DNA of 64,000 nt, taken from Hyphomonadaceae bacterium TMED5 (lineage in GTDB: Bacteria; Pseudomonadota; Alphaproteobacteria; Caulobacterales; Hyphomonadaceae). Position 1 is the first letter of the stretch. The number at the start of each line of letters is the position of its first letter. The translations under genes were made by a program, and so were the position numbers. The notes beneath the pieces were generated by a model. That model saw only the letters and a program-made list of their open reading frames with translations, did not search any database and was not told where the DNA came from. The DNA lies in NCBI GenBank assembly GCA_002173095.1, contig NHBK01000009.1, positions 310,001 to 374,000 on the forward strand. Reading direction: 5' to 3'. Below, piece by piece: positions 1-64,000 of this stretch.

Positions 1-3000
1 AACTCAGAGCTGGCTGACGCGCTCAGCGTTGTTGACCAGCCATTCCAGTTGCCTTCGGTCTCATAGCTTTCGCCGCTCGGTGTTTCGATTTCACGGTGTG
101 ATACGAAGCTGAGGCGAGAGAGGAGGCCGGCAACGCGCAGATTGACCGGACCAAGGCTGTCCGCTGCATAGACGCCTGCACCAACCGATGTGGTTGTGAC
201 CGGGTTATTGCCGCCGGTTTTTTCCTCAAAGTCGCCTGAGTGGAACGCCATGAAAGCACCAACAGCATCCAGGCCAAACAGAGCGCGGTCTACACCGAGT
301 GACGCGCCGAAGCCGTCGCCGTTATAGCCCGGTGAGGATGTTGTCTGATCTTCGTCCAGATTGACGAAATATTCCTGCGCCCAGATGCGCGTTCCAAAGC
401 CTCTGTGCTCCTGAACCAGAGCGAGCGAGTCGTCCAGTGCGTCGATAGCAGCTTTCATGCTTGTGGCGGTGAAGGCTGTGGACGCGTCTGTTCGTTGCGG
501 CAGGAGCAGGTCGTAGAACTGTTTGAAGCTGTTTTCTGTGGTCAGGGTTGCAACGCCTGCACCCAGTTCGTCATCGTCTGCAAAAATGCCCATCAGGGAG
601 TCGAATGCAGCAGCTTCATTCTGGTCGAGACCGAGTTCTTCTGTGCTCTTCAGCTCAAAGATCAGGTCCAGAGTATCGACTGCGCCTTCCGTCTCTGAGA
701 GGCTGGTCGTGTAAAGCCATGGCACATTGGTAAGCTGGACATCATCCAGCGTGCCTTCAAAGGTCAGCGTTCCGGAAGAGATGATGGTCTGTGCTGTCAG
801 TTCATCCGGAAGTGATGTGAGAATCGGAGCAATCACGACATTGCTGCCGATATATGTGTCACCCGCGACAGACAGCATGACTTCGCTGGTATCGTCCGGG
901 TCGATTTCAAAGGTCAGCGTGCTTTCGCCCGTTGCGGAGAAATCGCTGAGCATAGCGGCCGTGCCCGCGCCGAACGTCGCGTCGGATGCGGAGATGTTCA
1001 GGCTGAGAAGGCTGTTTGATGTCGTGAAGGCGCCAGAGAATGTTGACCCATCTGTAATCGAAATGGAGCCTGTGGAATCCACGAAATCCAGATCGCCATT
1101 CAGGATAGCGCCGGAAAGGCTAAGGGTCTGGCTGCCGGACGCGAAAGATACATCGCCCTCGGCTTCACTGTCTGAGAGTGAGAAAATGCTGTCGCCAGTA
1201 CCGAAGTCGACATCACCTTCCAGATCGCCTGCCAGCACGGTGAAGCTGTCATTTCCAGAGCCGAAAAGTACGTCGCCGGTGATGGCTGGTGTGGTGACAT
1301 CATTATCGTCGATGACGTCGTCATCATTCACATCGTCGACAGGTTCTTCGAAATCCTGAAGCAGTGTGACGCCGGTGGTGCTGGCGGTGAAGTCCAGCGC
1401 GGTTGCTTCGCCATTCGTGCTGACCGTCGTGCCATCGGAAGACTGAGCGGTGGTGATGGTGCCATTGTTGATGAAGCTGGTCAGCGTGCCAGATTCATCG
1501 CGAAGGCCGACAGCATTGCCGGTCATGCCGGTAACGCCAGCCGAAATAGCGCCAGTGTTGGTGAACTCTGGAACGGATGCGCCGTCTTCAATAAGAATGG
1601 CGATTGCATCATGGCCGTTCTGAGTGCTGCTGGTCGCCTGAATCGTACCGTCATTGAAAATGGTCGGCATAACTGTGCCAAAGCCCAGAGACAGCGCGGT
1701 GGCGTTCGCTTCAAAAGCGGTTGCCGTGATGGAGCCGGTATTCAGGAGACCGCCTTCGATAATGGCGCTGGTGCCAGCTGCTTCATTGCCTTCAATGCGC
1801 ACGCCGGTGGCGTCAAAGCCGATATTCAGGCCGCTGGCGATAATGCTGCCGCGGTTGATGAAGCCGTAATCATATTCAAAGACGGCCAGTGTTTCTGTGA
1901 CGTCATCATCGTCGTCATCATCGGTGGTGTCTCGCACGGTCTCGACAACGGTCCCGAGCACCAGATCACTATCGTCGTCGGCTGTGATCAGAACGGCAGG
2001 GCCGGATCCATAGCTGACAATCTGGCCGGTTGTGCGGTTTTCGTCGAAATCGTCAGCGGTGTCCTTGGTTTCGTCGTCCTCATCTTCTTCGGAGGTGAAG
2101 TCATCTACCGCGCCGTTGACCAGGAAACCGTTTGCAATATCACCGCCAATGCGAACGCCGGCGGTGTTGTCGTAAAGTGCGTCCGCATCAAGACGGTCTT
2201 CGACGGCTGCAGTGTCTTCGTCGACCTGAGAAGGGCGAATATAGTTGCTGACAGAGGTGCTCTCAAAACCGAAGGAGGCAATCGTGCCTTCAATCGTCAG
2301 ATTGCCACCAATATCGCCTTGCAGGTCTGCGCCGATTGCATCGAGGCCCTGCGTGGAGATCGAGCCGCTGAGAAGGACGTCGCCGGTGACATCTTCGAGC
2401 GCTTCAATACCGACAGCATTGTCGCCAAGAACTGTAATGGAGCCATCCAGTGCAATGGAGCCGTCCAGAATGGAGCGCAGCGAAATACCGGCCGAGTCAT
2501 TGCCCTCAATCGAAATTGTGGATGTGGAATCGGATGTGATGGACCCGGTGTGCGTGCCGCCTGATTCCAGCAGAATGCCGACACGGTTGGTGCCGAGGGC
2601 GAAGTCACCATCTGCGTCGTCATCATCGTCTTCGTCTTCACGGGTATAGTCTTCAACAAGGCTGATGCTGCCATTATTGGCAATATCGCCCGTGAAGCCT
2701 GGCTCGATCAGAATGCCGACTGAGTTGTCGGAATCGTTGATCGTGATCGCGCCTTCATTCGTGACCGAGTTGTCTGAATCCACCGTCACGGCGATGAAGC
2801 CATCAGTATCAGAAACAACCACGGAACCGCCGGAAGCGATCACAATGTCGTCAGGGGAGCCGTCATCAATTGTCGATGTCGCGATCGCCGTCGTAAGATC
2901 GTCCGTAATCTCTGTCTCAGCAGCCGCGAACGGCACCAGACATGTAGAACACAAGAGTGAAACCGTCAGTGTTCGCGTGAGAGATTTAAGGTGAGACTGA

Positions 3001-3041
3001 TCGTGGGACGCCGATCGACGCTTAAAAGTGATTTTCGACAT
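1..3041 (-). CDS. Autotransporter (type Va) adhesin-like protein, N-terminal part
   Basis: The frame starts at the ATG at 3041 and stays open to the left edge, so the C-terminus is missing. Residues 1-41 form a long signal peptide with a basic start (MSKITFKRR), a hydrophobic core and an AAA-E cleavage region. A long Ser/Thr/Asp/Gly passenger follows, rich in short beta-helix-like repeats of the type GDVDFGTGDSIFSLS. From about residue 880 the motif GFGTRIWAQEYF opens what looks like the autotransporter beta-barrel. Such proteins export their own passenger through the outer membrane; adhesion is a family guess. Several Asp/Glu tracts interrupt the passenger (for example near 1904-1925 and 2050-2100). 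The gene is monocistronic as far as can be seen. Confidence 0.8.
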   Translation of the reverse strand, partial: MSKITFKRRSASHDQSHLKSLTRTLTVSLLCSTCLVPFAAAETEITDDLTTAIATSTIDDGSPDDIVIASGGSVVVSDTDGFIAVTVDSDNSVTNEGAITINDSDNSVGILIEPGFTGDIANNGSISLVEDYTREDEDDDDDADGDFALGTNRVGILLESGGTHTGSITSDSTSTISIEGNDSAGISLRSILDGSIALDGSITVLGDNAVGIEALEDVTGDVLLSGSISTQGLDAIGADLQGDIGGNLTIEGTIASFGFESTSVSNYIRPSQVDEDTAAVEDRLDADALYDNTAGVRIGGDIANGFLVNGAVDDFTSEEDEDDETKDTADDFDENRTTGQIVSYGSGPAVLITADDDSDLVLGTVVETVRDTTDDDDDDDVTETLAVFEYDYGFINRGSIIASGLNIGFDATGVRIEGNEAAGTSAIIEGGLLNTGSITATAFEANATALSLGFGTVMPTIFNDGTIQATSSTQNGHDAIAILIEDGASVPEFTNTGAISAGVTGMTGNAVGLRDESGTLTSFINNGTITTAQSSDGTTVSTNGEATALDFTASTTGVTLLQDFEEPVDDVNDDDVIDDNDVTTPAITGDVLFGSGNDSFTVLAGDLEGDVDFGTGDSIFSLSDSEAEGDVSFASGSQTLSLSGAILNGDLDFVDSTGSISITDGSTFSGAFTTSNSLLSLNISASDATFGAGTAAMLSDFSATGESTLTFEIDPDDTSEVMLSVAGDTYIGSNVVIAPILTSLPDELTAQTIISSGTLTFEGTLDDVQLTNVPWLYTTSLSETEGAVDTLDLIFELKSTEELGLDQNEAAAFDSLMGIFADDDELGAGVATLTTENSFKQFYDLLLPQRTDASTAFTATSMKAAIDALDDSLALVQEHRGFGTRIWAQEYFVNLDEDQTTSSPGYNGDGFGASLGVDRALFGLDAVGAFMAFHSGDFEEKTGGNNPVTTTSVGAGVYAADSLGPVNLRVAGLLSRLSFVSHREIETPSGESYETEGNWNGWSTTLSASASSE

Positions 3042-3114
3042 AATGACTCGTGTTCCTGAATTGCATTAGCAATTAGCCGCCTGACTGAGCTATGACAACT
3101 TGCGATAAGTTAAT

Positions 3115-3699
3115 TTATCCACGGCCACCCGGAGGAGGAGGACGGTCCCCACCGCCGCCACCTGGTCCACGAGAGCCCCCGCCGCCCTGGCCGCCTTGCT
3201 GAAACTGCCGTTCCGGCAGGCGAATGACAAGTTCTGAACGGGTCAGAATGCCATCATGATTAGCATCCAACTGTTCGAACTCCCGCTCAAGCCCTGATCT
3301 GAATTCAGTCGGATCAATAATGCCATCCAGATTGGTGTCGAAAGACAGACGGCTCGGCAGCGCGTCTGATGAGCCCAGCGTGATTTCGGCCCATTGTGCA
3401 AAAACCAGTGCCCCGACACGGTCGGTCTGGTTCATATTGAGTGCGTCCCAGCTTGCGCTGAGGCCTGCTTCAAATTCTTCAGATGATACGAGGGCATCGC
3501 CATCGCGATCCATTGATGTGAGCAGCAGTGCGACCGGGCGCGCGACAAAGCCTGTTGGCATGTCGTTCATGCGCATGGCGCCAGCGCCCCCGGGTGGTGG
3601 ACCGTCCGGGCGTCCGCCTGGACCAGCTTGTGATGCGCAGCCTGATACCAGCCCAGCCACAAACATTGTGGTGACCAGAGATACTATTCCAGAGTTCAT
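3115..3699 (-). CDS. EF-hand domain lipoprotein
   Basis: The start is the ATG at 3699, preceded by AAGGAG nine bases upstream; a longer frame to 3825 lacks such a site and would bury the signal peptide. The protein has 194 residues. MNSGIVSLVTTMFVAGLVSGC is a lipoprotein signal with a Cys at the lipobox. Three EF-hand loops are readable: DRDGDALVSSEEF, DTNLDGIIDPTEF and DANHDGILTRSEL, each with Asp at positions 1, 3 and 5 or close equivalents, so calcium binding is likely. The C-terminus is a low-complexity Gly/Pro/Arg tail. The role is unknown. It is divergent from the nuclease-like gene at 3896. Confidence 0.8.
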   Translation of the reverse strand: MNSGIVSLVTTMFVAGLVSGCASQAGPGGRPDGPPPGGAGAMRMNDMPTGFVARPVALLLTSMDRDGDALVSSEEFEAGLSASWDALNMNQTDRVGALVFAQWAEITLGSSDALPSRLSFDTNLDGIIDPTEFRSGLEREFEQLDANHDGILTRSELVIRLPERQFQQGGQGGGGSRGPGGGGGDRPPPPGGRG

Positions 3700-3856
3700 G
3701 GACCCCAGCTCCTTCTTGTATTTGAAACTGAAACGATGTGCGGGTCTGAGTCCGTCGAAATTTCTGATTACAGAATCGTTATGGTTGCAAATGCGTTTTA
3801 TATGGCTGGCCCCGTCTGCCGCCATGGGTGTGAAGTGGGAGGAGCCACAGCCCGTT

Positions 3857-3872
3857 TTAACTTTTGGTTAAC
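3857..3872. promoter_or_regulatory. CtrA-type binding motif (TTAA-N7-TTAAC)
   Basis: The bases TTAACTTTTGGTTAAC match the full consensus of the alphaproteobacterial cell-cycle regulator CtrA, two TTAA boxes separated by exactly seven bases with a trailing C. The site lies 24 bases before the ATG of the nuclease-like gene at 3896 and about 160 bases from the divergent EF-hand gene. Binding is inferred from the motif alone. Confidence 0.5.
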
Positions 3873-3895
3873 CCGCGACATTCAGCGTCACGGGC

Positions 3896-4378
3896 ATGAA
3901 GGAAATCATCATTATTGCTGTGATGGTGGCCGCAGGTATCGCCGCGACAGCCATTACTGAGCGGACGCCAGCTCCAGACGCTGAGCGCGCGCCGGTGAGC
4001 AATATTTATTGGTCAGATGGGGATAGCGGTCGATTGGATGGCCAGCCCTTCCGGCTTGCCAATGTGGACTCGCCGGAAACAGGCGGTGTGGGCGCAATTG
4101 GCGGTGCGCGCTGCGAAGAAGAGCGCGAGATTGGCTATGACGCGAAAGAATTCATCGTCGAGCTGACACGAAATGCTGACGTTCAGATTGCCAGATCATA
4201 TGGCGCGGACCGGTATGGACGCGAAGTTGTCGATTTAAACGTAAATGGCCAGAGCCTTGCCCGGATCGGGCTTAACGCTGGCCACTACAGACCCTGGCCG
4301 CATGATGGCCAGCGCGCTTTGGCGCGCAAGCCGGATTGGTGTGGGTCACTTGGAATTGAGGTCGCCGAGGCGGGCTGA
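3896..4378 (+). CDS. Staphylococcal-nuclease-like (SNase/thermonuclease family) secreted protein
   Basis: A 160-residue protein with an N-terminal hydrophobic export or anchor segment (residues 1-20). The rest resembles the SNase fold: WSDGDSGRLDGQPFRLANVDSPE matches the N-terminal strands with the metal-site Asp, and DRYGREVVDLNVNGQSLARIGL matches the following conserved block; the R-Y-G-R segment is typical. Family members cleave DNA or RNA phosphodiesters, usually outside the cytoplasm. A CtrA-type motif lies just upstream, and the gene converges on putP, whose stop is five bases away. Activity is inferred; I did not verify every catalytic residue. Confidence 0.7.
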   Translation: MKEIIIIAVMVAAGIAATAITERTPAPDAERAPVSNIYWSDGDSGRLDGQPFRLANVDSPETGGVGAIGGARCEEEREIGYDAKEFIVELTRNADVQIARSYGADRYGREVVDLNVNGQSLARIGLNAGHYRPWPHDGQRALARKPDWCGSLGIEVAEAG

Positions 4379-4383
4379 CCCGA

Positions 4384-5955
4384 TCAGATGATCGAGCCAA
4401 TGCCTTTGCCGTGAACTTCGTCCATGGTGGTTTCCATTTCGCTGAATTCAGCCATGACAGCTTCATCCGGCTTTTTGGTCACCATGCTCACCACAACACC
4501 TGCGATAGTGGAGAAGATGAAGCCCGGGATCATCGCATAGATAAGGCTTTCCAGCGGAGCGCCATCAAGGATTGGCACATAGAGCCAGATGAGGACGGTC
4601 ACAGCGCCAACGATCATGGATGCGAGCGCGCCATCACGTGTGTAGCCTTTCCAGAACAGCATCAGCAGAACCATCGGACCGAATGCAGAACCAAAGCCAG
4701 CCCATGCGTTCGACACCAGGCCAAGAATTGAACTGTCTGGGTTCCATGCCAGCGCAATCGCAACAAGGCTAACGCCGACCGTCGCAACACGGCCAATGGT
4801 TACCAGAAGGCCTTGCGGCGCATCTTCATTGATGAAGGTCTTGTAGATGTCCTCTGTCAGCGAGCTGGAAGAGACCAGAAGCTGGGACGAAATTGTGGAC
4901 ATGATCGCCGCCAGAATAGCTGCCAGAAGGAAGCCGGAAATCAGCGGGTGGAACAGCGTCTGAGACAGAAGAATAAAGATCGTCTCATTATCGCGGAGTG
5001 CATCCTGAATGCTGTTCTCGTTGACATAGGCTACGCCCACAATACCGACGAGCACTGCGCCGATCACAGTTACAAGCATCCAGCTCATACCGATATAACG
5101 CGCGGTCGCGATATCCTTCAGAGAGCGGATTGCCATGAAGCGCACAATGATGTGCGGCTGGCCGAAATAGCCAAGTCCCCACGCCATAAGCGAGAAGAAG
5201 CCGAGCGTGGTCATGCCGTCAAACCAGTTGAAGAAGCCTTCGCGCGTTGGCCCCTCAGACCCGTCAATATCGGTGAAAGGCGGAGCAGTCGCTACCGTTT
5301 GCGCGATGGCATCTGTGCTGCCATTAAAGTGCATATAGCAAACGATTGGCACGAGGATGAGCGCCAGGAACATGATGCAGCCCTGAACGAAGTCGGTGAG
5401 GGATACAGCAAGGAAGCCGCCCACAACCGTATAGGCCAGAACCACACCAGCGGTCACAAACAGACCCAGCTGATAATTCATGCCGAAGCTCTCAGCGAAC
5501 AGTTTGCCGCCCGACACAATGCCGGCAGAGGTGTAAACCGTGAAGAAGACAATGATCACGATAGCGGAAATGGCACGCAGAATGTGCGAGCGGTCTTTGA
5601 AACGGTTCTCAAAGAAGTCTGGCAGCGTGATCGAATCTTCCGCAATCTCGGTATAAATGCGAAGGCGCGGCGCAACGAAGCGATAGTTCAGATACGCGCC
5701 AATGGTAAGGCCCACTGCAATCCAGGCCTGACCAACACCTGCCAGATAAACTGCGCCCGGAAGGCCCATCAGCATCCAGCCGGACATATCCGAAGCGCCA
5801 GCAGAGAGCGCGCCAACGGCCGGGTGAAGTTTACGTCCGCCGAGCATGTACTCGGACACGTCACTGGTGGATTCCTTATAAGCGTAGAGCCCGATCGCTA
5901 TCATCAATAGGAAATAAGCGCCGAGCGAAATCATCTCGTACAGGTTGATCGTCAT
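4384..5955 (-). CDS. putP: Sodium/proline symporter PutP
   Basis: A 523-residue SSS-family transporter with about 13 membrane spans, close to the usual PutP length of about 500. Diagnostic stretches include the N-terminal YMLGGRKLHPAVGALSAGASDMSGW (substrate and sodium site region), EDSITLPDFFENRF, and GFGSAFGPMVLLMLFWKG near residue 425. It would import proline with sodium across the inner membrane. It lies directly downstream of proA, separated by the hairpin at 6002-6026, next to the whole proline synthesis set, which supports proline as substrate. No strong Shine-Dalgarno is visible before the ATG. Confidence 0.9.
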   Translation of the reverse strand: MTINLYEMISLGAYFLLMIAIGLYAYKESTSDVSEYMLGGRKLHPAVGALSAGASDMSGWMLMGLPGAVYLAGVGQAWIAVGLTIGAYLNYRFVAPRLRIYTEIAEDSITLPDFFENRFKDRSHILRAISAIVIIVFFTVYTSAGIVSGGKLFAESFGMNYQLGLFVTAGVVLAYTVVGGFLAVSLTDFVQGCIMFLALILVPIVCYMHFNGSTDAIAQTVATAPPFTDIDGSEGPTREGFFNWFDGMTTLGFFSLMAWGLGYFGQPHIIVRFMAIRSLKDIATARYIGMSWMLVTVIGAVLVGIVGVAYVNENSIQDALRDNETIFILLSQTLFHPLISGFLLAAILAAIMSTISSQLLVSSSSLTEDIYKTFINEDAPQGLLVTIGRVATVGVSLVAIALAWNPDSSILGLVSNAWAGFGSAFGPMVLLMLFWKGYTRDGALASMIVGAVTVLIWLYVPILDGAPLESLIYAMIPGFIFSTIAGVVVSMVTKKPDEAVMAEFSEMETTMDEVHGKGIGSII

Positions 5956-6001
5956 GTCTGGTTCTGGTCAGCCTCTGATTGTTTCAGGAAGTCGGGTGAA
6001 G

Positions 6002-6026
6002 AAAAGGGCGCTTGTGGCGCCCTTTT
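6002..6026 (-). terminator. Intrinsic terminator after proA
   Basis: AAAAGGGCGC and GCGCCCTTTT form a perfect ten-pair stem with a five-base loop. It begins ten bases beyond the proA stop and reads as stem plus U-run on the minus strand, separating proA from putP. Confidence 0.75.
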
Positions 6027-6035
6027 TGTTTGGCT

Positions 6036-7301
6036 TTATGGTCGGGTCTGCCCGGTGCCGTGCACCAGGTATTTGAAGCTCGTAAGCTGTTCGAGCCCCA
6101 CTGGACCGCGTGCGTGCATCTTGCCTGTCGCAATGCCGATTTCAGCACCCATGCCGAACTCGCCACCATCGGCGAATTGAGTGGAAGCGTTGTGCATCAC
6201 AATGGCGCTGTCGACTTCTTTCTGGAAGCGGTCAGCAGCGGCCTGATCTTCGGTAATGATGGAATCTGTGTGGCCTGAAGAGTGCTCTTTGACGTGGGCG
6301 ATGCCCTCATCAATGCCGTCTACGATTTTCACAGATGCGATCGCGTCGAGATACTCCGTGTAGAAGTCATCATCGGTTGCAGGCTTGATGCGGCCATCAA
6401 TCGCGACAGCGGTGGCATCCCCGCGGAACTCACACTCTGACATATCGTCGAGAAGGCGTGGCAGGAGATCGCCAGCGACAGATTTGTCGATGACCAGGCT
6501 TTCCGTTGCGCCGCACACGCCAAGACGGCGAAGCTTCGCGTTACGGATAACTGCAGCGGCTTTGTCCAGATCAGCTGATGAATGGACATAGACGTGGCAA
6601 TTGCCATCAAGATGAAGAAGGGTTGGCACAGCCGCCTGATCACGCACAAGCTCAACAAGGCCGCGACCACCACGTGGGATCACCAGGTCGACATATTTCA
6701 CGCAGCGCAGAAGCGCGGTGACAGCCTGACGGTCTGAAATGCCAACGGTCTGGACGGCGTCTTCTGGAAGACCAGCCGCCGCCAGACCTTTAGCAAGGCA
6801 GCCCACAATGATTTTTGTTGAATTCTGGCTGTCAGACCCGCCACGCAGAATGATCGCATTACCTGATTTCAGGCAAAGTGCGCTGGCATCGGAGCCGACA
6901 TTCGGGCGGGATTCATAGATCATGCCGATTACGCCGATAGGCACAGCAACGCGTTCAATGCGCAGGCCGTTCGGGCGGTTAAATTCTGCGAGCTTCCGGC
7001 CAACCGGGTCTGGCAGTTCAGCGATGTCTTCCAGTGCTTTTGCCATGCCTTCAATACGGCCTTCATCGAGCGCGAGGCGGTCAATGAAAGATTCCGGCTT
7101 TCCAGCTTCGCGTGCAAACGCAACGTCTTTTTCGTTTGCTTCGATCAGCTCTGGTGTTGCGGCGCGCAGATTGGCTGCGGCCTGACGCAGAGCTTCGTTC
7201 TTCTGGTCGGTCGTCGCTGTGAGAAGGCCCTGTGCGGCTGCCTTTGCACGGGCGCCGAGGTCGTTCACATAAGCTTCGATTTTTGTGTCGAGCGTACTCA
7301 T
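6036..7301 (-). CDS. proA: Glutamate-5-semialdehyde dehydrogenase (gamma-glutamyl phosphate reductase)
   Basis: A 421-residue protein of typical ProA length. It reduces gamma-glutamyl phosphate with NADPH to glutamate-5-semialdehyde, the second step of proline synthesis. Visible hallmarks are [27 protein letters not shown] (cofactor region), PRGGRGLV, and [13 protein letters not shown] with the likely catalytic Cys near residue 265. The ATG has AGGGGA upstream. It follows proC by 43 bases on the same strand, so proC-proA probably form an operon. Confidence 0.95.
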
Positions 7302-7344
7302 TATTTGGGTATTCCCCTGAATTTGTGTTCTGGGTGTAGCAGGT

Positions 7345-8157
7345 TTAGCGAAGTTCTACAGCCCTGTTATAGGCGGCGCTGACCGTGTTGGAGAACAGAT
7401 CCTTCAACTGGTCATCTTTCATCAATTGTTCGAGACCCGCCTGTGTCGTGCCATTTTTGCTGGTCACGGAATTGCGAAGGTCTTCGAGCGTTTTGCTGCT
7501 CTCTTCAGCCATTTTAGCCGTACCAAGTACGGTGCCAATGGCGAGCATGCGTGCATCTTCTTCTGAAAATCCCTGCTCCATTGCCGCCATGGTGAACAGG
7601 CGCAGGATTTCAAAAACATAGCCCGGACCAGAGCCCGCGACTGACGTGAAGCGGTCAATTTTGTCCTCTTCATCCAGCCAGATATATTTGCCGTTCTCTG
7701 TTGCCAGCTTCTCGATCAACGCTTTGTCGTCCTCGGAACAGGCCGGATTGGCGTAGAGCCCGGAAAGACCAAGGCTGACTGACGCTGGCATGTTCGGCAT
7801 CATTCGTACAATCGGTCGGTCGCCCAGAAGGCGTCCCAGCGTGTCCGTTGATGTGCCCGCAGCGATGGAAAGTACCAGACGGCCGGACGACATTGCGTCA
7901 GGCGCATCTTTGGAAATCATTTCAATCAGCTGTGGCTTTACCGCGATGATGATGAGGTCAAATTTGCCTTCAACCTCTTCGGCAGAACCGAGAACTTTTA
8001 CATCCGGGCCAATTTCCGGCTTAACCGGATCAACAACTGTGAAACTTACGTTTTGTGCTTTTCTCCAGCCAGACATAAGTGCCTGGCCCATGTTTCCGCA
8101 CCCGAACATCAGCGCTTTGATTTCGGCAGTCTTACTCATAGTCACAGTGTCGTTCAT
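7345..8157 (-). CDS. proC: Pyrroline-5-carboxylate reductase
   Basis: A 270-residue protein matching ProC. It reduces pyrroline-5-carboxylate to proline. The Rossmann motif [15 protein letters not shown] lies near residues 16-30, and the C-terminal dimer and catalytic segment [24 protein letters not shown] is intact. The start at 8157 is the most upstream ATG; an internal ATG at 8139 has no better ribosome site. It is transcribed away from proB across a 207-base intergenic region, followed by proA. Confidence 0.93.
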
Positions 8158-8364
8158 TCCCGTTATCTAGTTTCCTTGGTTCTGATATAGTTAGAATTCT
8201 AATTATTCAACATCGATGGAACTCTTTAGCGCCCCGTAAGTTCCCTGAATGCAGGGGGGTTGCATGAAATCGAAACAATATGAAGTTCATCAATCCTCGT
8301 TTAGGGGGTTGTTACCCGCATAACGTAACTCTAGATAAGGCGCAAAAGCTTTGAGGAGAAAGTA

Positions 8365-9528
8365 TTGGTTTCGGAAAACCGCATCGTGGTCAAAGTAGGC
8401 TCAAGCCTGTTGGTCAACGAAGAATTGCTCACCCCTTCCTATGCCTTCATGCATGGATTGCTGGGCGATATTGCTGCCCTTCGCGCAGAAGGAAAAGAAG
8501 TCGTTTTAACATCATCTGGTTCAGTGGCGCTCGGCCTGGGCCTGCTTGGCGCCGATCCGGCGACGGCAGGCGTACAGGAAAAGCAGGCGGCCGCTGCCTG
8601 TGGTCAGCCTATCCTGTTGAACGCATATAAGCAGATCGCTCTGGAATATGGTTTCGATATTGCGCAGGTGCTCATCACGGCTGAGGATCTGGAGAATCGT
8701 CGCCGCTTCCTGAATACGCGCAACACGATTAACCGCCTGCTGGAACGCGGTATTCTGCCAATTGTGAATGAGAACGATACGGTTACCACTGAAGAAATTC
8801 GCGTGGGTGACAATGACCGTCTCGCGGCGAAAGTCTCGCAAATGCTTCAGGCGTCGCGTCTGTTGATTCTGACGAGTATTGATGGCCTGTATGACCGCAA
8901 TCCAGAGGAAGAGGGCGCTCAATTCGTCGAGAAGGTGAATGACGTTGCTGAGTATCTGGAAGTCACCAAGTCTACCAGCTCACTTGGCAGTGGCGGCATG
9001 ATGACAAAAATGCAGGCTGCGAACATGGCGCAGAATGCCGGCATCACCACGCTCATCGCAAAAGGTGAGGTTGAGAGCCCGATTACGGCGGTGCTGTCTG
9101 GCGAACGTATTTGCACGGAATGTGTGGCGGAGGCGAAACCGGCTTCTGCCTGGGCGATCTGGCTTACAGACCGTCTTCAGATGGCGGGCAGCATTGTCGT
9201 GAAGAACAATCCGGCACGCGATATCCGCTCCGGTCAGATTGGTGTGCGCGCGGGCGATGTGGCCAGCATGCAGGGCGATTTCAGCAAGGGCGATGTGCTT
9301 CACATCTTTGATGAAGATGGCAATGAGGTTGCGCGTGGTCTGACGAACTATGGCGCTCAGGAGGCGCTCATTCTGGCGCGTCACCCGGATCTGCCGTCAC
9401 AGGATACGCTTGGCTATACGGCGAGTGATGTGATCATCAACCAGAAGAATCTGATCATTCTGGAAGAGCACCATCTGAACTGGGATCAGCCAGAAGATGA
9501 TGTGCTTCAGATCGAAGACGCAGATTAG
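8365..9528 (+). CDS. proB: Glutamate 5-kinase
   Basis: The start is TTG at 8365, chosen because GAGGAGAA sits five to six bases upstream and VVKVGSSLL follows directly. The 387-residue product phosphorylates glutamate with ATP, the committed step of proline synthesis. The kinase domain shows TSSGSVALG, QAAAACGQ, NENDTVTTEEIRVGDNDRLAA, LTSIDGLYDRNP and LGSGGMMTKMQAA. The last 100 residues are the PUA domain (NPARDIRSGQIGVRAGDV), as in full-length ProB. It is divergent from proC-proA, which is uncommon compared with proBA operons. Confidence 0.94.
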   Translation: MVSENRIVVKVGSSLLVNEELLTPSYAFMHGLLGDIAALRAEGKEVVLTSSGSVALGLGLLGADPATAGVQEKQAAAACGQPILLNAYKQIALEYGFDIAQVLITAEDLENRRRFLNTRNTINRLLERGILPIVNENDTVTTEEIRVGDNDRLAAKVSQMLQASRLLILTSIDGLYDRNPEEEGAQFVEKVNDVAEYLEVTKSTSSLGSGGMMTKMQAANMAQNAGITTLIAKGEVESPITAVLSGERICTECVAEAKPASAWAIWLTDRLQMAGSIVVKNNPARDIRSGQIGVRAGDVASMQGDFSKGDVLHIFDEDGNEVARGLTNYGAQEALILARHPDLPSQDTLGYTASDVIINQKNLIILEEHHLNWDQPEDDVLQIEDAD

Positions 9529-9536
9529 AATTTAGC

Positions 9537-9563
9537 AAACGGCCTGACCCAGTCAGGCCGTTT
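9537..9563. terminator. Bidirectional terminator between proB and the marR gene
   Basis: AAACGGCCTGAC and GTCAGGCCGTTT form a perfect twelve-pair stem with a three-base loop between two convergent genes. The right arm contains the stop codon of the MarR gene (9553-9555). Confidence 0.8.
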
Positions 9564-10038
9564 CTGTTTCCATATGCAGGTCACCAATTTCCAGAATAGG
9601 TGCCGCATCGAAGTCCTCAGCGTTCATCATGGCGGCAACCCGCTGCAAAGATGAGACGAGCTGAAGGCGCTCCCATTCTTCGAGTGATTTGAATTTTTCC
9701 ACGAAGCCGGCCTGAAGGAGATCGGGCGCATTTTCGATCCGCGCGCGGCCCCCATCGGTCAATGCCAGATTGACGACGCGTTTGTCAGAATCGCTTCGGG
9801 CTCTAACAATTAAACCGGCCTTTTGAAGGCGATCAATAATGGTGGTCACCGTTGCCTGAGAGAGGTGAACCTCTTTGGCGATGGTGGATGCCTTAATGGT
9901 CGGATTTTGCTCAATCTCCTTTAGAACAAGGAGTTGAGGCGATGTGAGGCCGATTTCGCGTACCATTTTTTTTGAATGGACATCGATGGCGCGAGTGATT
10001 TGGCGCAGGGCTATCAGGACATCATAATGGTTAGACAT
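9553..10038 (-). CDS. MarR-family transcriptional regulator
   Basis: A 161-residue protein with the MarR winged helix-turn-helix: TIKASTIAKEVHLSQATVTTII is the helix-turn-helix and SDSDKRVVNLALTDGGRARI the wing with the conserved D-K-R. Members bind DNA as dimers and often respond to small phenolic or oxidative signals. No obvious target is adjacent; the neighbour upstream on the same strand is the S46 peptidase, which ends in its own terminator. The ligand is unknown. Confidence 0.88.
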   Translation of the reverse strand: MSNHYDVLIALRQITRAIDVHSKKMVREIGLTSPQLLVLKEIEQNPTIKASTIAKEVHLSQATVTTIIDRLQKAGLIVRARSDSDKRVVNLALTDGGRARIENAPDLLQAGFVEKFKSLEEWERLQLVSSLQRVAAMMNAEDFDAAPILEIGDLHMETETA

Positions 10039-10097
10039 GTGAGTAACTTATGGTGGTGTGAGCCGATATGAAAGACCTGATAATGCAAGAAGAATAA

Positions 10098-10131
10098 AAA
10101 ACGCCGCTCCGGATGAACGAAGCGGCGTTTT
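10098..10131 (-). terminator. Intrinsic terminator after the S46 peptidase gene
   Basis: AAAACGCCGCT and AGCGGCGTTTT make an eleven-pair stem; on the minus strand it is followed by a run of six T. It lies just beyond the peptidase stop at 10156. Confidence 0.75.
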
Positions 10132-10155
10132 CTGTTGGCTTAGTGGGCGAATGTA

Positions 10156-12321
10156 TTATTCGCTGACCACATTCATCTCTTCGATGAGGTAATCTGCACC
10201 GGACACGTAATCCATGACCCAGAGCATATAGCGCGTATCCACGTGGATAGAGCGCGTGGTGCGTGGGTCGAAATGCCAGTCAGAGTTCACAGACTCAATC
10301 GTGCCATCGAACAGAAGACCAACAAGCTGGCCTTGCGCGTTCAGCGTAGCTGAGCCGGAATTGCCGCCTGTAGAGTCTAGGTCGGTCAGATAGTTCACTG
10401 GAACAGAGCCGAGGCTTTCCATGGCGTACGGGCCATATTCGCCAGCTTCGATCAGGTCGAGCTGAGCCTGTGGCGCGTCAAACGGTGCTTCGCCTGTGTC
10501 TTTCTCCAGAATGCCTTCCAGCGTGGTGAATGGCAGATATGCCATGCCGTCACGCGGAGAACCGCCCAGAACCGAACCATGGGTGATGCGCAGGGTAGAG
10601 TTCGCATCCGGATATGTCGTGATGCCTTCAGAGCGCTGCCAATCGATGATCGCTTCCATATAAGCCGGACGAAGCGCATTCGTCTGACCTGAAATCTCGT
10701 TATTGCGGTTCTCTGTTTCCATTTCATAGTCATAGAGCGCAATTGCGAGCTGCATGAAAGGATCGTCGAGAGCTTCCAGCTCCTCAACGCTTGCATCCAT
10801 CAGGGCAAAACGGGTTTCCGCGTTATCCAGAGTGGTGCCTTCGTAGAAAGGTGCCAGAAGAGCCGCGATTTCAGCCGCATCATAGGTGTCGCCGAGGCCG
10901 AGAGCTTCGTCGAGAACAGGCGTGCGGTTTTCTTCACCGGCATTCATGTAGAATTCCAGCATGCGGTCCCACAGCGCCATGTCCACACCGGCATCATAGC
11001 GGCGGTCAATGCGCTGCATACGTTGGCGGAAGGATGTCATATCACGGTCTTGGTAACCGCTTTTGCGCTCTGCGTCTGGCAGTTCGCGCTCATTCGCGAG
11101 GCGATAGAGGCTTTGCGCTGCTGAGAGCAGAGCCGGGCTGGTCGCGTTATTGTACCAGAAGTCACGCTCATCAGAGGCGTTGGATTCTGCAGACAGCGCG
11201 TCCAGTGCAGCAATGGCTTCGCCATAATGTGCGCGGGATGGGTCTGCTGCGATCCATGCGTCGAGCGCGGCTTCACGCTCAGCGCGCAGATCGGTAAGGC
11301 CTACACGGCGTGCGCCTTCAATCTGGCCGCCACGGTTTTTGATGTAGTTATTGAGGCTAGCAAGGCTGGATTCATAACGAATGCGCGCATCAGAGCCATC
11401 CGTTGCGGTGTCCATAATGGTGTCGACCTTCGCCTGGGAGACTTCGATCCAGGTTGGGTAGTACCAGTCGAATGTGTGGGCTGTATCGATCAGGCGGACA
11501 TAGCGTGACGTGCGGCCCGGATAGCCCGCAACCATGACGAAATCGCCGTCATCCAGACCGGATGCAGAGACTTCCAGAACATGTTCTGGTTCGTACGGTA
11601 CATTGTCTTCAGAATATTCAGCTGGCTCGCCATTCGGACCGACATATGCACGGTAGAAACCGAAGTCGCCGGTATGGCGTGGCCACATCCAGTTATCAAT
11701 ATCGCCACCATATTTACCGATATTGTCGCCCGGTGCGTAGACGAGGCGCACGTCACGGATTTCCATCTGACGGATCAGTTTGTACTGCAGGCCGCCAAAG
11801 AAGGAAGACACGCGGCAGCGATAGCCTTCGGTTTCTTCACACTCAGCGACAATCTCTTTTTGAGCCGCTTCGATCGCTGCATAGCGCTCTGTGCCGGTCA
11901 TGTCAGAGGTGAGGCCAGCGTTTACGCGCTCGGTCACGTCTGTCAGCTCAGTGGTGACATAGATGCGAGAGCCCGGAGATGCTGGAACTTCTTCTGTGCG
12001 GTCGGCCGCAAGGAAGCCGTCCTGCAGATAGTTGTTTTCTTCAGTGGAATTGTACTGGATCGACCCGCGCACACAGTGGTGGTTTGAAACCACAAGGCCT
12101 TCCGGAGACACGAAAGAGGCTGTGCAGCCGCCGAGAGACACAACAGCGCCCATTGGGAATTCGGTCAGATCAGTCAGTGTAGATGGGTCGAGTTCAAGTC
12201 CCGCTTCACGCAGATCATCTGCGATTTCCGGAAGCTGGTCCGGTGTGAACATGCCTTCAACGGCGTGGGACGGGGTGGATAGAGCAAACAGGCATACAGA
12301 TGCCATTGCGAAACGTTTCAT
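10156..12321 (-). CDS. S46-family dipeptidyl-peptidase (DPP7/DPP11 type)
   Basis: The start is the ATG at 12321 (CTGGAG upstream, then the signal peptide MKRFAMASVCLFALSTPSHA); the frame extends to 12402 without support. The 721-residue periplasmic serine protease has the usual S46 length. The triad region is visible: His in SNHHC, Asp near the conserved NWMWPRHTGDF block, and Ser in GNSGS. The residue 18 positions after the catalytic Ser is Gly (LLFDGTIES), which in this family goes with DPP7-like cleavage after hydrophobic residues, while Arg there marks the acidic-specific DPP11. The specificity call is inferred from that one position. Confidence 0.9.
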   Translation of the reverse strand: MKRFAMASVCLFALSTPSHAVEGMFTPDQLPEIADDLREAGLELDPSTLTDLTEFPMGAVVSLGGCTASFVSPEGLVVSNHHCVRGSIQYNSTEENNYLQDGFLAADRTEEVPASPGSRIYVTTELTDVTERVNAGLTSDMTGTERYAAIEAAQKEIVAECEETEGYRCRVSSFFGGLQYKLIRQMEIRDVRLVYAPGDNIGKYGGDIDNWMWPRHTGDFGFYRAYVGPNGEPAEYSEDNVPYEPEHVLEVSASGLDDGDFVMVAGYPGRTSRYVRLIDTAHTFDWYYPTWIEVSQAKVDTIMDTATDGSDARIRYESSLASLNNYIKNRGGQIEGARRVGLTDLRAEREAALDAWIAADPSRAHYGEAIAALDALSAESNASDERDFWYNNATSPALLSAAQSLYRLANERELPDAERKSGYQDRDMTSFRQRMQRIDRRYDAGVDMALWDRMLEFYMNAGEENRTPVLDEALGLGDTYDAAEIAALLAPFYEGTTLDNAETRFALMDASVEELEALDDPFMQLAIALYDYEMETENRNNEISGQTNALRPAYMEAIIDWQRSEGITTYPDANSTLRITHGSVLGGSPRDGMAYLPFTTLEGILEKDTGEAPFDAPQAQLDLIEAGEYGPYAMESLGSVPVNYLTDLDSTGGNSGSATLNAQGQLVGLLFDGTIESVNSDWHFDPRTTRSIHVDTRYMLWVMDYVSGADYLIEEMNVVSE

Positions 12322-12427
12322 AAAATACTCCAGGTACGCAACACGTCTTCTGTCACTTTGGGATACGGAGGTAATCCATCCCCGGATTAGTCGGCAATGC
12401 AAAAAATCGTGACTTCGGGGAAGTGGT

Positions 12428-13363
12428 CTATTCCAAGCTCAGATCGCTGGCCAGAGCAGACAGTGCAGAAAGCGCATTTTCATCGTCTGCAAACTGATTT
12501 TCTGCAGTGGAAAGTGCCTGTTGAGCCTCTTCCGTCTGGCCAAGAACAGCGCGTGCACGGATCAGGCGAAGCCAGCCATTGAGATCGCTCGGGTCGGCGT
12601 CCAGACGGGCGGCGAGGCCTTCAACCATGGCGTTGATCTGCGCCTGCTGGTCTTCCTGGCTGAGCTGGTTCATGGCCGCCATCTGATCATCTGAAATGTC
12701 GGGGGCGCTGGAATCTGGTGCGCTGGTCAGGCGATCAATAATGGCTTGCGCCTGCTGGTACTCTTCCATGACGCGCGGGTCGTTTTCCGTCATGCGCAGG
12801 GCTTCTTCATAGGCCAGAAGACTGCCCTCGAACTGATTCATTTCCAGACGCACACGTCCAAGAAGGATAAAGCCGCGTGGGTCTGGCGCAGCCGTGAGGC
12901 GCTGAACCAGCATGTCCTCGATTTCCGGCAGGGTCATATTCTGAAGCGTTTCGGACGTCATCGCATTCTGCGCCATTGGCAGCTGGGCCTCAGCCTCACG
13001 CTCATAGGATGGACTGCCGATCAGTGGATAGAGGACGACGCCACACCCGATCAGAAAGACGGGCACGCCAATCTTGATCCAGCCTGCGAGCGTGGGTTCA
13101 TCACCTGCTGTTTCGAGAGCAGTGAGGCGAGAATGCAGCTTGGCAATACGCTTTTCCATGGCGCGGCGTGCACGCTTGGCGCCCTGATCGTCCAGAAAGC
13201 CGGAGGCGACCTCTTCGTCAATTTGCGAGAGCTGGGTCTGACTGGCTTCAAGCTCGCGCGTGAGTGAATCCTTCGCCGTAATGGAGGATTCCCGGACGAG
13301 CGGGAGCATAACCACCGCCAGAGTGCAGGCGAGCAGAATGATCAGGATAATAAAAGGGATCAT
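12428..13363 (-). CDS. ccmI: Cytochrome c maturation protein CcmI (TPR)
   Basis: A 311-residue inner-membrane protein with an N-terminal span (MIPFIILIILLACTLAVVM), a heptad-rich segment (residues 28-80), a second span near residues 95-118 and a periplasmic TPR region. CcmI chaperones apocytochrome c to the haem lyase CcmF-CcmH. Its ATG overlaps the ccmH stop by four bases, so it is translationally coupled as the last gene of the ccm operon. Confidence 0.85.
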   Translation of the reverse strand: MIPFIILIILLACTLAVVMLPLVRESSITAKDSLTRELEASQTQLSQIDEEVASGFLDDQGAKRARRAMEKRIAKLHSRLTALETAGDEPTLAGWIKIGVPVFLIGCGVVLYPLIGSPSYEREAEAQLPMAQNAMTSETLQNMTLPEIEDMLVQRLTAAPDPRGFILLGRVRLEMNQFEGSLLAYEEALRMTENDPRVMEEYQQAQAIIDRLTSAPDSSAPDISDDQMAAMNQLSQEDQQAQINAMVEGLAARLDADPSDLNGWLRLIRARAVLGQTEEAQQALSTAENQFADDENALSALSALASDLSLE

Positions 13364-13770
13364 GCCTCGTCATCCTCATCGAGATCATCGCGGGCGCCGC
13401 GTGCAGATGTGAAAAACCAGATCAATCCGCCCCCAACAAATAGAAGCGGGCCAAACCATAAAAGCCATGTTTCAGGTTTTACCGGAGGGCTCATCAGAAC
13501 GAAGTCGCCATAGCGTTCCTGCATATAGGCGCGCACATCATCATCGCTGTTACCGGCGCGCACGCGCGCTTCGACGAGACGGCGCATATCTTCGGCGAGC
13601 GTGGCATTAGAGTCTGCGATGGATTGGTTCTGACAAACCACACAACGCAGCGTCTGAGAGATCGCTTCGGTGCGTTCGGCAACCGTCGCATCGTCCAGCT
13701 CGGCCTGTTGTGCCAGCGCGGGCAGGTTGATCAGAACGGCAAGGGTGAGGAGGACTGCGCGAATGCTCAC
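13360..13770 (-). CDS. ccmH: Cytochrome c maturation protein CcmH
   Basis: A 136-residue protein with a signal peptide, the thiol-redox motif LRCVVCQNQSIADSN and a C-terminal membrane span (LLWFGPLLFVGGGLIWFF). CcmH keeps the apocytochrome haem-binding cysteines reduced and works with CcmF and CcmG in the periplasm. It overlaps both neighbours by four bases (ATGA). The adjacent gene at 13767-14069 is a diverged copy of its soluble domain. Confidence 0.93.
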   Translation of the reverse strand: MSIRAVLLTLAVLINLPALAQQAELDDATVAERTEAISQTLRCVVCQNQSIADSNATLAEDMRRLVEARVRAGNSDDDVRAYMQERYGDFVLMSPPVKPETWLLWFGPLLFVGGGLIWFFTSARGARDDLDEDDEA

Positions 13771-14069
13771 TCGGCAATGCTTTCAGCAAGTGCTTCTGGT
13801 ACAACCTCAGACCCATAGCGCGTCTGGTAATAACCTATAATGTCCGCATCTGAATTGCCTGCGCGAACGAGTGCGTCAATCGTTGTGCGGGTCAGTTCGC
13901 CCCAGGACGTATCACACTCGGCAATCGGTAGATTGTCCGTGTCCGGACAGTGCATGGATTGCGAGAGATACTCAATGCGCGCTGTGATCTCGGCTTCGGT
14001 CGCATCCTCTGCGTGAGCGATAGGCGTGAGGCTGAGCGCTGTGCAGGCAAGTGTCAGGGTTCGTAGCAT
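13767..14069 (-). CDS. Degenerate CcmH-like periplasmic protein
   Basis: A 100-residue protein with a signal peptide (MLRTLTLACTALSLTPIAHA) and a single domain that aligns by eye with CcmH next door: ARIEYLSQSMHC against ERTEAISQTLRC, and ALVRAGNSDADIIGYYQTRYG against ARVRAGNSDDDVRAYMQERYG. The LRCxxCQ redox motif is lost: HCPDTDNLPIAEC puts the cysteines eleven positions apart. The C-terminal membrane anchor is absent. It sits between ccmG and ccmH with overlapping stops and starts, so it is co-translated. A role in haem-lyase assembly is inferred from position only. Confidence 0.75.
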   Translation of the reverse strand: MLRTLTLACTALSLTPIAHAEDATEAEITARIEYLSQSMHCPDTDNLPIAECDTSWGELTRTTIDALVRAGNSDADIIGYYQTRYGSEVVPEALAESIAE

Positions 14070-14620
14070 TATGCGGCGTCCTCTGTCGTTTCGGTTGCGG
14101 AATATTGTTCGATCAGGGGCTCAAAAATATTGTGCCAGATCTCCGGCGTCATCTCGCCTACATGCTTGTAGCGGATCATGCCCGTCGGATCGATCAGGAA
14201 GGTTTCAGGCGCGCCTGTGACCCCAAGACCGATGGCGACCTCTGAATGTTCGTCAAAGCCGATTGTGTCGTATGGATTGCCGCGCTGAGCCAGCCATTCG
14301 CGCGCCGCTTCGCGTGTGTCTCGCCAGTCCAGCCCGACCATGTGAATGCCTTCTTCGGCCTGTAACTGCATCAGATATGGGTGTTCGATTATGCAGGTCC
14401 GGCACCATGAGCCGAAGACATTCAGCAGAATGAATTCGCCGCGCAGTGAGGCGGATGTGACAGGTGGTTCGCCTTCGACCAGGTTTTCAATCTCGAATTC
14501 GGGCACAGGCTTGTTGATGAATTCAGACGGCAATTCCTGCGGCTTCAGTGTGAGGCCAATACCGAAGATTGCGACCAGCGCAACGAAGAAGCCGAGAGGC
14601 AGAAATGCTTTCCAGGACAC
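14069..14620 (-). CDS. ccmG: Thiol:disulfide interchange protein CcmG/DsbE
   Basis: The start is GTG at 14620, behind a strong GGAGG eight bases upstream. The 183-residue protein has one N-terminal membrane span and a periplasmic thioredoxin fold with the active motif WCRTC and the cis-Pro loop GAPETFLIDPTG. It passes electrons to CcmH or apocytochrome c. It begins twelve bases after ccmF and its TAA overlaps the next ATG by one base. Confidence 0.92.
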   Translation of the reverse strand: MSWKAFLPLGFFVALVAIFGIGLTLKPQELPSEFINKPVPEFEIENLVEGEPPVTSASLRGEFILLNVFGSWCRTCIIEHPYLMQLQAEEGIHMVGLDWRDTREAAREWLAQRGNPYDTIGFDEHSEVAIGLGVTGAPETFLIDPTGMIRYKHVGEMTPEIWHNIFEPLIEQYSATETTEDAA

Positions 14621-14632
14621 GATCAGACCTCC

Positions 14633-16603
14633 TTATTCGGCCGGCGCTGCGGCAGCGCGCGGAACTGGGCGAGAGGCTTTAACCCGGAAGCGTGCATCCG
14701 CAAGCGAGATGAAGCCGCCAAGGGCCATGATAATCGCGCCAACCCAGATCCAGCTCACAAATGGGTGGATATAGAACCGGATTTGAAGGCCGGTTTCAGT
14801 GATCTCGCCAATGGCCGAATAGAGGGTTTCGAGCGGATAGACGGCAAGCTCAGCTTCGGTCGTCATATTCTGTTCTACCGGGTAGAAGCGGCGCTCCGGG
14901 AACATTTGCACAATCTCCTCGCCATTGCGGGAAATGTTCAGCTGCGCGTATTGGCGAACATAGTTCTGGCCTTCGGATTCCGATACATCCACCAGCATGA
15001 TTTCATACTGACCGAAGCGTTCGACTTCGCCCGGATTGAGCGTGAACTGGTCTTCAAGCGCCCAGACGCTCATGCCGGTAATGCCGACAATTGTAACCGC
15101 GAGACCAACATGCCCCAGAAGGAAGCCAAAGGCTGCAGCGGGCAGGCGGGTCATCAGGCGGAAACTATCTGCCAGCGGAATACGACCAAACCTGGCTTTC
15201 TCACCGAAGGACAAAAGCGCACCAATGAAGAGTGCCATAGCAAGCGCCATGGAAAGTGCGCCCCAGAGCGCTTTGCCCAAAACCATGGTCAGCGCACCAA
15301 GCACCACAGCTGCAATCACCATAATGATGAGCGGTTTGATGATGCGTTTCGGGTCATCCATTCGCCATTTCAGAAGCGGTCCGAAGGACATGAAAAGCAC
15401 AAGGCCAATCATCATTGGCGCAAAGGTTTTATTAAAGAATGGAGGGCCGACCGTGAGCTTCTCACCGGTCAGGGCTTCCATGATGAGCGGATAGAATGTG
15501 CCGATGAAAACGGTGGCTGTGGCTGCGCAAAGAAGCAGGTTGTTCAGAACGAGGCTGCCCTCGCGGCTGACAGCGTCGAAGGTCGTGGTGGACGCAATTT
15601 TGCTCGCGCGAATGGCATAGAGCACCAGCGCGCCGCCTGTTGCCGCACCGAGCAGGCCTAACAGATAGACACCGCGTTCCGGGTCCACAGCAAAGGCGTG
15701 AACACTGGTCAGAACGCCTGAGCGCACAATGAATGTGCCGATCAGGCTGAGCGAGAAGGTCGTGATCGCGAGAAGCAGTGTCCAGTTCATGAAGGTGTTG
15801 CGCTTCTCGACCACCAGAGTGGAGTGCAGAAGCGCCGTACCCGCCAGCCATGGCATTAGGGAGACGTTCTCAACCGGGTCCCAGAACCACCAGCCGCCCC
15901 AGCCAAGCTCATAATAGGCCCAGAGGCTGCCCAGCGCGATGCCAATGGTCAGGAAGGACCATGCGGCCAGTACCCAGGGGCGCACGAACCGTGCCCAGAG
16001 CGCATCGACCCTGCCTTCAAGTAAGGCTGCAATCGCAAAGGAAAAGGCAACTGAGAAGCCGACATAGCCGAGGTAAAGGAAAGGTGGGTGGAAGGCGAGG
16101 CCCGGGTCCTGAAGCAAAGGGTTCAGGCCGGACCCATTCATCGGAATCGGGGAAAGGCGCTCAAACGGGTTTGAGGTGAAGACCAAAAATCCGAGAAAGC
16201 CCGTGCCGAGCAGGCCCTGAACGCCAATAGCGCGGGCGCGCAGACTGGAAGGGAGTGACTGGCCGAAGACAGACATCGCCCCGCCGAACAAGGCAACGAT
16301 CATCACCCAAAGCAGCATGGAGCCTTCATGGTTTCCCCATGTGCCGGAGAGTTTGTAGAGCCATGGCTTGTCTGTGTGGGAATGGGCAGCCACCAGTTTC
16401 ACAGAGAAGTCTGAGGCCAGAAATAACAACATCAGAATGACGAAAGCGCTGACCAGAAACACAGCCTGCACCTGTGCGCTGCGGTCTGCAAAGGACATCA
16501 TGCGTCCGTTCAGGCGATGCGCGCCCCAAATGCCAAACACGCCCTGCAAAAGGCCAAGCCCCAGAGAAATCAGGAGGAGTATCTGTCCAATTTCAGCGAG
16601 CAT
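14633..16603 (-). CDS. ccmF: Cytochrome c haem lyase subunit CcmF
   Basis: The start is the ATG at 16603 with GAGG upstream; the frame to 16627 is an extension. The 656-residue protein has about 15 membrane spans. The tryptophan-rich WWD haem-handling segment is intact (ELGWGGWWFWDPVENVSLMPW), as are WGNHEGSMLLWV and DPGLAFHPPFLYLGYVG. CcmF ligates haem delivered by CcmE to apocytochrome c. It heads ccmF-ccmG-ccmH'-ccmH-ccmI. ccmE, which commonly precedes ccmF, is not in this window. Confidence 0.95.
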   Translation of the reverse strand: MLAEIGQILLLISLGLGLLQGVFGIWGAHRLNGRMMSFADRSAQVQAVFLVSAFVILMLLFLASDFSVKLVAAHSHTDKPWLYKLSGTWGNHEGSMLLWVMIVALFGGAMSVFGQSLPSSLRARAIGVQGLLGTGFLGFLVFTSNPFERLSPIPMNGSGLNPLLQDPGLAFHPPFLYLGYVGFSVAFSFAIAALLEGRVDALWARFVRPWVLAAWSFLTIGIALGSLWAYYELGWGGWWFWDPVENVSLMPWLAGTALLHSTLVVEKRNTFMNWTLLLAITTFSLSLIGTFIVRSGVLTSVHAFAVDPERGVYLLGLLGAATGGALVLYAIRASKIASTTTFDAVSREGSLVLNNLLLCAATATVFIGTFYPLIMEALTGEKLTVGPPFFNKTFAPMMIGLVLFMSFGPLLKWRMDDPKRIIKPLIIMVIAAVVLGALTMVLGKALWGALSMALAMALFIGALLSFGEKARFGRIPLADSFRLMTRLPAAAFGFLLGHVGLAVTIVGITGMSVWALEDQFTLNPGEVERFGQYEIMLVDVSESEGQNYVRQYAQLNISRNGEEIVQMFPERRFYPVEQNMTTEAELAVYPLETLYSAIGEITETGLQIRFYIHPFVSWIWVGAIIMALGGFISLADARFRVKASRPVPRAAAAPAE

Positions 16604-16819
16604 GTTTTGCCTCGATATCCTGCCCAATCATCCGACCAGCATAATCATTCTGGCGGGGGTTTATAGTGGTCTGACGCAGTGTTGATCTGCGTACTGAAAT
16701 GTTGAAGCCCTGAAAGGCCATAGCGTCTGGGTAGCAGGTCTTCAGCCCTGAGATAAAGCGCCAGATTACCGCAGGCGAGACAGCCTTTTGAAACCGACTG
16801 TAATTGGCATGTGATCTGC

Positions 16820-16849
16820 TTGTGACAATGACAAAGTTTCACCTAAATT
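16820..16849 (+). promoter_or_regulatory. Possible promoter for the pseudokinase gene
   Basis: TTGTGA (16820-16825) and TAAATT (16844-16849) are spaced by 18 bases in the otherwise featureless 334-base gap between the divergent ccmF and pseudokinase genes. Transcription from here would begin after the GTG at 16854 and favours the ATG at 16938. This is a pattern match only. Confidence 0.25.
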
Positions 16850-16937
16850 ATCGGTGAGAGAAACTCATGGGCGGAACCGTGTCAAAACGGGACCGGACAC
16901 TGCTCCAGAACGGTGCACAAATCGGACAGATGACCTA

Positions 16938-19268
16938 ATGGCTCGAAAAGCGCTGAGGCCGGGACAGACCATCGGCCCCTATACAATTCTAGCTGAACAG
17001 TATCAGGACGATGCTGGTGTCACCTATCTGGGTAAGCATCCGAGCGCCTGGGGTGCGCCGCAGGTCTATATCCGTGAGTTCTTTCCGGCCAATATTTCCC
17101 GTCGCAACCGAAACGAAATTGCGCCTGCGCGAAAACTGCTCGCGCGTGAATTTGAGGATGCGCTCGCTCAGCAGAAAGACCGGGTCGATCGCTATCTGGC
17201 GATCAAAGAGCCGGGTCTAATTGGCGGGCTTGGTAAAGTTGAAGAGAACGGAACAGTTTATCTGGTCACTGACTGGCCGGAAGGTGAAAGCCTGCAGACC
17301 ATGTCTGCCCGCGACGGTCTATTGTCGCCGGGCTTTGTCCGTGCGCTTCTCTATGGGCTTGAAGGTGGGTTGACTGCGCTTGGCGAGCAGGGGTTGGTGC
17401 ATGGCCAGATTTCGCCTGAAACACTGCGCCGCCTGAATGATGGTGATGCCAGTGTCACCCATCCTGATCGTCTTGAATATGTCGCCACGATTGGAGCGCC
17501 TGTAAAAGTCGCGCCAATCAATACGCCCTATCTGGCGCCGGAATTTGTCAGTCAGGATTTTGGTCCGCTCGGCCCGTGGACAGACATGTATTCGCTGGCG
17601 GCAAGCTTTTATCAGATGATTACCGGCCTTGTGCCTGCATCTGCCAAGGACCGTATCGATGCGCATGCCGCTGGCGCGGATGATCCGCTCGATATGCTGG
17701 CGCTTGATACCCGTCTGGATGATGATCCGTCGCTTTTTCAGGCGCTGGCTTCTGCATTGTCACTGAAGGCTGAAGATCGTCCTGCCAGTATGCCAGCATT
17801 CATGGGGGCTGCGGCGATTGCGGCCGCTATTGAGGACAGTCCGGAAGAGGCCGCGGGTCTGGAGCCGCGCCCTGCGCTTGGCGGCGTGTCCGGACCGGTG
17901 CGGATTGGTATTGCGGCCGCGCTGGTCGTGCTGCTTTGTGCTGTGTTGGTCCCATTTGTCTTCTTCTCGAACGATGAAGACGTCACACTGGCGCAGAATA
18001 ATCCGAACCCTGCGCATACGCCGCCACCCGTGCCCGCGCCTTCGCGCCAGTCTTTTACCCCGGTTTCAGAACCTACGCCTGATCAGCTGTCGGATGATCT
18101 GGTCGAAGACGATGATATTCCGGAAGATGTTGCCGCGTGGATGCAGGTGGATCAGGAAGACCCGGATGCCGTGCTCGAATTTCTGCGCACGGTTACAGAC
18201 AATCAGACGCTGCGCTCACAGGTGCGATCTCGCTGGATGACATTGGAAGCCTCGGCCTGGGCAGAGGCAAGTGCTGATGGTTCAGAAGATGCGCTGACCG
18301 AGTTTATCGAAACCTATGCGACCAATGTGCCGCCTTTTTCGCGCTTCGGCGAAGAGGCGCGCGCTCAGCTTGCTGACCTGCAACAGACTTCCGAAGAAGA
18401 GCAGGCTGAGGCCGAGCCTCTGGAAGACGAACAGCCTGAAGCAGAAGAAGATACTCCGGTCGTTGATGTAGAGCCTGAGCCTGTAATCGAAACAGAAGCG
18501 GAGGCAGAAGGTGACTCCGCACCGTCGGAGGCAGATTCCACAGAAGGCGCTATTGAAGAAGAACTGCCTGCTGGACCGGAAGACACCGGCCCGCAAATCG
18601 GTGACGTCTTTACTGATTGTGATTCCTGTCTTGCAGTCGAAATCGTCTCTGAAACTCTGGCCGTGGCGCAGGTGGAAACAAGCATATCGGATTTCCGGGC
18701 GTTTCTGACGGCGACAAACCGGTCCGCGCCGACAGGGTGTTTTACGCATGTCGCAGGCAGCCAGTCGATCTGGAGTTATGGTTCATCTGCAAGCTTTGAT
18801 GCGCCGGGCTATGATGTGTCTGATGATATGCCCGCCGTGTGCGTTTCTTTCGATGAGGCGCAGACCTTTGCGCAATGGATGAGTGATCGAACAGGCGAGA
18901 ATTACCGTTTGCCAACAGCTGAAGAGTGGCTGGCGATTGCGGGTGAGGCCGGGTCAGCGCTGATGTCATGCGGTGCAAACTTCGCCGACGAGACGCTGGG
19001 TGCTGAAGACGTGCAGACGAGCCTGTTCAGCTGTTCTGATGGGTCTGCCTTTACGACGTCTCCATCCGGAGATGGCGTGTCAGGCATGTATGGCAATGTC
19101 GCAGAATGGGTGGTGGACTGCGATGAGGGCGATTGTTCCCGGCGTCTGGCCATGGGTGGGTCCTGGGTGTCCGGCCCCGAGCAGATACGAAGCAGTTTTC
19201 GAGAGGTTTTTTCTCCAAATAGTCGTTCAAGCACTTTGGGCTTCCGACTGGTCAGAGAAGTAGAATAG
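16938..19268 (+). CDS. Membrane pseudokinase fused to a C-terminal SUMF1/FGE-like domain
   Basis: The start at 16938 places the kinase-like fold (LRPGQTIGPYTILAEQY) at residue 6; an in-frame GTG at 16854 is possible. The 776 residues read: kinase-like domain (6-290), one membrane span (RIGIAAALVVLLCAVLVPFVFF, about 324-346), a small helical region, an acidic Glu/Pro linker (about 484-550) and a formylglycine-generating-enzyme-like domain (555-775) ending MGGSWVSGPEQIRSSF...SSTLGFRLVRE. Key kinase residues are lost: the lysine is Arg in VYIREFFP, HRD is HGQ and no DFG is visible, while APEF and the WTDMYSLA Asp remain. The FGE catalytic cysteines are not where expected. I infer a transmembrane scaffold or sensor, not an enzyme. 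The TadG-like gene follows on the same strand. Confidence 0.75.
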   Translation: MARKALRPGQTIGPYTILAEQYQDDAGVTYLGKHPSAWGAPQVYIREFFPANISRRNRNEIAPARKLLAREFEDALAQQKDRVDRYLAIKEPGLIGGLGKVEENGTVYLVTDWPEGESLQTMSARDGLLSPGFVRALLYGLEGGLTALGEQGLVHGQISPETLRRLNDGDASVTHPDRLEYVATIGAPVKVAPINTPYLAPEFVSQDFGPLGPWTDMYSLAASFYQMITGLVPASAKDRIDAHAAGADDPLDMLALDTRLDDDPSLFQALASALSLKAEDRPASMPAFMGAAAIAAAIEDSPEEAAGLEPRPALGGVSGPVRIGIAAALVVLLCAVLVPFVFFSNDEDVTLAQNNPNPAHTPPPVPAPSRQSFTPVSEPTPDQLSDDLVEDDDIPEDVAAWMQVDQEDPDAVLEFLRTVTDNQTLRSQVRSRWMTLEASAWAEASADGSEDALTEFIETYATNVPPFSRFGEEARAQLADLQQTSEEEQAEAEPLEDEQPEAEEDTPVVDVEPEPVIETEAEAEGDSAPSEADSTEGAIEEELPAGPEDTGPQIGDVFTDCDSCLAVEIVSETLAVAQVETSISDFRAFLTATNRSAPTGCFTHVAGSQSIWSYGSSASFDAPGYDVSDDMPAVCVSFDEAQTFAQWMSDRTGENYRLPTAEEWLAIAGEAGSALMSCGANFADETLGAEDVQTSLFSCSDGSAFTTSPSGDGVSGMYGNVAEWVVDCDEGDCSRRLAMGGSWVSGPEQIRSSFREVFSPNSRSSTLGFRLVREVE

Positions 19269-19471
19269 TCGGCGTGATCGCTATTCTGGGTTAACCTTTG
19301 GCCGTATCCAGAGTGGAAAAAACGCTTTGATACCGGCTATATGCCAACAAACGGGCCGACAATCTTAATGAGAGATTGAATATACATCATAAAGTGAAGC
19401 GCCGGATTTTCCGAAATCCTGTTGATTTGGCGATAGTTTAGACGCTCGAACTGCTAGTATGAGCCGCCTGA

Positions 19472-21193
19472 ATGAATTCGTTTTTCAAAAATAGATCTGG
19501 CAATGTCGCCATGATTTTTGCGCTTTGCCTGATCCCTATTGTGGTTCTGATGGGCGGAGCGATTGATTTTTCGCGTCAGCGCGGGACAGAGGGCTTTGCG
19601 CAGGACGCCCTTGACGCAGCGCTGTTGGCCATTGCGCCAGAGGCCGCAGGGAAGTCTGAAGGGCAGCTCACTCAGGAAGGCCGCCGCTGGTTTGAAAACC
19701 ACCTTCAGGGCGCCGGCAATATGGATATTGACGGGTTTCGCATCGTCGTTGATGGGGACAATCTCACCGCCTATGTCGACGGCCATGTGGATACCGCATT
19801 TCTGGGGCTGATCGGCATTACGGAAATGGAAGTGCACCGCACAGCGTCGGTCACGATTGGTCTCACCAAGGTGGAGATCGTCATGGTGCTGGATACGACC
19901 GGTTCCATGATGGCAACGCCAGCAGGCCAGTCGCAGACAAAGCTTGAAGCCCTTCAGGATGCTTCGCTCGATATGGTGAACACCCTTTCCGGGCTATCAA
20001 ATGGCGATGGCAATATCGTCATGGGCATGGTGCCGTTCGCGACCTATGTGAATGTAGGTCCGGACAACATCGATGCGAACTGGATGGATACCGATGCGCG
20101 CTCGCCCGTGCATGCCGACAATCTGGTTGAGGGGTTGAACCGTTTCGACCTTTATGAGCACCTTGGATATGCATGGAAAGGTTGCGTCATGGCGCGCCCT
20201 GCGCCGCACGACGTGCAGGATACGCGTCCGCGTACGAGCCGCCCGGAAACGCTGTTTGTCCCGATCTTTCATCCGGATGAGCCGGATTCCCGCTATCGCC
20301 GGTTTGAAGAATATCCGAATAATTTTGTGGATGATGCGACTTCGCTCGGCTCCGGATTTCTGGATATTGGCAACCCTGTAAAATATGGCCTGCCGCTGGG
20401 CGTACTGAGCCTGATCGATGGGCTCTCTAACGGCGCGGTGAATCGTCTGCTGAACGAAGATGACGATGACGACGACGAATGCGAAGATGATGATGATGAC
20501 AATTATGGGCAAGGCCAGGAATGCAATAACGGGATCGGCGCCACGGTTGATGTCTTAAACCCTGCAAACTGGAGTGAAGTAGATACGAACCGCAATTATC
20601 AGTATTACAGCGATGTGACCACGGAAATCGGCCCAAGCTTTGCCTGTGAAATGCCGCCAGTCGTGCCGCTGACCACAAACTTCCAAACTCTTCGCAATAG
20701 CGTGAACTCTCTCACGGCTTCGGGGTCTACCAACATCGCGCAAGGCGTTGTCTGGGGCTGGCATGCGCTATCGCCAAGCGCGCCTCTTCAGGAAGGCGAT
20801 GAATATTCTGATCGCGTGCAAAAGGTGATGGTTGTCCTTTCTGACGGTAACAACGTGGTTGTTGCGCGCGACGGTCACCCAGGCGGCTCTGACTTCTCAG
20901 CCTATGGCTATATGGAGAACGAACGTCTTGAAGGCGTTGATGGCCGGTATGACACTAATGAAATCATGGAGGCCATGGATGAGCGTACACTGCTGGCGTG
21001 TCAGAACGCCAAAGATGCAGGCGTGCGTATCTTCACCATTCGGCTGTCGCTGGAAGATGAGCGGTCTGAAGAATTGCTGACGGCCTGCGCCAGCAGCCCG
21101 GAGGACTTTATTGATGTGCAGGAGTCTGACCGTCTGGATGATGCTTTCCGCCAGATCACGGAGCGTATTTCAACGCTGTATCTGTCTCACTAG
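19472..21193 (+). CDS. TadG-like pilus-assembly protein with von Willebrand A domain
   Basis: A 573-residue protein. The N-terminus NRSGNVAMIFALCLIPIVVLMGGAIDFSR is the TadE/TadG-type class-III prepilin-like membrane segment; the rest is extracytoplasmic. MVLDTTGSM is a MIDAS metal site of a VWA domain, with a later VVLSDGNN strand. A run of Asp/Glu (encoded at 20455-20505) interrupts the VWA region. TadG proteins accompany Flp (Tad) pili, but no other tad gene is present here. The pseudokinase gene lies 203 bases upstream, and no clear hairpin separates them. Confidence 0.82.
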   Translation: MNSFFKNRSGNVAMIFALCLIPIVVLMGGAIDFSRQRGTEGFAQDALDAALLAIAPEAAGKSEGQLTQEGRRWFENHLQGAGNMDIDGFRIVVDGDNLTAYVDGHVDTAFLGLIGITEMEVHRTASVTIGLTKVEIVMVLDTTGSMMATPAGQSQTKLEALQDASLDMVNTLSGLSNGDGNIVMGMVPFATYVNVGPDNIDANWMDTDARSPVHADNLVEGLNRFDLYEHLGYAWKGCVMARPAPHDVQDTRPRTSRPETLFVPIFHPDEPDSRYRRFEEYPNNFVDDATSLGSGFLDIGNPVKYGLPLGVLSLIDGLSNGAVNRLLNEDDDDDDECEDDDDDNYGQGQECNNGIGATVDVLNPANWSEVDTNRNYQYYSDVTTEIGPSFACEMPPVVPLTTNFQTLRNSVNSLTASGSTNIAQGVVWGWHALSPSAPLQEGDEYSDRVQKVMVVLSDGNNVVVARDGHPGGSDFSAYGYMENERLEGVDGRYDTNEIMEAMDERTLLACQNAKDAGVRIFTIRLSLEDERSEELLTACASSPEDFIDVQESDRLDDAFRQITERISTLYLSH

Positions 21194-21429
21194 GGCGTAT
21201 GATTTAGATATACGCTCTAAACCAAACAGCTGCAGACATGCCGCCGGGCTTTGCCCGCCCGGCCGGAGCCGCTGCTCGGCGTGCAGCCCTGAGCGCGCTC
21301 TATATTTTCCGGAGATAGCCGGAAAATGAGAGCAAATTATAAAAGACGACTGAGAGGCCACCAATTGCAGCCTGATGCGCAATTGGTTCATTCAAGGTGG
21401 ATGAGAGATGGGACACAATTCTCGTCTAA

Positions 21430-21450
21430 AATTGATCCACTGGATCAATT
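21430..21450 (-). terminator. Terminator-like hairpin downstream of tRNA-Val
   Basis: AATTGATCC-AGT-GGATCAATT on the minus strand forms a perfect nine-pair stem followed by TTTAG. It lies 13 bases after the tRNA 3' end. Confidence 0.6.
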
Positions 21451-21463
21451 ATAAGGTCGAGAA

Positions 21464-21538
<75 letters not shown>

Positions 21539-21733
21539 ACATTTGGCTGGGCCTGACAAGCAGGTCCGGCGAGAAGCGGTCATAAATCACAAAGCAGGCT
21601 GGCACGTCAATTCCCAAAATCGCAAAATACACGCCTCAATGTGTCAGAGCGCCGGACGTGAAATGTCTGAAGAGAATTCTACCGCGCATCTTAGGGTAAA
21701 TTTCACGACATTCTGCTTTAACCATGCCTTGAA

Positions 21734-22834
21734 ATGACGAGAAAAATCATTGGTTTGGGGCGTAAGATGCGTTTTGCGGGATGGGTTTCAGCGAGTGCTC
21801 TGATGGGGGCGGCGATCGGCTGTGCGCCTCTTGCGCAGGCTGACCTTCCGCAGAATTACATCGCCCTCCTGCAGGAGGCTGATAACCGTGACCTGCCTGC
21901 CGACCGTTTTCTCGAAACAGCTGATATGGTCGCAGTTCTGGTGGAAGGTGGCCGCGCCGCCGTGCATCAGGCTGTGCTGGATCATATTCCTGACCGCGCG
22001 GGCGATGTCGCCGACTGGCCTTTGCCTGAGCCGGAGCCCGTTGCGCCCGAGCCAGAAACTGAGCCGAGCGCTGCGCCAGCAGAAACTCACGAAACCCGCA
22101 GTCTGGGCGAAGGCCCTGTTTCGATTTCGGGTGGACCGGGAGATTCCAGCGGCTGGCTTGCCGGGTCGCTCAGCCGAATGCGCGACGATAGCTGGTCGGG
22201 TCATTTCCGAGCCGGTGTTCAACTGGCGCGCGGCAATACTGATCTGACCCATTTCAACTTCGCAGTCGAGCTTGATCGGGAACTGGAAAAAGGCTGGCGG
22301 ATCGACAGCCAGTTTGAATATTTCATCTCTGACCAATCCGATCAGCTGACGCAGGATGACTGGCTGGTGGAACTACGGGCCTCTCGCATTCTGGATAGTG
22401 GTATCGGCTATTATGCGGGCGGGTCTTATGAGCGTGATCTTGTCGGCATTTATAACAATTCGGCCTTCTTTACCGCAGGTGCCATCTGGCACGTATTGGA
22501 TGGCGAGCGTGTCGACTGGGGGCTTCGCGGCGGTGTGGGGCAACGTTATCGCGAATATGCTCTGTCCGGAGAAACCACGACGGACTGGGTGCTGGAAGGC
22601 GGCTCAAGCTTCAGCTTTGATATTTCGGACACGACGCGATTTGGATCAGAGACCACGGCCTATCTGGGCGGGGGCTCGCGCATTGACCAGCGCTTCACGC
22701 TGACGACGCGCATTTTCGAAGACTGGGCGGTGCAGACTGCGCTTCGCATTGAACGAGAGTTTGAGGACCAGTCCACGCATGATGAGACCGATGCGCGGCT
22801 AGATGTATCGCTGCTCTATTCTTTTGGCGGTTAA
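21734..22834 (+). CDS. DUF481 outer-membrane beta-barrel protein
   Basis: A 366-residue protein. After a signal peptide (to about residue 36, ending AQA) come a short helical region, a Pro/Glu linker and a C-terminal barrel of the DUF481 (YdiY-like) family: WSGHFRAGVQLARGNTDLTHFNFAVELDRE is the typical opening strand pair, and the protein ends in Phe-Gly-Gly after alternating strands. Family members sit in the outer membrane and some are salt-induced; no function is established. Its stop shares the TTAA at 22831-22834 with the convergent methyltransferase gene. Confidence 0.8.
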   Translation: MTRKIIGLGRKMRFAGWVSASALMGAAIGCAPLAQADLPQNYIALLQEADNRDLPADRFLETADMVAVLVEGGRAAVHQAVLDHIPDRAGDVADWPLPEPEPVAPEPETEPSAAPAETHETRSLGEGPVSISGGPGDSSGWLAGSLSRMRDDSWSGHFRAGVQLARGNTDLTHFNFAVELDRELEKGWRIDSQFEYFISDQSDQLTQDDWLVELRASRILDSGIGYYAGGSYERDLVGIYNNSAFFTAGAIWHVLDGERVDWGLRGGVGQRYREYALSGETTTDWVLEGGSSFSFDISDTTRFGSETTAYLGGGSRIDQRFTLTTRIFEDWAVQTALRIEREFEDQSTHDETDARLDVSLLYSFGG

Positions 22835-23640
22835 GCGCCGGAAAGCCGTTGAGACAAGGTCACCGCAAGGCTGGTGGCAATGTTCAGGCTGTCGACCTCA
22901 TGTGTCATCGGAATGCGAATGGCGATTCCCATATCGATGAGATGCTGACTAAGGCCGGGGCCTTCCGGGCCGAGCACGATTGCCAGCTTTTCAGGGCGAT
23001 CAGCCTCATAAAGGGACATGGCTTTTTCACCCGGCGTAAGTGTCCAGATATCGAAGCCGGCCCGTTTTAGCCCCTCAAGAATTTCAACTGCCGTCAGGCC
23101 GTGGAAAAACGGCATCCAGAGCGCTGTGCCCGCCGACACGCGAATGGCCTTGCGATAAAGCGGATCACAGCTTTCTGTATCCAGAATAATCCCATCACCG
23201 CCTAGTGCCGCCGCATTGCGGAAGACCGCGCCCGCATTGTCGTGATTGGACAGACCAATGCAGACGACGAGCGTCGCAGGATCAGCTTGTTCAGATAGCC
23301 AGGTTTCAAAATCGGGTGGTTCGGGCTTCATCCCGCAGGCCAGAATGCCACGATGGATGGGAAAGCCCGCAATGGCATCCATGACGGGCTGGTCGGCTGT
23401 GTAGACGGGAATGTTGCCGGGCAGTGCATCAAGAAGGCCTTGCAGAACCGGCACGCGCCCTGTCTCGATAAGCAGGCTTTCGGGCTGAAAGCGGGAACGG
23501 CTGAGGAATACCTCCAGCGTCACCTTGCCCTCAACAATGAACTTGCCATGGCGGCCCGTCAGATCGCGCTCGCGCACTGATACATAGTCGGCGATACGCG
23601 GGTCATCTGGGTCTGAAATGGGAATAATCTGAGCCTGCAT
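22831..23640 (-). CDS. TrmH/SpoU-family RNA methyltransferase
   Basis: The start is the ATG at 23640; a TTG seven codons upstream is the alternative. The 269-residue protein has the SPOUT knot motifs: GLSNHDNAGAVFRNAAALGGDGIILD (motif 1), VLGPEGPGLS (motif 2) and IPMTHEVDSLNIATSLAVTLS (motif 3). It has an N-terminal substrate-binding segment (GKFIVEGKVTLEVFL) as in rRNA 2'-O-methyltransferases. The target nucleotide cannot be read from sequence. It has no strong Shine-Dalgarno. Confidence 0.85.
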   Translation of the reverse strand: MQAQIIPISDPDDPRIADYVSVRERDLTGRHGKFIVEGKVTLEVFLSRSRFQPESLLIETGRVPVLQGLLDALPGNIPVYTADQPVMDAIAGFPIHRGILACGMKPEPPDFETWLSEQADPATLVVCIGLSNHDNAGAVFRNAAALGGDGIILDTESCDPLYRKAIRVSAGTALWMPFFHGLTAVEILEGLKRAGFDIWTLTPGEKAMSLYEADRPEKLAIVLGPEGPGLSQHLIDMGIAIRIPMTHEVDSLNIATSLAVTLSQRLSGA

Positions 23641-23685
23641 AAAATGCTTTTGCAGGCTCAAAGATCAGGGATCAATCCTGAATGA

Positions 23686-24042
23686 TCAGGATACAGCTGC
23701 GCTATGGTCAATATTGCGAATGACGAGGTCAACGCGGCCGGTTTCCGGTACGACGAGGTAAGCATCGTCATCAATGCGGACCCAGTAAAAGCCACTTGGT
23801 GCAGCCGGAAGGCCATAGGTGTAATATTCCTGCCAGTCACGCTCGCCGAATTCGACCGGGATCACGTCGCCGCGGTCATAGGTCATTGGCACGTCAGGTG
23901 CTTCTGGCTGGAAATAGTCTGAATAGTCAGCGGTTGTCGCGGCTGAGTTTGCTGCGATTTCCTGGGTGTCGTCCTGGGCGAAAGCGGCGGGTGTGAGCGC
24001 CAGAGCGGCAGCTGCAAAACCCATAGAAATGATCTTGGTCAT
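23686..24042 (-). CDS. RcnB-like periplasmic protein
   Basis: A 118-residue protein with a clear signal peptide (to AFAQ) and GGAG before the ATG. Its C-terminal half, YYTYGLPAAPSGFYWVRIDDDAYLV...VIRNI, matches the short RcnB/YohN-type periplasmic module (YGLPxxPxGxxWVRVGDDALLV). In E. coli RcnB modulates nickel/cobalt export, but this module is widespread in proteins of unknown role. No metal exporter is nearby, so metal function is not claimed. Confidence 0.7.
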   Translation of the reverse strand: MTKIISMGFAAAALALTPAAFAQDDTQEIAANSAATTADYSDYFQPEAPDVPMTYDRGDVIPVEFGERDWQEYYTYGLPAAPSGFYWVRIDDDAYLVVPETGRVDLVIRNIDHSAAVS

Positions 24043-24115
24043 GTGAATGTCTCCGTTGAAAGATTAACGAAGATTCACGCTTTCGGTTCCCTCGTGCTGA
24101 AAAGAAATAATTCGT

Positions 24116-24307
24116 TCAGAGCGAAGGGTGCGCCAGCGATGCTGTGAGCTGTGACAGATATGGATCTTCGTCAATTCGCGCTTCTGACTGGATCAGAATA
24201 CGGGAAACCTCAGGAAGTTGCTTGCCAGCTTGAACAGACAGTGCCGGAACTTCTGTCTGGCTTTGCTGCAGGTTTTGTGTGGTGAGCGTTTCCTGAGAAT
24301 TTTGCAC
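24116..24307 (-). CDS. Small hypothetical protein (63 aa)
   Basis: An open frame starting at GTG (24307) with AAGGGGAA just upstream. The product is polar and Gln/Ser-rich, with no membrane span or known motif. It is kept because of the ribosome site and because it fills an otherwise empty gap between two genes. It may be spurious. Confidence 0.35.
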   Translation of the reverse strand: MQNSQETLTTQNLQQSQTEVPALSVQAGKQLPEVSRILIQSEARIDEDPYLSQLTASLAHPSL

Positions 24308-24483
24308 TGGTCTTCCCCTTATTCAGTCGCATTTAAACGCGACAGATGATGGCCGGTTCCGAAAAAAGTTGAGACGCCAGAAATTTTTTTGGCCGGTTCG
24401 TTTCCCCTCCCGCGTATCCGCCAGTGAACCGGGGTGCGTGAGGTGCCTCGGCTGGGCACAAATTTTGACGAGGGATAAAGGGC

Positions 24484-24990
24484 ATGGAAAAGGTAAAAAG
24501 CGGTTTTGGACGCGCTATGAAATGGTTCTGGATTGGTTCCGGATTATTGTTTCTGCTCGCGCTTGGCACATGTGTGATGTCGATTGGCGGTCTCGCCAAA
24601 GCGTCACTCGAAACACAATCCATAAATGAAGAATTCCTGGCACAAGTGCATGCCAATGGCCTGCCGCCACTGAATGACGAGATTTACGGTTCAGCAGCTT
24701 CTGACTGGTCGCAAACGGCGATTAATCAACTGAATTTCTATGTGCGCGGCGCTGGCCCGATTGTCTCTTCTGAGAGCCCATCTTGCACGGCTCACAGTGC
24801 AGAGCTGGGTTCAGATGGTCAGGCGGATTATGTGGAATGCGAAACCGTTCATACGCATGAGCAAACGGATGCGATCTCCAAGGTGGTCTGGCGCAAAGAA
24901 GACGGTGAATGGCGCGTTCTGAGTTTCAATTACGATATTCAGAATGCGGAACTGGCTGACCAGATTCTGCGTCGTATGGGACTTCGCTGA
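24484..24990 (+). CDS. Hypothetical single-span membrane protein
   Basis: A 168-residue protein with AAAGGG before the ATG. One membrane span (MKWFWIGSGLLFLLALGTCVMSIGG, residues 12-36) is followed by an extracytoplasmic domain of about 130 residues with two Cys (SPSCTAHSAELG and DYVECETVH) that could form a disulfide, and a final strand-rich part, KVVWRKEDGEWRVLSFNYDI. The last part resembles small extracytoplasmic NTF2-like or DUF4864-like folds, but I do not recognise the family with certainty. Confidence 0.6.
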   Translation: MEKVKSGFGRAMKWFWIGSGLLFLLALGTCVMSIGGLAKASLETQSINEEFLAQVHANGLPPLNDEIYGSAASDWSQTAINQLNFYVRGAGPIVSSESPSCTAHSAELGSDGQADYVECETVHTHEQTDAISKVVWRKEDGEWRVLSFNYDIQNAELADQILRRMGLR

Positions 24991-25020
24991 TACAAGCCTA
25001 AAGCTGGGTGGATATGAAAG

Positions 25021-25050
25021 AAAAAGGCTGGCAAAACTGCCAGCCTTTTT
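25021..25050. terminator. Bidirectional terminator between the 24484 gene and rpoH
   Basis: AAAAAGGCTGGCA and TGCCAGCCTTTTT form a thirteen-pair stem with loop AAAC, ending in T-runs on both strands between convergent genes. Confidence 0.88.
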
Positions 25051-25060
25051 TGTGTTGCGT

Positions 25061-25957
25061 TTAGCTGACTGCGCCGAGAGGAAGGCCTTCTTCCTTGGCG
25101 GCGCGCATCATGGCTTTTTGAAGCTTTTCAAAGGCGCGGACTTCGATCTGACGAATACGCTCACGGGAGACGTTGTACACTTTGGACAGGTCTTCCAATG
25201 TAACCGGATCATCCTTCAGGCGACGTTCGGTGATGATGTGCTTTTCGCGCTCATTCAGGTCTTCCATTGCTTTTTCAAGCAAGGTCATGCGCGCATCAAA
25301 TTCCTGACGGTCGGCAAATTCACGCGCCTGACCCGGATTGTCTTCATCCTCCAGCCAGTCCTGCCATTCGCCGTCACCATCCTGTCCGCCAATCGGCGCG
25401 TTAAGAGATGCGTCTGATGCAGACATGCGGCCATTCATGGAGATGACTTCGTCTTCGGTCACGTTCAGGCGGGTTGCGATTTCGGTGACCTGTTCAGGTC
25501 GCAGATCGCCAGCTTCAATCGCGTTGATCTCGCCTTTAATGCGGCGCAGATTGAAGAACAGTTTTTTCTGAGCTGCCGTGGTGCCCAGTTTGACGAGGCT
25601 CCAGCTGCGCAGGATATATTCCTGAATAGCCGCGCGGATCCACCACATCGCATAGGTTGCCAGACGGAATCCCTTATCAGGGTCGAATTTCTTTACGGCC
25701 TGCATCAGGCCAACATTACCTTCAGAGACGACTTCGGCCATAGGCAGACCATAGCCGCGATAGCCCATTGCGATTTTGGCAACAAGACGCAGGTGTGACG
25801 TGACCATCTGCTCGGCGGCATCAGTGTCTTCATGCTCCTGCCAACGTTTGGCCAGCATGAATTCTTCTTCTTTTTTGAGCATCGGAAATTTGCGAATTTC
25901 CGTCAGATAGCGCGAAAGTCCCTGTTCGGGAGACAGAGCGACAGATGTCCCAGCCAT
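25061..25957 (-). CDS. rpoH: RNA polymerase heat-shock sigma factor RpoH (sigma-32)
   Basis: A 298-residue sigma-70-family group 3 factor. Region 2 shows LVAKIAMGYRGYGLPMAEVVSEGNVGLMQAVKKFDP and FRLATYAMWWIRAAIQEYILRSWSLVKLGTTAAQKKLFFNLRR; the QKKLFFNLR stretch is the RpoH box that distinguishes heat-shock sigmas. Region 4 has TLEDLSKVYNVSRERIRQIEVRAFEKLQ. GAGG precedes the ATG. It directs core polymerase to heat-shock promoters. It is transcribed divergently from the chemoreceptor across 299 bases in which I recognise no specific site. Confidence 0.95.
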   Translation of the reverse strand: MAGTSVALSPEQGLSRYLTEIRKFPMLKKEEEFMLAKRWQEHEDTDAAEQMVTSHLRLVAKIAMGYRGYGLPMAEVVSEGNVGLMQAVKKFDPDKGFRLATYAMWWIRAAIQEYILRSWSLVKLGTTAAQKKLFFNLRRIKGEINAIEAGDLRPEQVTEIATRLNVTEDEVISMNGRMSASDASLNAPIGGQDGDGEWQDWLEDEDNPGQAREFADRQEFDARMTLLEKAMEDLNEREKHIITERRLKDDPVTLEDLSKVYNVSRERIRQIEVRAFEKLQKAMMRAAKEEGLPLGAVS

Positions 25958-26256
25958 AATAACCTCACTTGAATCCTACCGGCTCAATAGTGACGCACGG
26001 AAGTGACTTCAGGTTTCAAAAAAGGAATGCCCATATTTATGCAGCACTCCGACACATAATATACCCCATGAACGCGGGCGCATACTCTCCTTATGTAGGA
26101 GCTTTTTTGCCAATTTGAACCCACAACACGCCTTAAAAAGTCTCAACCATTGATGGATGGTTACTTTTAATCGGAATGCTGAATCTATCAGGAGTAGAAG
26201 TGTATTAACAATGATCCTGTATCCATTAGGAATCTCAGGTTCCTGGAAGACAGATC

Positions 26257-28605
26257 GTGTTTGAACGTTGGTTAGCATCCATTTCGCTGACATGGAAAAT
26301 GGTTCTGGCTGCGGCTTTGCCAATTGTAGGGCTGATTTTTTTCTCGGCGACCTATTCCGTGACCCAATGGCAGTCTGCTGAGCATATGCGGAAAACGGTC
26401 GAACTGACCGCATTTTCGCGTACGGTAAGTGAGCTTGTCCACGAGCTGCAGGTCGAACGCGGCCGAACGGCAGGCTTCATCGGATCAGGCAAAGCCTCTG
26501 GTCCGCAATCCAGCCTTGAAGCACAGCGTCGGGTTACTGATGAAGTTCTGGCGCGATTTAACAGCGCCATGACAGAGTTCAGCGACCAGTTCTCAACCGC
26601 GGAGCAGCGCGGGCATCTGGCGGCTGCCGTGTCCGATCTGGCCGGCCTGACAGCACATCGCAGCAATGTAACCTCGCGCATTGAAACCGTTCCGGAAGCC
26701 GTGGGTCCTTATACACGTATGATCACGGACCTTATCACGCTGATTGCCGATGAAAGCGCCAATGTAGGCGATGCAGAATTGTCCTCTCCTTTCATGGCTC
26801 TGTTGTCGCTTACGCAGGCGAAAGAAGCATCCGGTCTGGAGCGCGCTCAGGGTAATGCTGTACTCTCATCCGGGCGTATGACGCCGCAACTTCACACTGC
26901 TCTTGTCTCTCTTTCGAGCCTGCAGAGAGATCTGTTTGAACAATTTGAGCAGGTCGCAGACGCTGAATGGACCGCTCGTCTTGAGGCGGTCGAGAGCGGT
27001 GAGGCGGCTGCGTTTGTTTCTGAAACTCGCACACAGTTGTTAAGTGCAGGCTATGGTGGGGCGCTGCCGCAAGTGGAAGCAGAAACCTGGTTTACGATGA
27101 CCACAGAACGCATCAACCAGCTCATGGAAGTTGAACATGACCTCACCACCCATATTGAGGAGATCGCGGCTACAAAACAATCCGCTGTTCAGATGGGTGT
27201 ATGGATTATTGTGGCGCTATCCATTCTGATCACGCTGCTGACAATCGCTGCGTCCTATGTGCTGATTATGAATATCGTTGCGCCGCTCACGGCCATTACA
27301 GGCTCTCTGGAGAAGCTCTCTAAAGGCGAAACTGACCTTGATATCGAAGGCACAGATCGCGGCGATGAGATTGGTGTTCTCGCCCGGGCTGCACATGAAT
27401 TCATGGGCATGACACAGCAACGTGAGATTCTCGTTCGTCAGAATGCACAGAACGAGCATGATGCGCTCGTCGACCGGCGCCGTGTACTTGATACCATGGC
27501 CAAGGAAGTTGAGGGCGCGACTTATTCTGCGGTGTCGAAAATTGTTCGGTCTGCTGAAGAGCTGGCGCACAATTCTGAAGATATGCGCCGACAGCTGGAA
27601 TCTGCGAATGAAAATGCGAAGAACGCAAATTCTGCGACCAGTGAATCGCTGGAGGGCACACAGCGCGCATCCGATCTGGCGGCTGAACTTAATGCGGCTA
27701 TCGCGGAAGTTGCTGAAAGCATTATGCGTGGTGACAAGCTGGCGCGCGATTCCGTTCAACTGGCTGTCGATTCTCGTTCAACTGTTGAAGAGCTTGATGA
27801 GGCGACCCAGCAGATTGGTGACTTCGTGCGCGTTATCACCGAGCTGGCGGAACAGACGAACCTGCTAGCCCTGAACGCCACAATTGAATCTGCGCGGGCG
27901 GGTGAGCATGGCAAAGGTTTTGCTGTCGTGGCGTCCGAAATCAAACAATTGGCTGCACAGACCAACTTGTCTGCAACTCAGATTACTGAGCGTGTCAGCA
28001 AAATTCAGTCCTCCACCAAAACGGCGGTTGATGCGATCGGGCGGATTTCCGAATCCATCGAAAATCTGGGGGGTGTGACGTCATCCGTTGCTGCCGCCGT
28101 AGAAGAGCAGCGCGTCTCGACGGACTCATTCACCAGCTTCCTCAACACCAACCGCAATGTGATTGAGCGTGTCGCAAAACAGGTATCTGACCTTGCTGCC
28201 ATTACGATGAAATCGGCTGAAGGTGCGGTCGGCATTACGCGCCGTGTGGAAGAAATGGCGGATGCATCGCGCAATGCGAATGAGGAAATTCCGAAAATCG
28301 TTCAGCGGGCTGTTTCAGCGGCCGACAATCGAAATGCACCGCGCAGCGAAACACACAAGCAGGTCACTCTGAAGAGCGGCGGACGAGAAATACCTGCAAC
28401 CCTCAAAGACGTGTCAATTTCGGGTGCGCGGATTTCCAAGCCAAGTAAGGGCAATATGAAAGTGAAATTGCCGGATGGAATGGGCGAAGTAGACGCTCAT
28501 ACCGCATGGACAAGTGAGATCGAGTCCGGCGTGGAGTTTGAGGAGAAACTTCCTCTGAATATTATGGAGCAATTGATCGCTACAAACAAAAGCGATGTGG
28601 CCTGA
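26257..28605 (+). CDS. Methyl-accepting chemotaxis protein with NIT sensor and PilZ domain
   Basis: The start is GTG at 26257 after TGGAAGA. The 782 residues read: first membrane span (about 8-28), periplasmic nitrate/nitrite-sensing (NIT) domain (ELVHELQVERGRTAGFIGSGK), second span (about 313-338), HAMP, then the cytoplasmic signalling domain with the hairpin tip ELAEQTNLLALNATIESARAGEHGKGFAVVA. A C-terminal PilZ domain (about 690-775) has RNAPR (RxxxR) and DVSISGARI (DxSxxG), the cyclic-di-GMP binding motifs. The receptor should couple a periplasmic signal and cyclic-di-GMP to CheA. It is a monocistronic gene closed by a strong terminator. Confidence 0.9.
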   Translation: MFERWLASISLTWKMVLAAALPIVGLIFFSATYSVTQWQSAEHMRKTVELTAFSRTVSELVHELQVERGRTAGFIGSGKASGPQSSLEAQRRVTDEVLARFNSAMTEFSDQFSTAEQRGHLAAAVSDLAGLTAHRSNVTSRIETVPEAVGPYTRMITDLITLIADESANVGDAELSSPFMALLSLTQAKEASGLERAQGNAVLSSGRMTPQLHTALVSLSSLQRDLFEQFEQVADAEWTARLEAVESGEAAAFVSETRTQLLSAGYGGALPQVEAETWFTMTTERINQLMEVEHDLTTHIEEIAATKQSAVQMGVWIIVALSILITLLTIAASYVLIMNIVAPLTAITGSLEKLSKGETDLDIEGTDRGDEIGVLARAAHEFMGMTQQREILVRQNAQNEHDALVDRRRVLDTMAKEVEGATYSAVSKIVRSAEELAHNSEDMRRQLESANENAKNANSATSESLEGTQRASDLAAELNAAIAEVAESIMRGDKLARDSVQLAVDSRSTVEELDEATQQIGDFVRVITELAEQTNLLALNATIESARAGEHGKGFAVVASEIKQLAAQTNLSATQITERVSKIQSSTKTAVDAIGRISESIENLGGVTSSVAAAVEEQRVSTDSFTSFLNTNRNVIERVAKQVSDLAAITMKSAEGAVGITRRVEEMADASRNANEEIPKIVQRAVSAADNRNAPRSETHKQVTLKSGGREIPATLKDVSISGARISKPSKGNMKVKLPDGMGEVDAHTAWTSEIESGVEFEEKLPLNIMEQLIATNKSDVA

Positions 28606-28625
28606 GGGCTGACCAGATCCAACGT

Positions 28626-28652
28626 AAAACGGGGCTCAGTGAGCCCCGTTTT
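28626..28652. terminator. Bidirectional terminator between the chemoreceptor and sodC
   Basis: AAAACGGGGCTC and GAGCCCCGTTTT form a perfect twelve-pair stem with a three-base loop, followed by further T on the plus strand; the genes are convergent. Confidence 0.88.
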
Positions 28653-28673
28653 TTTGTGCAATGAAACGCCTGT

Positions 28674-29270
28674 TTAGTTTACGACACCGCAGGCCACGCG
28701 AGGGCCCGCGCCGCCAATTGGCTGGCTCATATGGTCATCTTCCATAGCGTGAATGATGATCGCGCCGCCGTCTTCATTGATCAGCTCTGCACCAGTGGTG
28801 AGTGAGGTGAACGCCTCATATCCGGCTGACCCATCCGCTGCGACCCAGATGTTTGGAATATCGCCGCCTTCAGGGCCTGCAGGGTTCAGAAGGCCGTGAC
28901 CGCCTTCAATCTTACCGACATGGCCACCTGAGTTTGTGAATGTTCCGACGTCGGAACAATCGCCAACCTGGTGCATGTGAAGGCCGTGCCAGCCTGGCTC
29001 AAGAGAACCCGGCTCTACTGTGATGCGCAGAAGAAGTCCGTTCGGACCTTCAATAATATTGATGTCGCCAATTTCGCTGCCTTCGCTGCCAATCAGCGTG
29101 CCGCCAGCATTCATCATGCTCGGAATGCTTTCTGTTGTTTCAGGAAGCGCGGTCTCGGTCACTTCCGGTGTCGGCTCCGGAGCAGGCTCAGCTTCCTGCG
29201 TTTCGGCAGGGGAACAGGCAGCAAACAGAATTGCAGTTGAAAGTGCGGTTGCAGATAGAACTAAGCGCAT
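28674..29270 (-). CDS. sodC: Cu/Zn superoxide dismutase lipoprotein
   Basis: A 198-residue protein with a lipoprotein signal (LFAACS), a Glu/Pro/Thr linker (residues 22-50) and the SodC fold. Copper ligands are visible in HGLHMHQVGDC and IIIHAMEDDH, and the bridging His in SGGHVG. The terminal GGAGPRVACGVV is the family signature, with the two Cys forming the conserved disulfide. At the zinc site one His is replaced: GPEGGDIPN stands where many enzymes have GPHAGDLPN. It dismutates superoxide in the periplasm. AAAGGGA precedes the ATG. Confidence 0.9.
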   Translation of the reverse strand: MRLVLSATALSTAILFAACSPAETQEAEPAPEPTPEVTETALPETTESIPSMMNAGGTLIGSEGSEIGDINIIEGPNGLLLRITVEPGSLEPGWHGLHMHQVGDCSDVGTFTNSGGHVGKIEGGHGLLNPAGPEGGDIPNIWVAADGSAGYEAFTSLTTGAELINEDGGAIIIHAMEDDHMSQPIGGAGPRVACGVVN

Positions 29271-29356
29271 GAGAAATCCCTTTTTCTGGCCAACGCAGTC
29301 TATCCACGATTGTTCCCGTTTTGCACGTAAATCCGGGAGAAATCGTCTATACGGCG

Positions 29357-30412
29357 TTACATCGCCCTGAGTTTAGCGATGAGTTCAGCCATGTCGTCTG
29401 GCGGGGGCTGTTCAAAGTGCAGCGCTTCGCCGGTGACGGGGTGATCAAACCCCAGAATATAGGCGTGCAGGGCCTGACGACGGAATGCGCGGGCTGCTGA
29501 GGTTGCCTCAATAAAGGCCTCACCTTCGCCAAAGGCTTTAATGCCTTTATGCTTGCCATAGACCGGGTCGCCGATAACCGGCGCGCCGATATGAGCCATG
29601 TGCACGCGGATCTGATGGGTGCGCCCTGTTTCGAGGCGACATTCGACCATGGCTGCAGCAGGCAGCCCGGATTTCTCATCCAGCTGACCAAAGCCTTCCA
29701 GCGTCGTGTAATTGGTAATGGCGTGCTTGCCTCTTTCGACATAGCCATCGCCGTCTGGTTCGTGCCAGTCGGCAGAAGCAGAACGCTGGCTCTCGCGGAC
29801 GACTTCCATTTTCTTGCGATCAGATGATGACCGGTCAATGCGGGTCTCAATGCGGCCAATCAGGGGGCGCGGGGCGCCGCGTGTGATGGCAAGATAGCGC
29901 CGATCCATATCGTGGGCCTGAAAACGCGCAACCAGCCCTGTGTGAGCGACTTCCGATTTAGCCACCACCATGACACCGGAGGTGTCTTTGTCCAATCGGT
30001 GCACAATGCCGGGGCGTGCCACGCCGCCAATGCCAGAAAGGCTGTCACCACAATGATGTAACAGCGCGTTGACCAGAGTGCCGGACCATGCGCCCGGTGC
30101 GGGGTGGACCACCATACCGCACGGTTTTGCGATGACGATCAGATGCTCGTCTTCGAACAGCACATCCAGCGGAATGTCTTCGGCTTCCGGTGTGGCCGGC
30201 TCCGGGTCGGGCAGGGTGAGGGTGTAGCTCTCGCCTGCGCTGACTTTGAATTTCGGGTCGATTTTTGCACCATTGGCAGGTTCGACCTGACCATCATCGA
30301 TCAGGCCCTTCAGACGGGAGCGGGACAGCTCAGGCACCTGACTCGCTAGCCAGCGATCAAGCCGCGTTCCGGCATCTGTCTCTTCAACGGTGAATGTATG
30401 TGTGGATGGCAT
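29357..30412 (-). CDS. rluD: RluD-like 23S rRNA pseudouridine synthase
   Basis: A 351-residue RluA-family enzyme. The N-terminal S4 RNA-binding domain (RLDRWLASQVPELSRSRLKGLIDDG) is followed by the catalytic domain with HRLDKDTSGVMVVAKS, whose Asp is the nucleophile, and GRTHQIRVHMAHIGAPVIGDPVYG. Length and S4 domain fit RluD/RluC types, which modify 23S rRNA helix 69 or others. The start codon lies inside the right arm of the 12-pair inverted repeat at 30408-30436, and no clear Shine-Dalgarno is present. Confidence 0.88.
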   Translation of the reverse strand: MPSTHTFTVEETDAGTRLDRWLASQVPELSRSRLKGLIDDGQVEPANGAKIDPKFKVSAGESYTLTLPDPEPATPEAEDIPLDVLFEDEHLIVIAKPCGMVVHPAPGAWSGTLVNALLHHCGDSLSGIGGVARPGIVHRLDKDTSGVMVVAKSEVAHTGLVARFQAHDMDRRYLAITRGAPRPLIGRIETRIDRSSSDRKKMEVVRESQRSASADWHEPDGDGYVERGKHAITNYTTLEGFGQLDEKSGLPAAAMVECRLETGRTHQIRVHMAHIGAPVIGDPVYGKHKGIKAFGEGEAFIEATSAARAFRRQALHAYILGFDHPVTGEALHFEQPPPDDMAELIAKLRAM

Positions 30413-30436
30413 TTCTGCGGTTTACGCAGAAATGCC
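30408..30436 (-). promoter_or_regulatory. Perfect 12-bp inverted repeat overlapping the rluD start codon
   Basis: GGCATTTCTGCG and CGCAGAAATGCC are perfect complements around a five-base loop. In the minus-strand mRNA the AUG of the pseudouridine synthase is paired in the 3' arm, and no T-run follows, so it is not a standard terminator. It lies 16 bases after the TetR gene stop at 30453. Confidence 0.6.
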
Positions 30437-30452
30437 GCGTTTGGAAACAGAT

Positions 30453-31076
30453 TTAGCTCTGAAGGTGGTCCAGCGTGCCCGTGACAGCGCGCATCAGTGA
30501 CGTCTCAGAGAATGGTGAGCGCATAACAACGACGCGATTCCAGAACGGTCCGAACAGAATGTCGAACACCATGTCGACATCATAATCCCGGCGGACTTTC
30601 TTCTTTGCTGCTGCGCTCGCCAGAATTTGCTTCAGCGGCTTGCGGAAATTCAGGTTGAGGTGGTTACGGAAAATTGCACCAGCTTCTTTATCATCTGCTG
30701 CGGCCAGAACCGCGGTTCTGAGAAGTTGCGCGCCCTGACCCGCATTAGCCATTTCTGCCATTGGGTCGACAATGCGGCTCAGTTGTTCTGGCAGCGGAAG
30801 ACTGTCTTCCACGGTTGGGTTCTCCACCACATCCAGAACAGCTTCAACAACCAGACAGGCAGGGGTCGCCCACCATTCTGCAATGCATTGTTCTGTCGCT
30901 TTGGCTTTGTTCAGAACGCGCGCGAGGTCAAACTCGCGCCAGCCTGAATGAGCAATCTCATCGCGGGCAGCTGCCATCACAGCGTTGCGGGACGCTCGTC
31001 CACGGAAAACTTTTTCTTCTGAAAAACGTGGTGAGAAATCTACAACGGGGGAAGTTTCGGCGGCTGCGGTCAACAT
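30453..31076 (-). CDS. TetR/AcrR-family transcriptional regulator
   Basis: The start is the ATG at 31076 (MLTAAAETSPVVDF); the longer frame to 31325 reads through untypical sequence. The 207 residues begin with a TetR-like N-terminal domain (SRNAVMAAARDEIAHSGWREFDLARVLNKAKATEQCIAEWWAT), which is a divergent helix-turn-helix, followed by an all-helical ligand domain of the TetR_C type (FDILFGPFWNRVVVM). The ligand and targets are unknown. It is followed by rluD on the same strand, 40 bases on, with a hairpin between. Confidence 0.7.
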   Translation of the reverse strand: MLTAAAETSPVVDFSPRFSEEKVFRGRASRNAVMAAARDEIAHSGWREFDLARVLNKAKATEQCIAEWWATPACLVVEAVLDVVENPTVEDSLPLPEQLSRIVDPMAEMANAGQGAQLLRTAVLAAADDKEAGAIFRNHLNLNFRKPLKQILASAAAKKKVRRDYDVDMVFDILFGPFWNRVVVMRSPFSETSLMRAVTGTLDHLQS

Positions 31077-31379
31077 GGTTTCTGGTCTCGTAAATGTTAT
31101 GGTTGCGCAGAAGCTGATCTGCACAATGGTAACTGCTGAGACCCCATATCTGGTTCCCTCGCATGGTTGAAATTTTTCCCGATTTTCGCCCAAACTCGGC
31201 CCAATTTCAGTTTCGAATAAGAAAAATACCAAATAAAACAGAGTTCTTATTGGGTGTGTATTTTTCACACACTGGTCGTGATTACAGCGAATACTGAAAC
31301 GGGGGCGTGGATGCAGGCGCCACATTTTCGCCTAAATTGGTAAGTAAACGCTTACAAACTTAGTTTTGAGGATGCAGTC
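31077..31379. other. 303-base intergenic region with an inverted repeat
   Basis: The gap lies between the divergent TetR gene and the zinc-ribbon membrane protein gene. The only structure I see is GTAAG-TAAACG-CTTAC (31340-31355), an imperfect eight-base inverted repeat when flanks are included, 25 bases before the plus-strand ATG. It could be an operator. The rest is AT-richer than the surrounding genes. Confidence 0.3.
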
Positions 31380-32477
31380 ATGAGCCAGCCCATTCGCCGC
31401 CCGCAACGCGTTTACAGCGTGGTTATGTGGATACTTTCTTTCGTATTTGCCGCCTGCCTGATCGGCCTTGGCAGTCTTGTTATTCGTGACCTGCCGCGGG
31501 TGGAGACCCATCGCAGCCTGGACAGTTTTGCTGATCACGCCGCCCTGGAGCAGGCGCGTGGAGAGGCGGATGAATTGCGTCTGGAAATCTCGGACCTCCG
31601 CCGATTGCAAGAAGACGAACGCACTGACCTGCGCGCAGCACAGAATGACTATGAAGTCGCCCTGGAAAACCACTCTGTCTGGCTGGCCAACCGGGTGGTT
31701 ACCGAGGCCGATGAACAAAACCCAGAAATTATCGCACGAACCGAAATGCTTGAGGCGCGCCGTGACGCCGTACGTGCGGCGCAGGCTGAACTGGATGCTG
31801 TTGGACTGTCCATAACGCAGATTGAGCGGGCTCAATCTGACGTGTCTGCCGAGCTTTCGGAGCTGAGAGCGGCGGCGCGGCCTGAATACGAGGCTTATCG
31901 GCAAGGGGTGCAAATGCGCGTCTTCCTCCTGCGTCTGGCCGTGACATTGCCTCTGCTCATCATATCCGGTGTGTTGCTGGCGCGCTTCCGTCAGAGCAAT
32001 TACTGGCCTCTTTGCCGGGGCTTTGTCATCGCCTCTGCCTTTGCCTTCTTTGTGGAGCTTGTGCCTTATTTGCCAAGCTATGGCGGCTATGTGCGCTATG
32101 GTGTGGGGATTGTGCTCATACTGATTGCCGGGCATTTTATTATCCGCGCCATGATGCGGTATCTGGAACGACAGAAAGTGGCAGAAGCCCGTTCAGAGAT
32201 TGAACGTCGCAAATCCATTGAGAACGATGTCGCGCTCAAAAAGCTTGAGGCGGGTACATGCCCTGGCTGTGATCGCCCGGTGGTGACAAAAGACGGTGTT
32301 CAAACTGACTTCTGTGCGCATTGCGGCATGAAGCTGAACGAGGATTGCGCCGGATGCGGAACGCATAAGATCGCTTTCCATAACTTCTGTCTGGCGTGTG
32401 GTCATGACTGCCGGGACCAAGCTGACCCTGCTTCAAACGGCGCGCCGGATGATCATGGCTTGCCTGTGCCTGTCTGA
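31380..32477 (+). CDS. Membrane protein with periplasmic coiled coil and C-terminal double zinc ribbon
   Basis: A 365-residue protein with GAGGA before the ATG. The first membrane span (residues 12-37) is followed by a long charged coiled coil (about 55-175), three more hydrophobic spans (about 180-265), a short helix rich in Arg/Glu, and a cytoplasmic zinc-ribbon pair: CPGC...CAHC and CAGC...CLAC (about 298-345). The tail is Asp/Pro-rich. I do not recognise a named family. Zinc binding is inferred from the four CxxC knuckles. Confidence 0.7.
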   Translation: MSQPIRRPQRVYSVVMWILSFVFAACLIGLGSLVIRDLPRVETHRSLDSFADHAALEQARGEADELRLEISDLRRLQEDERTDLRAAQNDYEVALENHSVWLANRVVTEADEQNPEIIARTEMLEARRDAVRAAQAELDAVGLSITQIERAQSDVSAELSELRAAARPEYEAYRQGVQMRVFLLRLAVTLPLLIISGVLLARFRQSNYWPLCRGFVIASAFAFFVELVPYLPSYGGYVRYGVGIVLILIAGHFIIRAMMRYLERQKVAEARSEIERRKSIENDVALKKLEAGTCPGCDRPVVTKDGVQTDFCAHCGMKLNEDCAGCGTHKIAFHNFCLACGHDCRDQADPASNGAPDDHGLPVPV

Positions 32478-32562
32478 TCGTGTGTTTTTGCTCTCCCGGT
32501 CTGTCATAACTTCGTCGTGGAACTGACCTAAGACAACCGGGAAACTGGACTGGGAGAGCCTC

Positions 32563-34338
32563 ATGGATATTTCGCGCCGCCGTGCACTTGGACTGATCGG
32601 ACTTGGTGGAGGCGTCGGCCTTACCAGTTGTGCGAGTGGAGCTTCTTCTGGCTTTAGCCGGTCAGATCTCGAGCGTTATATCAGCACCGTTCCGGTAAGC
32701 TTTGATCATGGCGTGGCATCAGGTGACGCCATGGCGGACCGCATTATCTTCTGGACGCGTGTAACGCCTGCAGAGCCGACAACGACGCCAATTCCTGTAT
32801 TTGTTCAATATTCCAAACGGCTTGAGGCATTCGACGAGCTTGCCGAAGCGCGCATCGATATGAACGACCCATTCGCGTCCACGCAGAACATCGATATTGT
32901 ACAGGATCTGACATCGACCAGTGCGTCACGCGACTACACAGTTAAGGTCGATGCGACCGGTCTTGAGCCAGACACAGTCTATTTCTATCGCTTCGCTGTA
33001 ATGACTGGCACGGGTGTAGTGAATTCGCCGATCGCACGGACGCGCACAATGCCGGCGACAGGTGGTGACCAGCTGCGCGCTGCTGTTGTTTCGTGTTCCA
33101 ACTGGCCGTTCGGATATTTCAACGTCTATAAAGCCATCGCCGAACGAGATGATGTGGATGCTGTCATCCATCTTGGCGACTATTTCTATGAGTATGGCAT
33201 TGATGGATATGGCGGCACAGCCGGTGAGGCCCTTGGCCGCCGCCATGATCCGGTGACAGAGATCGTCACGCTGGAAGACTATCGAACACGCCACGCACAA
33301 TACAAAACCGATGTTGATTTGCAGGCCGCGCACGCCATCGCGCCATGGTTCTGCACATGGGATGACCATGAAAGCACGAATAATTCATATCGTTCCGGCG
33401 CGCAGAACCATAACCCGGAAAACAATGAAGGTGACTGGACCGAGCGTAAACAACGCGCGGTTCAGGCTTATCTGGAATGGATGCCTGTACGTGACCCGGA
33501 GCCGGGCCGCGCGCGGGAAGCGATTTATCGCAAAACCGATTTCGGTGATCTGGCGACGATCTTCATGCTGGAATCCCGCCTGACAGGCCGGTCTGATGAG
33601 ATTTCCTGGTTTAACGAAATCAGTGCCAATACGCCGCCTGCAGAGGTGCCTGGGATCGCTGCCGATGTGATGAACCGGGTGTCTGACCCGTCCCGCACCA
33701 TGCTGGGTGGTTTGCAGGAAACATGGCTCGCTGATGGCATGAAGGCCTCTGTTGAGGGCGGAAAGACATGGCAGCTGCTGGCCAATCAGGTGATCCTGGC
33801 CACGGTGAAGCTGCCAAATCTGCCTGTTGTGCTGACGCCAGAAGAAATTGCGGCCATGCCGGCCGGATATGGTCAGATGCTGATGGGCTTCTCGCCGCTT
33901 GGTCTGCCGTTCAACCTTGATGCATGGGATGGGTTCCCGGCGGCGCGTCAGCGTCTCTACGATGCTGCGCAAGCTGCGGGTGCGAACCTCATCACCATCA
34001 CCGGCGACACGCATACAGCGTGGGCGAATGAATTGAATGATGGTGATGACATGGTGGGCGTAGAGTTTGGCTGTACGTCTGTAACGTCACCGGGCATGGG
34101 CTCCAGCTTCCCGATTGAACGTCTGGGTGAGCTTTATGCGGACGCCAATGAAGATGTCGTCTGGTATGACCCGTTTGGTCATGGGTTTACGCTGCTGACA
34201 CTGACGCCAGAACGCGCCGTGGCAGACTATTATAAAGTCTCCACCATTCGGGAACGTGAGTTCACCACGGATAAAGTCATCTCGTTTGAAACCGTTCTTG
34301 AAGACGGTGAGATGAGTACGCTGCGCCAGATCAGCTGA
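32563..34338 (+). CDS. phoD: PhoD-family alkaline phosphatase/phosphodiesterase
   Basis: A 591-residue protein with GGGAGA before the ATG. The Tat-type signal MDISRRRALGLIGLGGGVGLTSC also carries a Cys that could be lipidated. The N-terminal PhoD domain (FDHGVASGDAMADRIIFWTRVTP) is followed by the metallophosphatase core: SCSNWPFGYFNVYKAIAERDDVDAVIHLGDYFYEYG, TWDDHESTNN and ITGDTHTAW provide the calcium/iron ligands. It releases phosphate from esters outside the cytoplasm. No Pho box was recognised upstream. Confidence 0.9.
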   Translation: MDISRRRALGLIGLGGGVGLTSCASGASSGFSRSDLERYISTVPVSFDHGVASGDAMADRIIFWTRVTPAEPTTTPIPVFVQYSKRLEAFDELAEARIDMNDPFASTQNIDIVQDLTSTSASRDYTVKVDATGLEPDTVYFYRFAVMTGTGVVNSPIARTRTMPATGGDQLRAAVVSCSNWPFGYFNVYKAIAERDDVDAVIHLGDYFYEYGIDGYGGTAGEALGRRHDPVTEIVTLEDYRTRHAQYKTDVDLQAAHAIAPWFCTWDDHESTNNSYRSGAQNHNPENNEGDWTERKQRAVQAYLEWMPVRDPEPGRAREAIYRKTDFGDLATIFMLESRLTGRSDEISWFNEISANTPPAEVPGIAADVMNRVSDPSRTMLGGLQETWLADGMKASVEGGKTWQLLANQVILATVKLPNLPVVLTPEEIAAMPAGYGQMLMGFSPLGLPFNLDAWDGFPAARQRLYDAAQAAGANLITITGDTHTAWANELNDGDDMVGVEFGCTSVTSPGMGSSFPIERLGELYADANEDVVWYDPFGHGFTLLTLTPERAVADYYKVSTIREREFTTDKVISFETVLEDGEMSTLRQIS

Positions 34339-34374
34339 TTGCGCCGCGGCTGAAAAGGCTTTAGGGCGGCGCAA
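34339..34374 (+). promoter_or_regulatory. Inverted repeat ending at the start codon of the RluA-family gene
   Basis: TTGCGCCGC (34339-34347) and GCGGCGCAA (34366-34374) are perfect nine-base complements; the last A is the first base of the ATG, and the AGGG ribosome site abuts the right arm. It lies immediately after the PhoD stop, so it may terminate phoD or mask the next start. Confidence 0.45.
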
Positions 34375-35036
34375 TGTCTGCGCCGCTCATTTATCATCCT
34401 CCGGCAACTGATCCGCTGCCTGTCCTTTATGAGGATGAGGCACTTCTTGTCGTGGACAAGCCTTCGGGGCTTCTGTCTGTGCCGGGGCGGTTAGAGCTGC
34501 ATAAAGACTCTCTGATTCTGAGGCTTCAGACGGTGTATTCGGATGCGCTGACCGTGCATCGACTGGATATGGATACATCCGGCCTGATGATTTACGCCCG
34601 TAGCAAAGAGGTGCATCGCGCGCTCTCTATGGCATTTGAGCGTAAGCAGGTGGAAAAACGCTATCTGGCTCTGGTCTGGGGCCGCGTGGCTCAGGATGAG
34701 GGCGAGGTCGACCTGCCGCTCATCAAGGACTGGCCCAATCGACCGCGCCATATGGTGGATCATGAGAATGGCAAACCATCCAGAACGCTCTGGCGTGTTG
34801 TAGAACGGTTTGAAAACACGACGCTGGTCGAGCTGACGCCTGTCACCGGGCGTACCCATCAACTACGCATTCACATGGCAGAAATTGGCCACGGCATTCT
34901 GGGTGATTGCTGGTATGGCAGCGAAGACAGTATGGCGGCGCATGAGCGGCTTTGTCTTCATGCAAGCCAGCTGAGCTTTGAGCACCCGGCCACAAAAAAG
35001 CGCGTCACCTTTGAAAGCGACGCGCCGTTTCTATAA
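34374..35036 (+). CDS. rluA: RluA-family RNA pseudouridine synthase
   Basis: A 220-residue protein without an S4 domain, the size of RluA. HRLDMDTSGLMIYARSKEVHRALSMAFERKQVEKRYLALV carries the catalytic Asp, and GRTHQLRIHMAEIGHGILGD is the second conserved block. RluA modifies 23S rRNA U746 and several tRNAs at U32. The exact targets here are inferred from length and lack of S4. An inverted repeat overlaps the start. Confidence 0.8.
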   Translation: MSAPLIYHPPATDPLPVLYEDEALLVVDKPSGLLSVPGRLELHKDSLILRLQTVYSDALTVHRLDMDTSGLMIYARSKEVHRALSMAFERKQVEKRYLALVWGRVAQDEGEVDLPLIKDWPNRPRHMVDHENGKPSRTLWRVVERFENTTLVELTPVTGRTHQLRIHMAEIGHGILGDCWYGSEDSMAAHERLCLHASQLSFEHPATKKRVTFESDAPFL

Positions 35037-35052
35037 CCTGTGCGACAAGGCG

Positions 35053-35280
35053 TTACTTTTTCTTTTTAGGTGCCTTCGGCTCTTCTACTGCAAAAGTGAG
35101 CTGAAGATTGACGCGGTATTTGTCGATTTTGCCGTTTTTTACGGTGACAGACATATTGTTCACATTTGCAGAAGCGAGCCCGCGTACGGTTTTGGAAAAA
35201 CGACCAACGGCCGTCTCAATAGCGTCTTCAAAAGATTTCTTGGATTCGGAGAGCACCTGCTCTGATTTCATAACGGCCAT
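35053..35280 (-). CDS. Dodecin-family protein lacking the flavin-stacking tryptophan
   Basis: The start is the ATG at 35280 with AGGAG eight bases upstream; the frame to 35358 is an artefact. The 75 residues align with dodecins: SFEDAIETAVGRFSKTVRG and TVKNGKIDKYRVNLQLTF. Dodecins form dodecamers that store flavins between paired tryptophans. Here the position that reads A-W-V in known dodecins reads A-N-V (SANVNNMSV), so flavin stacking is doubtful. The C-terminus adds a Lys-rich tail (KAPKKKK). It converges on the RluA-family gene. Confidence 0.82.
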   Translation of the reverse strand: MAVMKSEQVLSESKKSFEDAIETAVGRFSKTVRGLASANVNNMSVTVKNGKIDKYRVNLQLTFAVEEPKAPKKKK

Positions 35281-35429
35281 TTTCAGCTCCTGCTTTTGCG
35301 AAAGTGATATTGAAGTCTCGAACAGAGACTGCAGGTGCGTCCAGTGCTGTATCTGCAAAATAACAGAAAATCAGCCAGTTAAGCATGTTGATGGCGCGTA
35401 GCTTCGCTCATTGGGCGAATGGTCGTGGA

Positions 35430-35816
35430 TTATTCGCTTTTAATGAGACGACTGGTGCCATCAATGCGCCGATAGAAGCAGCTCTTCCGGCCTGTATGGC
35501 AGGCGGCGTCTGTCTGGTTCACCTTCATGATGATGGCGTCCTGATCGCAATCGGTCAGAATTTCGACGACCTCCTGAAAATGGCCTGACGTCTCGCCCTT
35601 AATCCACAGCTTGCCGCGCGAGCGTGACCAATAGGTCGCCCGGCCGGTTTCAATGGTTTTGGAAAGGGCTTCGGCATTCATCCAGGCGAGCATGAGAATT
35701 TCGCCGGTGGATGTATCCTGCGCGATGGCAGCGATGAGGCCATTAGAGTCAAAACGAGGACGAAACTCTTCAGTTTCGTCCTGTTCTTTTCCGGAAAGTG
35801 GCGGTTGGAAAGTCAT
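35430..35816 (-). CDS. hisI: Phosphoribosyl-AMP cyclohydrolase
   Basis: A 128-residue HisI. It opens the purine ring of phosphoribosyl-AMP in histidine synthesis. Hallmarks are [69 protein letters not shown] with the Cys/Asp metal ligands. AAGGCGG precedes the ATG. It follows folE by 21 bases on the same strand, an arrangement familiar from alphaproteobacteria. Confidence 0.93.
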
Positions 35817-35837
35817 AACCGCCTTATGCGCCGAAGC

Positions 35838-36452
35838 TTATTTGCCTGCAAGGCGCAGGAAGCGGTCGCGCTTGTCTTTGTCTGTTTTGAAAACGCCCGT
35901 GAACTGGGTGGTGATCGTAGAGACGTCTGGGTGGTGAACGCCGCGCGTCGTCATGCACTGGTGTTTCGCATCGATAAGAACAGCGCAGCCAGCAGGTGCG
36001 AGGCTCTCTGTGATCGCGTCACAGATCTGAGCCGTCATGGTTTCCTGTGTCTGGAGACGTTTTGCGAAGATTTCCACGACACGCGCCAGCTTGGAAATGC
36101 CGACAACAGACGCCGTTGGCTGATATGCGACATAGGCTTTGCCAAGGAATGGCGCCATGTGGTGTTCGCAATGGCTTTCCACGTCGATTTCGCGGAGCAT
36201 GACGAGGTCGTCATAGCCCTGAACGTCATCGAATGTGCGGGAGAGGTATTCAACCGGATCTTCCTGATAGCCGGAGAACCATTCTTCATACGCTTTGACG
36301 ACGCGCTTTGGCGTGTCGAGCAGGCCTTCACGGCGTGGGTCGTCTCCAGCCCATGCGAGCAGGGTGCGAACAGCAGCTTCGGCTTCTTCGCGAGAAGGGC
36401 GTTTCAGAGGTTCGGCACCTTCATACGTGCCGGGTGTAGTGATCGTGTCCAT
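35838..36452 (-). CDS. folE: GTP cyclohydrolase I
   Basis: A 204-residue FolE that converts GTP to dihydroneopterin triphosphate for folate synthesis. Visible motifs are LDTPKRVVKAYEEWFSGY, ESHCEHHMAPFLGKAYVAYQP with the zinc Cys and His residues, and MTTRGVHHPDVSTITTQFTG. The type is the zinc-dependent FolE1. It is the first gene of folE-hisI; the 418-base region upstream separates it from the divergent histidine kinase. Confidence 0.95.
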   Translation of the reverse strand: MDTITTPGTYEGAEPLKRPSREEAEAAVRTLLAWAGDDPRREGLLDTPKRVVKAYEEWFSGYQEDPVEYLSRTFDDVQGYDDLVMLREIDVESHCEHHMAPFLGKAYVAYQPTASVVGISKLARVVEIFAKRLQTQETMTAQICDAITESLAPAGCAVLIDAKHQCMTTRGVHHPDVSTITTQFTGVFKTDKDKRDRFLRLAGK

Positions 36453-36870
36453 TTTGATGGAGCTTTCTATTCTGAGGGACGAGGGTCGAGCCGGTAAACC
36501 GGTCTTAACGCCCGCCCGAGTGAGTACCCTCAGGGCATTTAAAGTGTGATATAGGGATTATATCTGCCCTTGACCAGACTTTCTACGGTGACGTGGGGGA
36601 AATGGATTTCATCAATCCGTGATCTTGCGTGATTTTTTTTCGCCTCAGGGATATTCGGTCCCCTTGCGATACATTTCTAACGGTTCAGCCTGAAAGTCGT
36701 TCCCGGGAAAAGTATTAAAGCTGCTGAATGTCCTGAAAGAACGCCGAAATAGCTGTTGGGAACTATATCCAAAGATTTAAAATGTGTTTCGGGTGACCAT
36801 TTGTGAACCATTCTGAAACCCATCGGAGCGAGGACATAACCGAGATCGGGAAGAGCGAGTAATTCGGGTT
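36453..36870. other. Intergenic region between folE and the hybrid kinase gene
   Basis: The 418 bases between divergent genes hold no convincing coding frame, tRNA or terminator. AT-rich patches occur at 36540-36565 and 36760-36790. I recognise no CtrA full site (isolated TTAA boxes only) and no clear sigma-70 pair. Confidence 0.4.
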
Positions 36871-38616
36871 ATGAATATTCTTCAGAGGTATGAACGGGTA
36901 CTGAGGATTTCTCCGGACACGCCGCCGGAATACTTGATCCGTTATCGCGCTATCTGGTTGCTGGGGCTGCTTTTTGTGGCCATGGAGCTGTTCAATCTGG
37001 TGTCCATGAGCATCACTTATGGCCGCTGGACCTATGACCATGACGTGGCGGTTTATACCTCCATCGCCGTTCTGGTGATGGTACATTCCATGCGCTGGTT
37101 TAAGGCCTATCATGTATATGCCTTCCTGTATTCCAGCTTTGTCTTCGGCGGAATTGCCGCGTCAGCACTTCCGGAATCTGCGGGCATCAACTCAGCGCTA
37201 TTGCCGCTTCTGACAATCGGGCCGCTGCTGAATGGCTATATTTCAGGACGCCTCGCCACCATTCTCTTCTGGATACTCGGCTGTGCTTTTCTGGTGTTTC
37301 TGTACTGGGTTTCGGTCACTCACCCGCCCATGATGGCCAATGGCAATTATGTGATCGAAACCAATCGCTTCACGAACGCGATTTATTTTCTGACCATTTC
37401 TGCCGGGCTTTCCACCATGCTGACCGAGCAGACCTTCAGCGCTATGAAGAAAATGCGGGAGAATGCCGAGCGTGCGCGCAAGGCGGAGGCGGCGAAATCT
37501 GAATTTCTCGCCAAGATGAGCCATGAGTTGCGTACGCCGCTGAATGGTGTGATCGGCCTGACGGATGCGCTGTTGATTGGTGATCTGCCAGAACGCGAAA
37601 CGGAGCTGGTGCGCAATATTCGCCAGTCTGGTAGTTCGCTGCTTCAGATTCTTGATGACCTTCTGGACCTTTCAAAAATCGAAGCGGGCAAAATGCGTAT
37701 TCAACTCGCGCCAACCAACATTGCCGCAACCATCGACAGCGCGGCTATGGGGTGGCGGGAAGCTGCACATGGTAAAGGTCTTGAGTTCACGACTGACATT
37801 TCGCCTGATCTTGTCAGGGGCGCGCAATTGGACGGGTTGCGTCTGCGTCAGATCCTGCACAACCTCATCTCAAACGCGATCAAGTTTACCGATGAAGGCG
37901 AGGTCGTGTTGAACGCCTATATCAGCCGCCAGGCTGGGGGTGCCGAGCAGCTTATTGTACGCGTCAAAGACACGGGCTGCGGGATTAATGCGGACGCGGC
38001 TGAGCGGATTTTTGAGTCCTTTGAACAGGATGACCATGCAAGCGATCGCAATTATGGCGGAACGGGGTTGGGGCTGCCCATCTGCCGGATGCTGACCGAA
38101 TTGATGGGGGGCTGTATCTCGTTGGAACAGACGAGTTCTGCAGGGTCTGAATTCTGTGTCTGCCTGCCGCTGATTCCAGCTGAACTCCCTTCAGAGCGCA
38201 GGGTAGAGGACGTGGCACAGTTAGAGCTTCCGCAGCTCAAACTGCTCGTCGCAGAGGATCATGAGATCAACCGCCTGGTGCTGGCAGAATATCTGAAAAT
38301 TCTGGGTGTGAGCTTTGATTTTGCCGTGGACGGGCTGAGCTGTATCGAGCTTTTGAAGGTCGGCCAGTATGATGCCGTACTGATGGATAAGAATATGCCA
38401 CGTCTTAATGGCATTGAGGCGACGCGCATGATCCGTGAAAGCGAACGGCCATGGGCAAAAATTCCAATCATTGCGCTCACTGCAGACGCGATGGTGGGGG
38501 AGCGCGAAAAGCTGATGGCTGAGGGTATGGACGCGTTCCTCTCCAAACCGCTTCACATTGTAGAGTTGGCGCAGGTTCTGACCCAGACTTTGAATCTAAA
38601 GCCGTTGTCAGACTGA
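36871..38616 (+). CDS. Hybrid sensor histidine kinase/response regulator
   Basis: A 581-residue protein with five or six N-terminal membrane spans (residues about 20-190), a short linker helix, HisKA with SHELRTPLNG (phospho-accepting His), an ATPase domain with N box NLISNAIKFTDEG, G1 DTGCGINAD and G2 GGTGLGLPI, and a C-terminal receiver with the phospho-acceptor Asp in VLMDKNMPRLNG and the KPLH lysine. The sensor part is all membrane, so the stimulus is not readable. No partner gene is adjacent, as for phosphorelay hybrids that signal through a separate phosphotransferase. Confidence 0.92.
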   Translation: MNILQRYERVLRISPDTPPEYLIRYRAIWLLGLLFVAMELFNLVSMSITYGRWTYDHDVAVYTSIAVLVMVHSMRWFKAYHVYAFLYSSFVFGGIAASALPESAGINSALLPLLTIGPLLNGYISGRLATILFWILGCAFLVFLYWVSVTHPPMMANGNYVIETNRFTNAIYFLTISAGLSTMLTEQTFSAMKKMRENAERARKAEAAKSEFLAKMSHELRTPLNGVIGLTDALLIGDLPERETELVRNIRQSGSSLLQILDDLLDLSKIEAGKMRIQLAPTNIAATIDSAAMGWREAAHGKGLEFTTDISPDLVRGAQLDGLRLRQILHNLISNAIKFTDEGEVVLNAYISRQAGGAEQLIVRVKDTGCGINADAAERIFESFEQDDHASDRNYGGTGLGLPICRMLTELMGGCISLEQTSSAGSEFCVCLPLIPAELPSERRVEDVAQLELPQLKLLVAEDHEINRLVLAEYLKILGVSFDFAVDGLSCIELLKVGQYDAVLMDKNMPRLNGIEATRMIRESERPWAKIPIIALTADAMVGEREKLMAEGMDAFLSKPLHIVELAQVLTQTLNLKPLSD

Positions 38617-38617
38617 A

Positions 38618-38641
38618 CACCCGACAGTGGTCTGTCGGGTG
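38618..38641. terminator. Hairpin between convergent kinase and SDR genes
   Basis: CACCCGACAG and CTGTCGGGTG form a perfect ten-pair stem with loop TGGT directly after the kinase stop. No strong T-run follows on either side, so termination is likely but not certain. Confidence 0.6.
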
Positions 38642-38660
38642 CCGGTTATGACATGCAGCA

Positions 38661-39170
38661 TTAGTGCAGGCGGGATGAATACACCGTGCCGTTATCGTCG
38701 AATGGGTTTCGCATCGCGCTGTCGGCCCGCAGGAAGTTCACCAGTTCTGCGAACCCGGCAGAACTGCCCTTGCGGGTCTTAACTGCGCTGCCGAGGCGAA
38801 TACCATGCATTTTGCCATCCAGATTGACGCTGATGACTTCATCACGGTCGGCGGTCATGAGCTCGGGGAGAAGCGTTTTCGAAACGTCTTCGCCTGCATC
38901 CGTCACCATGAAGTCTACGCCACCTGTGAGGCTTCGAATTTCCGACATCATTTGTGCCACGGCCTGCGCATCAGACAGGTCAATGGCATAAGGGATGGCG
39001 GTGCGGCCAGCCCGCCGGATAGCTTCCACTTTATCTGCGACGGCATTCGCATCGCGGTCCGCGATAACGACCGTCAGGCCAGCTTCGGTGAGGGTATCAG
39101 CGATCGCCGAACCAATGCCAGATGCGGCACCAGTGACAATCGCGGTCTTGCCAATAAATTCCAGTTGCAT
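38661..39170 (-). CDS. Truncated short-chain dehydrogenase-like protein
   Basis: A 169-residue protein with AGGAG eight bases before the ATG. The N-terminal half is a clear SDR Rossmann fold: TAIVTGAASGIGSAIADTL and VVIADRD. The NNAG motif is changed to VTDAG, and SVNLDGKMHGIR keeps the Asn. After that the sequence departs: there is no YxxxK catalytic pair, and it ends near the point where SDRs have another 80-100 residues. It is either a decaying gene or a nucleotide-binding protein with a new tail. Confidence 0.65.
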   Translation of the reverse strand: MQLEFIGKTAIVTGAASGIGSAIADTLTEAGLTVVIADRDANAVADKVEAIRRAGRTAIPYAIDLSDAQAVAQMMSEIRSLTGGVDFMVTDAGEDVSKTLLPELMTADRDEVISVNLDGKMHGIRLGSAVKTRKGSSAGFAELVNFLRADSAMRNPFDDNGTVYSSRLH

Positions 39171-39324
39171 TCGTTCTACTCCTGATAAGCCCCTCAGGTG
39201 AGGCTCAAAGTCTGGAGAGGTAACGTGGCCCGATTGTGGCCGTTCCTATGAAAACCTATTACAAATCAGTTAGTTCTGGTTTCCAGGAAGAATTGCGCGT
39301 CTGAAATCTTAAAGATTCCAAGTC

Positions 39325-39996
39325 TTAACGCGGGCTGGTGATATAGCGCTGGGCATAGGTGCTGGCCTCTGAAAAGCCATGGCTGAGATGCTGCACAAAG
39401 CTTTGCTCGGTTTCACCTGCCACAAAAAAGCTGAATTCACAGTCGCGCGTTTTCATCACATTGAGGAAGGCCGCTGAGGCGCGTTCATCCAGCGCTGCGC
39501 GGGTGTGGCCGCCCTGTGCGATGCCCGACCAGTTGCGATTGCCACAGGCATAGCTCCACTCGGTATCTGGCTCCGGAGCGAATACAACAAGGGTTATCAC
39601 CGGGTCACGGCCTCTGCGGTATTCAGCAACCGCCATGGTTGGCACCGGAACGGGCTGTGTGGCGAGTATTTCGCCAGAGAAGGGCGCAACATCGCATGAT
39701 GCGATGGGCGAAGTGTTTCCTGCATTGCGCTGATAGGAACAGCTCACCATCCAATTGCCGATGGTAACGACATGGACACGGCTCTCACTGCCATTGTTTT
39801 CGGTCCGGTCATCGCGCCATGTACGTACATCCATCGTCAGGGGCTCAGCAGAGGGCGGAATATTGCCATTCTGTATCCGGCGAATGCGGGACATTTCTTC
39901 CATTTCAGGCGAGTTGCAGCCCGCAAGACAAAGCACGCTGAAGAGCATAGCCATCAGCGGCAGGCGAAATGTCAGATGTCCTTTAGCGCATTGCAT
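39325..39996 (-). CDS. Hypothetical lipoprotein
   Basis: A 223-residue protein with a lipoprotein signal (MLFSVLCLAGCN, Cys at about residue 27). The mature part has paired cysteines (MVSCSYQRNAGNTSPIASC and SYACGNRNW...TRDCEF) suitable for disulfides, and an even mix of strands and turns. It has a loose resemblance to IalB-like periplasmic proteins, which I would not assert. GGGA precedes the ATG. It is a monocistronic gene between the SDR-like and DUF2199 genes. Confidence 0.6.
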   Translation of the reverse strand: MQCAKGHLTFRLPLMAMLFSVLCLAGCNSPEMEEMSRIRRIQNGNIPPSAEPLTMDVRTWRDDRTENNGSESRVHVVTIGNWMVSCSYQRNAGNTSPIASCDVAPFSGEILATQPVPVPTMAVAEYRRGRDPVITLVVFAPEPDTEWSYACGNRNWSGIAQGGHTRAALDERASAAFLNVMKTRDCEFSFFVAGETEQSFVQHLSHGFSEASTYAQRYITSPR

Positions 39997-40093
39997 GGGT
40001 CATATCCCGTCCAGGAGACAGATATTATCTCTCAAACGGTTTGCCGCGATCCAAACGCGTTCAACCAAATTTGCCGTAAATTCAGAAGGCTAT

Positions 40094-40672
40094 TCAGGCG
40101 GGGCTGACCGGGTGACAGCCATAGGCTTTAAGCAGGCCAAGGAAGTGTTCCGGTGAAATGCCTTCAGCCTGTGTGAGCGTGAAGTCATGTCCTTCTTCGG
40201 CCAGGATGCAATAGGGCCGCTGACGGCCGGATCGTGGCAAAACCCGGCAGCGCGCATTCTGTGTTTCGCCAAAGGTCTCGATACGATTGGTGAGGCGCGC
40301 GGGCCAGTTTTCGCCGTCTGGGAACACGCCTGTGTCAAACCCCTGAAGATAGGTCTCAAACTCGCGCTGATGCACATTACACCAGACGCCCAGTCCATAA
40401 TTCAGGCCCAATCCCTGAATATCAAACGGGGCAACGCATCGGATGAAAAAGGCCCGCCCCTCAAAAACACAGAAGTCTTCGGACAGGAAATTGCCATTCA
40501 TGCGCAGGGCTGAGTTAGGCTCATAGACATCGCTGCCCGGCCAGAAATCTGGTGCGAGAAACATTAGCTCAGAAGCGCCCTCATGTACTTTGTCGCAATG
40601 GCCGCAAAGCCATTTGCCAGACATGGCTTTGATGAGTTCGAGTGCGGTTTCGCGTGTGCCTGTTCCGGTCAT
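40094..40672 (-). CDS. DUF2199 domain protein
   Basis: The second of two adjacent ATGs (40672) is chosen because AGAGGA is too close to the first. The 192-residue protein opens with the DUF2199 pattern WLCGHCDKVHEG (CxxC-x3-H, probable zinc knuckle), followed by LSEDFCVFEGRAFFIRCVAPFDIQG and GLGVWCNVHQREFE. The domain has no known function. It is cytoplasmic, with no signal or span. Confidence 0.78.
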   Translation of the reverse strand: MTGTGTRETALELIKAMSGKWLCGHCDKVHEGASELMFLAPDFWPGSDVYEPNSALRMNGNFLSEDFCVFEGRAFFIRCVAPFDIQGLGLNYGLGVWCNVHQREFETYLQGFDTGVFPDGENWPARLTNRIETFGETQNARCRVLPRSGRQRPYCILAEEGHDFTLTQAEGISPEHFLGLLKAYGCHPVSPA

Positions 40673-40859
40673 CATGTCCTCTTATGTTCGGACCGACCCT
40701 AGAAAGGTGAGGCGGGTGGTAAAGAGGCAAGCGGAAGAAGTGTCTGAATTTGCGTGTTACGGTCATTCAATGTGCGTTTTGTCCGCGAACAGGAACTGGC
40801 TTCAGGGTTCAAAACCTGCTTTAAGCCCTTCCGAACCTTTTTCAGCTTAAAAGCCCGAT

Positions 40860-42248
40860 ATGACACTTCGCATCTATGACACCATGACGCGTGAGAAACG
40901 CGTATTTGAACCGCAGGACCCTAAGCGCGTGACGCTCTATGTGTGTGGCCCTACGGTTTATAACTATGCGCATATCGGCAATGCTCGCCCGCCTGTCGTA
41001 TTCGACACGCTGCGACGCCTTCTGAAAGACATGTATGGGCGCGGCTCTGTCGTTTTTGCGCGCAATATCACCGATGTCGAAGACAAGATTATCGCCAGCT
41101 CGAAAGAGACGGGCGAAACCATTGCAGATATCACGAAGAAATATGCTGATATCTATAATGCGGATATGGCGAGCCTGAACGTGCTTGCGCCGGATATCGA
41201 GCCATGGGCGACAGACCATATCGACGGGATGATCCGCATTGGCGAAAGCCTGAAGCGTAAAGGCTATGCCTATGTGACGAAGGATGGGCTCTATTTCCAG
41301 GTCGACCAGATGGAAGACTATGGAAAGCTCTCTGGTCGCAAACAGGAAGACAATGAAGCCGGTGCGCGCGTGGCCGTTGATGAAGGCAAGCGCAATCCAT
41401 CAGATTTTGCCATCTGGAAGTTCGCCAAGGAAGGCGAGCCGGAAGATGCAATCTGGGATAGCCCATGGGGCAGAGGTCGTCCGGGCTGGCATATTGAATG
41501 CTCGGCCATGATCAAGGCAGAGCTGGGCGATACGATCGACATTCATGGCGGCGGTATCGACCTGACTTTCCCTCACCATGAAAATGAGATCGCGCAGTCT
41601 GAATGCGCACATGGCGAGACGCTGGCCAATTACTGGATGCATAATGGCTTTCTCGACATGGGCGGCGAGAAAATGTCCAAATCTCTGGGCAATGTGAAGC
41701 TGGTGCACGAGCTGGTGAAAGACTGGCCGGGCGAAGTGCTGCGCTATGCGCTCCTGTCTGGACATTACCGTGCGCCGCTCGACTGGACGACAAGCCTGCT
41801 GGAGCAGTCCAAAACGACGCTCGACCGGATCTATGGCGCGTATCGCCGTGTCTGGGGCGACGGTAAGCCAGTGGCGGATAATCGCCATGGCGTGCGCGAA
41901 AAGCTGATGGATGATCTGAACACGCCATTGGCGCTGGCTGAACTGAACGCGCTCGCCTCTGAAGCTAATAAAGCGGCAGATGAGAAGAATGAAGCGGCGA
42001 TGGAAACCGTGCGCAATATGATGTTCGACGCCGGTCAGGTTCTGGGGCTTCTCTCCAAGACGCCTATGGAATGGGAACAGGGCGGCGATGGTGATGACAA
42101 TGCACGTATCGACGCGCTGGTTCAGGCGCGGATTGATGCGCGGACGAATAAAGACTGGGCTGAGGCCGACCGTATTCGTGATCAGCTGAAGGCTGAAGGC
42201 ATTGAGATAATGGATTCCGCTGGCGGCGCGACCTGGCGTCGTTTCTGA
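40860..42248 (+). CDS. cysS: Cysteinyl-tRNA synthetase
   Basis: A 462-residue class I synthetase of usual length. The HIGH motif is in YAHIGNARP, KMSKS in GEKMSKSLGN, and the zinc ligands are Cys in VCGPTVY, Cys and His in HIECSAM and the FPHHENEIAQSE block. The C-terminal helical anticodon-binding region ends at WAEADRIRDQLKAEGIEIMDS. It charges tRNA-Cys. It is a monocistronic gene with no neighbours in the pathway. Confidence 0.96.
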   Translation: MTLRIYDTMTREKRVFEPQDPKRVTLYVCGPTVYNYAHIGNARPPVVFDTLRRLLKDMYGRGSVVFARNITDVEDKIIASSKETGETIADITKKYADIYNADMASLNVLAPDIEPWATDHIDGMIRIGESLKRKGYAYVTKDGLYFQVDQMEDYGKLSGRKQEDNEAGARVAVDEGKRNPSDFAIWKFAKEGEPEDAIWDSPWGRGRPGWHIECSAMIKAELGDTIDIHGGGIDLTFPHHENEIAQSECAHGETLANYWMHNGFLDMGGEKMSKSLGNVKLVHELVKDWPGEVLRYALLSGHYRAPLDWTTSLLEQSKTTLDRIYGAYRRVWGDGKPVADNRHGVREKLMDDLNTPLALAELNALASEANKAADEKNEAAMETVRNMMFDAGQVLGLLSKTPMEWEQGGDGDDNARIDALVQARIDARTNKDWAEADRIRDQLKAEGIEIMDSAGGATWRRF

Positions 42249-42286
42249 CAGGGATCAATAGATCGCGCCGGTCCAGCGTCTGGTGG

Positions 42287-42457
42287 TTAGCCGTGCAGAT
42301 TGCTCTGCATAAGGTAGCCTAGAAGGCCCCAAACAGCGAAACCACCGGCCACCATAAGAATGGAAATAACCCATTCCTTGAATGTGGTGGGTGCCTCTTC
42401 AGAAGGTGCATGCGTCTCATCATGCTTGCGAGCACCTGAGAAAGTCATGTCGCTCAT
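42287..42457 (-). CDS. Small single-span membrane protein (56 aa)
   Basis: A short frame from the ATG at 42457 with GAGGGAGAGA upstream to TAA at 42287. The product starts MSDMTFSGARKHDETHAP, has a polar cytoplasmic head of about 27 residues and one membrane span (EWVISILMVAGGFAVWGLLGYLMQ), ending in NLHG. The good ribosome site, codon usage like its neighbours and the clean topology support a real gene. The function is unknown; small respiratory-complex subunits have this shape, but I see no matching motif. Confidence 0.65.
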   Translation of the reverse strand: MSDMTFSGARKHDETHAPSEEAPTTFKEWVISILMVAGGFAVWGLLGYLMQSNLHG

Positions 42458-42595
42458 TGTTCTCTCCCTCGGTTTTTCTTATCCTTTTTCATCGACCAAA
42501 CGCATTTGGCTGATGGGTTTTGACCATCATACACCCAATTCTTCCAAATTGGAATAATATTTATGCTTTTGGTGAATAATAGTGGGGAAATTTCA

Positions 42596-43135
42596 ATGCG
42601 ACATCGTAAATCGGGTTTTCTGGCGTTGGTGACATCTCTGTTGTTACTGGCTGGCTGCGGAATGCTGGGACTGGGGCCGATCAATGCGACCGAAGCGACC
42701 ATTTTTCTGGTTCGGCATGCTGAAAAGGAAACGGGTGCTGATCCTGTGCTAACCGAGGCCGGCGAAGCACGCGCAGAGCGCCTGGGCGCTCTGATGGATG
42801 AGGTTGGCGTTGATTACGTATTTTCTTCGGACACGCGGCGCACGCGAGCGACCGCTGCGCCGACTGCAGAAGCTGAAGGCCTTGAGGTGGTGATTTATGA
42901 CCTCGATCAGATGGAAGAGTTCGCAGAAGATCTGCGGGGAATGTCCGGCACAATTCTGGTGCTGGGGCATTCTAACACCACGCCGGTGCTGGCGGCGATG
43001 CTGACTGGGCGTGATGAAGGCCCGCTGTTTGATGAAGCTGACTATGAAAGCCTCTTCAGAGTAGAGATCAACGCACTTGGCGAAGCTCTGGCCTTCCAGA
43101 TGAGCTATGATGCGCTGGAAGAATATGCCGACTGA
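42596..43135 (+). CDS. Histidine-phosphatase-family lipoprotein
   Basis: The start is the ATG at 42596 (GGGGA upstream). The 179-residue protein has a lipoprotein signal ending LLLAGC. The catalytic RHG-type motif is FLVRHAEKE, with partners SSDTRRTRATAAPTAE and LVLGHSNTTP supplying the second Arg and His. The branch resembles SixA and other small phosphatases. The substrate is unknown, and location outside the inner membrane is inferred. Its stop abuts the convergent GGDEF-EAL gene (TGATCA). Confidence 0.82.
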   Translation: MRHRKSGFLALVTSLLLLAGCGMLGLGPINATEATIFLVRHAEKETGADPVLTEAGEARAERLGALMDEVGVDYVFSSDTRRTRATAAPTAEAEGLEVVIYDLDQMEEFAEDLRGMSGTILVLGHSNTTPVLAAMLTGRDEGPLFDEADYESLFRVEINALGEALAFQMSYDALEEYAD

Positions 43136-45256
43136 TCAGCCGGTTTTGCGCTGGCTGGAGCTTTCATTTTCGACGAATGCGCGCTGAACTGAGGCGGTTT
43201 GTTCAGTCTGTAAATAGCCCTGAATGTCGTCCTGCTGCATTGGGCGGGCAAGGTAATAGCCCTGTAGAAGATGTGCGCCCAGATCGATCACTTTTTCCAT
43301 GTGTTCGCGAGTCTCTACGCCTTCAATAACGCAGTCAATTCTCATGCTGTCGCACAGGCCGATCAGTGTACGGACAATGTCCTCGCTTGCCTGATGCTTA
43401 TTGATATCAGCTACAAAGCTGGAATCGACTTTAAGCTTGTCAAAAGGCAGCAAGCGCAAATGGCTGAGGCTGGAATGGCCCGTGCCAAAGTCGTCGAGCG
43501 CAATCTGAACGCCTGCATGGTGCAGCGCATTGAGCGCTTCGCGAGCCTGATCGAAATCGCACACCAATGCCGTTTCAGTAATCTCAAATACAATACGGCC
43601 AGGATCGATAGGGCTGGACTGGACTACATTGATAATGCCTTCCACCGCATCCATGGATGCAATGTCGCGCGCGGATAGATTGATCGCTATGCGCAGATGT
43701 TTCGGCCAGCTGAGAGCCGCTTTCAAGGCTTTGGTGATCAGATAGCGGGTGACCTCAACGATAAAGCCTGAACGTTCTGCAGCGCGGATGAACATATCCG
43801 GTGGCACATTCCCAAGAATGGGGCTTTGCCAGCGGGCGAGCGCTTCAAAGCTGTAAGTGCGCCGGTCTTCTGTATGAATGATGGGCTGGAAGACGACATA
43901 TAGTTCTTCATCGAGATTCGCCCGTCGGAAGACCTGTTCCATATTCGCCAGCTCACGGATTTCGGCTTCGTGCTGATGGTTGAAAATGACCGCTGTGCCC
44001 TTGCGAGCCTGTTTGGCGTGATAGAGCGCATAATCGGCGCGGTGGCTCAATTCTGCTGCGGTGTCTGCATCCCAGGGATAGGTGCACATGCCGACTGAGG
44101 CGCCGATTTCGGCCACCACTCCGGTCAGGCTGTAAGACGCGGCAAGATCGCGACAAACCATGTCGCCAATCTGTTGAAGATAGTCGATTTCTTCGCGGCC
44201 ATCGATGATGAAGCCGAATTCGTCGCCCCCAAGGCGGGCAACGAAGTGTTCTTCGCCCAGTGTATTGCGGAGCCGTTCGCCCACTTCCATGAGAAGCTGG
44301 TCGCCTGTGGCGTGTCCAAACGCATCATTTACCGGCTTGAAGCCATCCAGGTCGATGGCGCCTATGGCGAGGCCGGAATCTTCGCGTTTGGATTTTTCCA
44401 AAAGCTCAGTCAGCTTCTGCTGAAAGCCTCGACGGTTTGGCAGGCCGGTCAGCGCATCGGTCAGAGCCGCTTCCTGCAGGTCTTTCGTGCGCTCCATGAC
44501 CTTGCATTCAAGCGAGGTGTTGAGCTCAGTCAGATCGTTGATCAGTGCAGTATTCGTGAGCTGAAGCTCGAGAGACCGTAGCAGGACACGGTGATTATTT
44601 GTGTGCCCGCCAATCATCACAGCCCAGAAAATAACGTCCATAAAAGCCAGAAGCATGCCGGAATGTGTATTCAGAGCCAGCACCACGGCTGAGGGAAGAA
44701 GCAGGGCTGAAATATAGAGCCGACCTTCCCATTTCATCGGAGCGGCGACACCCGTCGCGCCCCCGGCCAGCGCGGCAATAATGATCATGACGAGGAATTT
44801 GATTTCTTCGGAAATGGTCACAGCGACGCTTAACAGGCCGATCCACGCAGCAGCTGCGCTGACCAGTCCCAATAAATAAATGGCCGACCAGCGTCGCGTG
44901 AAGGCCCGCTTTTCGTGAGGTGCAGGCGGGTGCACATGGAGCCTGTGCAGCAGGCGCCCCCAGGTCGATGCCCGTAAAATCGTAATGAAACCGACCGCGC
45001 AGAGCCAGTATAATGCGGTTTTCGCGGAGTAGGGATAAATGGCGATGGCGGCACATATGGATGCCACCAGATTAACGAGCACCATGCCCTTCAGGTTGGA
45101 TGAGGCTTGTTCCAGAAGCTGATAATTGCGTTCCCGGCTCATACGGGCTTTAGGGCGCACGCGTACAGTCGGAATGTCGGCCACGGATTTTTCAGTGCTG
45201 AAGCGCTTTAATGCGCCAACACCCAGAAAATGCCCAATGAGCATTCTGAAATCCAT
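43136..45256 (-). CDS. GGDEF-EAL cyclic-di-GMP signalling protein
   Basis: The ATG at 45256 is preferred over the GTG one codon upstream because GAGGG fits it better. The 706 residues comprise a soluble N-terminus, about five or six membrane spans (residues 60-215), a short coiled coil, a GGDEF domain with intact LGGDEFGF and an EAL domain with intact FEALARW, plus DDFGTGHSSLSHLRLLPFDKLKVDSSFV. Both motifs are complete, so it may make and break cyclic-di-GMP. With the PilZ chemoreceptor at 26257 it is the second cyclic-di-GMP protein here. Confidence 0.93.
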   Translation of the reverse strand: MDFRMLIGHFLGVGALKRFSTEKSVADIPTVRVRPKARMSRERNYQLLEQASSNLKGMVLVNLVASICAAIAIYPYSAKTALYWLCAVGFITILRASTWGRLLHRLHVHPPAPHEKRAFTRRWSAIYLLGLVSAAAAWIGLLSVAVTISEEIKFLVMIIIAALAGGATGVAAPMKWEGRLYISALLLPSAVVLALNTHSGMLLAFMDVIFWAVMIGGHTNNHRVLLRSLELQLTNTALINDLTELNTSLECKVMERTKDLQEAALTDALTGLPNRRGFQQKLTELLEKSKREDSGLAIGAIDLDGFKPVNDAFGHATGDQLLMEVGERLRNTLGEEHFVARLGGDEFGFIIDGREEIDYLQQIGDMVCRDLAASYSLTGVVAEIGASVGMCTYPWDADTAAELSHRADYALYHAKQARKGTAVIFNHQHEAEIRELANMEQVFRRANLDEELYVVFQPIIHTEDRRTYSFEALARWQSPILGNVPPDMFIRAAERSGFIVEVTRYLITKALKAALSWPKHLRIAINLSARDIASMDAVEGIINVVQSSPIDPGRIVFEITETALVCDFDQAREALNALHHAGVQIALDDFGTGHSSLSHLRLLPFDKLKVDSSFVADINKHQASEDIVRTLIGLCDSMRIDCVIEGVETREHMEKVIDLGAHLLQGYYLARPMQQDDIQGYLQTEQTASVQRAFVENESSSQRKTG

Positions 45257-45528
45257 CACCTGCCCTCGCTATTGAAGCGCTAGAAAAGGGAAATATACCC
45301 GCAGTCGGTAAAATTTCCGGTCAAAGCGATTCATAAAATTCGATGAATTCCTTTGAAGCGGTCTAAACTGACCAGATGTTGGCGGTGGGGAAATGACCGC
45401 AAAACCAGCAGTTTGGGGATATGGCGGGCATTATTCCGCAGATTATTATGAATTCCTGTCATTCAGTGGACAGTTAATCTTCATGGGGAGACCCTTTGGG
45501 TCAGATGTCCTCAGGGGGAGGTTCCGAT

Positions 45529-46875
45529 ATGGCCGGAACAAGCATTTTACCGAATGAAAGTATTGAATGGCTGAAGGCTGCGATTGCCCGCGAAGAGTCG
45601 AGCTATGCGGCTGCCAACCCGAAAAGCTCAAAAGCTTATTCCGCAGCCTGTGCCTATATGCCGGGCGGCAATACGCGGGCGACCGTTTATTATCCGCCAT
45701 TTCCTCTGGCGATTGAGCGCGGCGAAAACGGTAAGCTCTATGACGCTGACGGCCATGAGTATCTGAACTTTGTGGGTGAATACACGGCGGGCGTTTATGG
45801 CAATGATGCCAGCATGCTTTCAACGGTTCTGGCGGCGATTGGAGAGCATGGTACGCTGCTTGGCGGGCCGACCGAACATGAAGCGAAACTGGCTGAACTC
45901 ATCTGTAAGCGCTGGGGGTATGACAAAATCCGCTTCTGCAATACGGGCACGGAGTCCAATTTGCTGGCGGTTGGTCTGGCGCGAAATGTCACCGGCAAAC
46001 CCGGCATTCTGTCTTTCAATCACGCCTATCATGGCGGGGCCATGGTGTTCATGGATGGACCGGGGCCATTAAACGCGCCCTTTGATGTGACGCTTTCCGA
46101 CTATAACGACATTGAAGGCACCAAAGCCATTATCGAGGCCAATACGGACAAGCTTGCTGCGATCATATTGGAGCCGATGATGGGGGCTGGTGGCTGTATT
46201 CCAGCCGATGTCGAATTCCTTCAAATGCTGCGGGATATGGCGAGCGCTCATAATATTGTTCTGATCTTTGACGAGGTTATGACCTCGCGTTTGTCGCCGG
46301 GGGGCTTGCAGGCCCGTGTCGGCGTGAAGCCTGATCTGACGACAATGGGCAAATATCTTGGCGGCGGGTTTAGTTTCGGTGCCGTCGGCGGACGTGCAGA
46401 GCTTATGAACCGGTTCGACCCATCCAAGCCGGGCGCGCTGTCACATGGCGGTACATTCAACAACAACATTGCGAGCATGATTGCGGGCTATATCGGCCTC
46501 AGCGAATATTTCACTGAAGAGGCCTGCGCAGAACTCAATGCGCGCGGTGATGTGATGCGGGAACGCCTGAATGATATTGCCGCTGCCGCCGGAGTGCCTG
46601 TTCAGGCGACAGGCGTTGGCAGCCTGATCGCGCTGCATTTGTGTGCCGGGAAAATCCGCCGACCAGCCGACACGAATTCACCGGGCAGCGCTGAGTTCAA
46701 GCGCCTCTATCTGCTCTATATGCTCAATCGCGGCTTTTACGTAACCGCTCGCGGTATGCTGACATTGAACCTGCACACGACCGAAGGTTTCATAGATGCG
46801 TATCTGAAAGCCTATATCGCCTTTCTGGACGAGTTTGGGCCCGCACTGACGGAGGCGATCAGCGCAACGTCATGA
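45529..46875 (+). CDS. Class III aminotransferase, HemL-like (glutamate-1-semialdehyde aminomutase type)
   Basis: The start is the ATG at 45529, behind the strong AGGGGGAGG; a TTG at 45496 is an alternative. The 448-residue PLP enzyme shows AACAYMPGGNTRATVYY, FCNTGTESNLLAVGLAR, SFNHAYHGGAM, IFDEVMTSRLSPGG and the PLP Lys in TTMGKYLGGGFSFGAVGG. The overall pattern is HemL-like, but true HemL is better conserved, so it may be a paralogue with another amino donor. It is not near other haem genes. Its 3' end overlaps the small membrane gene by six bases. Confidence 0.8.
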   Translation: MAGTSILPNESIEWLKAAIAREESSYAAANPKSSKAYSAACAYMPGGNTRATVYYPPFPLAIERGENGKLYDADGHEYLNFVGEYTAGVYGNDASMLSTVLAAIGEHGTLLGGPTEHEAKLAELICKRWGYDKIRFCNTGTESNLLAVGLARNVTGKPGILSFNHAYHGGAMVFMDGPGPLNAPFDVTLSDYNDIEGTKAIIEANTDKLAAIILEPMMGAGGCIPADVEFLQMLRDMASAHNIVLIFDEVMTSRLSPGGLQARVGVKPDLTTMGKYLGGGFSFGAVGGRAELMNRFDPSKPGALSHGGTFNNNIASMIAGYIGLSEYFTEEACAELNARGDVMRERLNDIAAAAGVPVQATGVGSLIALHLCAGKIRRPADTNSPGSAEFKRLYLLYMLNRGFYVTARGMLTLNLHTTEGFIDAYLKAYIAFLDEFGPALTEAISATS

Positions 46876-47031
46876 ACCTGACGGTGACGGTGTGCCGAGC
46901 GTTAAATATGCCAGTACAGCAACAACGCCGCCGCCAATCACTGCCACAGTCATCAGCCAGGCATAGCGTGGTCCAATCAAAAGAGTTGGCGCTGTGTCTT
47001 TCGGTTCGTCCGTTTGGCGTGGATTTGTCAT
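46870..47031 (-). CDS. Small single-span membrane protein (53 aa)
   Basis: The start is the ATG at 47031 with AAGGGAG seven bases upstream; the frame to 47160 is an extension without support. The product begins MTNPRQTDEPKDTAPTLLIG and has one membrane span (WLMTVAVIGGGVVAVLAYLTL), ending in PSPSGS. It lies antisense to and overlaps the last six bases of the aminotransferase. The function is unknown. Confidence 0.55.
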   Translation of the reverse strand: MTNPRQTDEPKDTAPTLLIGPRYAWLMTVAVIGGGVVAVLAYLTLGTPSPSGS

Positions 47032-47137
47032 GGGATACTCCCTTATTTGCTTGCCAATAAAACGCGTACGGGACCTTTGGGTTTCAATCTGCGTTCTGAC
47101 TGGACATTCCCTTCGGTTACTGGCCTGACTGTTTTCC

Positions 47138-47749
47138 ATGAGCCCAACGCATCCTTCCACGCTGTGCGCCCTGTTTGATCGCCTTGTTGAGGAGACTGCC
47201 GGCGAAACCGTTTCGGTGGCGGATCTTCTGCGTATTGTCGGTCCGCGTTCTTATGGCCCGATCATCATGCTGCTTGGCTTTATCGCGATTAGCCCGCTTA
47301 CGATTATTCCGGGCGCGACATGGCTTGTTGCGCTTCTGACCCTGATCATCACGGTTCAGATTGTTATTGGGCGGGTCAGCCCATGGGTGCCTGCCAAGAT
47401 TCTGAAGTTTGAGTTCAATCGGGACCATTTGCTGGCCGGCGCAAAAGGGGCGCGTGGTTGGGCGGAAGTCTTTGACCGTATTTTGCGGCCGCGCCTCAGC
47501 TTTCTGACCCGCAAGCCGTTTCTTCAGCTCATTGCATTGATGTGTGTTGCGGCGGCGCTGGTGACTTTTCCCCTCGGTATTGTGCCATTTGGCCCTGTTC
47601 TGCCGGGGCTGACCATTTTGATTTTTGGCCTTGGCCTCATGTCACGAGACGGAGTTGTGATCCTGCTTGCCAGTGCGGGTCTTATCGGCTCGGCTGTTTT
47701 GGTGTCGCGTCTTATTTCGCGATGGTTCGAACTCGGCTGGTTCAGCTGA
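47138..47749 (+). CDS. exoD: ExoD-family exopolysaccharide synthesis membrane protein
   Basis: A 203-residue protein with about five membrane spans. The N-terminal SVADLLRIVGPRSYGPIIMLLGFIAISP and GATWLVALLTLIITVQIVIG, then FGPVLPGLTILIFGLGLMSRDGVVIL, match the ExoD family. In Rhizobium ExoD affects exopolysaccharide and alkali tolerance; the biochemical role is unclear. No polysaccharide cluster surrounds it. Confidence 0.85.
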   Translation: MSPTHPSTLCALFDRLVEETAGETVSVADLLRIVGPRSYGPIIMLLGFIAISPLTIIPGATWLVALLTLIITVQIVIGRVSPWVPAKILKFEFNRDHLLAGAKGARGWAEVFDRILRPRLSFLTRKPFLQLIALMCVAAALVTFPLGIVPFGPVLPGLTILIFGLGLMSRDGVVILLASAGLIGSAVLVSRLISRWFELGWFS

Positions 47750-47796
47750 TCACGCTTCAGTGAGCATACAGTGTAACCCCCTTGCGCGCCCTGCAC

Positions 47797-47813
47797 ATGA
47801 GAACTATTCTCAT
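47797..47813. promoter_or_regulatory. Fur-like palindrome upstream of the siderophore-interacting protein gene
   Basis: ATGAGAACTATTCTCAT is a perfect 7-3-7 inverted repeat and matches the core of the Fur box (TGA-AAT-N-ATT-TCA pattern with G/C in place of T/A at the fourth positions). It lies about 150 bases before the ATG at 47965. Iron control fits the predicted gene product. The site is inferred; alphaproteobacterial Fur, Mur or Irr could use it. Confidence 0.5.
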
Positions 47814-47964
47814 ATAACACTGTCTTAGTTGTCCATCAGCTGCGACACGTAAGCGTTAACGTCAATCAACGCGCAGAATTGAACGCCGCCCGTAAAGGGC
47901 GCGGCGCTCAGCCTGCGTGTGTCTGAAAGTGCGCGGGATGGGCAAACCAGAAAAAGGGACACAC

Positions 47965-48741
47965 ATGTCACTCACACTCGATCAATCCCGTCCACAAGCG
48001 CCACGTCAGGAGCGTATTCGCCATGACCTTGTTATGCGCAATCTGGATGTGGCCGAGAAAACCTATCTCACCCCGAATATGATCCGCATCGTTCTGACTG
48101 GCGAAGAGCTTGAGGGTTTCACCTCGCCCGTCGCGGATGACAATATCAAAATCTTCGTGCCGGACGAGACCGGCGCAACGGTGAAGCGCAGCTACACCCC
48201 CCGCGAATACGATGCGGTGAACGGGCGTCTGGTACTGGACTTTGCCGTGCATCAGGCGGGCCCTGCAACACGTTGGGCGCTGGATGTTCTGCCGGGTGAC
48301 AAGGCGCAAATTGGTGGGCCGCGCGGGTCCAAACTTATCATTGGCGATATTGAACGCTGGCTTCTCATTGGCGATGAAACGGCGCTTCCTGCCATTGCAC
48401 GTCGATTGGAAGATGCAAAAGCCGGGCAGAAAATGGTGTGCATCATCACCGTGCCGGGTGAAGCAGATCGCCAGAGCTTTGAGACGTCCGCGGATGTTGA
48501 AATCATCTGGGTACATCGCGACGAGTTAGGCGTTTCTCCAACCGATCATCAGAGCCTGATCGACACGCTTTCAAAGCTGGATCTCGGCGAGGGTGATTTT
48601 GTCTGGCTGGCCGCTGAAGGCGGCGTCACACGCAAATTGCGCGCGTACCTCATGGAAGACCGCGGCCTCGATGCGAAATGGATCAAGGCCACGGGCTATT
48701 GGGTCGCCGGTTCTGCCGACACAACGGCGAAGTTCGACTAG
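47965..48741 (+). CDS. Siderophore-interacting FAD protein (ViuB-like ferric reductase)
   Basis: The start is the ATG at 47965 with AAGGGA upstream. The 258-residue protein matches the SIP family: FAD-binding KRSYTPREYDAVNGRLVLDFAVH and GPATRWALDVLPGDKAQIGGPRGS, then the NAD(P)H-binding WLLIGDETALPAIARRLE and the C-terminal WLAAEGGVTRKLRAYLMED...KATGYWVAG. Members reduce ferric siderophores in the cytoplasm to release iron. The upstream palindrome suggests induction under iron limitation. Confidence 0.9.
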   Translation: MSLTLDQSRPQAPRQERIRHDLVMRNLDVAEKTYLTPNMIRIVLTGEELEGFTSPVADDNIKIFVPDETGATVKRSYTPREYDAVNGRLVLDFAVHQAGPATRWALDVLPGDKAQIGGPRGSKLIIGDIERWLLIGDETALPAIARRLEDAKAGQKMVCIITVPGEADRQSFETSADVEIIWVHRDELGVSPTDHQSLIDTLSKLDLGEGDFVWLAAEGGVTRKLRAYLMEDRGLDAKWIKATGYWVAGSADTTAKFD

Positions 48742-48744
48742 ACC

Positions 48745-50184
48745 TTAACGGAAAGGCGGCTCGTCAAAGGAGCGGAGCTTGCGGGAATGCAGGCTCTCTG
48801 CGCCATCTTCTGCGATGCGTTCCAGTGTGCGAATGCCGATCTGGATATGCTCCTTGATCGCACGCGCATAGAAGGCATTGGCTGCGCCCGGTAGTTTGAT
48901 TTCGCCGTGAAGCGGCTTGTCAGACACGCATAGCAGAGTGCCGTAAGGCACACGCAGGCGGTAGCCATTTGCTGCGATAGTGGCGCTTTCCATGTCGATG
49001 GCGATGGCGCGAGACAGGTTAAATCGCTTGGCAGACGTGGTGTAGCGAAGCTCCCAATTCCGGTCGTCAGTGGTGACGACTGTGCCGGTACGCAGGCGGG
49101 ACTTCAGCTGATCACCCGTTTCGCCCGTTACCTCAGCCGCAGCCTGTTGCAGGGCAACCTGAACTTCCGCGATCGGTGGAACCGGAATATCCGGCGGCAG
49201 CACATCATCCAGAACATGATCATCACGCAGATAAGCGTGTGCGAGCGCATAGTCGCCAATGCGCTGTGAATGGCGCAGGCCGCCACAATGGCCAACCATG
49301 ATCCAGCATTGTGGACGCAGAACAGCGAGGTGATCTGTAATGGTTTTGGCGTTAGACGGACCAACGCCGATATTCACCATGGTAATGCCTTGCCCGTCTT
49401 TGCGGCGAAGGTGATAGGCTGGCATCTGGAACCGGCGCCATGGCGCTGAACTGATCAGCTCAAGAGCGTTTTCTGTGTCTGCAGTGACTTCGACGCCGCC
49501 GGCCGCTGACAGGCTCTCATATTTATCATCCTGCTTTAAGCGCTCGACCGCCCATTCGGCGAAAGAGTCGATATAGCGGTGATAATTGGTGAACAGCACA
49601 TAGCTCTGGAAGTGTTCAACCGGCGTGCCGGTATAGTGCTTCAGGCGCTGAAGTGAGAAATCCACGCGCGGCGCATCGAACAGGGAGAGCGGCTTAATGC
49701 CTTCCACATCGAAGAAGTCGCCATCGGCAACTTCATCGCCAATGGTGGAAAGCTGGGGTGTTGGGAACCAGCGAGCAATTTCAGCTGCCAGCGACATATC
49801 AAGGCCTTCGCCCTGTTCGGCATCCCAGACATAAGGGTATGGAATTTCGACACGGGATGGGCGAACTTCCAGTTCCACCTCATAGTCTTTCAGAAGGGGT
49901 TCCAGCTGTTCGCGCAGATAGCTTTCGAAGAATTCTGGCTGAGTGACCGTGGTGGAATAGGTGCCATGGTCTGAAAATTTGCCGAATGAGCGGCTGATCT
50001 GCGGCACGAGTTTATCGTCATGATAGCGGACGATCAGTTCCGGATAACAGAACAAACCCTGTGCGCGTGCTGCTTTGTCGGGGATAGTGCCGTTCTGCGT
50101 GAAGTCGTTCAGGGCAGAGCGGAGATTGTCACAAGCTGTCGAATACAGCTCTTTAAGGTCATTAATTGCTTTTTCTATTTTCAT
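48745..50184 (-). CDS. amn: AMP nucleosidase
   Basis: A 479-residue enzyme of usual length that splits AMP to adenine and ribose-5-phosphate. The N-terminal domain (GLFCYPELIVRYHDD) and the nucleoside-phosphorylase-like catalytic domain are visible: ITMVNIGVGPSNAKTITDHLAVLRPQCWIMVGHCGGLRHSQ and RAIAIDMESATIAANGYRLRVPYGTLLCVSDKPLHGE. It is convergent with the siderophore gene, three bases apart, and divergent from rfbC. Confidence 0.95.
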   Translation of the reverse strand: MKIEKAINDLKELYSTACDNLRSALNDFTQNGTIPDKAARAQGLFCYPELIVRYHDDKLVPQISRSFGKFSDHGTYSTTVTQPEFFESYLREQLEPLLKDYEVELEVRPSRVEIPYPYVWDAEQGEGLDMSLAAEIARWFPTPQLSTIGDEVADGDFFDVEGIKPLSLFDAPRVDFSLQRLKHYTGTPVEHFQSYVLFTNYHRYIDSFAEWAVERLKQDDKYESLSAAGGVEVTADTENALELISSAPWRRFQMPAYHLRRKDGQGITMVNIGVGPSNAKTITDHLAVLRPQCWIMVGHCGGLRHSQRIGDYALAHAYLRDDHVLDDVLPPDIPVPPIAEVQVALQQAAAEVTGETGDQLKSRLRTGTVVTTDDRNWELRYTTSAKRFNLSRAIAIDMESATIAANGYRLRVPYGTLLCVSDKPLHGEIKLPGAANAFYARAIKEHIQIGIRTLERIAEDGAESLHSRKLRSFDEPPFR

Positions 50185-50333
50185 GTACAGCGTTTAAAGC
50201 CTTTGTCTCTTTTACGCAATCTATACCAGAAATGCTTTTTATTCCTGTGTACCGATACTGACATGGTTTCGTGAAAGCATTGCGAATCATGACCAGAAAG
50301 ACGTGGAACCGCTAAACGCCCAAAAGGTGACGA

Positions 50334-50912
50334 ATGGATATCACTCATCTCGACCTGCCAGGACTGCTTCTCATCAACCCTCCGGTTTATGAGGATACGC
50401 GTGGCCTATTCAGCGAAATGTTCAATGAGAAGAAATTCCATCTGAAGACCGGCGTTGATTTTCGCATCGTGCAGGAAAACCGGTCTATCTCTTATGAGAT
50501 CAACACAATTCGCGGGCTGCATACGCAATTGCCACCCGCTGCGCAGGCCAAGCTGGTGCGTGTTGAGCATGGCCGTATTCTGGATGTGGTGGTGGATATC
50601 CGCCGTGGGTCACCAACCTATCTGGCGAGCGTTTCGATTGAGCTCTCAGATGATGACCATTGCCAGCTCTTCGTGCCGAAGGGTTTTCTGCACGGCTTCC
50701 GTACAATGGAGCCGAATACCCGCGTGATCTATGGTGTTGATGAACATTACGCGCCGGAGCTGGAGCGTAGCGTGATTTTTGATGACCCTGAGCTGGAATG
50801 CGAATGGGGGCTGACAGGCGTTGAGACGCTGCACCTTTCAGACAAAGACCGGAATGCACCGACCATTCACGGGCTGGACCATGGGTTCGTTTTCGAACCG
50901 GTCCGGATCTGA
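50334..50912 (+). CDS. rfbC: dTDP-4-dehydrorhamnose 3,5-epimerase
   Basis: A 192-residue cupin of RmlC type. The catalytic His is in RGLHTQ and the second block is KLVRVEHGRILDVVVDIRRGSPTY, with FVPKGFLHGFRTMEPNTRVIY. It epimerises the dTDP-keto sugar on the way to dTDP-rhamnose. The other rhamnose genes (rfbA, rfbB, rfbD) are not here. The usual LHxQ reads LHTQ, and the N-terminus is slightly shorter than average. A hairpin follows. Confidence 0.85.
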   Translation: MDITHLDLPGLLLINPPVYEDTRGLFSEMFNEKKFHLKTGVDFRIVQENRSISYEINTIRGLHTQLPPAAQAKLVRVEHGRILDVVVDIRRGSPTYLASVSIELSDDDHCQLFVPKGFLHGFRTMEPNTRVIYGVDEHYAPELERSVIFDDPELECEWGLTGVETLHLSDKDRNAPTIHGLDHGFVFEPVRI

Positions 50913-50925
50913 TCTCTTCAACCAA

Positions 50926-50949
50926 CGGGGCTGCCTGATTTCAGCCCCG
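50926..50949 (+). terminator. Probable terminator after rfbC
   Basis: CGGGGCTG and CAGCCCCG form an eight-pair GC-rich stem with an eight-base loop, shortly followed by CTTTTT at 50954-50960. It separates rfbC from cysQ. Confidence 0.5.
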
Positions 50950-51049
50950 CACGGCTTTTTCCCTGAAATTCAGTCTGCAGGTCTTGCCGCGCCTGAAAAC
51001 TCACGTTTAGTGCTCATCAGAGTATGGGACAGCGTAAGGGGACACTTCC

Positions 51050-51877
51050 ATGGCAGTAACAATCACACCGAACACAGAGCTTTCTGACAAGCTGGTCAAA
51101 GTCTCTGTCGACGCAGGTGTCGTGATCATGGAAATCTACAATGCCGCCTCTGGCATTGAGACAGACACAAAAAGCGATGATTCGCCGGTAACGCTGGCTG
51201 ACCAGAAGGCTGAGGACATTATCCTCGCTGTTCTGAAAGAGGTTGCGCCGGGCGTGCCGGTTCTGGCCGAAGAATCCGTTGCTGCGGGCAATATTCCAGA
51301 TGTCGGCGATGAGTTCTTCCTGGTTGACCCGCTGGATGGCACTAAGGAATTCATCAAAAAAGGCACCGATTTCACGGTGAATATCGCGCTTATCCAAAAT
51401 GGTCGTCCGGTTATGGGCGTCGTATATGCGCCAGCGCGTAGCCATATCTGGGTTGCTGAAGGCCCGGCGACTGCCTGGGAAGCCGAAGTCGCACCGGGCG
51501 GTGATGTGCCAGCTGCCGCTGACCGCAAGCCGATGAAAATTCGCCCTCTGCCAGAAGCAGGCGTCACAGCGGTTGCATCTAAAAGCCACCGCACTCCGGA
51601 AACGGACGAATTCCTCGGCAAGTTCAAAGTCGCTGAACTCGTCTCCATGGGCTCATCTTTGAAGTTTTGCATGATCGCTGCTGGTGATGCTGATCTCTAT
51701 CCACGCCTTGGCCGTACAATGGAGTGGGACACAGGCGCAGCACACGCTGTAATTTCTGCGGCTGGCGGTCGTGTCTTGACGCTTGAGGGAATTGACCTCA
51801 CTTACGGAAAAAAAGAACGTGGTTATGACAATCCACATTTCGTCGTGTATGGCGATGTGGAACCGCCAAAGGCCTGA
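51050..51877 (+). CDS. cysQ: 3'(2'),5'-bisphosphate nucleotidase CysQ
   Basis: A 275-residue inositol-monophosphatase-family enzyme with GGGGA before the ATG. Metal-binding motifs are AEESV, VDPLDGTKEFIKKGTDFTVNIALI and WDTGAAHAVISAAGG. It hydrolyses PAP made in sulfate assimilation and coenzyme A transfer reactions. It begins a likely plus-strand unit cysQ-accA-(YchJ), 46 bases before accA. Confidence 0.92.
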   Translation: MAVTITPNTELSDKLVKVSVDAGVVIMEIYNAASGIETDTKSDDSPVTLADQKAEDIILAVLKEVAPGVPVLAEESVAAGNIPDVGDEFFLVDPLDGTKEFIKKGTDFTVNIALIQNGRPVMGVVYAPARSHIWVAEGPATAWEAEVAPGGDVPAAADRKPMKIRPLPEAGVTAVASKSHRTPETDEFLGKFKVAELVSMGSSLKFCMIAAGDADLYPRLGRTMEWDTGAAHAVISAAGGRVLTLEGIDLTYGKKERGYDNPHFVVYGDVEPPKA

Positions 51878-51923
51878 TGTCCAAAAGGGCAGGGGCTGAA
51901 ACAGAAAATTCAAGGGCGAAGCG

Positions 51924-52883
51924 TTGAATACATATCTGGATTTTGAAAAGCCCCTGGCTGAACTTGATCGCAAGATCGCTGAACTGGAAAACCTGTCTGG
52001 TGACGGCGAAGGTCCGTCCCTTCAGGATGAAATTTCTCGTCTGCGCGACAAGTCTTCCAAACAATTGCACGATCTCTACAAGAATCTGGACCCATGGCGG
52101 AAAACGCAAGTTGCCCGCCATCCGGAACGTCCACACTTCAACGATTATATCGCGCATGGCTTTGAAGAGTTTGTGCCGCTGGCCGGTGACCGCATTTTCG
52201 GTGAAGACGAAGCGGTTGTTGGTGGCCTTGCGCGCTTCCGTGGCCGGTCTGTCGTTGTGATGGGCCATGAAAAGGGCCGCTCTACAGAAAGCCGTATCAA
52301 GCACAATTTCGGCATGGCGCACCCTGAAGGCTACCGCAAAGCCGTGCGTCTGATGGATATGGCTGAACGTTTTGACCTGCCGGTTGTCACCTTTGTCGAC
52401 ACAGCTGGCGCTTATCCGGGTAAGGCCGGTGAAGAGCGCGGTCAGGCTGAAGCGATTGCCCGTTCTACTGAACGCTGTCTCACCCTTCCAACACCTATGG
52501 TGTCTGTGATTGTGGGCGAGGGTGGCTCTGGCGGCGCGATTGGTATTGCGGCGGCAAACAAGGTTCTCATCCTTGAGCATTCCATCTACTCGGTAATCTC
52601 ACCAGAGGGCTGTGCATCTATTCTGTGGCGTGATTCCACGCGCGCTAAAGATGCTGCTGAGGCGATGAAAATCACCGCTCAACCGCTTCTCTCCAATAAG
52701 ATTGTCGATGAAGTCGTGACCGAGCCGCTCGGCGGTGCACATCGCGACCCTGCGGGCACAGTTCGCACAGTTTGTGATGCGGTGGAGCGTAACCTCATTT
52801 CGCTTGAGGGCATGTCCCCAGCTGAGCTGCGCAAGCAGCGCAAAGAGCGTTTCTACGCAATCGGCCGGATGGGCGCCAATTAA
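51924..52883 (+). CDS. accA: Acetyl-CoA carboxylase carboxyltransferase subunit alpha
   Basis: The start is TTG at 51924, chosen because [20 protein letters not shown] is the conserved N-terminus and AAGGGCG lies upstream. The 319-residue protein has the usual length. It transfers CO2 from carboxybiotin to acetyl-CoA with AccD. Visible motifs: [55 protein letters not shown] and [11 protein letters not shown]...[10 protein letters not shown]. accD is not in the window. Confidence 0.95.
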
Positions 52884-53370
52884 GGCGTCCTGCCCTTGCG
52901 GGTCCTCTGAGGACTATTCTGCCTGTTGTGGCCGGTTCCATGCAGAGCTGGCCCTTCCCGAGACCGCTGAACAGCTGATGCGGTCTCGCTATTGCGCTTA
53001 TGCCAATCAGAAAATCGACTATCTGGTCGCCACGCACGACCCGGACTACCTCGACGATTTTGACCGTTTACAGGCGGGCAAATGGGCGCGCGATGCGGAA
53101 TTTACGCGTCTTGATATTCTCTCCACTGCGCGCGGTAAGTCTGGCGATGAGACGGGCATGGTCGAATTCGTCGCCTGGTTTTTGCTGGGCGGTGACCTGA
53201 CCTGCCATCACGAGAAATCGACCTTTCGCCGTCTCGACGGGAAATGGGTTTATGCCGATGGTACAGGCAAGCCAGCCGCGAGCATGTTTGCCGCGCTGGG
53301 GCGCAATGACCCGTGTCCATGCGCCAGCGGCAAGAAGTTCAAGAAATGCCATGGGGCGGCAGGGGGATAG
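52777..53370 (+). CDS. YchJ-family SEC-C metal-binding protein
   Basis: The recognisable protein runs from about 52879 ([21 protein letters not shown]) to the C-terminal SEC-C motif [18 protein letters not shown], with the UPF0225 core [22 protein letters not shown] between. SEC-C motifs bind zinc. Only upstream ATG, GTG or TTG codons lying inside accA are in frame; the ATG at 52777 is given, but homology starts near the accA stop, so the true start may be non-canonical. It is probably coupled to accA. Confidence 0.75.
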
Positions 53371-53371
53371 C

Positions 53372-54109
53372 ATGGATTTGCGAATAATATGTGTCGCGCT
53401 GGCTCTAAGTCTTGCGGGCTGTAATTCAGCAGAGCGTCAAGCGTTACGTGATGTTACTCAGATAGTGCCTCTCTCTGAATTCAATCCTGATGATTTTCAA
53501 GACACGTCAGATTATGTCTGTCGCTGGCGAGAAACAGGAGACCCCGGCGAACCGTTTGAAGCCATTATAATCGATTCAAGTATTTTGAGTGATTTGCTGT
53601 CTGAGAGCGACCTAAATCGTCCCGGAATTGCTGCTACCTATGTAATGGACTTCCTTCGCACTTGTGAAGTAAGTAGCGATTATACGGGGTTCGACGTATC
53701 AAAACTTCCACCACCAGAAGGGCGAGATCCAGATTTCGATATAGATCTGCCGACAAGGCCTCAGATCGATTATTATCGAATTGGTCCTGAATTGCTTGCG
53801 ACAGGTGATGCAGATGAAAACTATTGGCGAACCTTGCCGTTGGTACTTCCGCTTAAATTTGGGCAGCCGGTGAAACTTTCCTGTTTTTCCGGCGACGGTT
53901 TGATCATTGGCGTGGATTCCGAGACAGTGTCCCCCTGGACTGGTGATCAGCTTGCCTTCTTAAATGAGCATTCGAGATGGGTCTTGTCACGAGACGATCT
54001 CGCTTTTTGGGATCCCGAGTTTAGCGCAGAGGATATTGAAGCATTTTCTTGGCAGCCTTCTGATCTGGCGGCATTTGAAACCTGTGTTGGGCCTTCGCTT
54101 TATCAGTGA
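53372..54109 (+). CDS. Hypothetical lipoprotein, AT-richer than neighbours
   Basis: The start is the ATG at 53372, one base after the YchJ stop, with AGGGGGA upstream. The 245-residue protein has the lipoprotein signal MDLRIICVALALSLAGC. The mature part is acidic, with four Cys (YVCRWRE, LRTCEVS, LSCFSGD, ETCVGPS) and no recognised domain. Codons such as TTA, ATA and AGT are more frequent than in flanking genes by eye, suggesting later arrival. Confidence 0.6.
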   Translation: MDLRIICVALALSLAGCNSAERQALRDVTQIVPLSEFNPDDFQDTSDYVCRWRETGDPGEPFEAIIIDSSILSDLLSESDLNRPGIAATYVMDFLRTCEVSSDYTGFDVSKLPPPEGRDPDFDIDLPTRPQIDYYRIGPELLATGDADENYWRTLPLVLPLKFGQPVKLSCFSGDGLIIGVDSETVSPWTGDQLAFLNEHSRWVLSRDDLAFWDPEFSAEDIEAFSWQPSDLAAFETCVGPSLYQ

Positions 54110-54191
54110 CGTAGCTGAAAGCTACAGCAAGAACCGGGTCGCGCACTCCAATTTACGGTGACAGAACGCCTCTAAATGTAAGGAGGCAGGA

Positions 54192-54934
54192 ATGCGCTTA
54201 TTAGGGAAAGCAGGGATTATAACCGGTGCAAGTTCCGGCATTGGTGAAGCGGGAGCACGGTTGTTCGTCGAAGAGGGGGGTAATGTCGTACTCTGCGCGC
54301 GACGCGAAGATCGGCTAACCGCTCTGGCTGAAGAACTCGGTCCGCACGCTATCGTGCTGGCTGGCGACGTCGCCGATGAAGCCACGCATCAGGCTCTCGT
54401 GACGCGTTGCATTTCAGCTTTTGGTCGGCTGGACTTTGCCTTCAATAATGCTGGGACAGTCGGCCCCGGTGTGCCTCTGCCAGACACCAGTACAGATGAC
54501 TGGAATGTGGTGATCGCGACCAATCTGACAAGCGCCTATTTTGCAGCCAAATATCAGATGCCCCTCATGCTGGAGGCGGGGCGGGGGTCGATCGTCTTCA
54601 CATCATCCTTTGTGGGGCACACTGTGGGCCTGCCGGGCATGGGGGCTTATGCAGCTCCAAAGCGGGCGTTATCGGTCTGACCCAGGTTCTGGCGACTGAA
54701 GGCGGCGCATCTGGCGTGCGCGTGAATGCACTGCTGCCTGGCGGCACGCTGACCGAGATGGCTGGAGACGACCCGCAATTTCACGAGTTTGCCCGCCAGC
54801 TTCACGCGCTCAAACGTCTCGCATCCGCTGATGAAATCGCGCGTGCTGCGTTGTTCCTTTGCAGCGATGAGGCAAGCTTTGTTACTGGGACAGCAATGCT
54901 GGCAGATGGCGGAAACTCCATCTGCAAAACATAG
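54192..54934 (+). pseudogene. Short-chain dehydrogenase with a one-base frameshift
   Basis: Residues 1-158 (54192-54665) read a complete SDR N-terminus: GIITGASSGIGEAGARLF, DFAFNNAGTVG and the catalytic region SSFVGHTVGLPGMGAYAAPK. The frame then shifts: reading CCAAAAGCGG instead of CCAAAGCGG at 54657-54664 would restore YAAPKAGVIGLTQVLATEGG and continue as VRVNALLPGGT...FVTGTAMLADGGN to the stop at 54934. One A is missing from the run at 54659-54661, so the gene is either a recent pseudogene or a sequencing slip. Its intact ancestor would be an NAD(P)-dependent oxidoreductase of about 247 residues. Confidence 0.85.
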
Positions 54935-55603
54935 TCAGCCAATAATTTCGGTTTTCCCGCCTTTTTCTTCCGCGCGTTTATAGGCTGGGTGAGCGTGAAT
55001 GCGCTCCAGCCATGACAGGACATGCGGAATAGAGTCATTCATGCCACCTCTCGCGGTGGCTGCTTCCAATGGGAAGCTCATCATAATGTCGGCGCCTGTC
55101 AGTGTTTCGCCTGCAAAATAGGTCGATTTGCCGAGTTCATCATTGATGTAGGTCAGCAAATTGGTCAGCGACGGGGTCAGATAAAAGCCACGCACTTTGC
55201 CGGTGACCATGCGTACCATTTGTTTGATCGGGAAAGGCGGCTCGTTTTCCATTCGATTGAAGAAGAGCTGCATCATGAGAAGCGGCATCAGGCTGCCTTC
55301 TGCCGTATGCATCCAGTACTGGTATTTGACGCGCTCGGGTGTGCCCGGAGGTGGTTGCAGCCCCGCATCAGGATATTTCTCGAGGAAGTATTCAACGATT
55401 GCACCCGTTTCAGCCAGCACAGTGTCGCCATCTGTCACAATTGGGGCTTTGCCGAGTGGGTGCAGTGCGCGGTAGTCGGCAGGGGCAAGGCTCGTCTGCG
55501 GGTCCCGCTCATAGACTTTCAGTTCATAGTCCACGCCCAGTTCTTCCATGAGCCAGATGACACGCATTGAGCGCGAATTCTGTAGGTGGTGCACTGTGGT
55601 CAT
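54935..55603 (-). CDS. Glutathione S-transferase family protein
   Basis: A 222-residue protein with GAGGGA before the ATG. The thioredoxin-like N-terminal domain shows HHLQNSRSMRVIWLMEELGVDYEL, the cis-Pro in GKAPIVTDGDTVLAETGAIVEYFLEKYP and the all-helical C-terminal domain GETLTGADIMMSFPLEA. It may conjugate or reduce electrophiles; the substrate is unknown. Its stop abuts that of the frameshifted SDR gene. Confidence 0.9.
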   Translation of the reverse strand: MTTVHHLQNSRSMRVIWLMEELGVDYELKVYERDPQTSLAPADYRALHPLGKAPIVTDGDTVLAETGAIVEYFLEKYPDAGLQPPPGTPERVKYQYWMHTAEGSLMPLLMMQLFFNRMENEPPFPIKQMVRMVTGKVRGFYLTPSLTNLLTYINDELGKSTYFAGETLTGADIMMSFPLEAATARGGMNDSIPHVLSWLERIHAHPAYKRAEEKGGKTEIIG

Positions 55604-55666
55604 TGCTAAATCCCTCGCTAATCAGGAATGAAACTAGGTCGAATATTCAAAAGAGAAGCCCATTCT

Positions 55667-56386
55667 CTAAATCAGTGCAAACCGGACGCCCGCAATATCG
55701 AAACCGCTTGAATAAACGGCGCAGCCTGCACGTTCCGCGCGTTCCAGAATGCGCTCTTTATGGTCCAGTTTAATCTGAAATTCCGGGACGCCGCTGTGTT
55801 CGCTCTTCAGGAAATATACAGCCCCCTCTCTGGTCGGAAGTTCCAGAGCGGTGGTGAGCTCTGCGTCCAGAACATTTGCCCAGCGTGAAGCGATCTCCTC
55901 AGGAGTGGGGCTGGCAATGACTGCGCCGGTGAGTTCGCCTGGAACGGAGCATGCCTCCCAGTCCGGACCGCCCCAGCGCCAGCTTGAGGCCGGCCTCGGC
56001 TGATCAACGGAAACGATTGCGCCGCCAAAGTCTGCCGGGTGGAAATGGCTGGCCGAAATCTCTTCCAGATCGGCATTCCAGACGCGGCGAATGTTCAATG
56101 CATCTGCGCGGTTACGCGTCGCTTCGATATTAGCGACCTGAAAGATGACCATATATCCGCCCTCGCCAAACCGGTCGATAAAACGGCGGGCCGGGGCATC
56201 CGGACTGACAGGGACCACGACTTCCAGAAACTGGTCGCCAATGGCGAAAACGGCATTTGTCAGCCCAAATTCGCCGACGCCCGGGTCGTTATAAGGCCGG
56301 CCGAGGTCAAATATTTCCTGTAGCGTGTTGGCCGTATCCAATGAATTGGCGGCCATTACCAATTGCCTGATACGCAGATCAGCCAT
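55667..56386 (-). CDS. VOC (glyoxalase-like) fold protein
   Basis: A 239-residue protein with AGGGAGAG before the ATG. It begins IRQLVMAANSLDTANTLQEIFDLG, the typical opening strand and helix of a vicinal-oxygen-chelate domain, with GGYMVIFQVANIEATRNRADAL and a second repeat GAVIASPTPEEIASRWANVLDAEL. One or two His/Glu metal ligands are possible, but the site is not certain. The function is unknown. Confidence 0.7.
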   Translation of the reverse strand: MADLRIRQLVMAANSLDTANTLQEIFDLGRPYNDPGVGEFGLTNAVFAIGDQFLEVVVPVSPDAPARRFIDRFGEGGYMVIFQVANIEATRNRADALNIRRVWNADLEEISASHFHPADFGGAIVSVDQPRPASSWRWGGPDWEACSVPGELTGAVIASPTPEEIASRWANVLDAELTTALELPTREGAVYFLKSEHSGVPEFQIKLDHKERILERAERAGCAVYSSGFDIAGVRFALI

Positions 56387-56451
56387 GTCTCTCTCCCTGA
56401 TATTTTTGCTCAGGGTAGTTGAGGAGTGGGCGGGGTACTATCCCGAAAGTC

Positions 56452-57195
56452 TTATTCGAAGCGATGCCTAGCAAATTTCGGGCAGTCCACAGCGAGGAAA
56501 CTACGCTCGCCTTCGGGCGATAGCACTAAGGCCGTCATCTGGCCGCCATAGACGGCGCCGGTGTCGATGCCGGTCGCATGCGGAAAGTGCGAGACGCCGG
56601 TCATGAAGGCTTCATGACCAAAAACGACATGCCCAAACCGGCCATCATAGACCTCAGCCCAGAACGGGTCGTCAGGGCCATAAGCGTCCAGCGCCAGGAA
56701 ATGGCCCCCGTCTCGGTGGATGAACCGTGTCCGCCAGATCTGTTTTAAATGCTTGGCATACTTGTCCGTCGCGGCGTGAAACTCTTCTGGCGTGTCTGGA
56801 AAGCGAGAGAGATTTCCCGGAATACCGCCATGAACGGCTAGAATGCCATGGTGCTCACAGCGCCAGAAGGGCAGCGCGTCATCCAGCACCTGCCAGTCTT
56901 CATCGCCCGCATCGGCCATAAAAGCTGCGAGTTCGGGCGACTTGCGGGCCATTTCGCCAGCGATATGAGCGCCTTTTGCGTGGTGGTCGCGAAAGCGCAA
57001 ATGCTTGTCTTCGTGATTGCCGCGCAGAAGGATTGTTTCGATATCAGAACGGTCTTTCAGGGCGCTGACCTGGCGTATAACGCCTATATCGTCTGGCCCT
57101 TTATCGACCAGATCACCGATGAAAATCAACCGATCATCCGTAGACGGATTAATGCGGTTTAACAGGTCTGCCAGTTCATTCGACATGCCATGCAC
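56452..57195 (-). CDS. Metallophosphatase (PP1/Apah-like), start uncertain
   Basis: The body is a clear phosphoprotein-phosphatase-type fold: IFIGDLVDKGPDDIGVIRQV, ILLRGNHEDKHLRF, LAVHGGIPG and VVFGHEAF carry the metal ligands. The first motif, GDVHG, is encoded at 57187-57201, upstream of and across the first usable codon: the GTG at 57195 is the Val of this motif. The frame is open to the stop at 57268-57270, but it contains no ATG, GTG or TTG before that Val. AGGAG lies at 57251-57255. A protein starting at the GTG would lack the metal-ligand Asp. Confidence 0.8.
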   Translation of the reverse strand: MHGMSNELADLLNRINPSTDDRLIFIGDLVDKGPDDIGVIRQVSALKDRSDIETILLRGNHEDKHLRFRDHHAKGAHIAGEMARKSPELAAFMADAGDEDWQVLDDALPFWRCEHHGILAVHGGIPGNLSRFPDTPEEFHAATDKYAKHLKQIWRTRFIHRDGGHFLALDAYGPDDPFWAEVYDGRFGHVVFGHEAFMTGVSHFPHATGIDTGAVYGGQMTALVLSPEGERSFLAVDCPKFARHRFE

Positions 57196-57267
57196 GTCGC
57201 CAATGAAAACGGTTCTGCCTGTGGGTTTGGTTCTATCGGTGAAGACGGGCTCCTGAAGTTCGTTCGG

Positions 57268-57771
57268 TTATTGTTTGCGGTAATGGCCGCCATTGTGTCC
57301 GTTATTATATCCGCCATGGTCGTAACGGCCACCACTGGAATTTGCGCGGTCATAGGCCGGGTTGCGAACCCATTGGCCATTGCTGCCACGGGTGAAGGCT
57401 TCGCCATATCCGTTAATGCGTAGATGGGTGGAAGAATACTCGCCAGTTTGCGCATTGCCATTCATATCGGCATAGCCATTGCCGGTGGTGTCGCAGGCAT
57501 AAGTGCGACCGGTATGGCGGCAGGCATTATAGCCAACATAATTATTGCCGATGGACCGTGCGATGGGTGTCGGGTGCTGATTGCTATGGCCAAAGCCGTT
57601 ATAGCCGACATAGCCGCTTCCGAAATTATTCTGCGCCATCTGCTGATTTTGATACTGCATGTCATAGGCGGTCTGGGCGAGCGCCGCATTCATCATTTGC
57701 ATCTCTGCCGTTGTGCAGCCGCTCACCAGAAGCGTCCCCGCAGTCAGCCCAGCCAGTAATTTGAATTTCAT
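57268..57771 (-). CDS. Tyr/Asn/Gly-rich lipoprotein
   Basis: The start is the ATG at 57771 (AAAGGGG upstream). The 167-residue protein has the lipoprotein signal MKFKLLAGLTAGTLLVSGCTT, a Gln/Asn/Met-rich stretch and a mature domain rich in Tyr, Asn and Gly (NNYVGYNACRHTGRTYACDTTGNGYADMNGN) with two Cys and an Asp/Asn-rich loop, GNGYADMNGN, that could bind calcium. The C-terminus is His/Gly-rich (YDHGGYNNGHNGGHY). It immediately precedes the metallophosphatase on the same strand. The function is unknown. Confidence 0.65.
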   Translation of the reverse strand: MKFKLLAGLTAGTLLVSGCTTAEMQMMNAALAQTAYDMQYQNQQMAQNNFGSGYVGYNGFGHSNQHPTPIARSIGNNYVGYNACRHTGRTYACDTTGNGYADMNGNAQTGEYSSTHLRINGYGEAFTRGSNGQWVRNPAYDRANSSGGRYDHGGYNNGHNGGHYRKQ

Positions 57772-57865
57772 GTCAGCCGCCCCTTTGAATTCGTTACCAA
57801 AATCAGACCTGAAGCTTACATGAACGAACATGAACGGAAGGCAACAGGGGGACTATATGGCCCCT

Positions 57866-58981
57866 TTATTCCGCCGCTTCTTTCTCGGCGCGCATCAGAT
57901 CGGCGCGTTTTTCGACCAGATCGACAATATGCTCGATCATGTCAGCGTTAGAGACATTGTGGTCTGGCTTGCCGGACACAAACATTTTGCCCGCATCCTT
58001 GCCGCCACCGGTAAAGCCGAGATCGGTGAGGGCCGCTTCGCCGGGGCCGTTTACAACACAGCCAATAATCGAAAGTGAGATCGGCTCTGAAATATGCGCG
58101 AGGCGGTTTTCCAGTGTCTCAACGGTTTTGATCACATCAAAGCCCTGACGCGCACAGCTTGGGCAGGCAACAATGTTCACGCCGCGTGTGCGAAGGCCCA
58201 GACTTTTCAGCATTTCAAAGCCGACTTTGACCTCTTCAACCGGGTCCGCAGAGAGCGAAACGCGGATCGTATCGCCAATGCCTGCCCATAGAAGAGAGCC
58301 CATGCCGATGGAGGATTTCACCGTGCCGGTACGAAGGCCACCAGCCTCGGTGATACCTAAATGGAGCGGCGCGTCTGTCGCCTCTGCCAGCTGTTGATAG
58401 GCCGCTACGGTGAGGAACATGTCAGAGGCTTTGACCGAGATTTTATACTGGTCAAAGCCATGGTCTTCCAGAATGCGCGCATGGTCGAGCGCGCTTTCCA
58501 CCATGGCATCGGGGCAGGGCTCGCCGTACTTTTCCAGAAGATGGCGTTCAAGGCTGCCACCATTCACGCCAATCCGGATGGAACATCCATTGGCTTTCGC
58601 CGCGGCGACCACTTCTTTGACGCGCGCTTCAGAGCCGATATTGCCGGGATTGATGCGCAGGCAGGCCGCGCCTGCATCAGCCGCTTCAATGCCGCGTTTA
58701 TAATGGAAGTGAATGTCCGCAACGATCGGGACCGGGCTCTCTTTACAGATGCGCGGCATGGCGGCGGTGGATTCTTCGGTTGGGCAGGAGACGCGCACAA
58801 TGTCTGCGCCCGCTTCAGCAGCGGCATTGATTTGCGCTAGCGTGGCATCGGCATCTTCTGTCGGCGTGTTCGTCATGGTCTGAACGGCGATCGGTGCGTC
58901 GCCGCCTACCGGTACATTCCCCACCATAATCTGGCGGGATTTGCGTCGCTCAATATGGCGCCAGGGGCGAATGGCCTGCAT
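57866..58981 (-). CDS. ispG: 4-hydroxy-3-methylbut-2-enyl diphosphate synthase
   Basis: A 371-residue iron-sulfur enzyme of the MEP isoprenoid pathway. The N-terminal TIM barrel shows [36 protein letters not shown] and [29 protein letters not shown]. The [4Fe-4S] ligands are the Cys residues in [12 protein letters not shown] and [14 protein letters not shown] precedes the ATG. It is upstream of and co-directional with the Tyr/Asn-rich lipoprotein gene, with 95 bases between them. Confidence 0.96.
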
Positions 58982-59059
58982 GGAACTCTCCGAGGGCTTT
59001 CCTTTTCCTTACATGGCGACAGATTGCGTCCGGGTAAAGGCATAACCGGGAAGAAAGCG

Positions 59060-59075
59060 TGCGCAGGCCTGCGCA
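59060..59075. repeat. Perfect 16-bp palindrome between ispG and the aminotransferase gene
   Basis: TGCGCAGGCCTGCGCA is its own reverse complement. It sits in the 200-base divergent intergenic region, about 80 bases from the ispG ATG and 107 from the aminotransferase ATG. It could be an operator; no regulator is assigned. Confidence 0.4.
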
Positions 59076-59181
59076 ATCGCAGGGCGCAAAGCCGCCTCAC
59101 TAAAGTCATACATATAAGTGCATTGACGCGGCGCGATTAAAGGAGAAAAAGGCGGCGAATAGCAGCTTTCAGGAGGTTGAA

Positions 59182-60321
59182 ATGCGCATGTCGAAACGGG
59201 GCGAGGTCGCTCCCTTCATCGTTATGGATGTGATGGAAGCGGCAGCGCGAGCGGAAGCGGCGGGTCGCCATATTATTCATATGGAAGTTGGCCAGCCGGG
59301 AACCGCAGCTCCGAAGGCAGCGCGTGAGGCTGTGTCCCGCGCTATGGACGGTGGTCCGCTTGGCTATACGGGTGCGCTCGGCCTGCCAGCACTGCGTAAG
59401 CGTATCTCGCAGCTATACCGTGACTGGTATGATGTGGATGTCAGCTCGGACAGGATTGTCGTCACGCCGGGTTCTTCCGGCGGGTTTACGCTGGCCTTTA
59501 CGTCACTGTTTGATGAGGGCGCGCGTATTGGCATCGGTGCGCCGGGATACCCGTCTTACAAGGCGATCATTCAGGCGCTCAGCCTTGAGACGGTCTCTAT
59601 TCCTTGCGCGGAGGAGAACCGGTATCAGCCTGTGCCGTCTGATCTGCCGAAGAATCTGGATGGCCTTCTGGTGGCTTCACCGACCAATCCTTCGGGTACG
59701 ATGCTCGACCGACCTGCGCTGACCGGGCTGATTGATGCCTGCAATGATATGGGCGCGGCTTTTATCTCGGACGAGATTTATCACGGCATTGAATATGAGC
59801 GTAAAGCCGTCACCGCGCTGGAAGTGACGAATGAGGCGTATGTCATCAATTCCTTCTCCAAATACTTCTCCATGACGGGGTGGCGTGTGGGATGGATGGT
59901 GGTGCCGGAAGATCATGTGCGCCGCGTTGAGCGCCTCATGCAGAACTTCTTTATCTGCGCGCCGCATGCGAGCCAGATTGCAGCGCTTGCTGCCCTCGAT
60001 GCCAGTGATGAACTGGTGGAGAATATGAAAGTCTATACGCGTAATCGCCAGCTTATGCTGGACGGTTTGCCAAAGGCTGGTTTTACGAAGGTCGCGCCTC
60101 CGGATGGAGCGTTCTTTGTCTATGCCGATGTGTCTGACCTGACAGATGACAGCAATGCGTTTGCGGCTGAAATTCTTGAAAAGGCCGGTGTGGCGGTCAC
60201 GCCGGGCATGGATTTCGATGGCGAGCGCGGCAATGGCACGCTGCGCTTTTCCTATGCGCGTTCCACACCCGACATTGAAGAAGGCCTGGAACGGCTCGCC
60301 AAATTTATGGCCAATCGCTGA
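59182..60321 (+). CDS. Class I/II pyridoxal-phosphate aminotransferase
   Basis: A 379-residue protein with AGGAGG five bases before the ATG. Motifs are HMEVGQPGTAAPKAAREAVSRA, GPLGYTGALGLPALRKRI, VASPTNPSGTMLDRPAL, FISDEIYHGIEY and the PLP Lys in NSFSKYFSMTGWRVGWMVVP, with Arg in RFSYARSTPDIEEGLERL. It resembles aspartate/aromatic or alanine aminotransferases; the donor cannot be told from sequence alone. Confidence 0.9.
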   Translation: MRMSKRGEVAPFIVMDVMEAAARAEAAGRHIIHMEVGQPGTAAPKAAREAVSRAMDGGPLGYTGALGLPALRKRISQLYRDWYDVDVSSDRIVVTPGSSGGFTLAFTSLFDEGARIGIGAPGYPSYKAIIQALSLETVSIPCAEENRYQPVPSDLPKNLDGLLVASPTNPSGTMLDRPALTGLIDACNDMGAAFISDEIYHGIEYERKAVTALEVTNEAYVINSFSKYFSMTGWRVGWMVVPEDHVRRVERLMQNFFICAPHASQIAALAALDASDELVENMKVYTRNRQLMLDGLPKAGFTKVAPPDGAFFVYADVSDLTDDSNAFAAEILEKAGVAVTPGMDFDGERGNGTLRFSYARSTPDIEEGLERLAKFMANR

Positions 60322-60325
60322 AACG

Positions 60326-60357
60326 AAAAAATCCGGATCGTCTGATCCGGATTTTTT
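60326..60357. terminator. Bidirectional terminator between aminotransferase and rodZ genes
   Basis: AAAAAATCCGGATC and GATCCGGATTTTTT form a perfect fourteen-pair stem with loop GTCT and T-runs on both strands between convergent genes. Confidence 0.9.
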
Positions 60358-60381
60358 AATTCTGTCTGGTTTGCGTGTCGC

Positions 60382-61308
60382 TTAGTGCGCCATGCGGTCT
60401 GCGTCTTCGGCAGACATTTCCAGGCTCGCACGCAGCTCAGCTGCTGCATTGTCGATATCCATGGTGTAGAGCGGTTGGTCCGTCTGGCCTACCGGAGCCA
60501 GAGGCTCTCCATCAACAACCCATGAGAACGCGCCCGCATCCTGCGTTGTGAGTGTCCAACCTGCACCTACGCGAAGGTCATAAACCTCACCGCGAGAGAA
60601 TTGGCGGTCCACGAAGAGTGTACCATCTGCGCCGCGGATCTCGATCCATGCACGACGGTCTGCGCGGATTTCAAGATTGAAGGCATTCATCGCAGCGCTA
60701 AGCGCCGGAGACGCCGTTACAGGCAGACGTGAGCCGACTTCGCGGTAATCACGATTGGTCGGAATGCTTGGCGTATGCGCGACGACCGGCGTTTCGGCTG
60801 GTGTCGTGATGAATTTGTATCCAGCGAAGAACAGGCCACCCGCCACAACAATGCCTACAGCCGCAAGGCCGAGCTTGATCATAGGCTTGATGAATTTGTT
60901 TTCGGACTTCGGAACGGTAACCTGTTCCGGTGCAGAATGAGCCAGCACACCGCACTGCTCGTTGAAGCGTTCAACGCATTCAGCCGGGTTCATATCCAGT
61001 GCGCGCGCATAGTCGCGAATATATGGATTTACGAAACCCTTTGGCAGGCGAGAGACCTGCATGGTTTCCATCGCGTAGATGTATTCCTGTCGAAGGCGCA
61101 GTTGACGTGCAATGTCTTCGATTTCGAGACCTTTAGACAGTCGCGCGGCTCGCATGCGTTCGCCAATGCGCGCATTCGGATCGACCGGCCCGTCTACAAG
61201 CTGAAGATGAGGGGGTTTTCCACTGGGTGAAGACGAAGCCGCCACGCCGGAATCGGTTTCAGCCTTATGGCCGTCCGTTGTTGTATTCGTCTCTATCGCC
61301 CGTGCCAT
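60382..61308 (-). CDS. rodZ: RodZ-like cytoskeletal anchor (HTH-TM-DUF4115)
   Basis: A 308-residue protein. The cytoplasmic Xre-type helix-turn-helix (IGERMRAARLSKGLEIEDIARQLRLRQEYIYAMETMQVSRLPKGFVNPYIRDYARALDM, residues about 47-108) is followed by a basic linker, one membrane span (about 140-160) and a periplasmic beta domain of DUF4115 type (LEIRADRRAWIEIRGADGTLFVDRQFSRGEVYDLR). RodZ links MreB to the cell-wall elongation machinery. ptsP follows upstream on the same strand (the gap is 88 bases). Confidence 0.88.
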   Translation of the reverse strand: MARAIETNTTTDGHKAETDSGVAASSSPSGKPPHLQLVDGPVDPNARIGERMRAARLSKGLEIEDIARQLRLRQEYIYAMETMQVSRLPKGFVNPYIRDYARALDMNPAECVERFNEQCGVLAHSAPEQVTVPKSENKFIKPMIKLGLAAVGIVVAGGLFFAGYKFITTPAETPVVAHTPSIPTNRDYREVGSRLPVTASPALSAAMNAFNLEIRADRRAWIEIRGADGTLFVDRQFSRGEVYDLRVGAGWTLTTQDAGAFSWVVDGEPLAPVGQTDQPLYTMDIDNAAAELRASLEMSAEDADRMAH

Positions 61309-61396
61309 GGAGCTGTCCGCCTTCCAGAGCTTATATTATGTGAGTGCCCGTTATTCCGTACCTTAGAACGTTAATAATTGGACATTCAACACGTTT

Positions 61397-63685
61397 TCAC
61401 ACCTGCGCATATTCTTGCAATAGATTTAACAAATCCTTTTCCAGATCGGAGGTTTGTTTTTCCAGAATCGCCTCAAATTTTAACGAAAGCTGGGATATAT
61501 TTATGCGGCGGATAGCACGTTTTACCGGGCCAATGCCCGATACAGGCATGGAAAGACGTCGGAATCCCAGCAAGACGAAGACAAGCGCTTTCAGCGGCTG
61601 GCCTGCAGCTTCGCCACATATGGAAACCGGAATCCCGCAATTTGTCGCCCGATCGCAAATATCCTTTAAGAAAAGCAGGAATGACTTGTTAAGGACTGGA
61701 TAGCGGTCAGCCAGCATGCGGTTGTCGCGGTCTGCGGCAAAGAAATACTGATGCAGATCATTCGTGCCGATGGATAAAAAGTCGATTTCGCCTTGCAGCT
61801 CGTGAAAGCTGAGCGCGAACGCAGGCGTTTCAATCATCGCGCCGACTTTTACATCAGCCGGGCAATCATATTTGTCATTCTTCCGGCAGCGCTCAACCTC
61901 ATCCAATAGCATGGCTTTGGCCGCGCGATACTCGTCCACCGTTGTGACGAGCGGGAACATGACAGACAGGGTCTTGCCGCCAGCAGCTCGGCAAAGCGCA
62001 CGGAGCTGGCGTCTGAACAGGCCTTTTTTGTCGAGCGCAAAGCGAAGCGAGCGCCAGCCAAGTGCCGGGTTTTCCTCGTTTGCATGTCGCGCATTGCGCA
62101 GAAGTTTGTCGCCGCCAAGATCCAGCGTGCGGAAAAGCACAGGCCGGTCACCAGCGGTCTCAACCACCTGAGCGTAAAATGACTGCTGCTCCAGGCGCGT
62201 TGGAAGCGTCTCTGAAACGAGGAATTGGAATTCGGTGCGGAAGAGGCCAATGCCATCCGCGCCGGATGCATCCAGATTGTCGACGTCGATATTGAGGCCG
62301 GCATTCATCATCAGCTCGACATGCACGCCGTCCTGGGTATCGCCTTTGAGGTCGCGAATAGCCGCAAATTCGGCAAGGCGCTGGCTGCGCATGGCCAGTC
62401 GGTCACGATAGACAGCAACCAGATCCGGTTCCGGGCGAATATGAATATGGCCGGTATCGCCATCGACAATGATCTGATCGCCGCTCTCGGCAAACGCCAT
62501 GACGCGTTCAACTCCGCCCACCAGCGGCAGGCCAAGGGCGCGTGCGACAATCACGGCATGGGAGGTTGTGCTTTCATCTTCCAGAACCAGCGCGCGCAGG
62601 CCCGCATTTCGGTATTCCAGAAGATCAGCCGGGCCAAGACGGCGCGCCACGAGAATAGCACCATCATGATCAACCGAGGCTGTGCTGCCATCCATGCCCG
62701 CAAGAATACGCAGCAGGCGGTTGTCGAGGTCTTCAAGGTCGTGAAGACGATCGCGCAGATAGCTGTCCGTTGCGCTTTGCAGGCGCGCACGGTGTTCACG
62801 TCGTGCCCGGTCAACCGCTGCTTCAGCAGACAGGCCGGATGAGACAGCATCCAGTAATCGCGCGGCCCAGGACGGGTCATAGGCCAGCATGCGATAGGTT
62901 TCCAGAATGTCCCGGCTCTCACCCGCAAGCGGTGAGACGTGCTGGATCATCATGGAATCGACGAATGAACGCAGTTGTTCCAGCGCCTGTTTGAGGCGGT
63001 CTTCTTCCTTGCCGATATCAGTCGCAAAGAAACGGGCAGGCGGCACGACCGGGTCGTGCATATGGATCGGCCCCATGGCGAGGCCATCGCTCAGCGACTG
63101 GCCAACGAGCTCGATTGGACGGTTTGGACGAACGGCGACGTCTGCCAGCTCTTCGGAGCCGCTCTTACTTTCGGTGGTGACGACTTCTGCAAGGACCATG
63201 GCAATGGTCTGCAGCGTCTCCATATCCTCATCGTCATAGACACGGGAGACGACGTTCTGAACGGCCAGAACACCAATCACCCGGCCAAAGCGAAGGATCG
63301 GTACACCCAGGAAGGATGTGTACGGGTCCTCACCCGTTTCCGGGCGATAGCTGAAGCGAGGGTGGTGCGGTGCGTCCTGAATATTCTGAGGGCGCGCCTC
63401 AGATGCAACGAGACCGATCAGACCTTCAGTTGGCGCAAGACGCGTACGTTTGACCGCATCTGCCTGAAGACCTTCAGTGGCGACGAGTTCAAAGTCGCCA
63501 TTTTCCAGACGCAGATAGATGGAGCAGACATCGGCCACGAAAGACCGGGCCACCAGTTCCACCACACCGGCAAGGCGCCCATCAAGGCTCCGGCCCTCTG
63601 CCATAAGCGAGCGGAGCCGCGTCATCAGAATGCGCGGCGCAACTGCGCCTACCGGGCGAGGAGGAGGCCTGTTTGGTGGGGCCAT
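61397..63685 (-). CDS. ptsP: Phosphoenolpyruvate-protein phosphotransferase PtsP (enzyme I-Ntr)
   Basis: A 762-residue protein. An N-terminal GAF domain (residues about 20-165) precedes enzyme I domains: the N-terminal/phosphohistidine part with the active His in DESTTSHAVIVARALGLPLVGGV and the C-terminal PEP-binding barrel with GIGLFRTEFQFLV, DLGGDKLL, GTNDLHQYFFAADRDN and SICGEAAGQP. PtsP starts the nitrogen-related phosphotransfer chain through NPr and EIIA-Ntr. It directly follows lysC (19 bases), the usual alphaproteobacterial neighbour. Confidence 0.96.
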   Translation of the reverse strand: MAPPNRPPPRPVGAVAPRILMTRLRSLMAEGRSLDGRLAGVVELVARSFVADVCSIYLRLENGDFELVATEGLQADAVKRTRLAPTEGLIGLVASEARPQNIQDAPHHPRFSYRPETGEDPYTSFLGVPILRFGRVIGVLAVQNVVSRVYDDEDMETLQTIAMVLAEVVTTESKSGSEELADVAVRPNRPIELVGQSLSDGLAMGPIHMHDPVVPPARFFATDIGKEEDRLKQALEQLRSFVDSMMIQHVSPLAGESRDILETYRMLAYDPSWAARLLDAVSSGLSAEAAVDRARREHRARLQSATDSYLRDRLHDLEDLDNRLLRILAGMDGSTASVDHDGAILVARRLGPADLLEYRNAGLRALVLEDESTTSHAVIVARALGLPLVGGVERVMAFAESGDQIIVDGDTGHIHIRPEPDLVAVYRDRLAMRSQRLAEFAAIRDLKGDTQDGVHVELMMNAGLNIDVDNLDASGADGIGLFRTEFQFLVSETLPTRLEQQSFYAQVVETAGDRPVLFRTLDLGGDKLLRNARHANEENPALGWRSLRFALDKKGLFRRQLRALCRAAGGKTLSVMFPLVTTVDEYRAAKAMLLDEVERCRKNDKYDCPADVKVGAMIETPAFALSFHELQGEIDFLSIGTNDLHQYFFAADRDNRMLADRYPVLNKSFLLFLKDICDRATNCGIPVSICGEAAGQPLKALVFVLLGFRRLSMPVSGIGPVKRAIRRINISQLSLKFEAILEKQTSDLEKDLLNLLQEYAQV

Positions 63686-63704
63686 GATCTCTCGGTTTAA
63701 GTCC

Positions 63705-64000
63705 TCAGCTTCCTGCGTCTAAGCCATAAGCGGTGTGCAGCGCACGAACAGCGAGCTCTGTGTAGGACGCATCAATCAGAACAGAGATTTTGATCTCGGA
63801 TGTTGAGATAACCTGAATGTTGATACCTTTTGCAGAGAGCGCGTCGAACATGGTTTTGGCAACGCCTGTATGGCTTCGCATGCCAACACCAATAACGGAA
63901 ACTTTGGCAACATTCCGGTCAACAACGACAGATTCAAAGCCGATTTTGTCTTTTGCATCCTGCAGGACAGAAACAGCCAGTTCTGAGTCACGTTCTGTGC
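63705..64000 (-). CDS. lysC: Aspartate kinase, C-terminal ACT region (partial)
   Basis: The 3' end of a gene whose start lies beyond the right edge. The last 98 residues read VSVIGVGMRSHTGVAKTMFDAL, INIQVISTSEIKISVLID and ELAVRALHTAYGLDA, which is the second ACT domain of aspartate kinase, where lysine or threonine feedback binds. The kinase domain is outside the window. Confidence 0.93.
   Translation of the reverse strand, partial: TERDSELAVSVLQDAKDKIGFESVVVDRNVAKVSVIGVGMRSHTGVAKTMFDALSAKGINIQVISTSEIKISVLIDASYTELAVRALHTAYGLDAGS

Follow-up and report, generated by a model that had tools for sequence, protein, structure and literature searches.

What does a bacterial membrane protein do when it combines a protein kinase fold that lacks the catalytic residues with an extracytoplasmic FGE domain, and does it act together with the VWA protein encoded by the next gene on the strand? 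The window, i.e., the whole stretch of DNA that was analyzed (64,000 nucleotides), contains both genes, and their features are listed in Table 1; the earlier note had placed this region correctly. The pseudokinase-FGE ORF could be extended upstream to an in-frame GTG; the orthologues align from the ATG (MARK...). The predicted topology is bitopic with one transmembrane (TM) helix, the kinase half is cysteine-free, and eight extracytoplasmic cysteines are conserved in 7/7 orthologues. Most of the matches listed by VIA-align are kinases, and the linker was therefore hardly compared with known folds. W..A..F..Y repeats occur in the helical region (aa 396-491), and similar repeats are present in the linker of L040, one of the intact relatives described below.

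TABLE 1. Features of the pseudokinase-FGE gene and the adjoining VWA gene, with positions in the window.
Feature	Position	Strand	Remarks
Pseudokinase-TM-FGE protein, 776 aa	16938..19268	+	start ATG 16938; in-frame GTG 16854
Cytoplasmic pseudokinase domain, aa 1-300	16938..17837	+	PpkA-like; no cysteines
R46 codon	17073..17075	+	Arg for ATP-binding Lys of VAIK; Arg in 7/7 orthologues
HGQ for HRD	17400..17408	+	catalytic Asp lost; HGL, HSL or HGG in orthologues
HPD for DFG	17460..17468	+	Pro176 invariant in 7/7 orthologues
Single transmembrane helix, aa 319-344	17892..17969	+	predicted; N-terminus inside
Extracytoplasmic helical region, aa 396-491	18123..18410	+	
Disordered acidic linker, aa 494-548	18417..18581	+	length variable among orthologues
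FGE domain (SUMF1/PvdO-type C-type-lectin fold), aa 556-774	18603..19259	+	no FGE Cys pair
Tad-N-terminus/VWA protein, 573 aa	19472..21193	+	
Pilin-like module: long N-terminal helix aa 8-57, three strands within aa 85-128	19493..19855	+	model
VWA domain, first half	19868..20041	+	MIDAS DTTGS, aa 141-145
Insert splitting VWA domain, aa 191-395	20042..20656	+	low model confidence
Acidic run inside VWA insert	20456-20500		
VWA domain, second half	20657..21190	+	MIDAS T420 and D458

On the basis of sequence and model comparisons, the kinase half is a pseudokinase with a two-lobed protein kinase fold. The kinase of Pseudomonas aeruginosa PpkA is its best sequence match among solved structures (E = 2.4e-13) and the top Foldseek match of the AlphaFold2 model, VIA-align gives Z scores of 23-25 for the model against PknA, PknB, and PpkA, and the Pfam Pkinase (PF00069) score is 30.2 bits, slightly below the cut-off of 31.7. 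Alignment to two intact relatives located the lost motifs: the beta-3 Lys motif VIKE has become IREF (R46), the glycine loop is also gone, and the beta-3 Lys, HRD Asp, and DFG Asp that define an active Hanks-type Ser/Thr kinase are replaced by Arg, Gln, and His, with all three missing in 7/7 orthologues. Across the orthologues the DFG position reads HPD, TPD, APD, or APS. The kinase fold proposed in the earlier note was right, and the catalytic losses it read from this single sequence (IREFFP for the Lys, HGQ for the Asp, and no DFG) are borne out by the alignment in all seven genus members. A defense system was considered and rejected; the PADLOC matches (PD-T4-6, mad6) are generic kinase matches, stronger in an intact relative, and hence uninformative.

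Some pseudokinases keep an unusual activity, an example being SidJ (PMC6858067), and the kinase half could in principle retain an unconventional nucleotide-dependent activity of its own. We regard this as very unlikely, given that all seven orthologues lack the glycine loop, beta-3 Lys, HRD Asp, and DFG and that the replacements at HRD and DFG vary, as expected of a site without chemistry to preserve. The slightly substandard Pkinase score might instead suggest a decaying gene, but this is contradicted by an ORF that is open in 7/7 Ponticaulis genomes and by purifying selection: for the pseudokinase domain of three close species, dN is 0.010-0.013 over a dS of 0.35-0.53, and the resulting dN/dS of about 0.02-0.03, as low as that of ccmF (dN 0.007 over dS 0.25), argues that the gene is not decaying, so that the probability of decay is negligible.

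The extracytoplasmic head matches the FGE-sulfatase fold family (PF03781) at 90.8 bits (cut-off 23.3). Its closest solved FGE-fold relative is PvdO, on which the model superposes with a Z score of 23.6 and an rmsd of 2.1 Å over 201 residues at 30% identity (VIA-align). Catalytic FGE carries a copper-binding Cys pair in its C-terminal part, after the GGS motif; the corresponding site here (GGSWVSGPEQIRSSFR) has no Cys, and none is present there in 7/7 orthologues, which sets the domain apart from catalytic FGE. The pair is likewise absent from the intact-kinase relative L040 and from the other FGE gene of this genome, and its absence is therefore ordinary for a PvdO-like FGE subtype; a SUMF1-like domain lacking the Cys pair had been described correctly in the earlier note.

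The fit to PvdO, together with the existence of FGE-fold enzymes without the FGE Cys pair, would also be compatible with a PvdO-like enzymatic head, such as a periplasmic oxidase, for which the pseudokinase half would be only a membrane anchor or regulator. This appears quite unlikely: the NCBIfam PvdO model (NF051459) scores 55.6 bits against an equivalog cut-off of 500, there are no biosynthetic genes among those common to the orthologous neighborhoods, and a bare anchor would not require strong purifying selection over the whole kinase fold. A DGR variable protein was also rejected, since no second copy (template repeat) of the FGE-coding stretch was found within the 64-kb window. For plasmid-borne FGE homologues (Azospirillum), the only annotated case has neither a kinase nor VWA or T6SS genes in its surroundings, and a Vibrio record carries no annotation.

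The VWA protein scores over the cut-off with the Tad (PF13400), VWA_2, and VWA profiles, and its MIDAS is intact, with D141/T143/S145/T420/D458 invariant in seven orthologues. Its initial description as a TadG-type VWA protein with a MIDAS and a poly-acidic insert is consistent with these results, except that the acidic run, although present, differs in length from species to species.

The pseudokinase-FGE gene is found in all six other Ponticaulis genomes, always with the VWA gene directly downstream (linkage 7/7). The + strand of the intergenic region has no terminator-like site, and Rfam places no RNA element there, its single match being a tRNA-Val at 21467-21538. Constant pairing of the two genes, put forward earlier as a check, thus holds within Ponticaulis but not beyond it: outside the genus the pseudokinase-FGE gene was not found, and VWA relatives in several other genera stand alone, which indicates that the VWA protein can work without the receptor. 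With the pair limited to one genus, and the ccm genes on its other side linked equally well, the pairing may simply reflect common descent. The two proteins could accordingly be unrelated neighbors: the VWA protein would be a TadG/CpaL-like component of the envelope or of a pilus that works alone, and the pseudokinase-FGE protein would have other partners. The intergenic gap of 114-204 bp in the measured loci and the complete Tad/Cpa locus elsewhere in the genome would fit this explanation, as would the published cpaL gene, also an orphan outside the pilus cluster (PMC12607857). We consider it a serious alternative, if a doubtful one, because gene content after the VWA gene differs at once in several species with the pair intact, and because relatives of the receptor adjoin VWA genes in another genus too.

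These relatives, the nearest of full length, are the intact kinase-TM-FGE proteins L039 and L040 from two genomes of genus g8, which have the same domain order and are homologous in the kinase part as well as the FGE part, at about 29-32% identity. The earlier note held that homologues with intact catalytic residues at other positions, or a lack of linkage in relatives, would speak against it; homologues with intact residues exist, but only as these distant relatives, and the linkage is missing only outside Ponticaulis, so that each objection applies by half and the interpretation in the note is partly supported. Both relatives belong to a module of nine genes that includes VWA, FHA, ExbB-like, and PP2C genes but no T6SS. 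As in Ponticaulis, VWA genes adjoin the kinase-TM-FGE gene; unlike in Ponticaulis, the catalytic residues are intact, the FHA, ExbB-like, and PP2C genes are present, and the two VWA proteins, which are N-terminally anchored, belong to another subtype.

We assign a probability of roughly 45% to the reading that the pseudokinase-FGE protein is a non-phosphorylating inner-membrane receptor, with active receptors of the kinase-TM-FGE family as its ancestors. The periplasmic FGE head, with its C-type-lectin fold, would serve as the binding domain, and the product of the next gene, the periplasmic VWA protein, would be its likely partner. Ligation of the head, or strain on its partner, may alter receptor dimerization or conformation via the TM helix. 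The pseudokinase would then relay the signal by recruiting or letting go of a cytoplasmic partner and not by phosphate transfer. The fold and the lost motifs, the predicted topology, the purifying selection, the genus-wide linkage with the pair intact where downstream gene content changes, the intergenic region free of terminator-like sites, and the position of L039 and L040 beside VWA genes support this receptor, with PpkA/TagR and EssB/YukC as precedents by analogy; counting against it are the confinement of the pair to one genus, the lone VWA relatives, the other VWA subtype in genus g8, and a neighborhood with no obvious gene for a cytoplasmic partner. A dead kinase with a lectin-like head beside a pilus-type adhesion protein suggests signaling by shape change and not by phosphorylation. 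We infer that the FGE head contacts the VWA protein, that the output is allosteric, and that the role is to sense surface contact or envelope state; the two proteins would then form one scaffold. The active site is fully degraded, yet the protein is strongly conserved, with an extracytoplasmic binding head and an adjoining candidate partner, and the intact relatives in a sister genus make the role of a dead bacterial kinase directly testable by comparison.

Among known systems, the VWA protein resembles CpaL of Caulobacter crescentus, a minor-pilin-like VWA surface-sensing protein (PMC12607857). The pilin-like N-terminal module (helix plus three strands), the VWA domain split by a large insert, the intact MIDAS, and the orphan position of the gene away from the Tad locus are all shared, and the top structural matches of the VWA model (SpaC, PilB, and Mfa5, with RrgA lower) are those published for CpaL (PMC12607857). 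In contrast to CpaL, the prepilin peptidase site G/A-X4-F/E is not kept (G-N-VAMI-F, with Asn for G/A, in 7/7 orthologues), the gene is linked to the pseudokinase-FGE gene, and the MIDAS T-D spacing of 38, against 45 in CpaL (CCNA_0199), would fit a sister group better than CpaL itself.

Bacterial pseudokinases are experimentally largely unexplored, and a text search of the review that covers them returned no family reported with an FGE domain (PMC12599244). In type VII secretion, EssB/YukC is a transmembrane pseudokinase in which every catalytic motif is degraded, as is the glycine loop, and which has a non-catalytic structural and recruiting role (PMC12599244). The protein described here is likewise a bacterial transmembrane pseudokinase with these losses; EssB/YukC differs in belonging to another phylum and in having another extracytoplasmic part, with no FGE domain.

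The transmembrane system, at first called unassigned, is not wholly so, since it resembles in kind the PpkA/TagR/PppA/Fha threonine phosphorylation pathway (T6SS, P. aeruginosa), in which TagR is an FGE-like periplasmic activator. The VWA domain of PpkA is an extracytoplasmic sensor, and TagR modulates PpkA through its C-terminal domain (PMC3224232). Both have a cytoplasmic kinase fold of the PpkA type, a single TM helix, and periplasmic sensor parts. Unlike in that pathway, the kinase is dead, its catalytic motifs having been lost, and carries the FGE head on the same polypeptide, the VWA domain belongs to a protein of its own, and the operon includes no PP2C or FHA partner. A role as T6SS regulator was rejected, since neither this genome (no TssC or TssF) nor the genus (no TssC in six members) has a T6SS. 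It is unlikely, though conceivable, that the pair represents a phosphorylation-free offshoot of the PpkA/TagR type, in which a MIDAS-bearing, pilus-tip-like VWA protein would act as a contact or force sensor and a dead kinase would respond allosterically to surface or envelope contact in a T6SS-free bacterium. Alongside PpkA and TagR, the locus is a second case, and one without a T6SS, of kinase-like receptors being encoded with FGE folds and periplasmic VWA domains.

The earlier note placed the pseudokinase-FGE protein correctly; the ORF encodes 776 aa. Its Pfam score is 90.8 bits for FGE-sulfatase and 30.2 bits for Pkinase, slightly under the cut-off of 31.7, and among solved-structure sequences its top match is the PpkA kinase domain (E 2.4e-13); PvdO comes next, matching the C-terminal domain. 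In the AlphaFold2 model, pLDDT is mostly high in the kinase and FGE domains, a helix at aa 319-344 coincides with the sole hydrophobic stretch, and the acidic linker is disordered. PpkA is rank 1 for this model in Foldseek; in VIA-align, aa 3-298 match PknA, PknB, and PpkA (Z 23-25), and aa 551-775 match PvdO (Z 23.6, 2.1 A, 201 residues).

Positions of the genes and loci discussed
Feature	Location	Positions	Strand
Pseudokinase-FGE gene	window	16938-19268	+
Tad/VWA gene	window	19472-21193	+
Nine-gene module, genus g8 (same family)	L039	2911-12676	
Nine-gene module, genus g8 (same family)	L040	1888-13534	
FGE-domain genes, Comamonadaceae MAG	L077	2528-12085	
Three Tad/VWA genes	L141	4420-9901	
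Tad/Cpa-type pilus locus, window's genome	L154 (G000:C21)	221000-240000	
VWA/Tad-type protein, window's genome	C21	286213	

Homologues with intact catalytic residues (VIKE/HRD/DFG), which the note had named as evidence against its reading, do occur in two genomes of genus g8 (loci L039 and L040), although all seven members of the window's genus, assigned as Ponticaulis by a genome-collection scan, still lack them. Alignment with these relatives fixed the motif positions unambiguously and bore out the reported losses: Lys is replaced by Arg46, HRD by HGQ, and DFG by HPD. The glycine loop is absent as well. In 7/7 members an Arg stands in for the Lys and both the catalytic Asp and DFG have been lost, the HRD replacement varying by species (HGQ, HGL, HSL, HGG); the fold-stabilising APE and D.Y.L stretch further along is retained. 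Judged by these motifs, the kinase half is a pseudokinase. Among three close species, dN/dS was 0.013/0.52, 0.012/0.53, and 0.010/0.35 for the pseudokinase domain, 0.007/0.25 for ccmF, and about 0.05-0.07 for the FGE domain, 0.14-0.17 for the linker, and 0.06-0.10 for the VWA protein. Constraint on the dead kinase equals that on ccmF, and the pseudokinase is retained for a function. The VWA genes of the close-species loci (L033, L036, L038) have dS of 0.66-1.13, far above the values for the pseudokinase domain (0.35-0.53) and for ccmF (0.25), a hint that these genes recombine or that the VWA insert evolves fast.

The cysteine pair reported missing from the FGE domain is indeed absent (C-terminal motif GGSWVSGPEQIRSSFR), but this is no special loss, because the corresponding motifs of the intact-kinase relative in L040 (GGSWFSGPKDLRYTAR), the genome's other FGE gene (GGSFAIAAEWLRSASR), and further FGE-fold relatives likewise lack Cys. 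The kinase half contains no Cys and the extracytoplasmic part eight, all kept across the seven orthologues, a distribution in keeping with a disulphide-bonded domain in the periplasm. L077 carries at least five and probably six FGE-domain genes in a single stretch, mostly head to tail.

The pseudokinase-FGE gene is present in 6/6 other Ponticaulis genomes, always with the VWA gene next and the ccm operon on its other side; the constant pairing that the note wanted checked across Hyphomonadaceae holds within the genus, but not for VWA relatives in other genera, which have no accompanying kinase-FGE gene. The main rival explanation is that the two genes are merely neighbours: one genus is a thin basis for linkage, and the ccm genes are linked just as well. 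In several species the gene content immediately downstream of the VWA gene differs, meaning that rearrangement in these has left the pair unbroken. A kinase model run against 299 genomes of the order gave strong matches outside the genus in the two g8 genomes and one other. The conserved g8 modules, a second case of VWA genes beside a relative of the receptor, comprise the intact kinase-TM-FGE receptor, two lipoproteins, two N-terminally anchored (TM) VWA proteins, an FHA protein, a MotA/ExbB-like protein, a PP2C phosphatase, and an acidic protein; TssC was not found in either genome, and the module, which has the threonine phosphorylation pathway's parts, resembles a version of that pathway free of T6SS.

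The neighbour is, as described, a TadG-type protein; its N-terminus is of the Tad type, and the MIDAS residues of its VWA domain are invariant. In its model, of modest confidence (mean pLDDT 54), a long helix at the N-terminus is accompanied by three strands and by a VWA domain that a ~200-residue insert interrupts; the model best matches SpaC, S. sanguinis PilB, and Mfa5, with RrgA lower. The same four matches are published for CpaL of Caulobacter, a candidate surface-sensing mechanosensor (PMC12607857); however, the window's VWA protein differs in MIDAS spacing and has no prepilin site, with Asn at the position that requires G/A. Lacking that site, it may stay anchored in the inner membrane. 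It works like CpaL and is at most a candidate CpaL itself. Two of the L141 proteins (620 and 627 aa), encoded side by side with a third, have MIDAS spacing near that published for CpaL. The window's genome has a complete Tad/Cpa-type locus on C21 (from ORF order and sequence; ATPase by profile), which contains no VWA gene; the genome's VWA/Tad-type proteins lie elsewhere, in the window (C16), on C24, and at C21:286213.

Bacterial pseudokinases and kinase-FGE fusions are already known kinds. A 2025 review of bacterial pseudokinase families does not mention FGE, sulfatase, or formylglycine in a text search (PMC12599244), and the literature searched offered no precedent for a kinase that is fully degraded, conserved throughout a genus, joined to an FGE head, and linked to a VWA gene. 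By analogy, the window protein is most likely a bitopic receptor signalling by conformation or recruitment, in which the FGE head would form the outside part, the VWA protein a partner, and the pseudokinase an inside docking switch; we infer the contact, stimulus, and output. TagR is FGE-like. The PpkA/TagR pair, in which a periplasmic protein modulates a VWA sensor domain (PMC3224232), offers an analogy for receptor and VWA partner, and EssB/YukC, a pseudokinase that acts in recruitment (PMC12599244), one for the proposed docking role of the window's pseudokinase.
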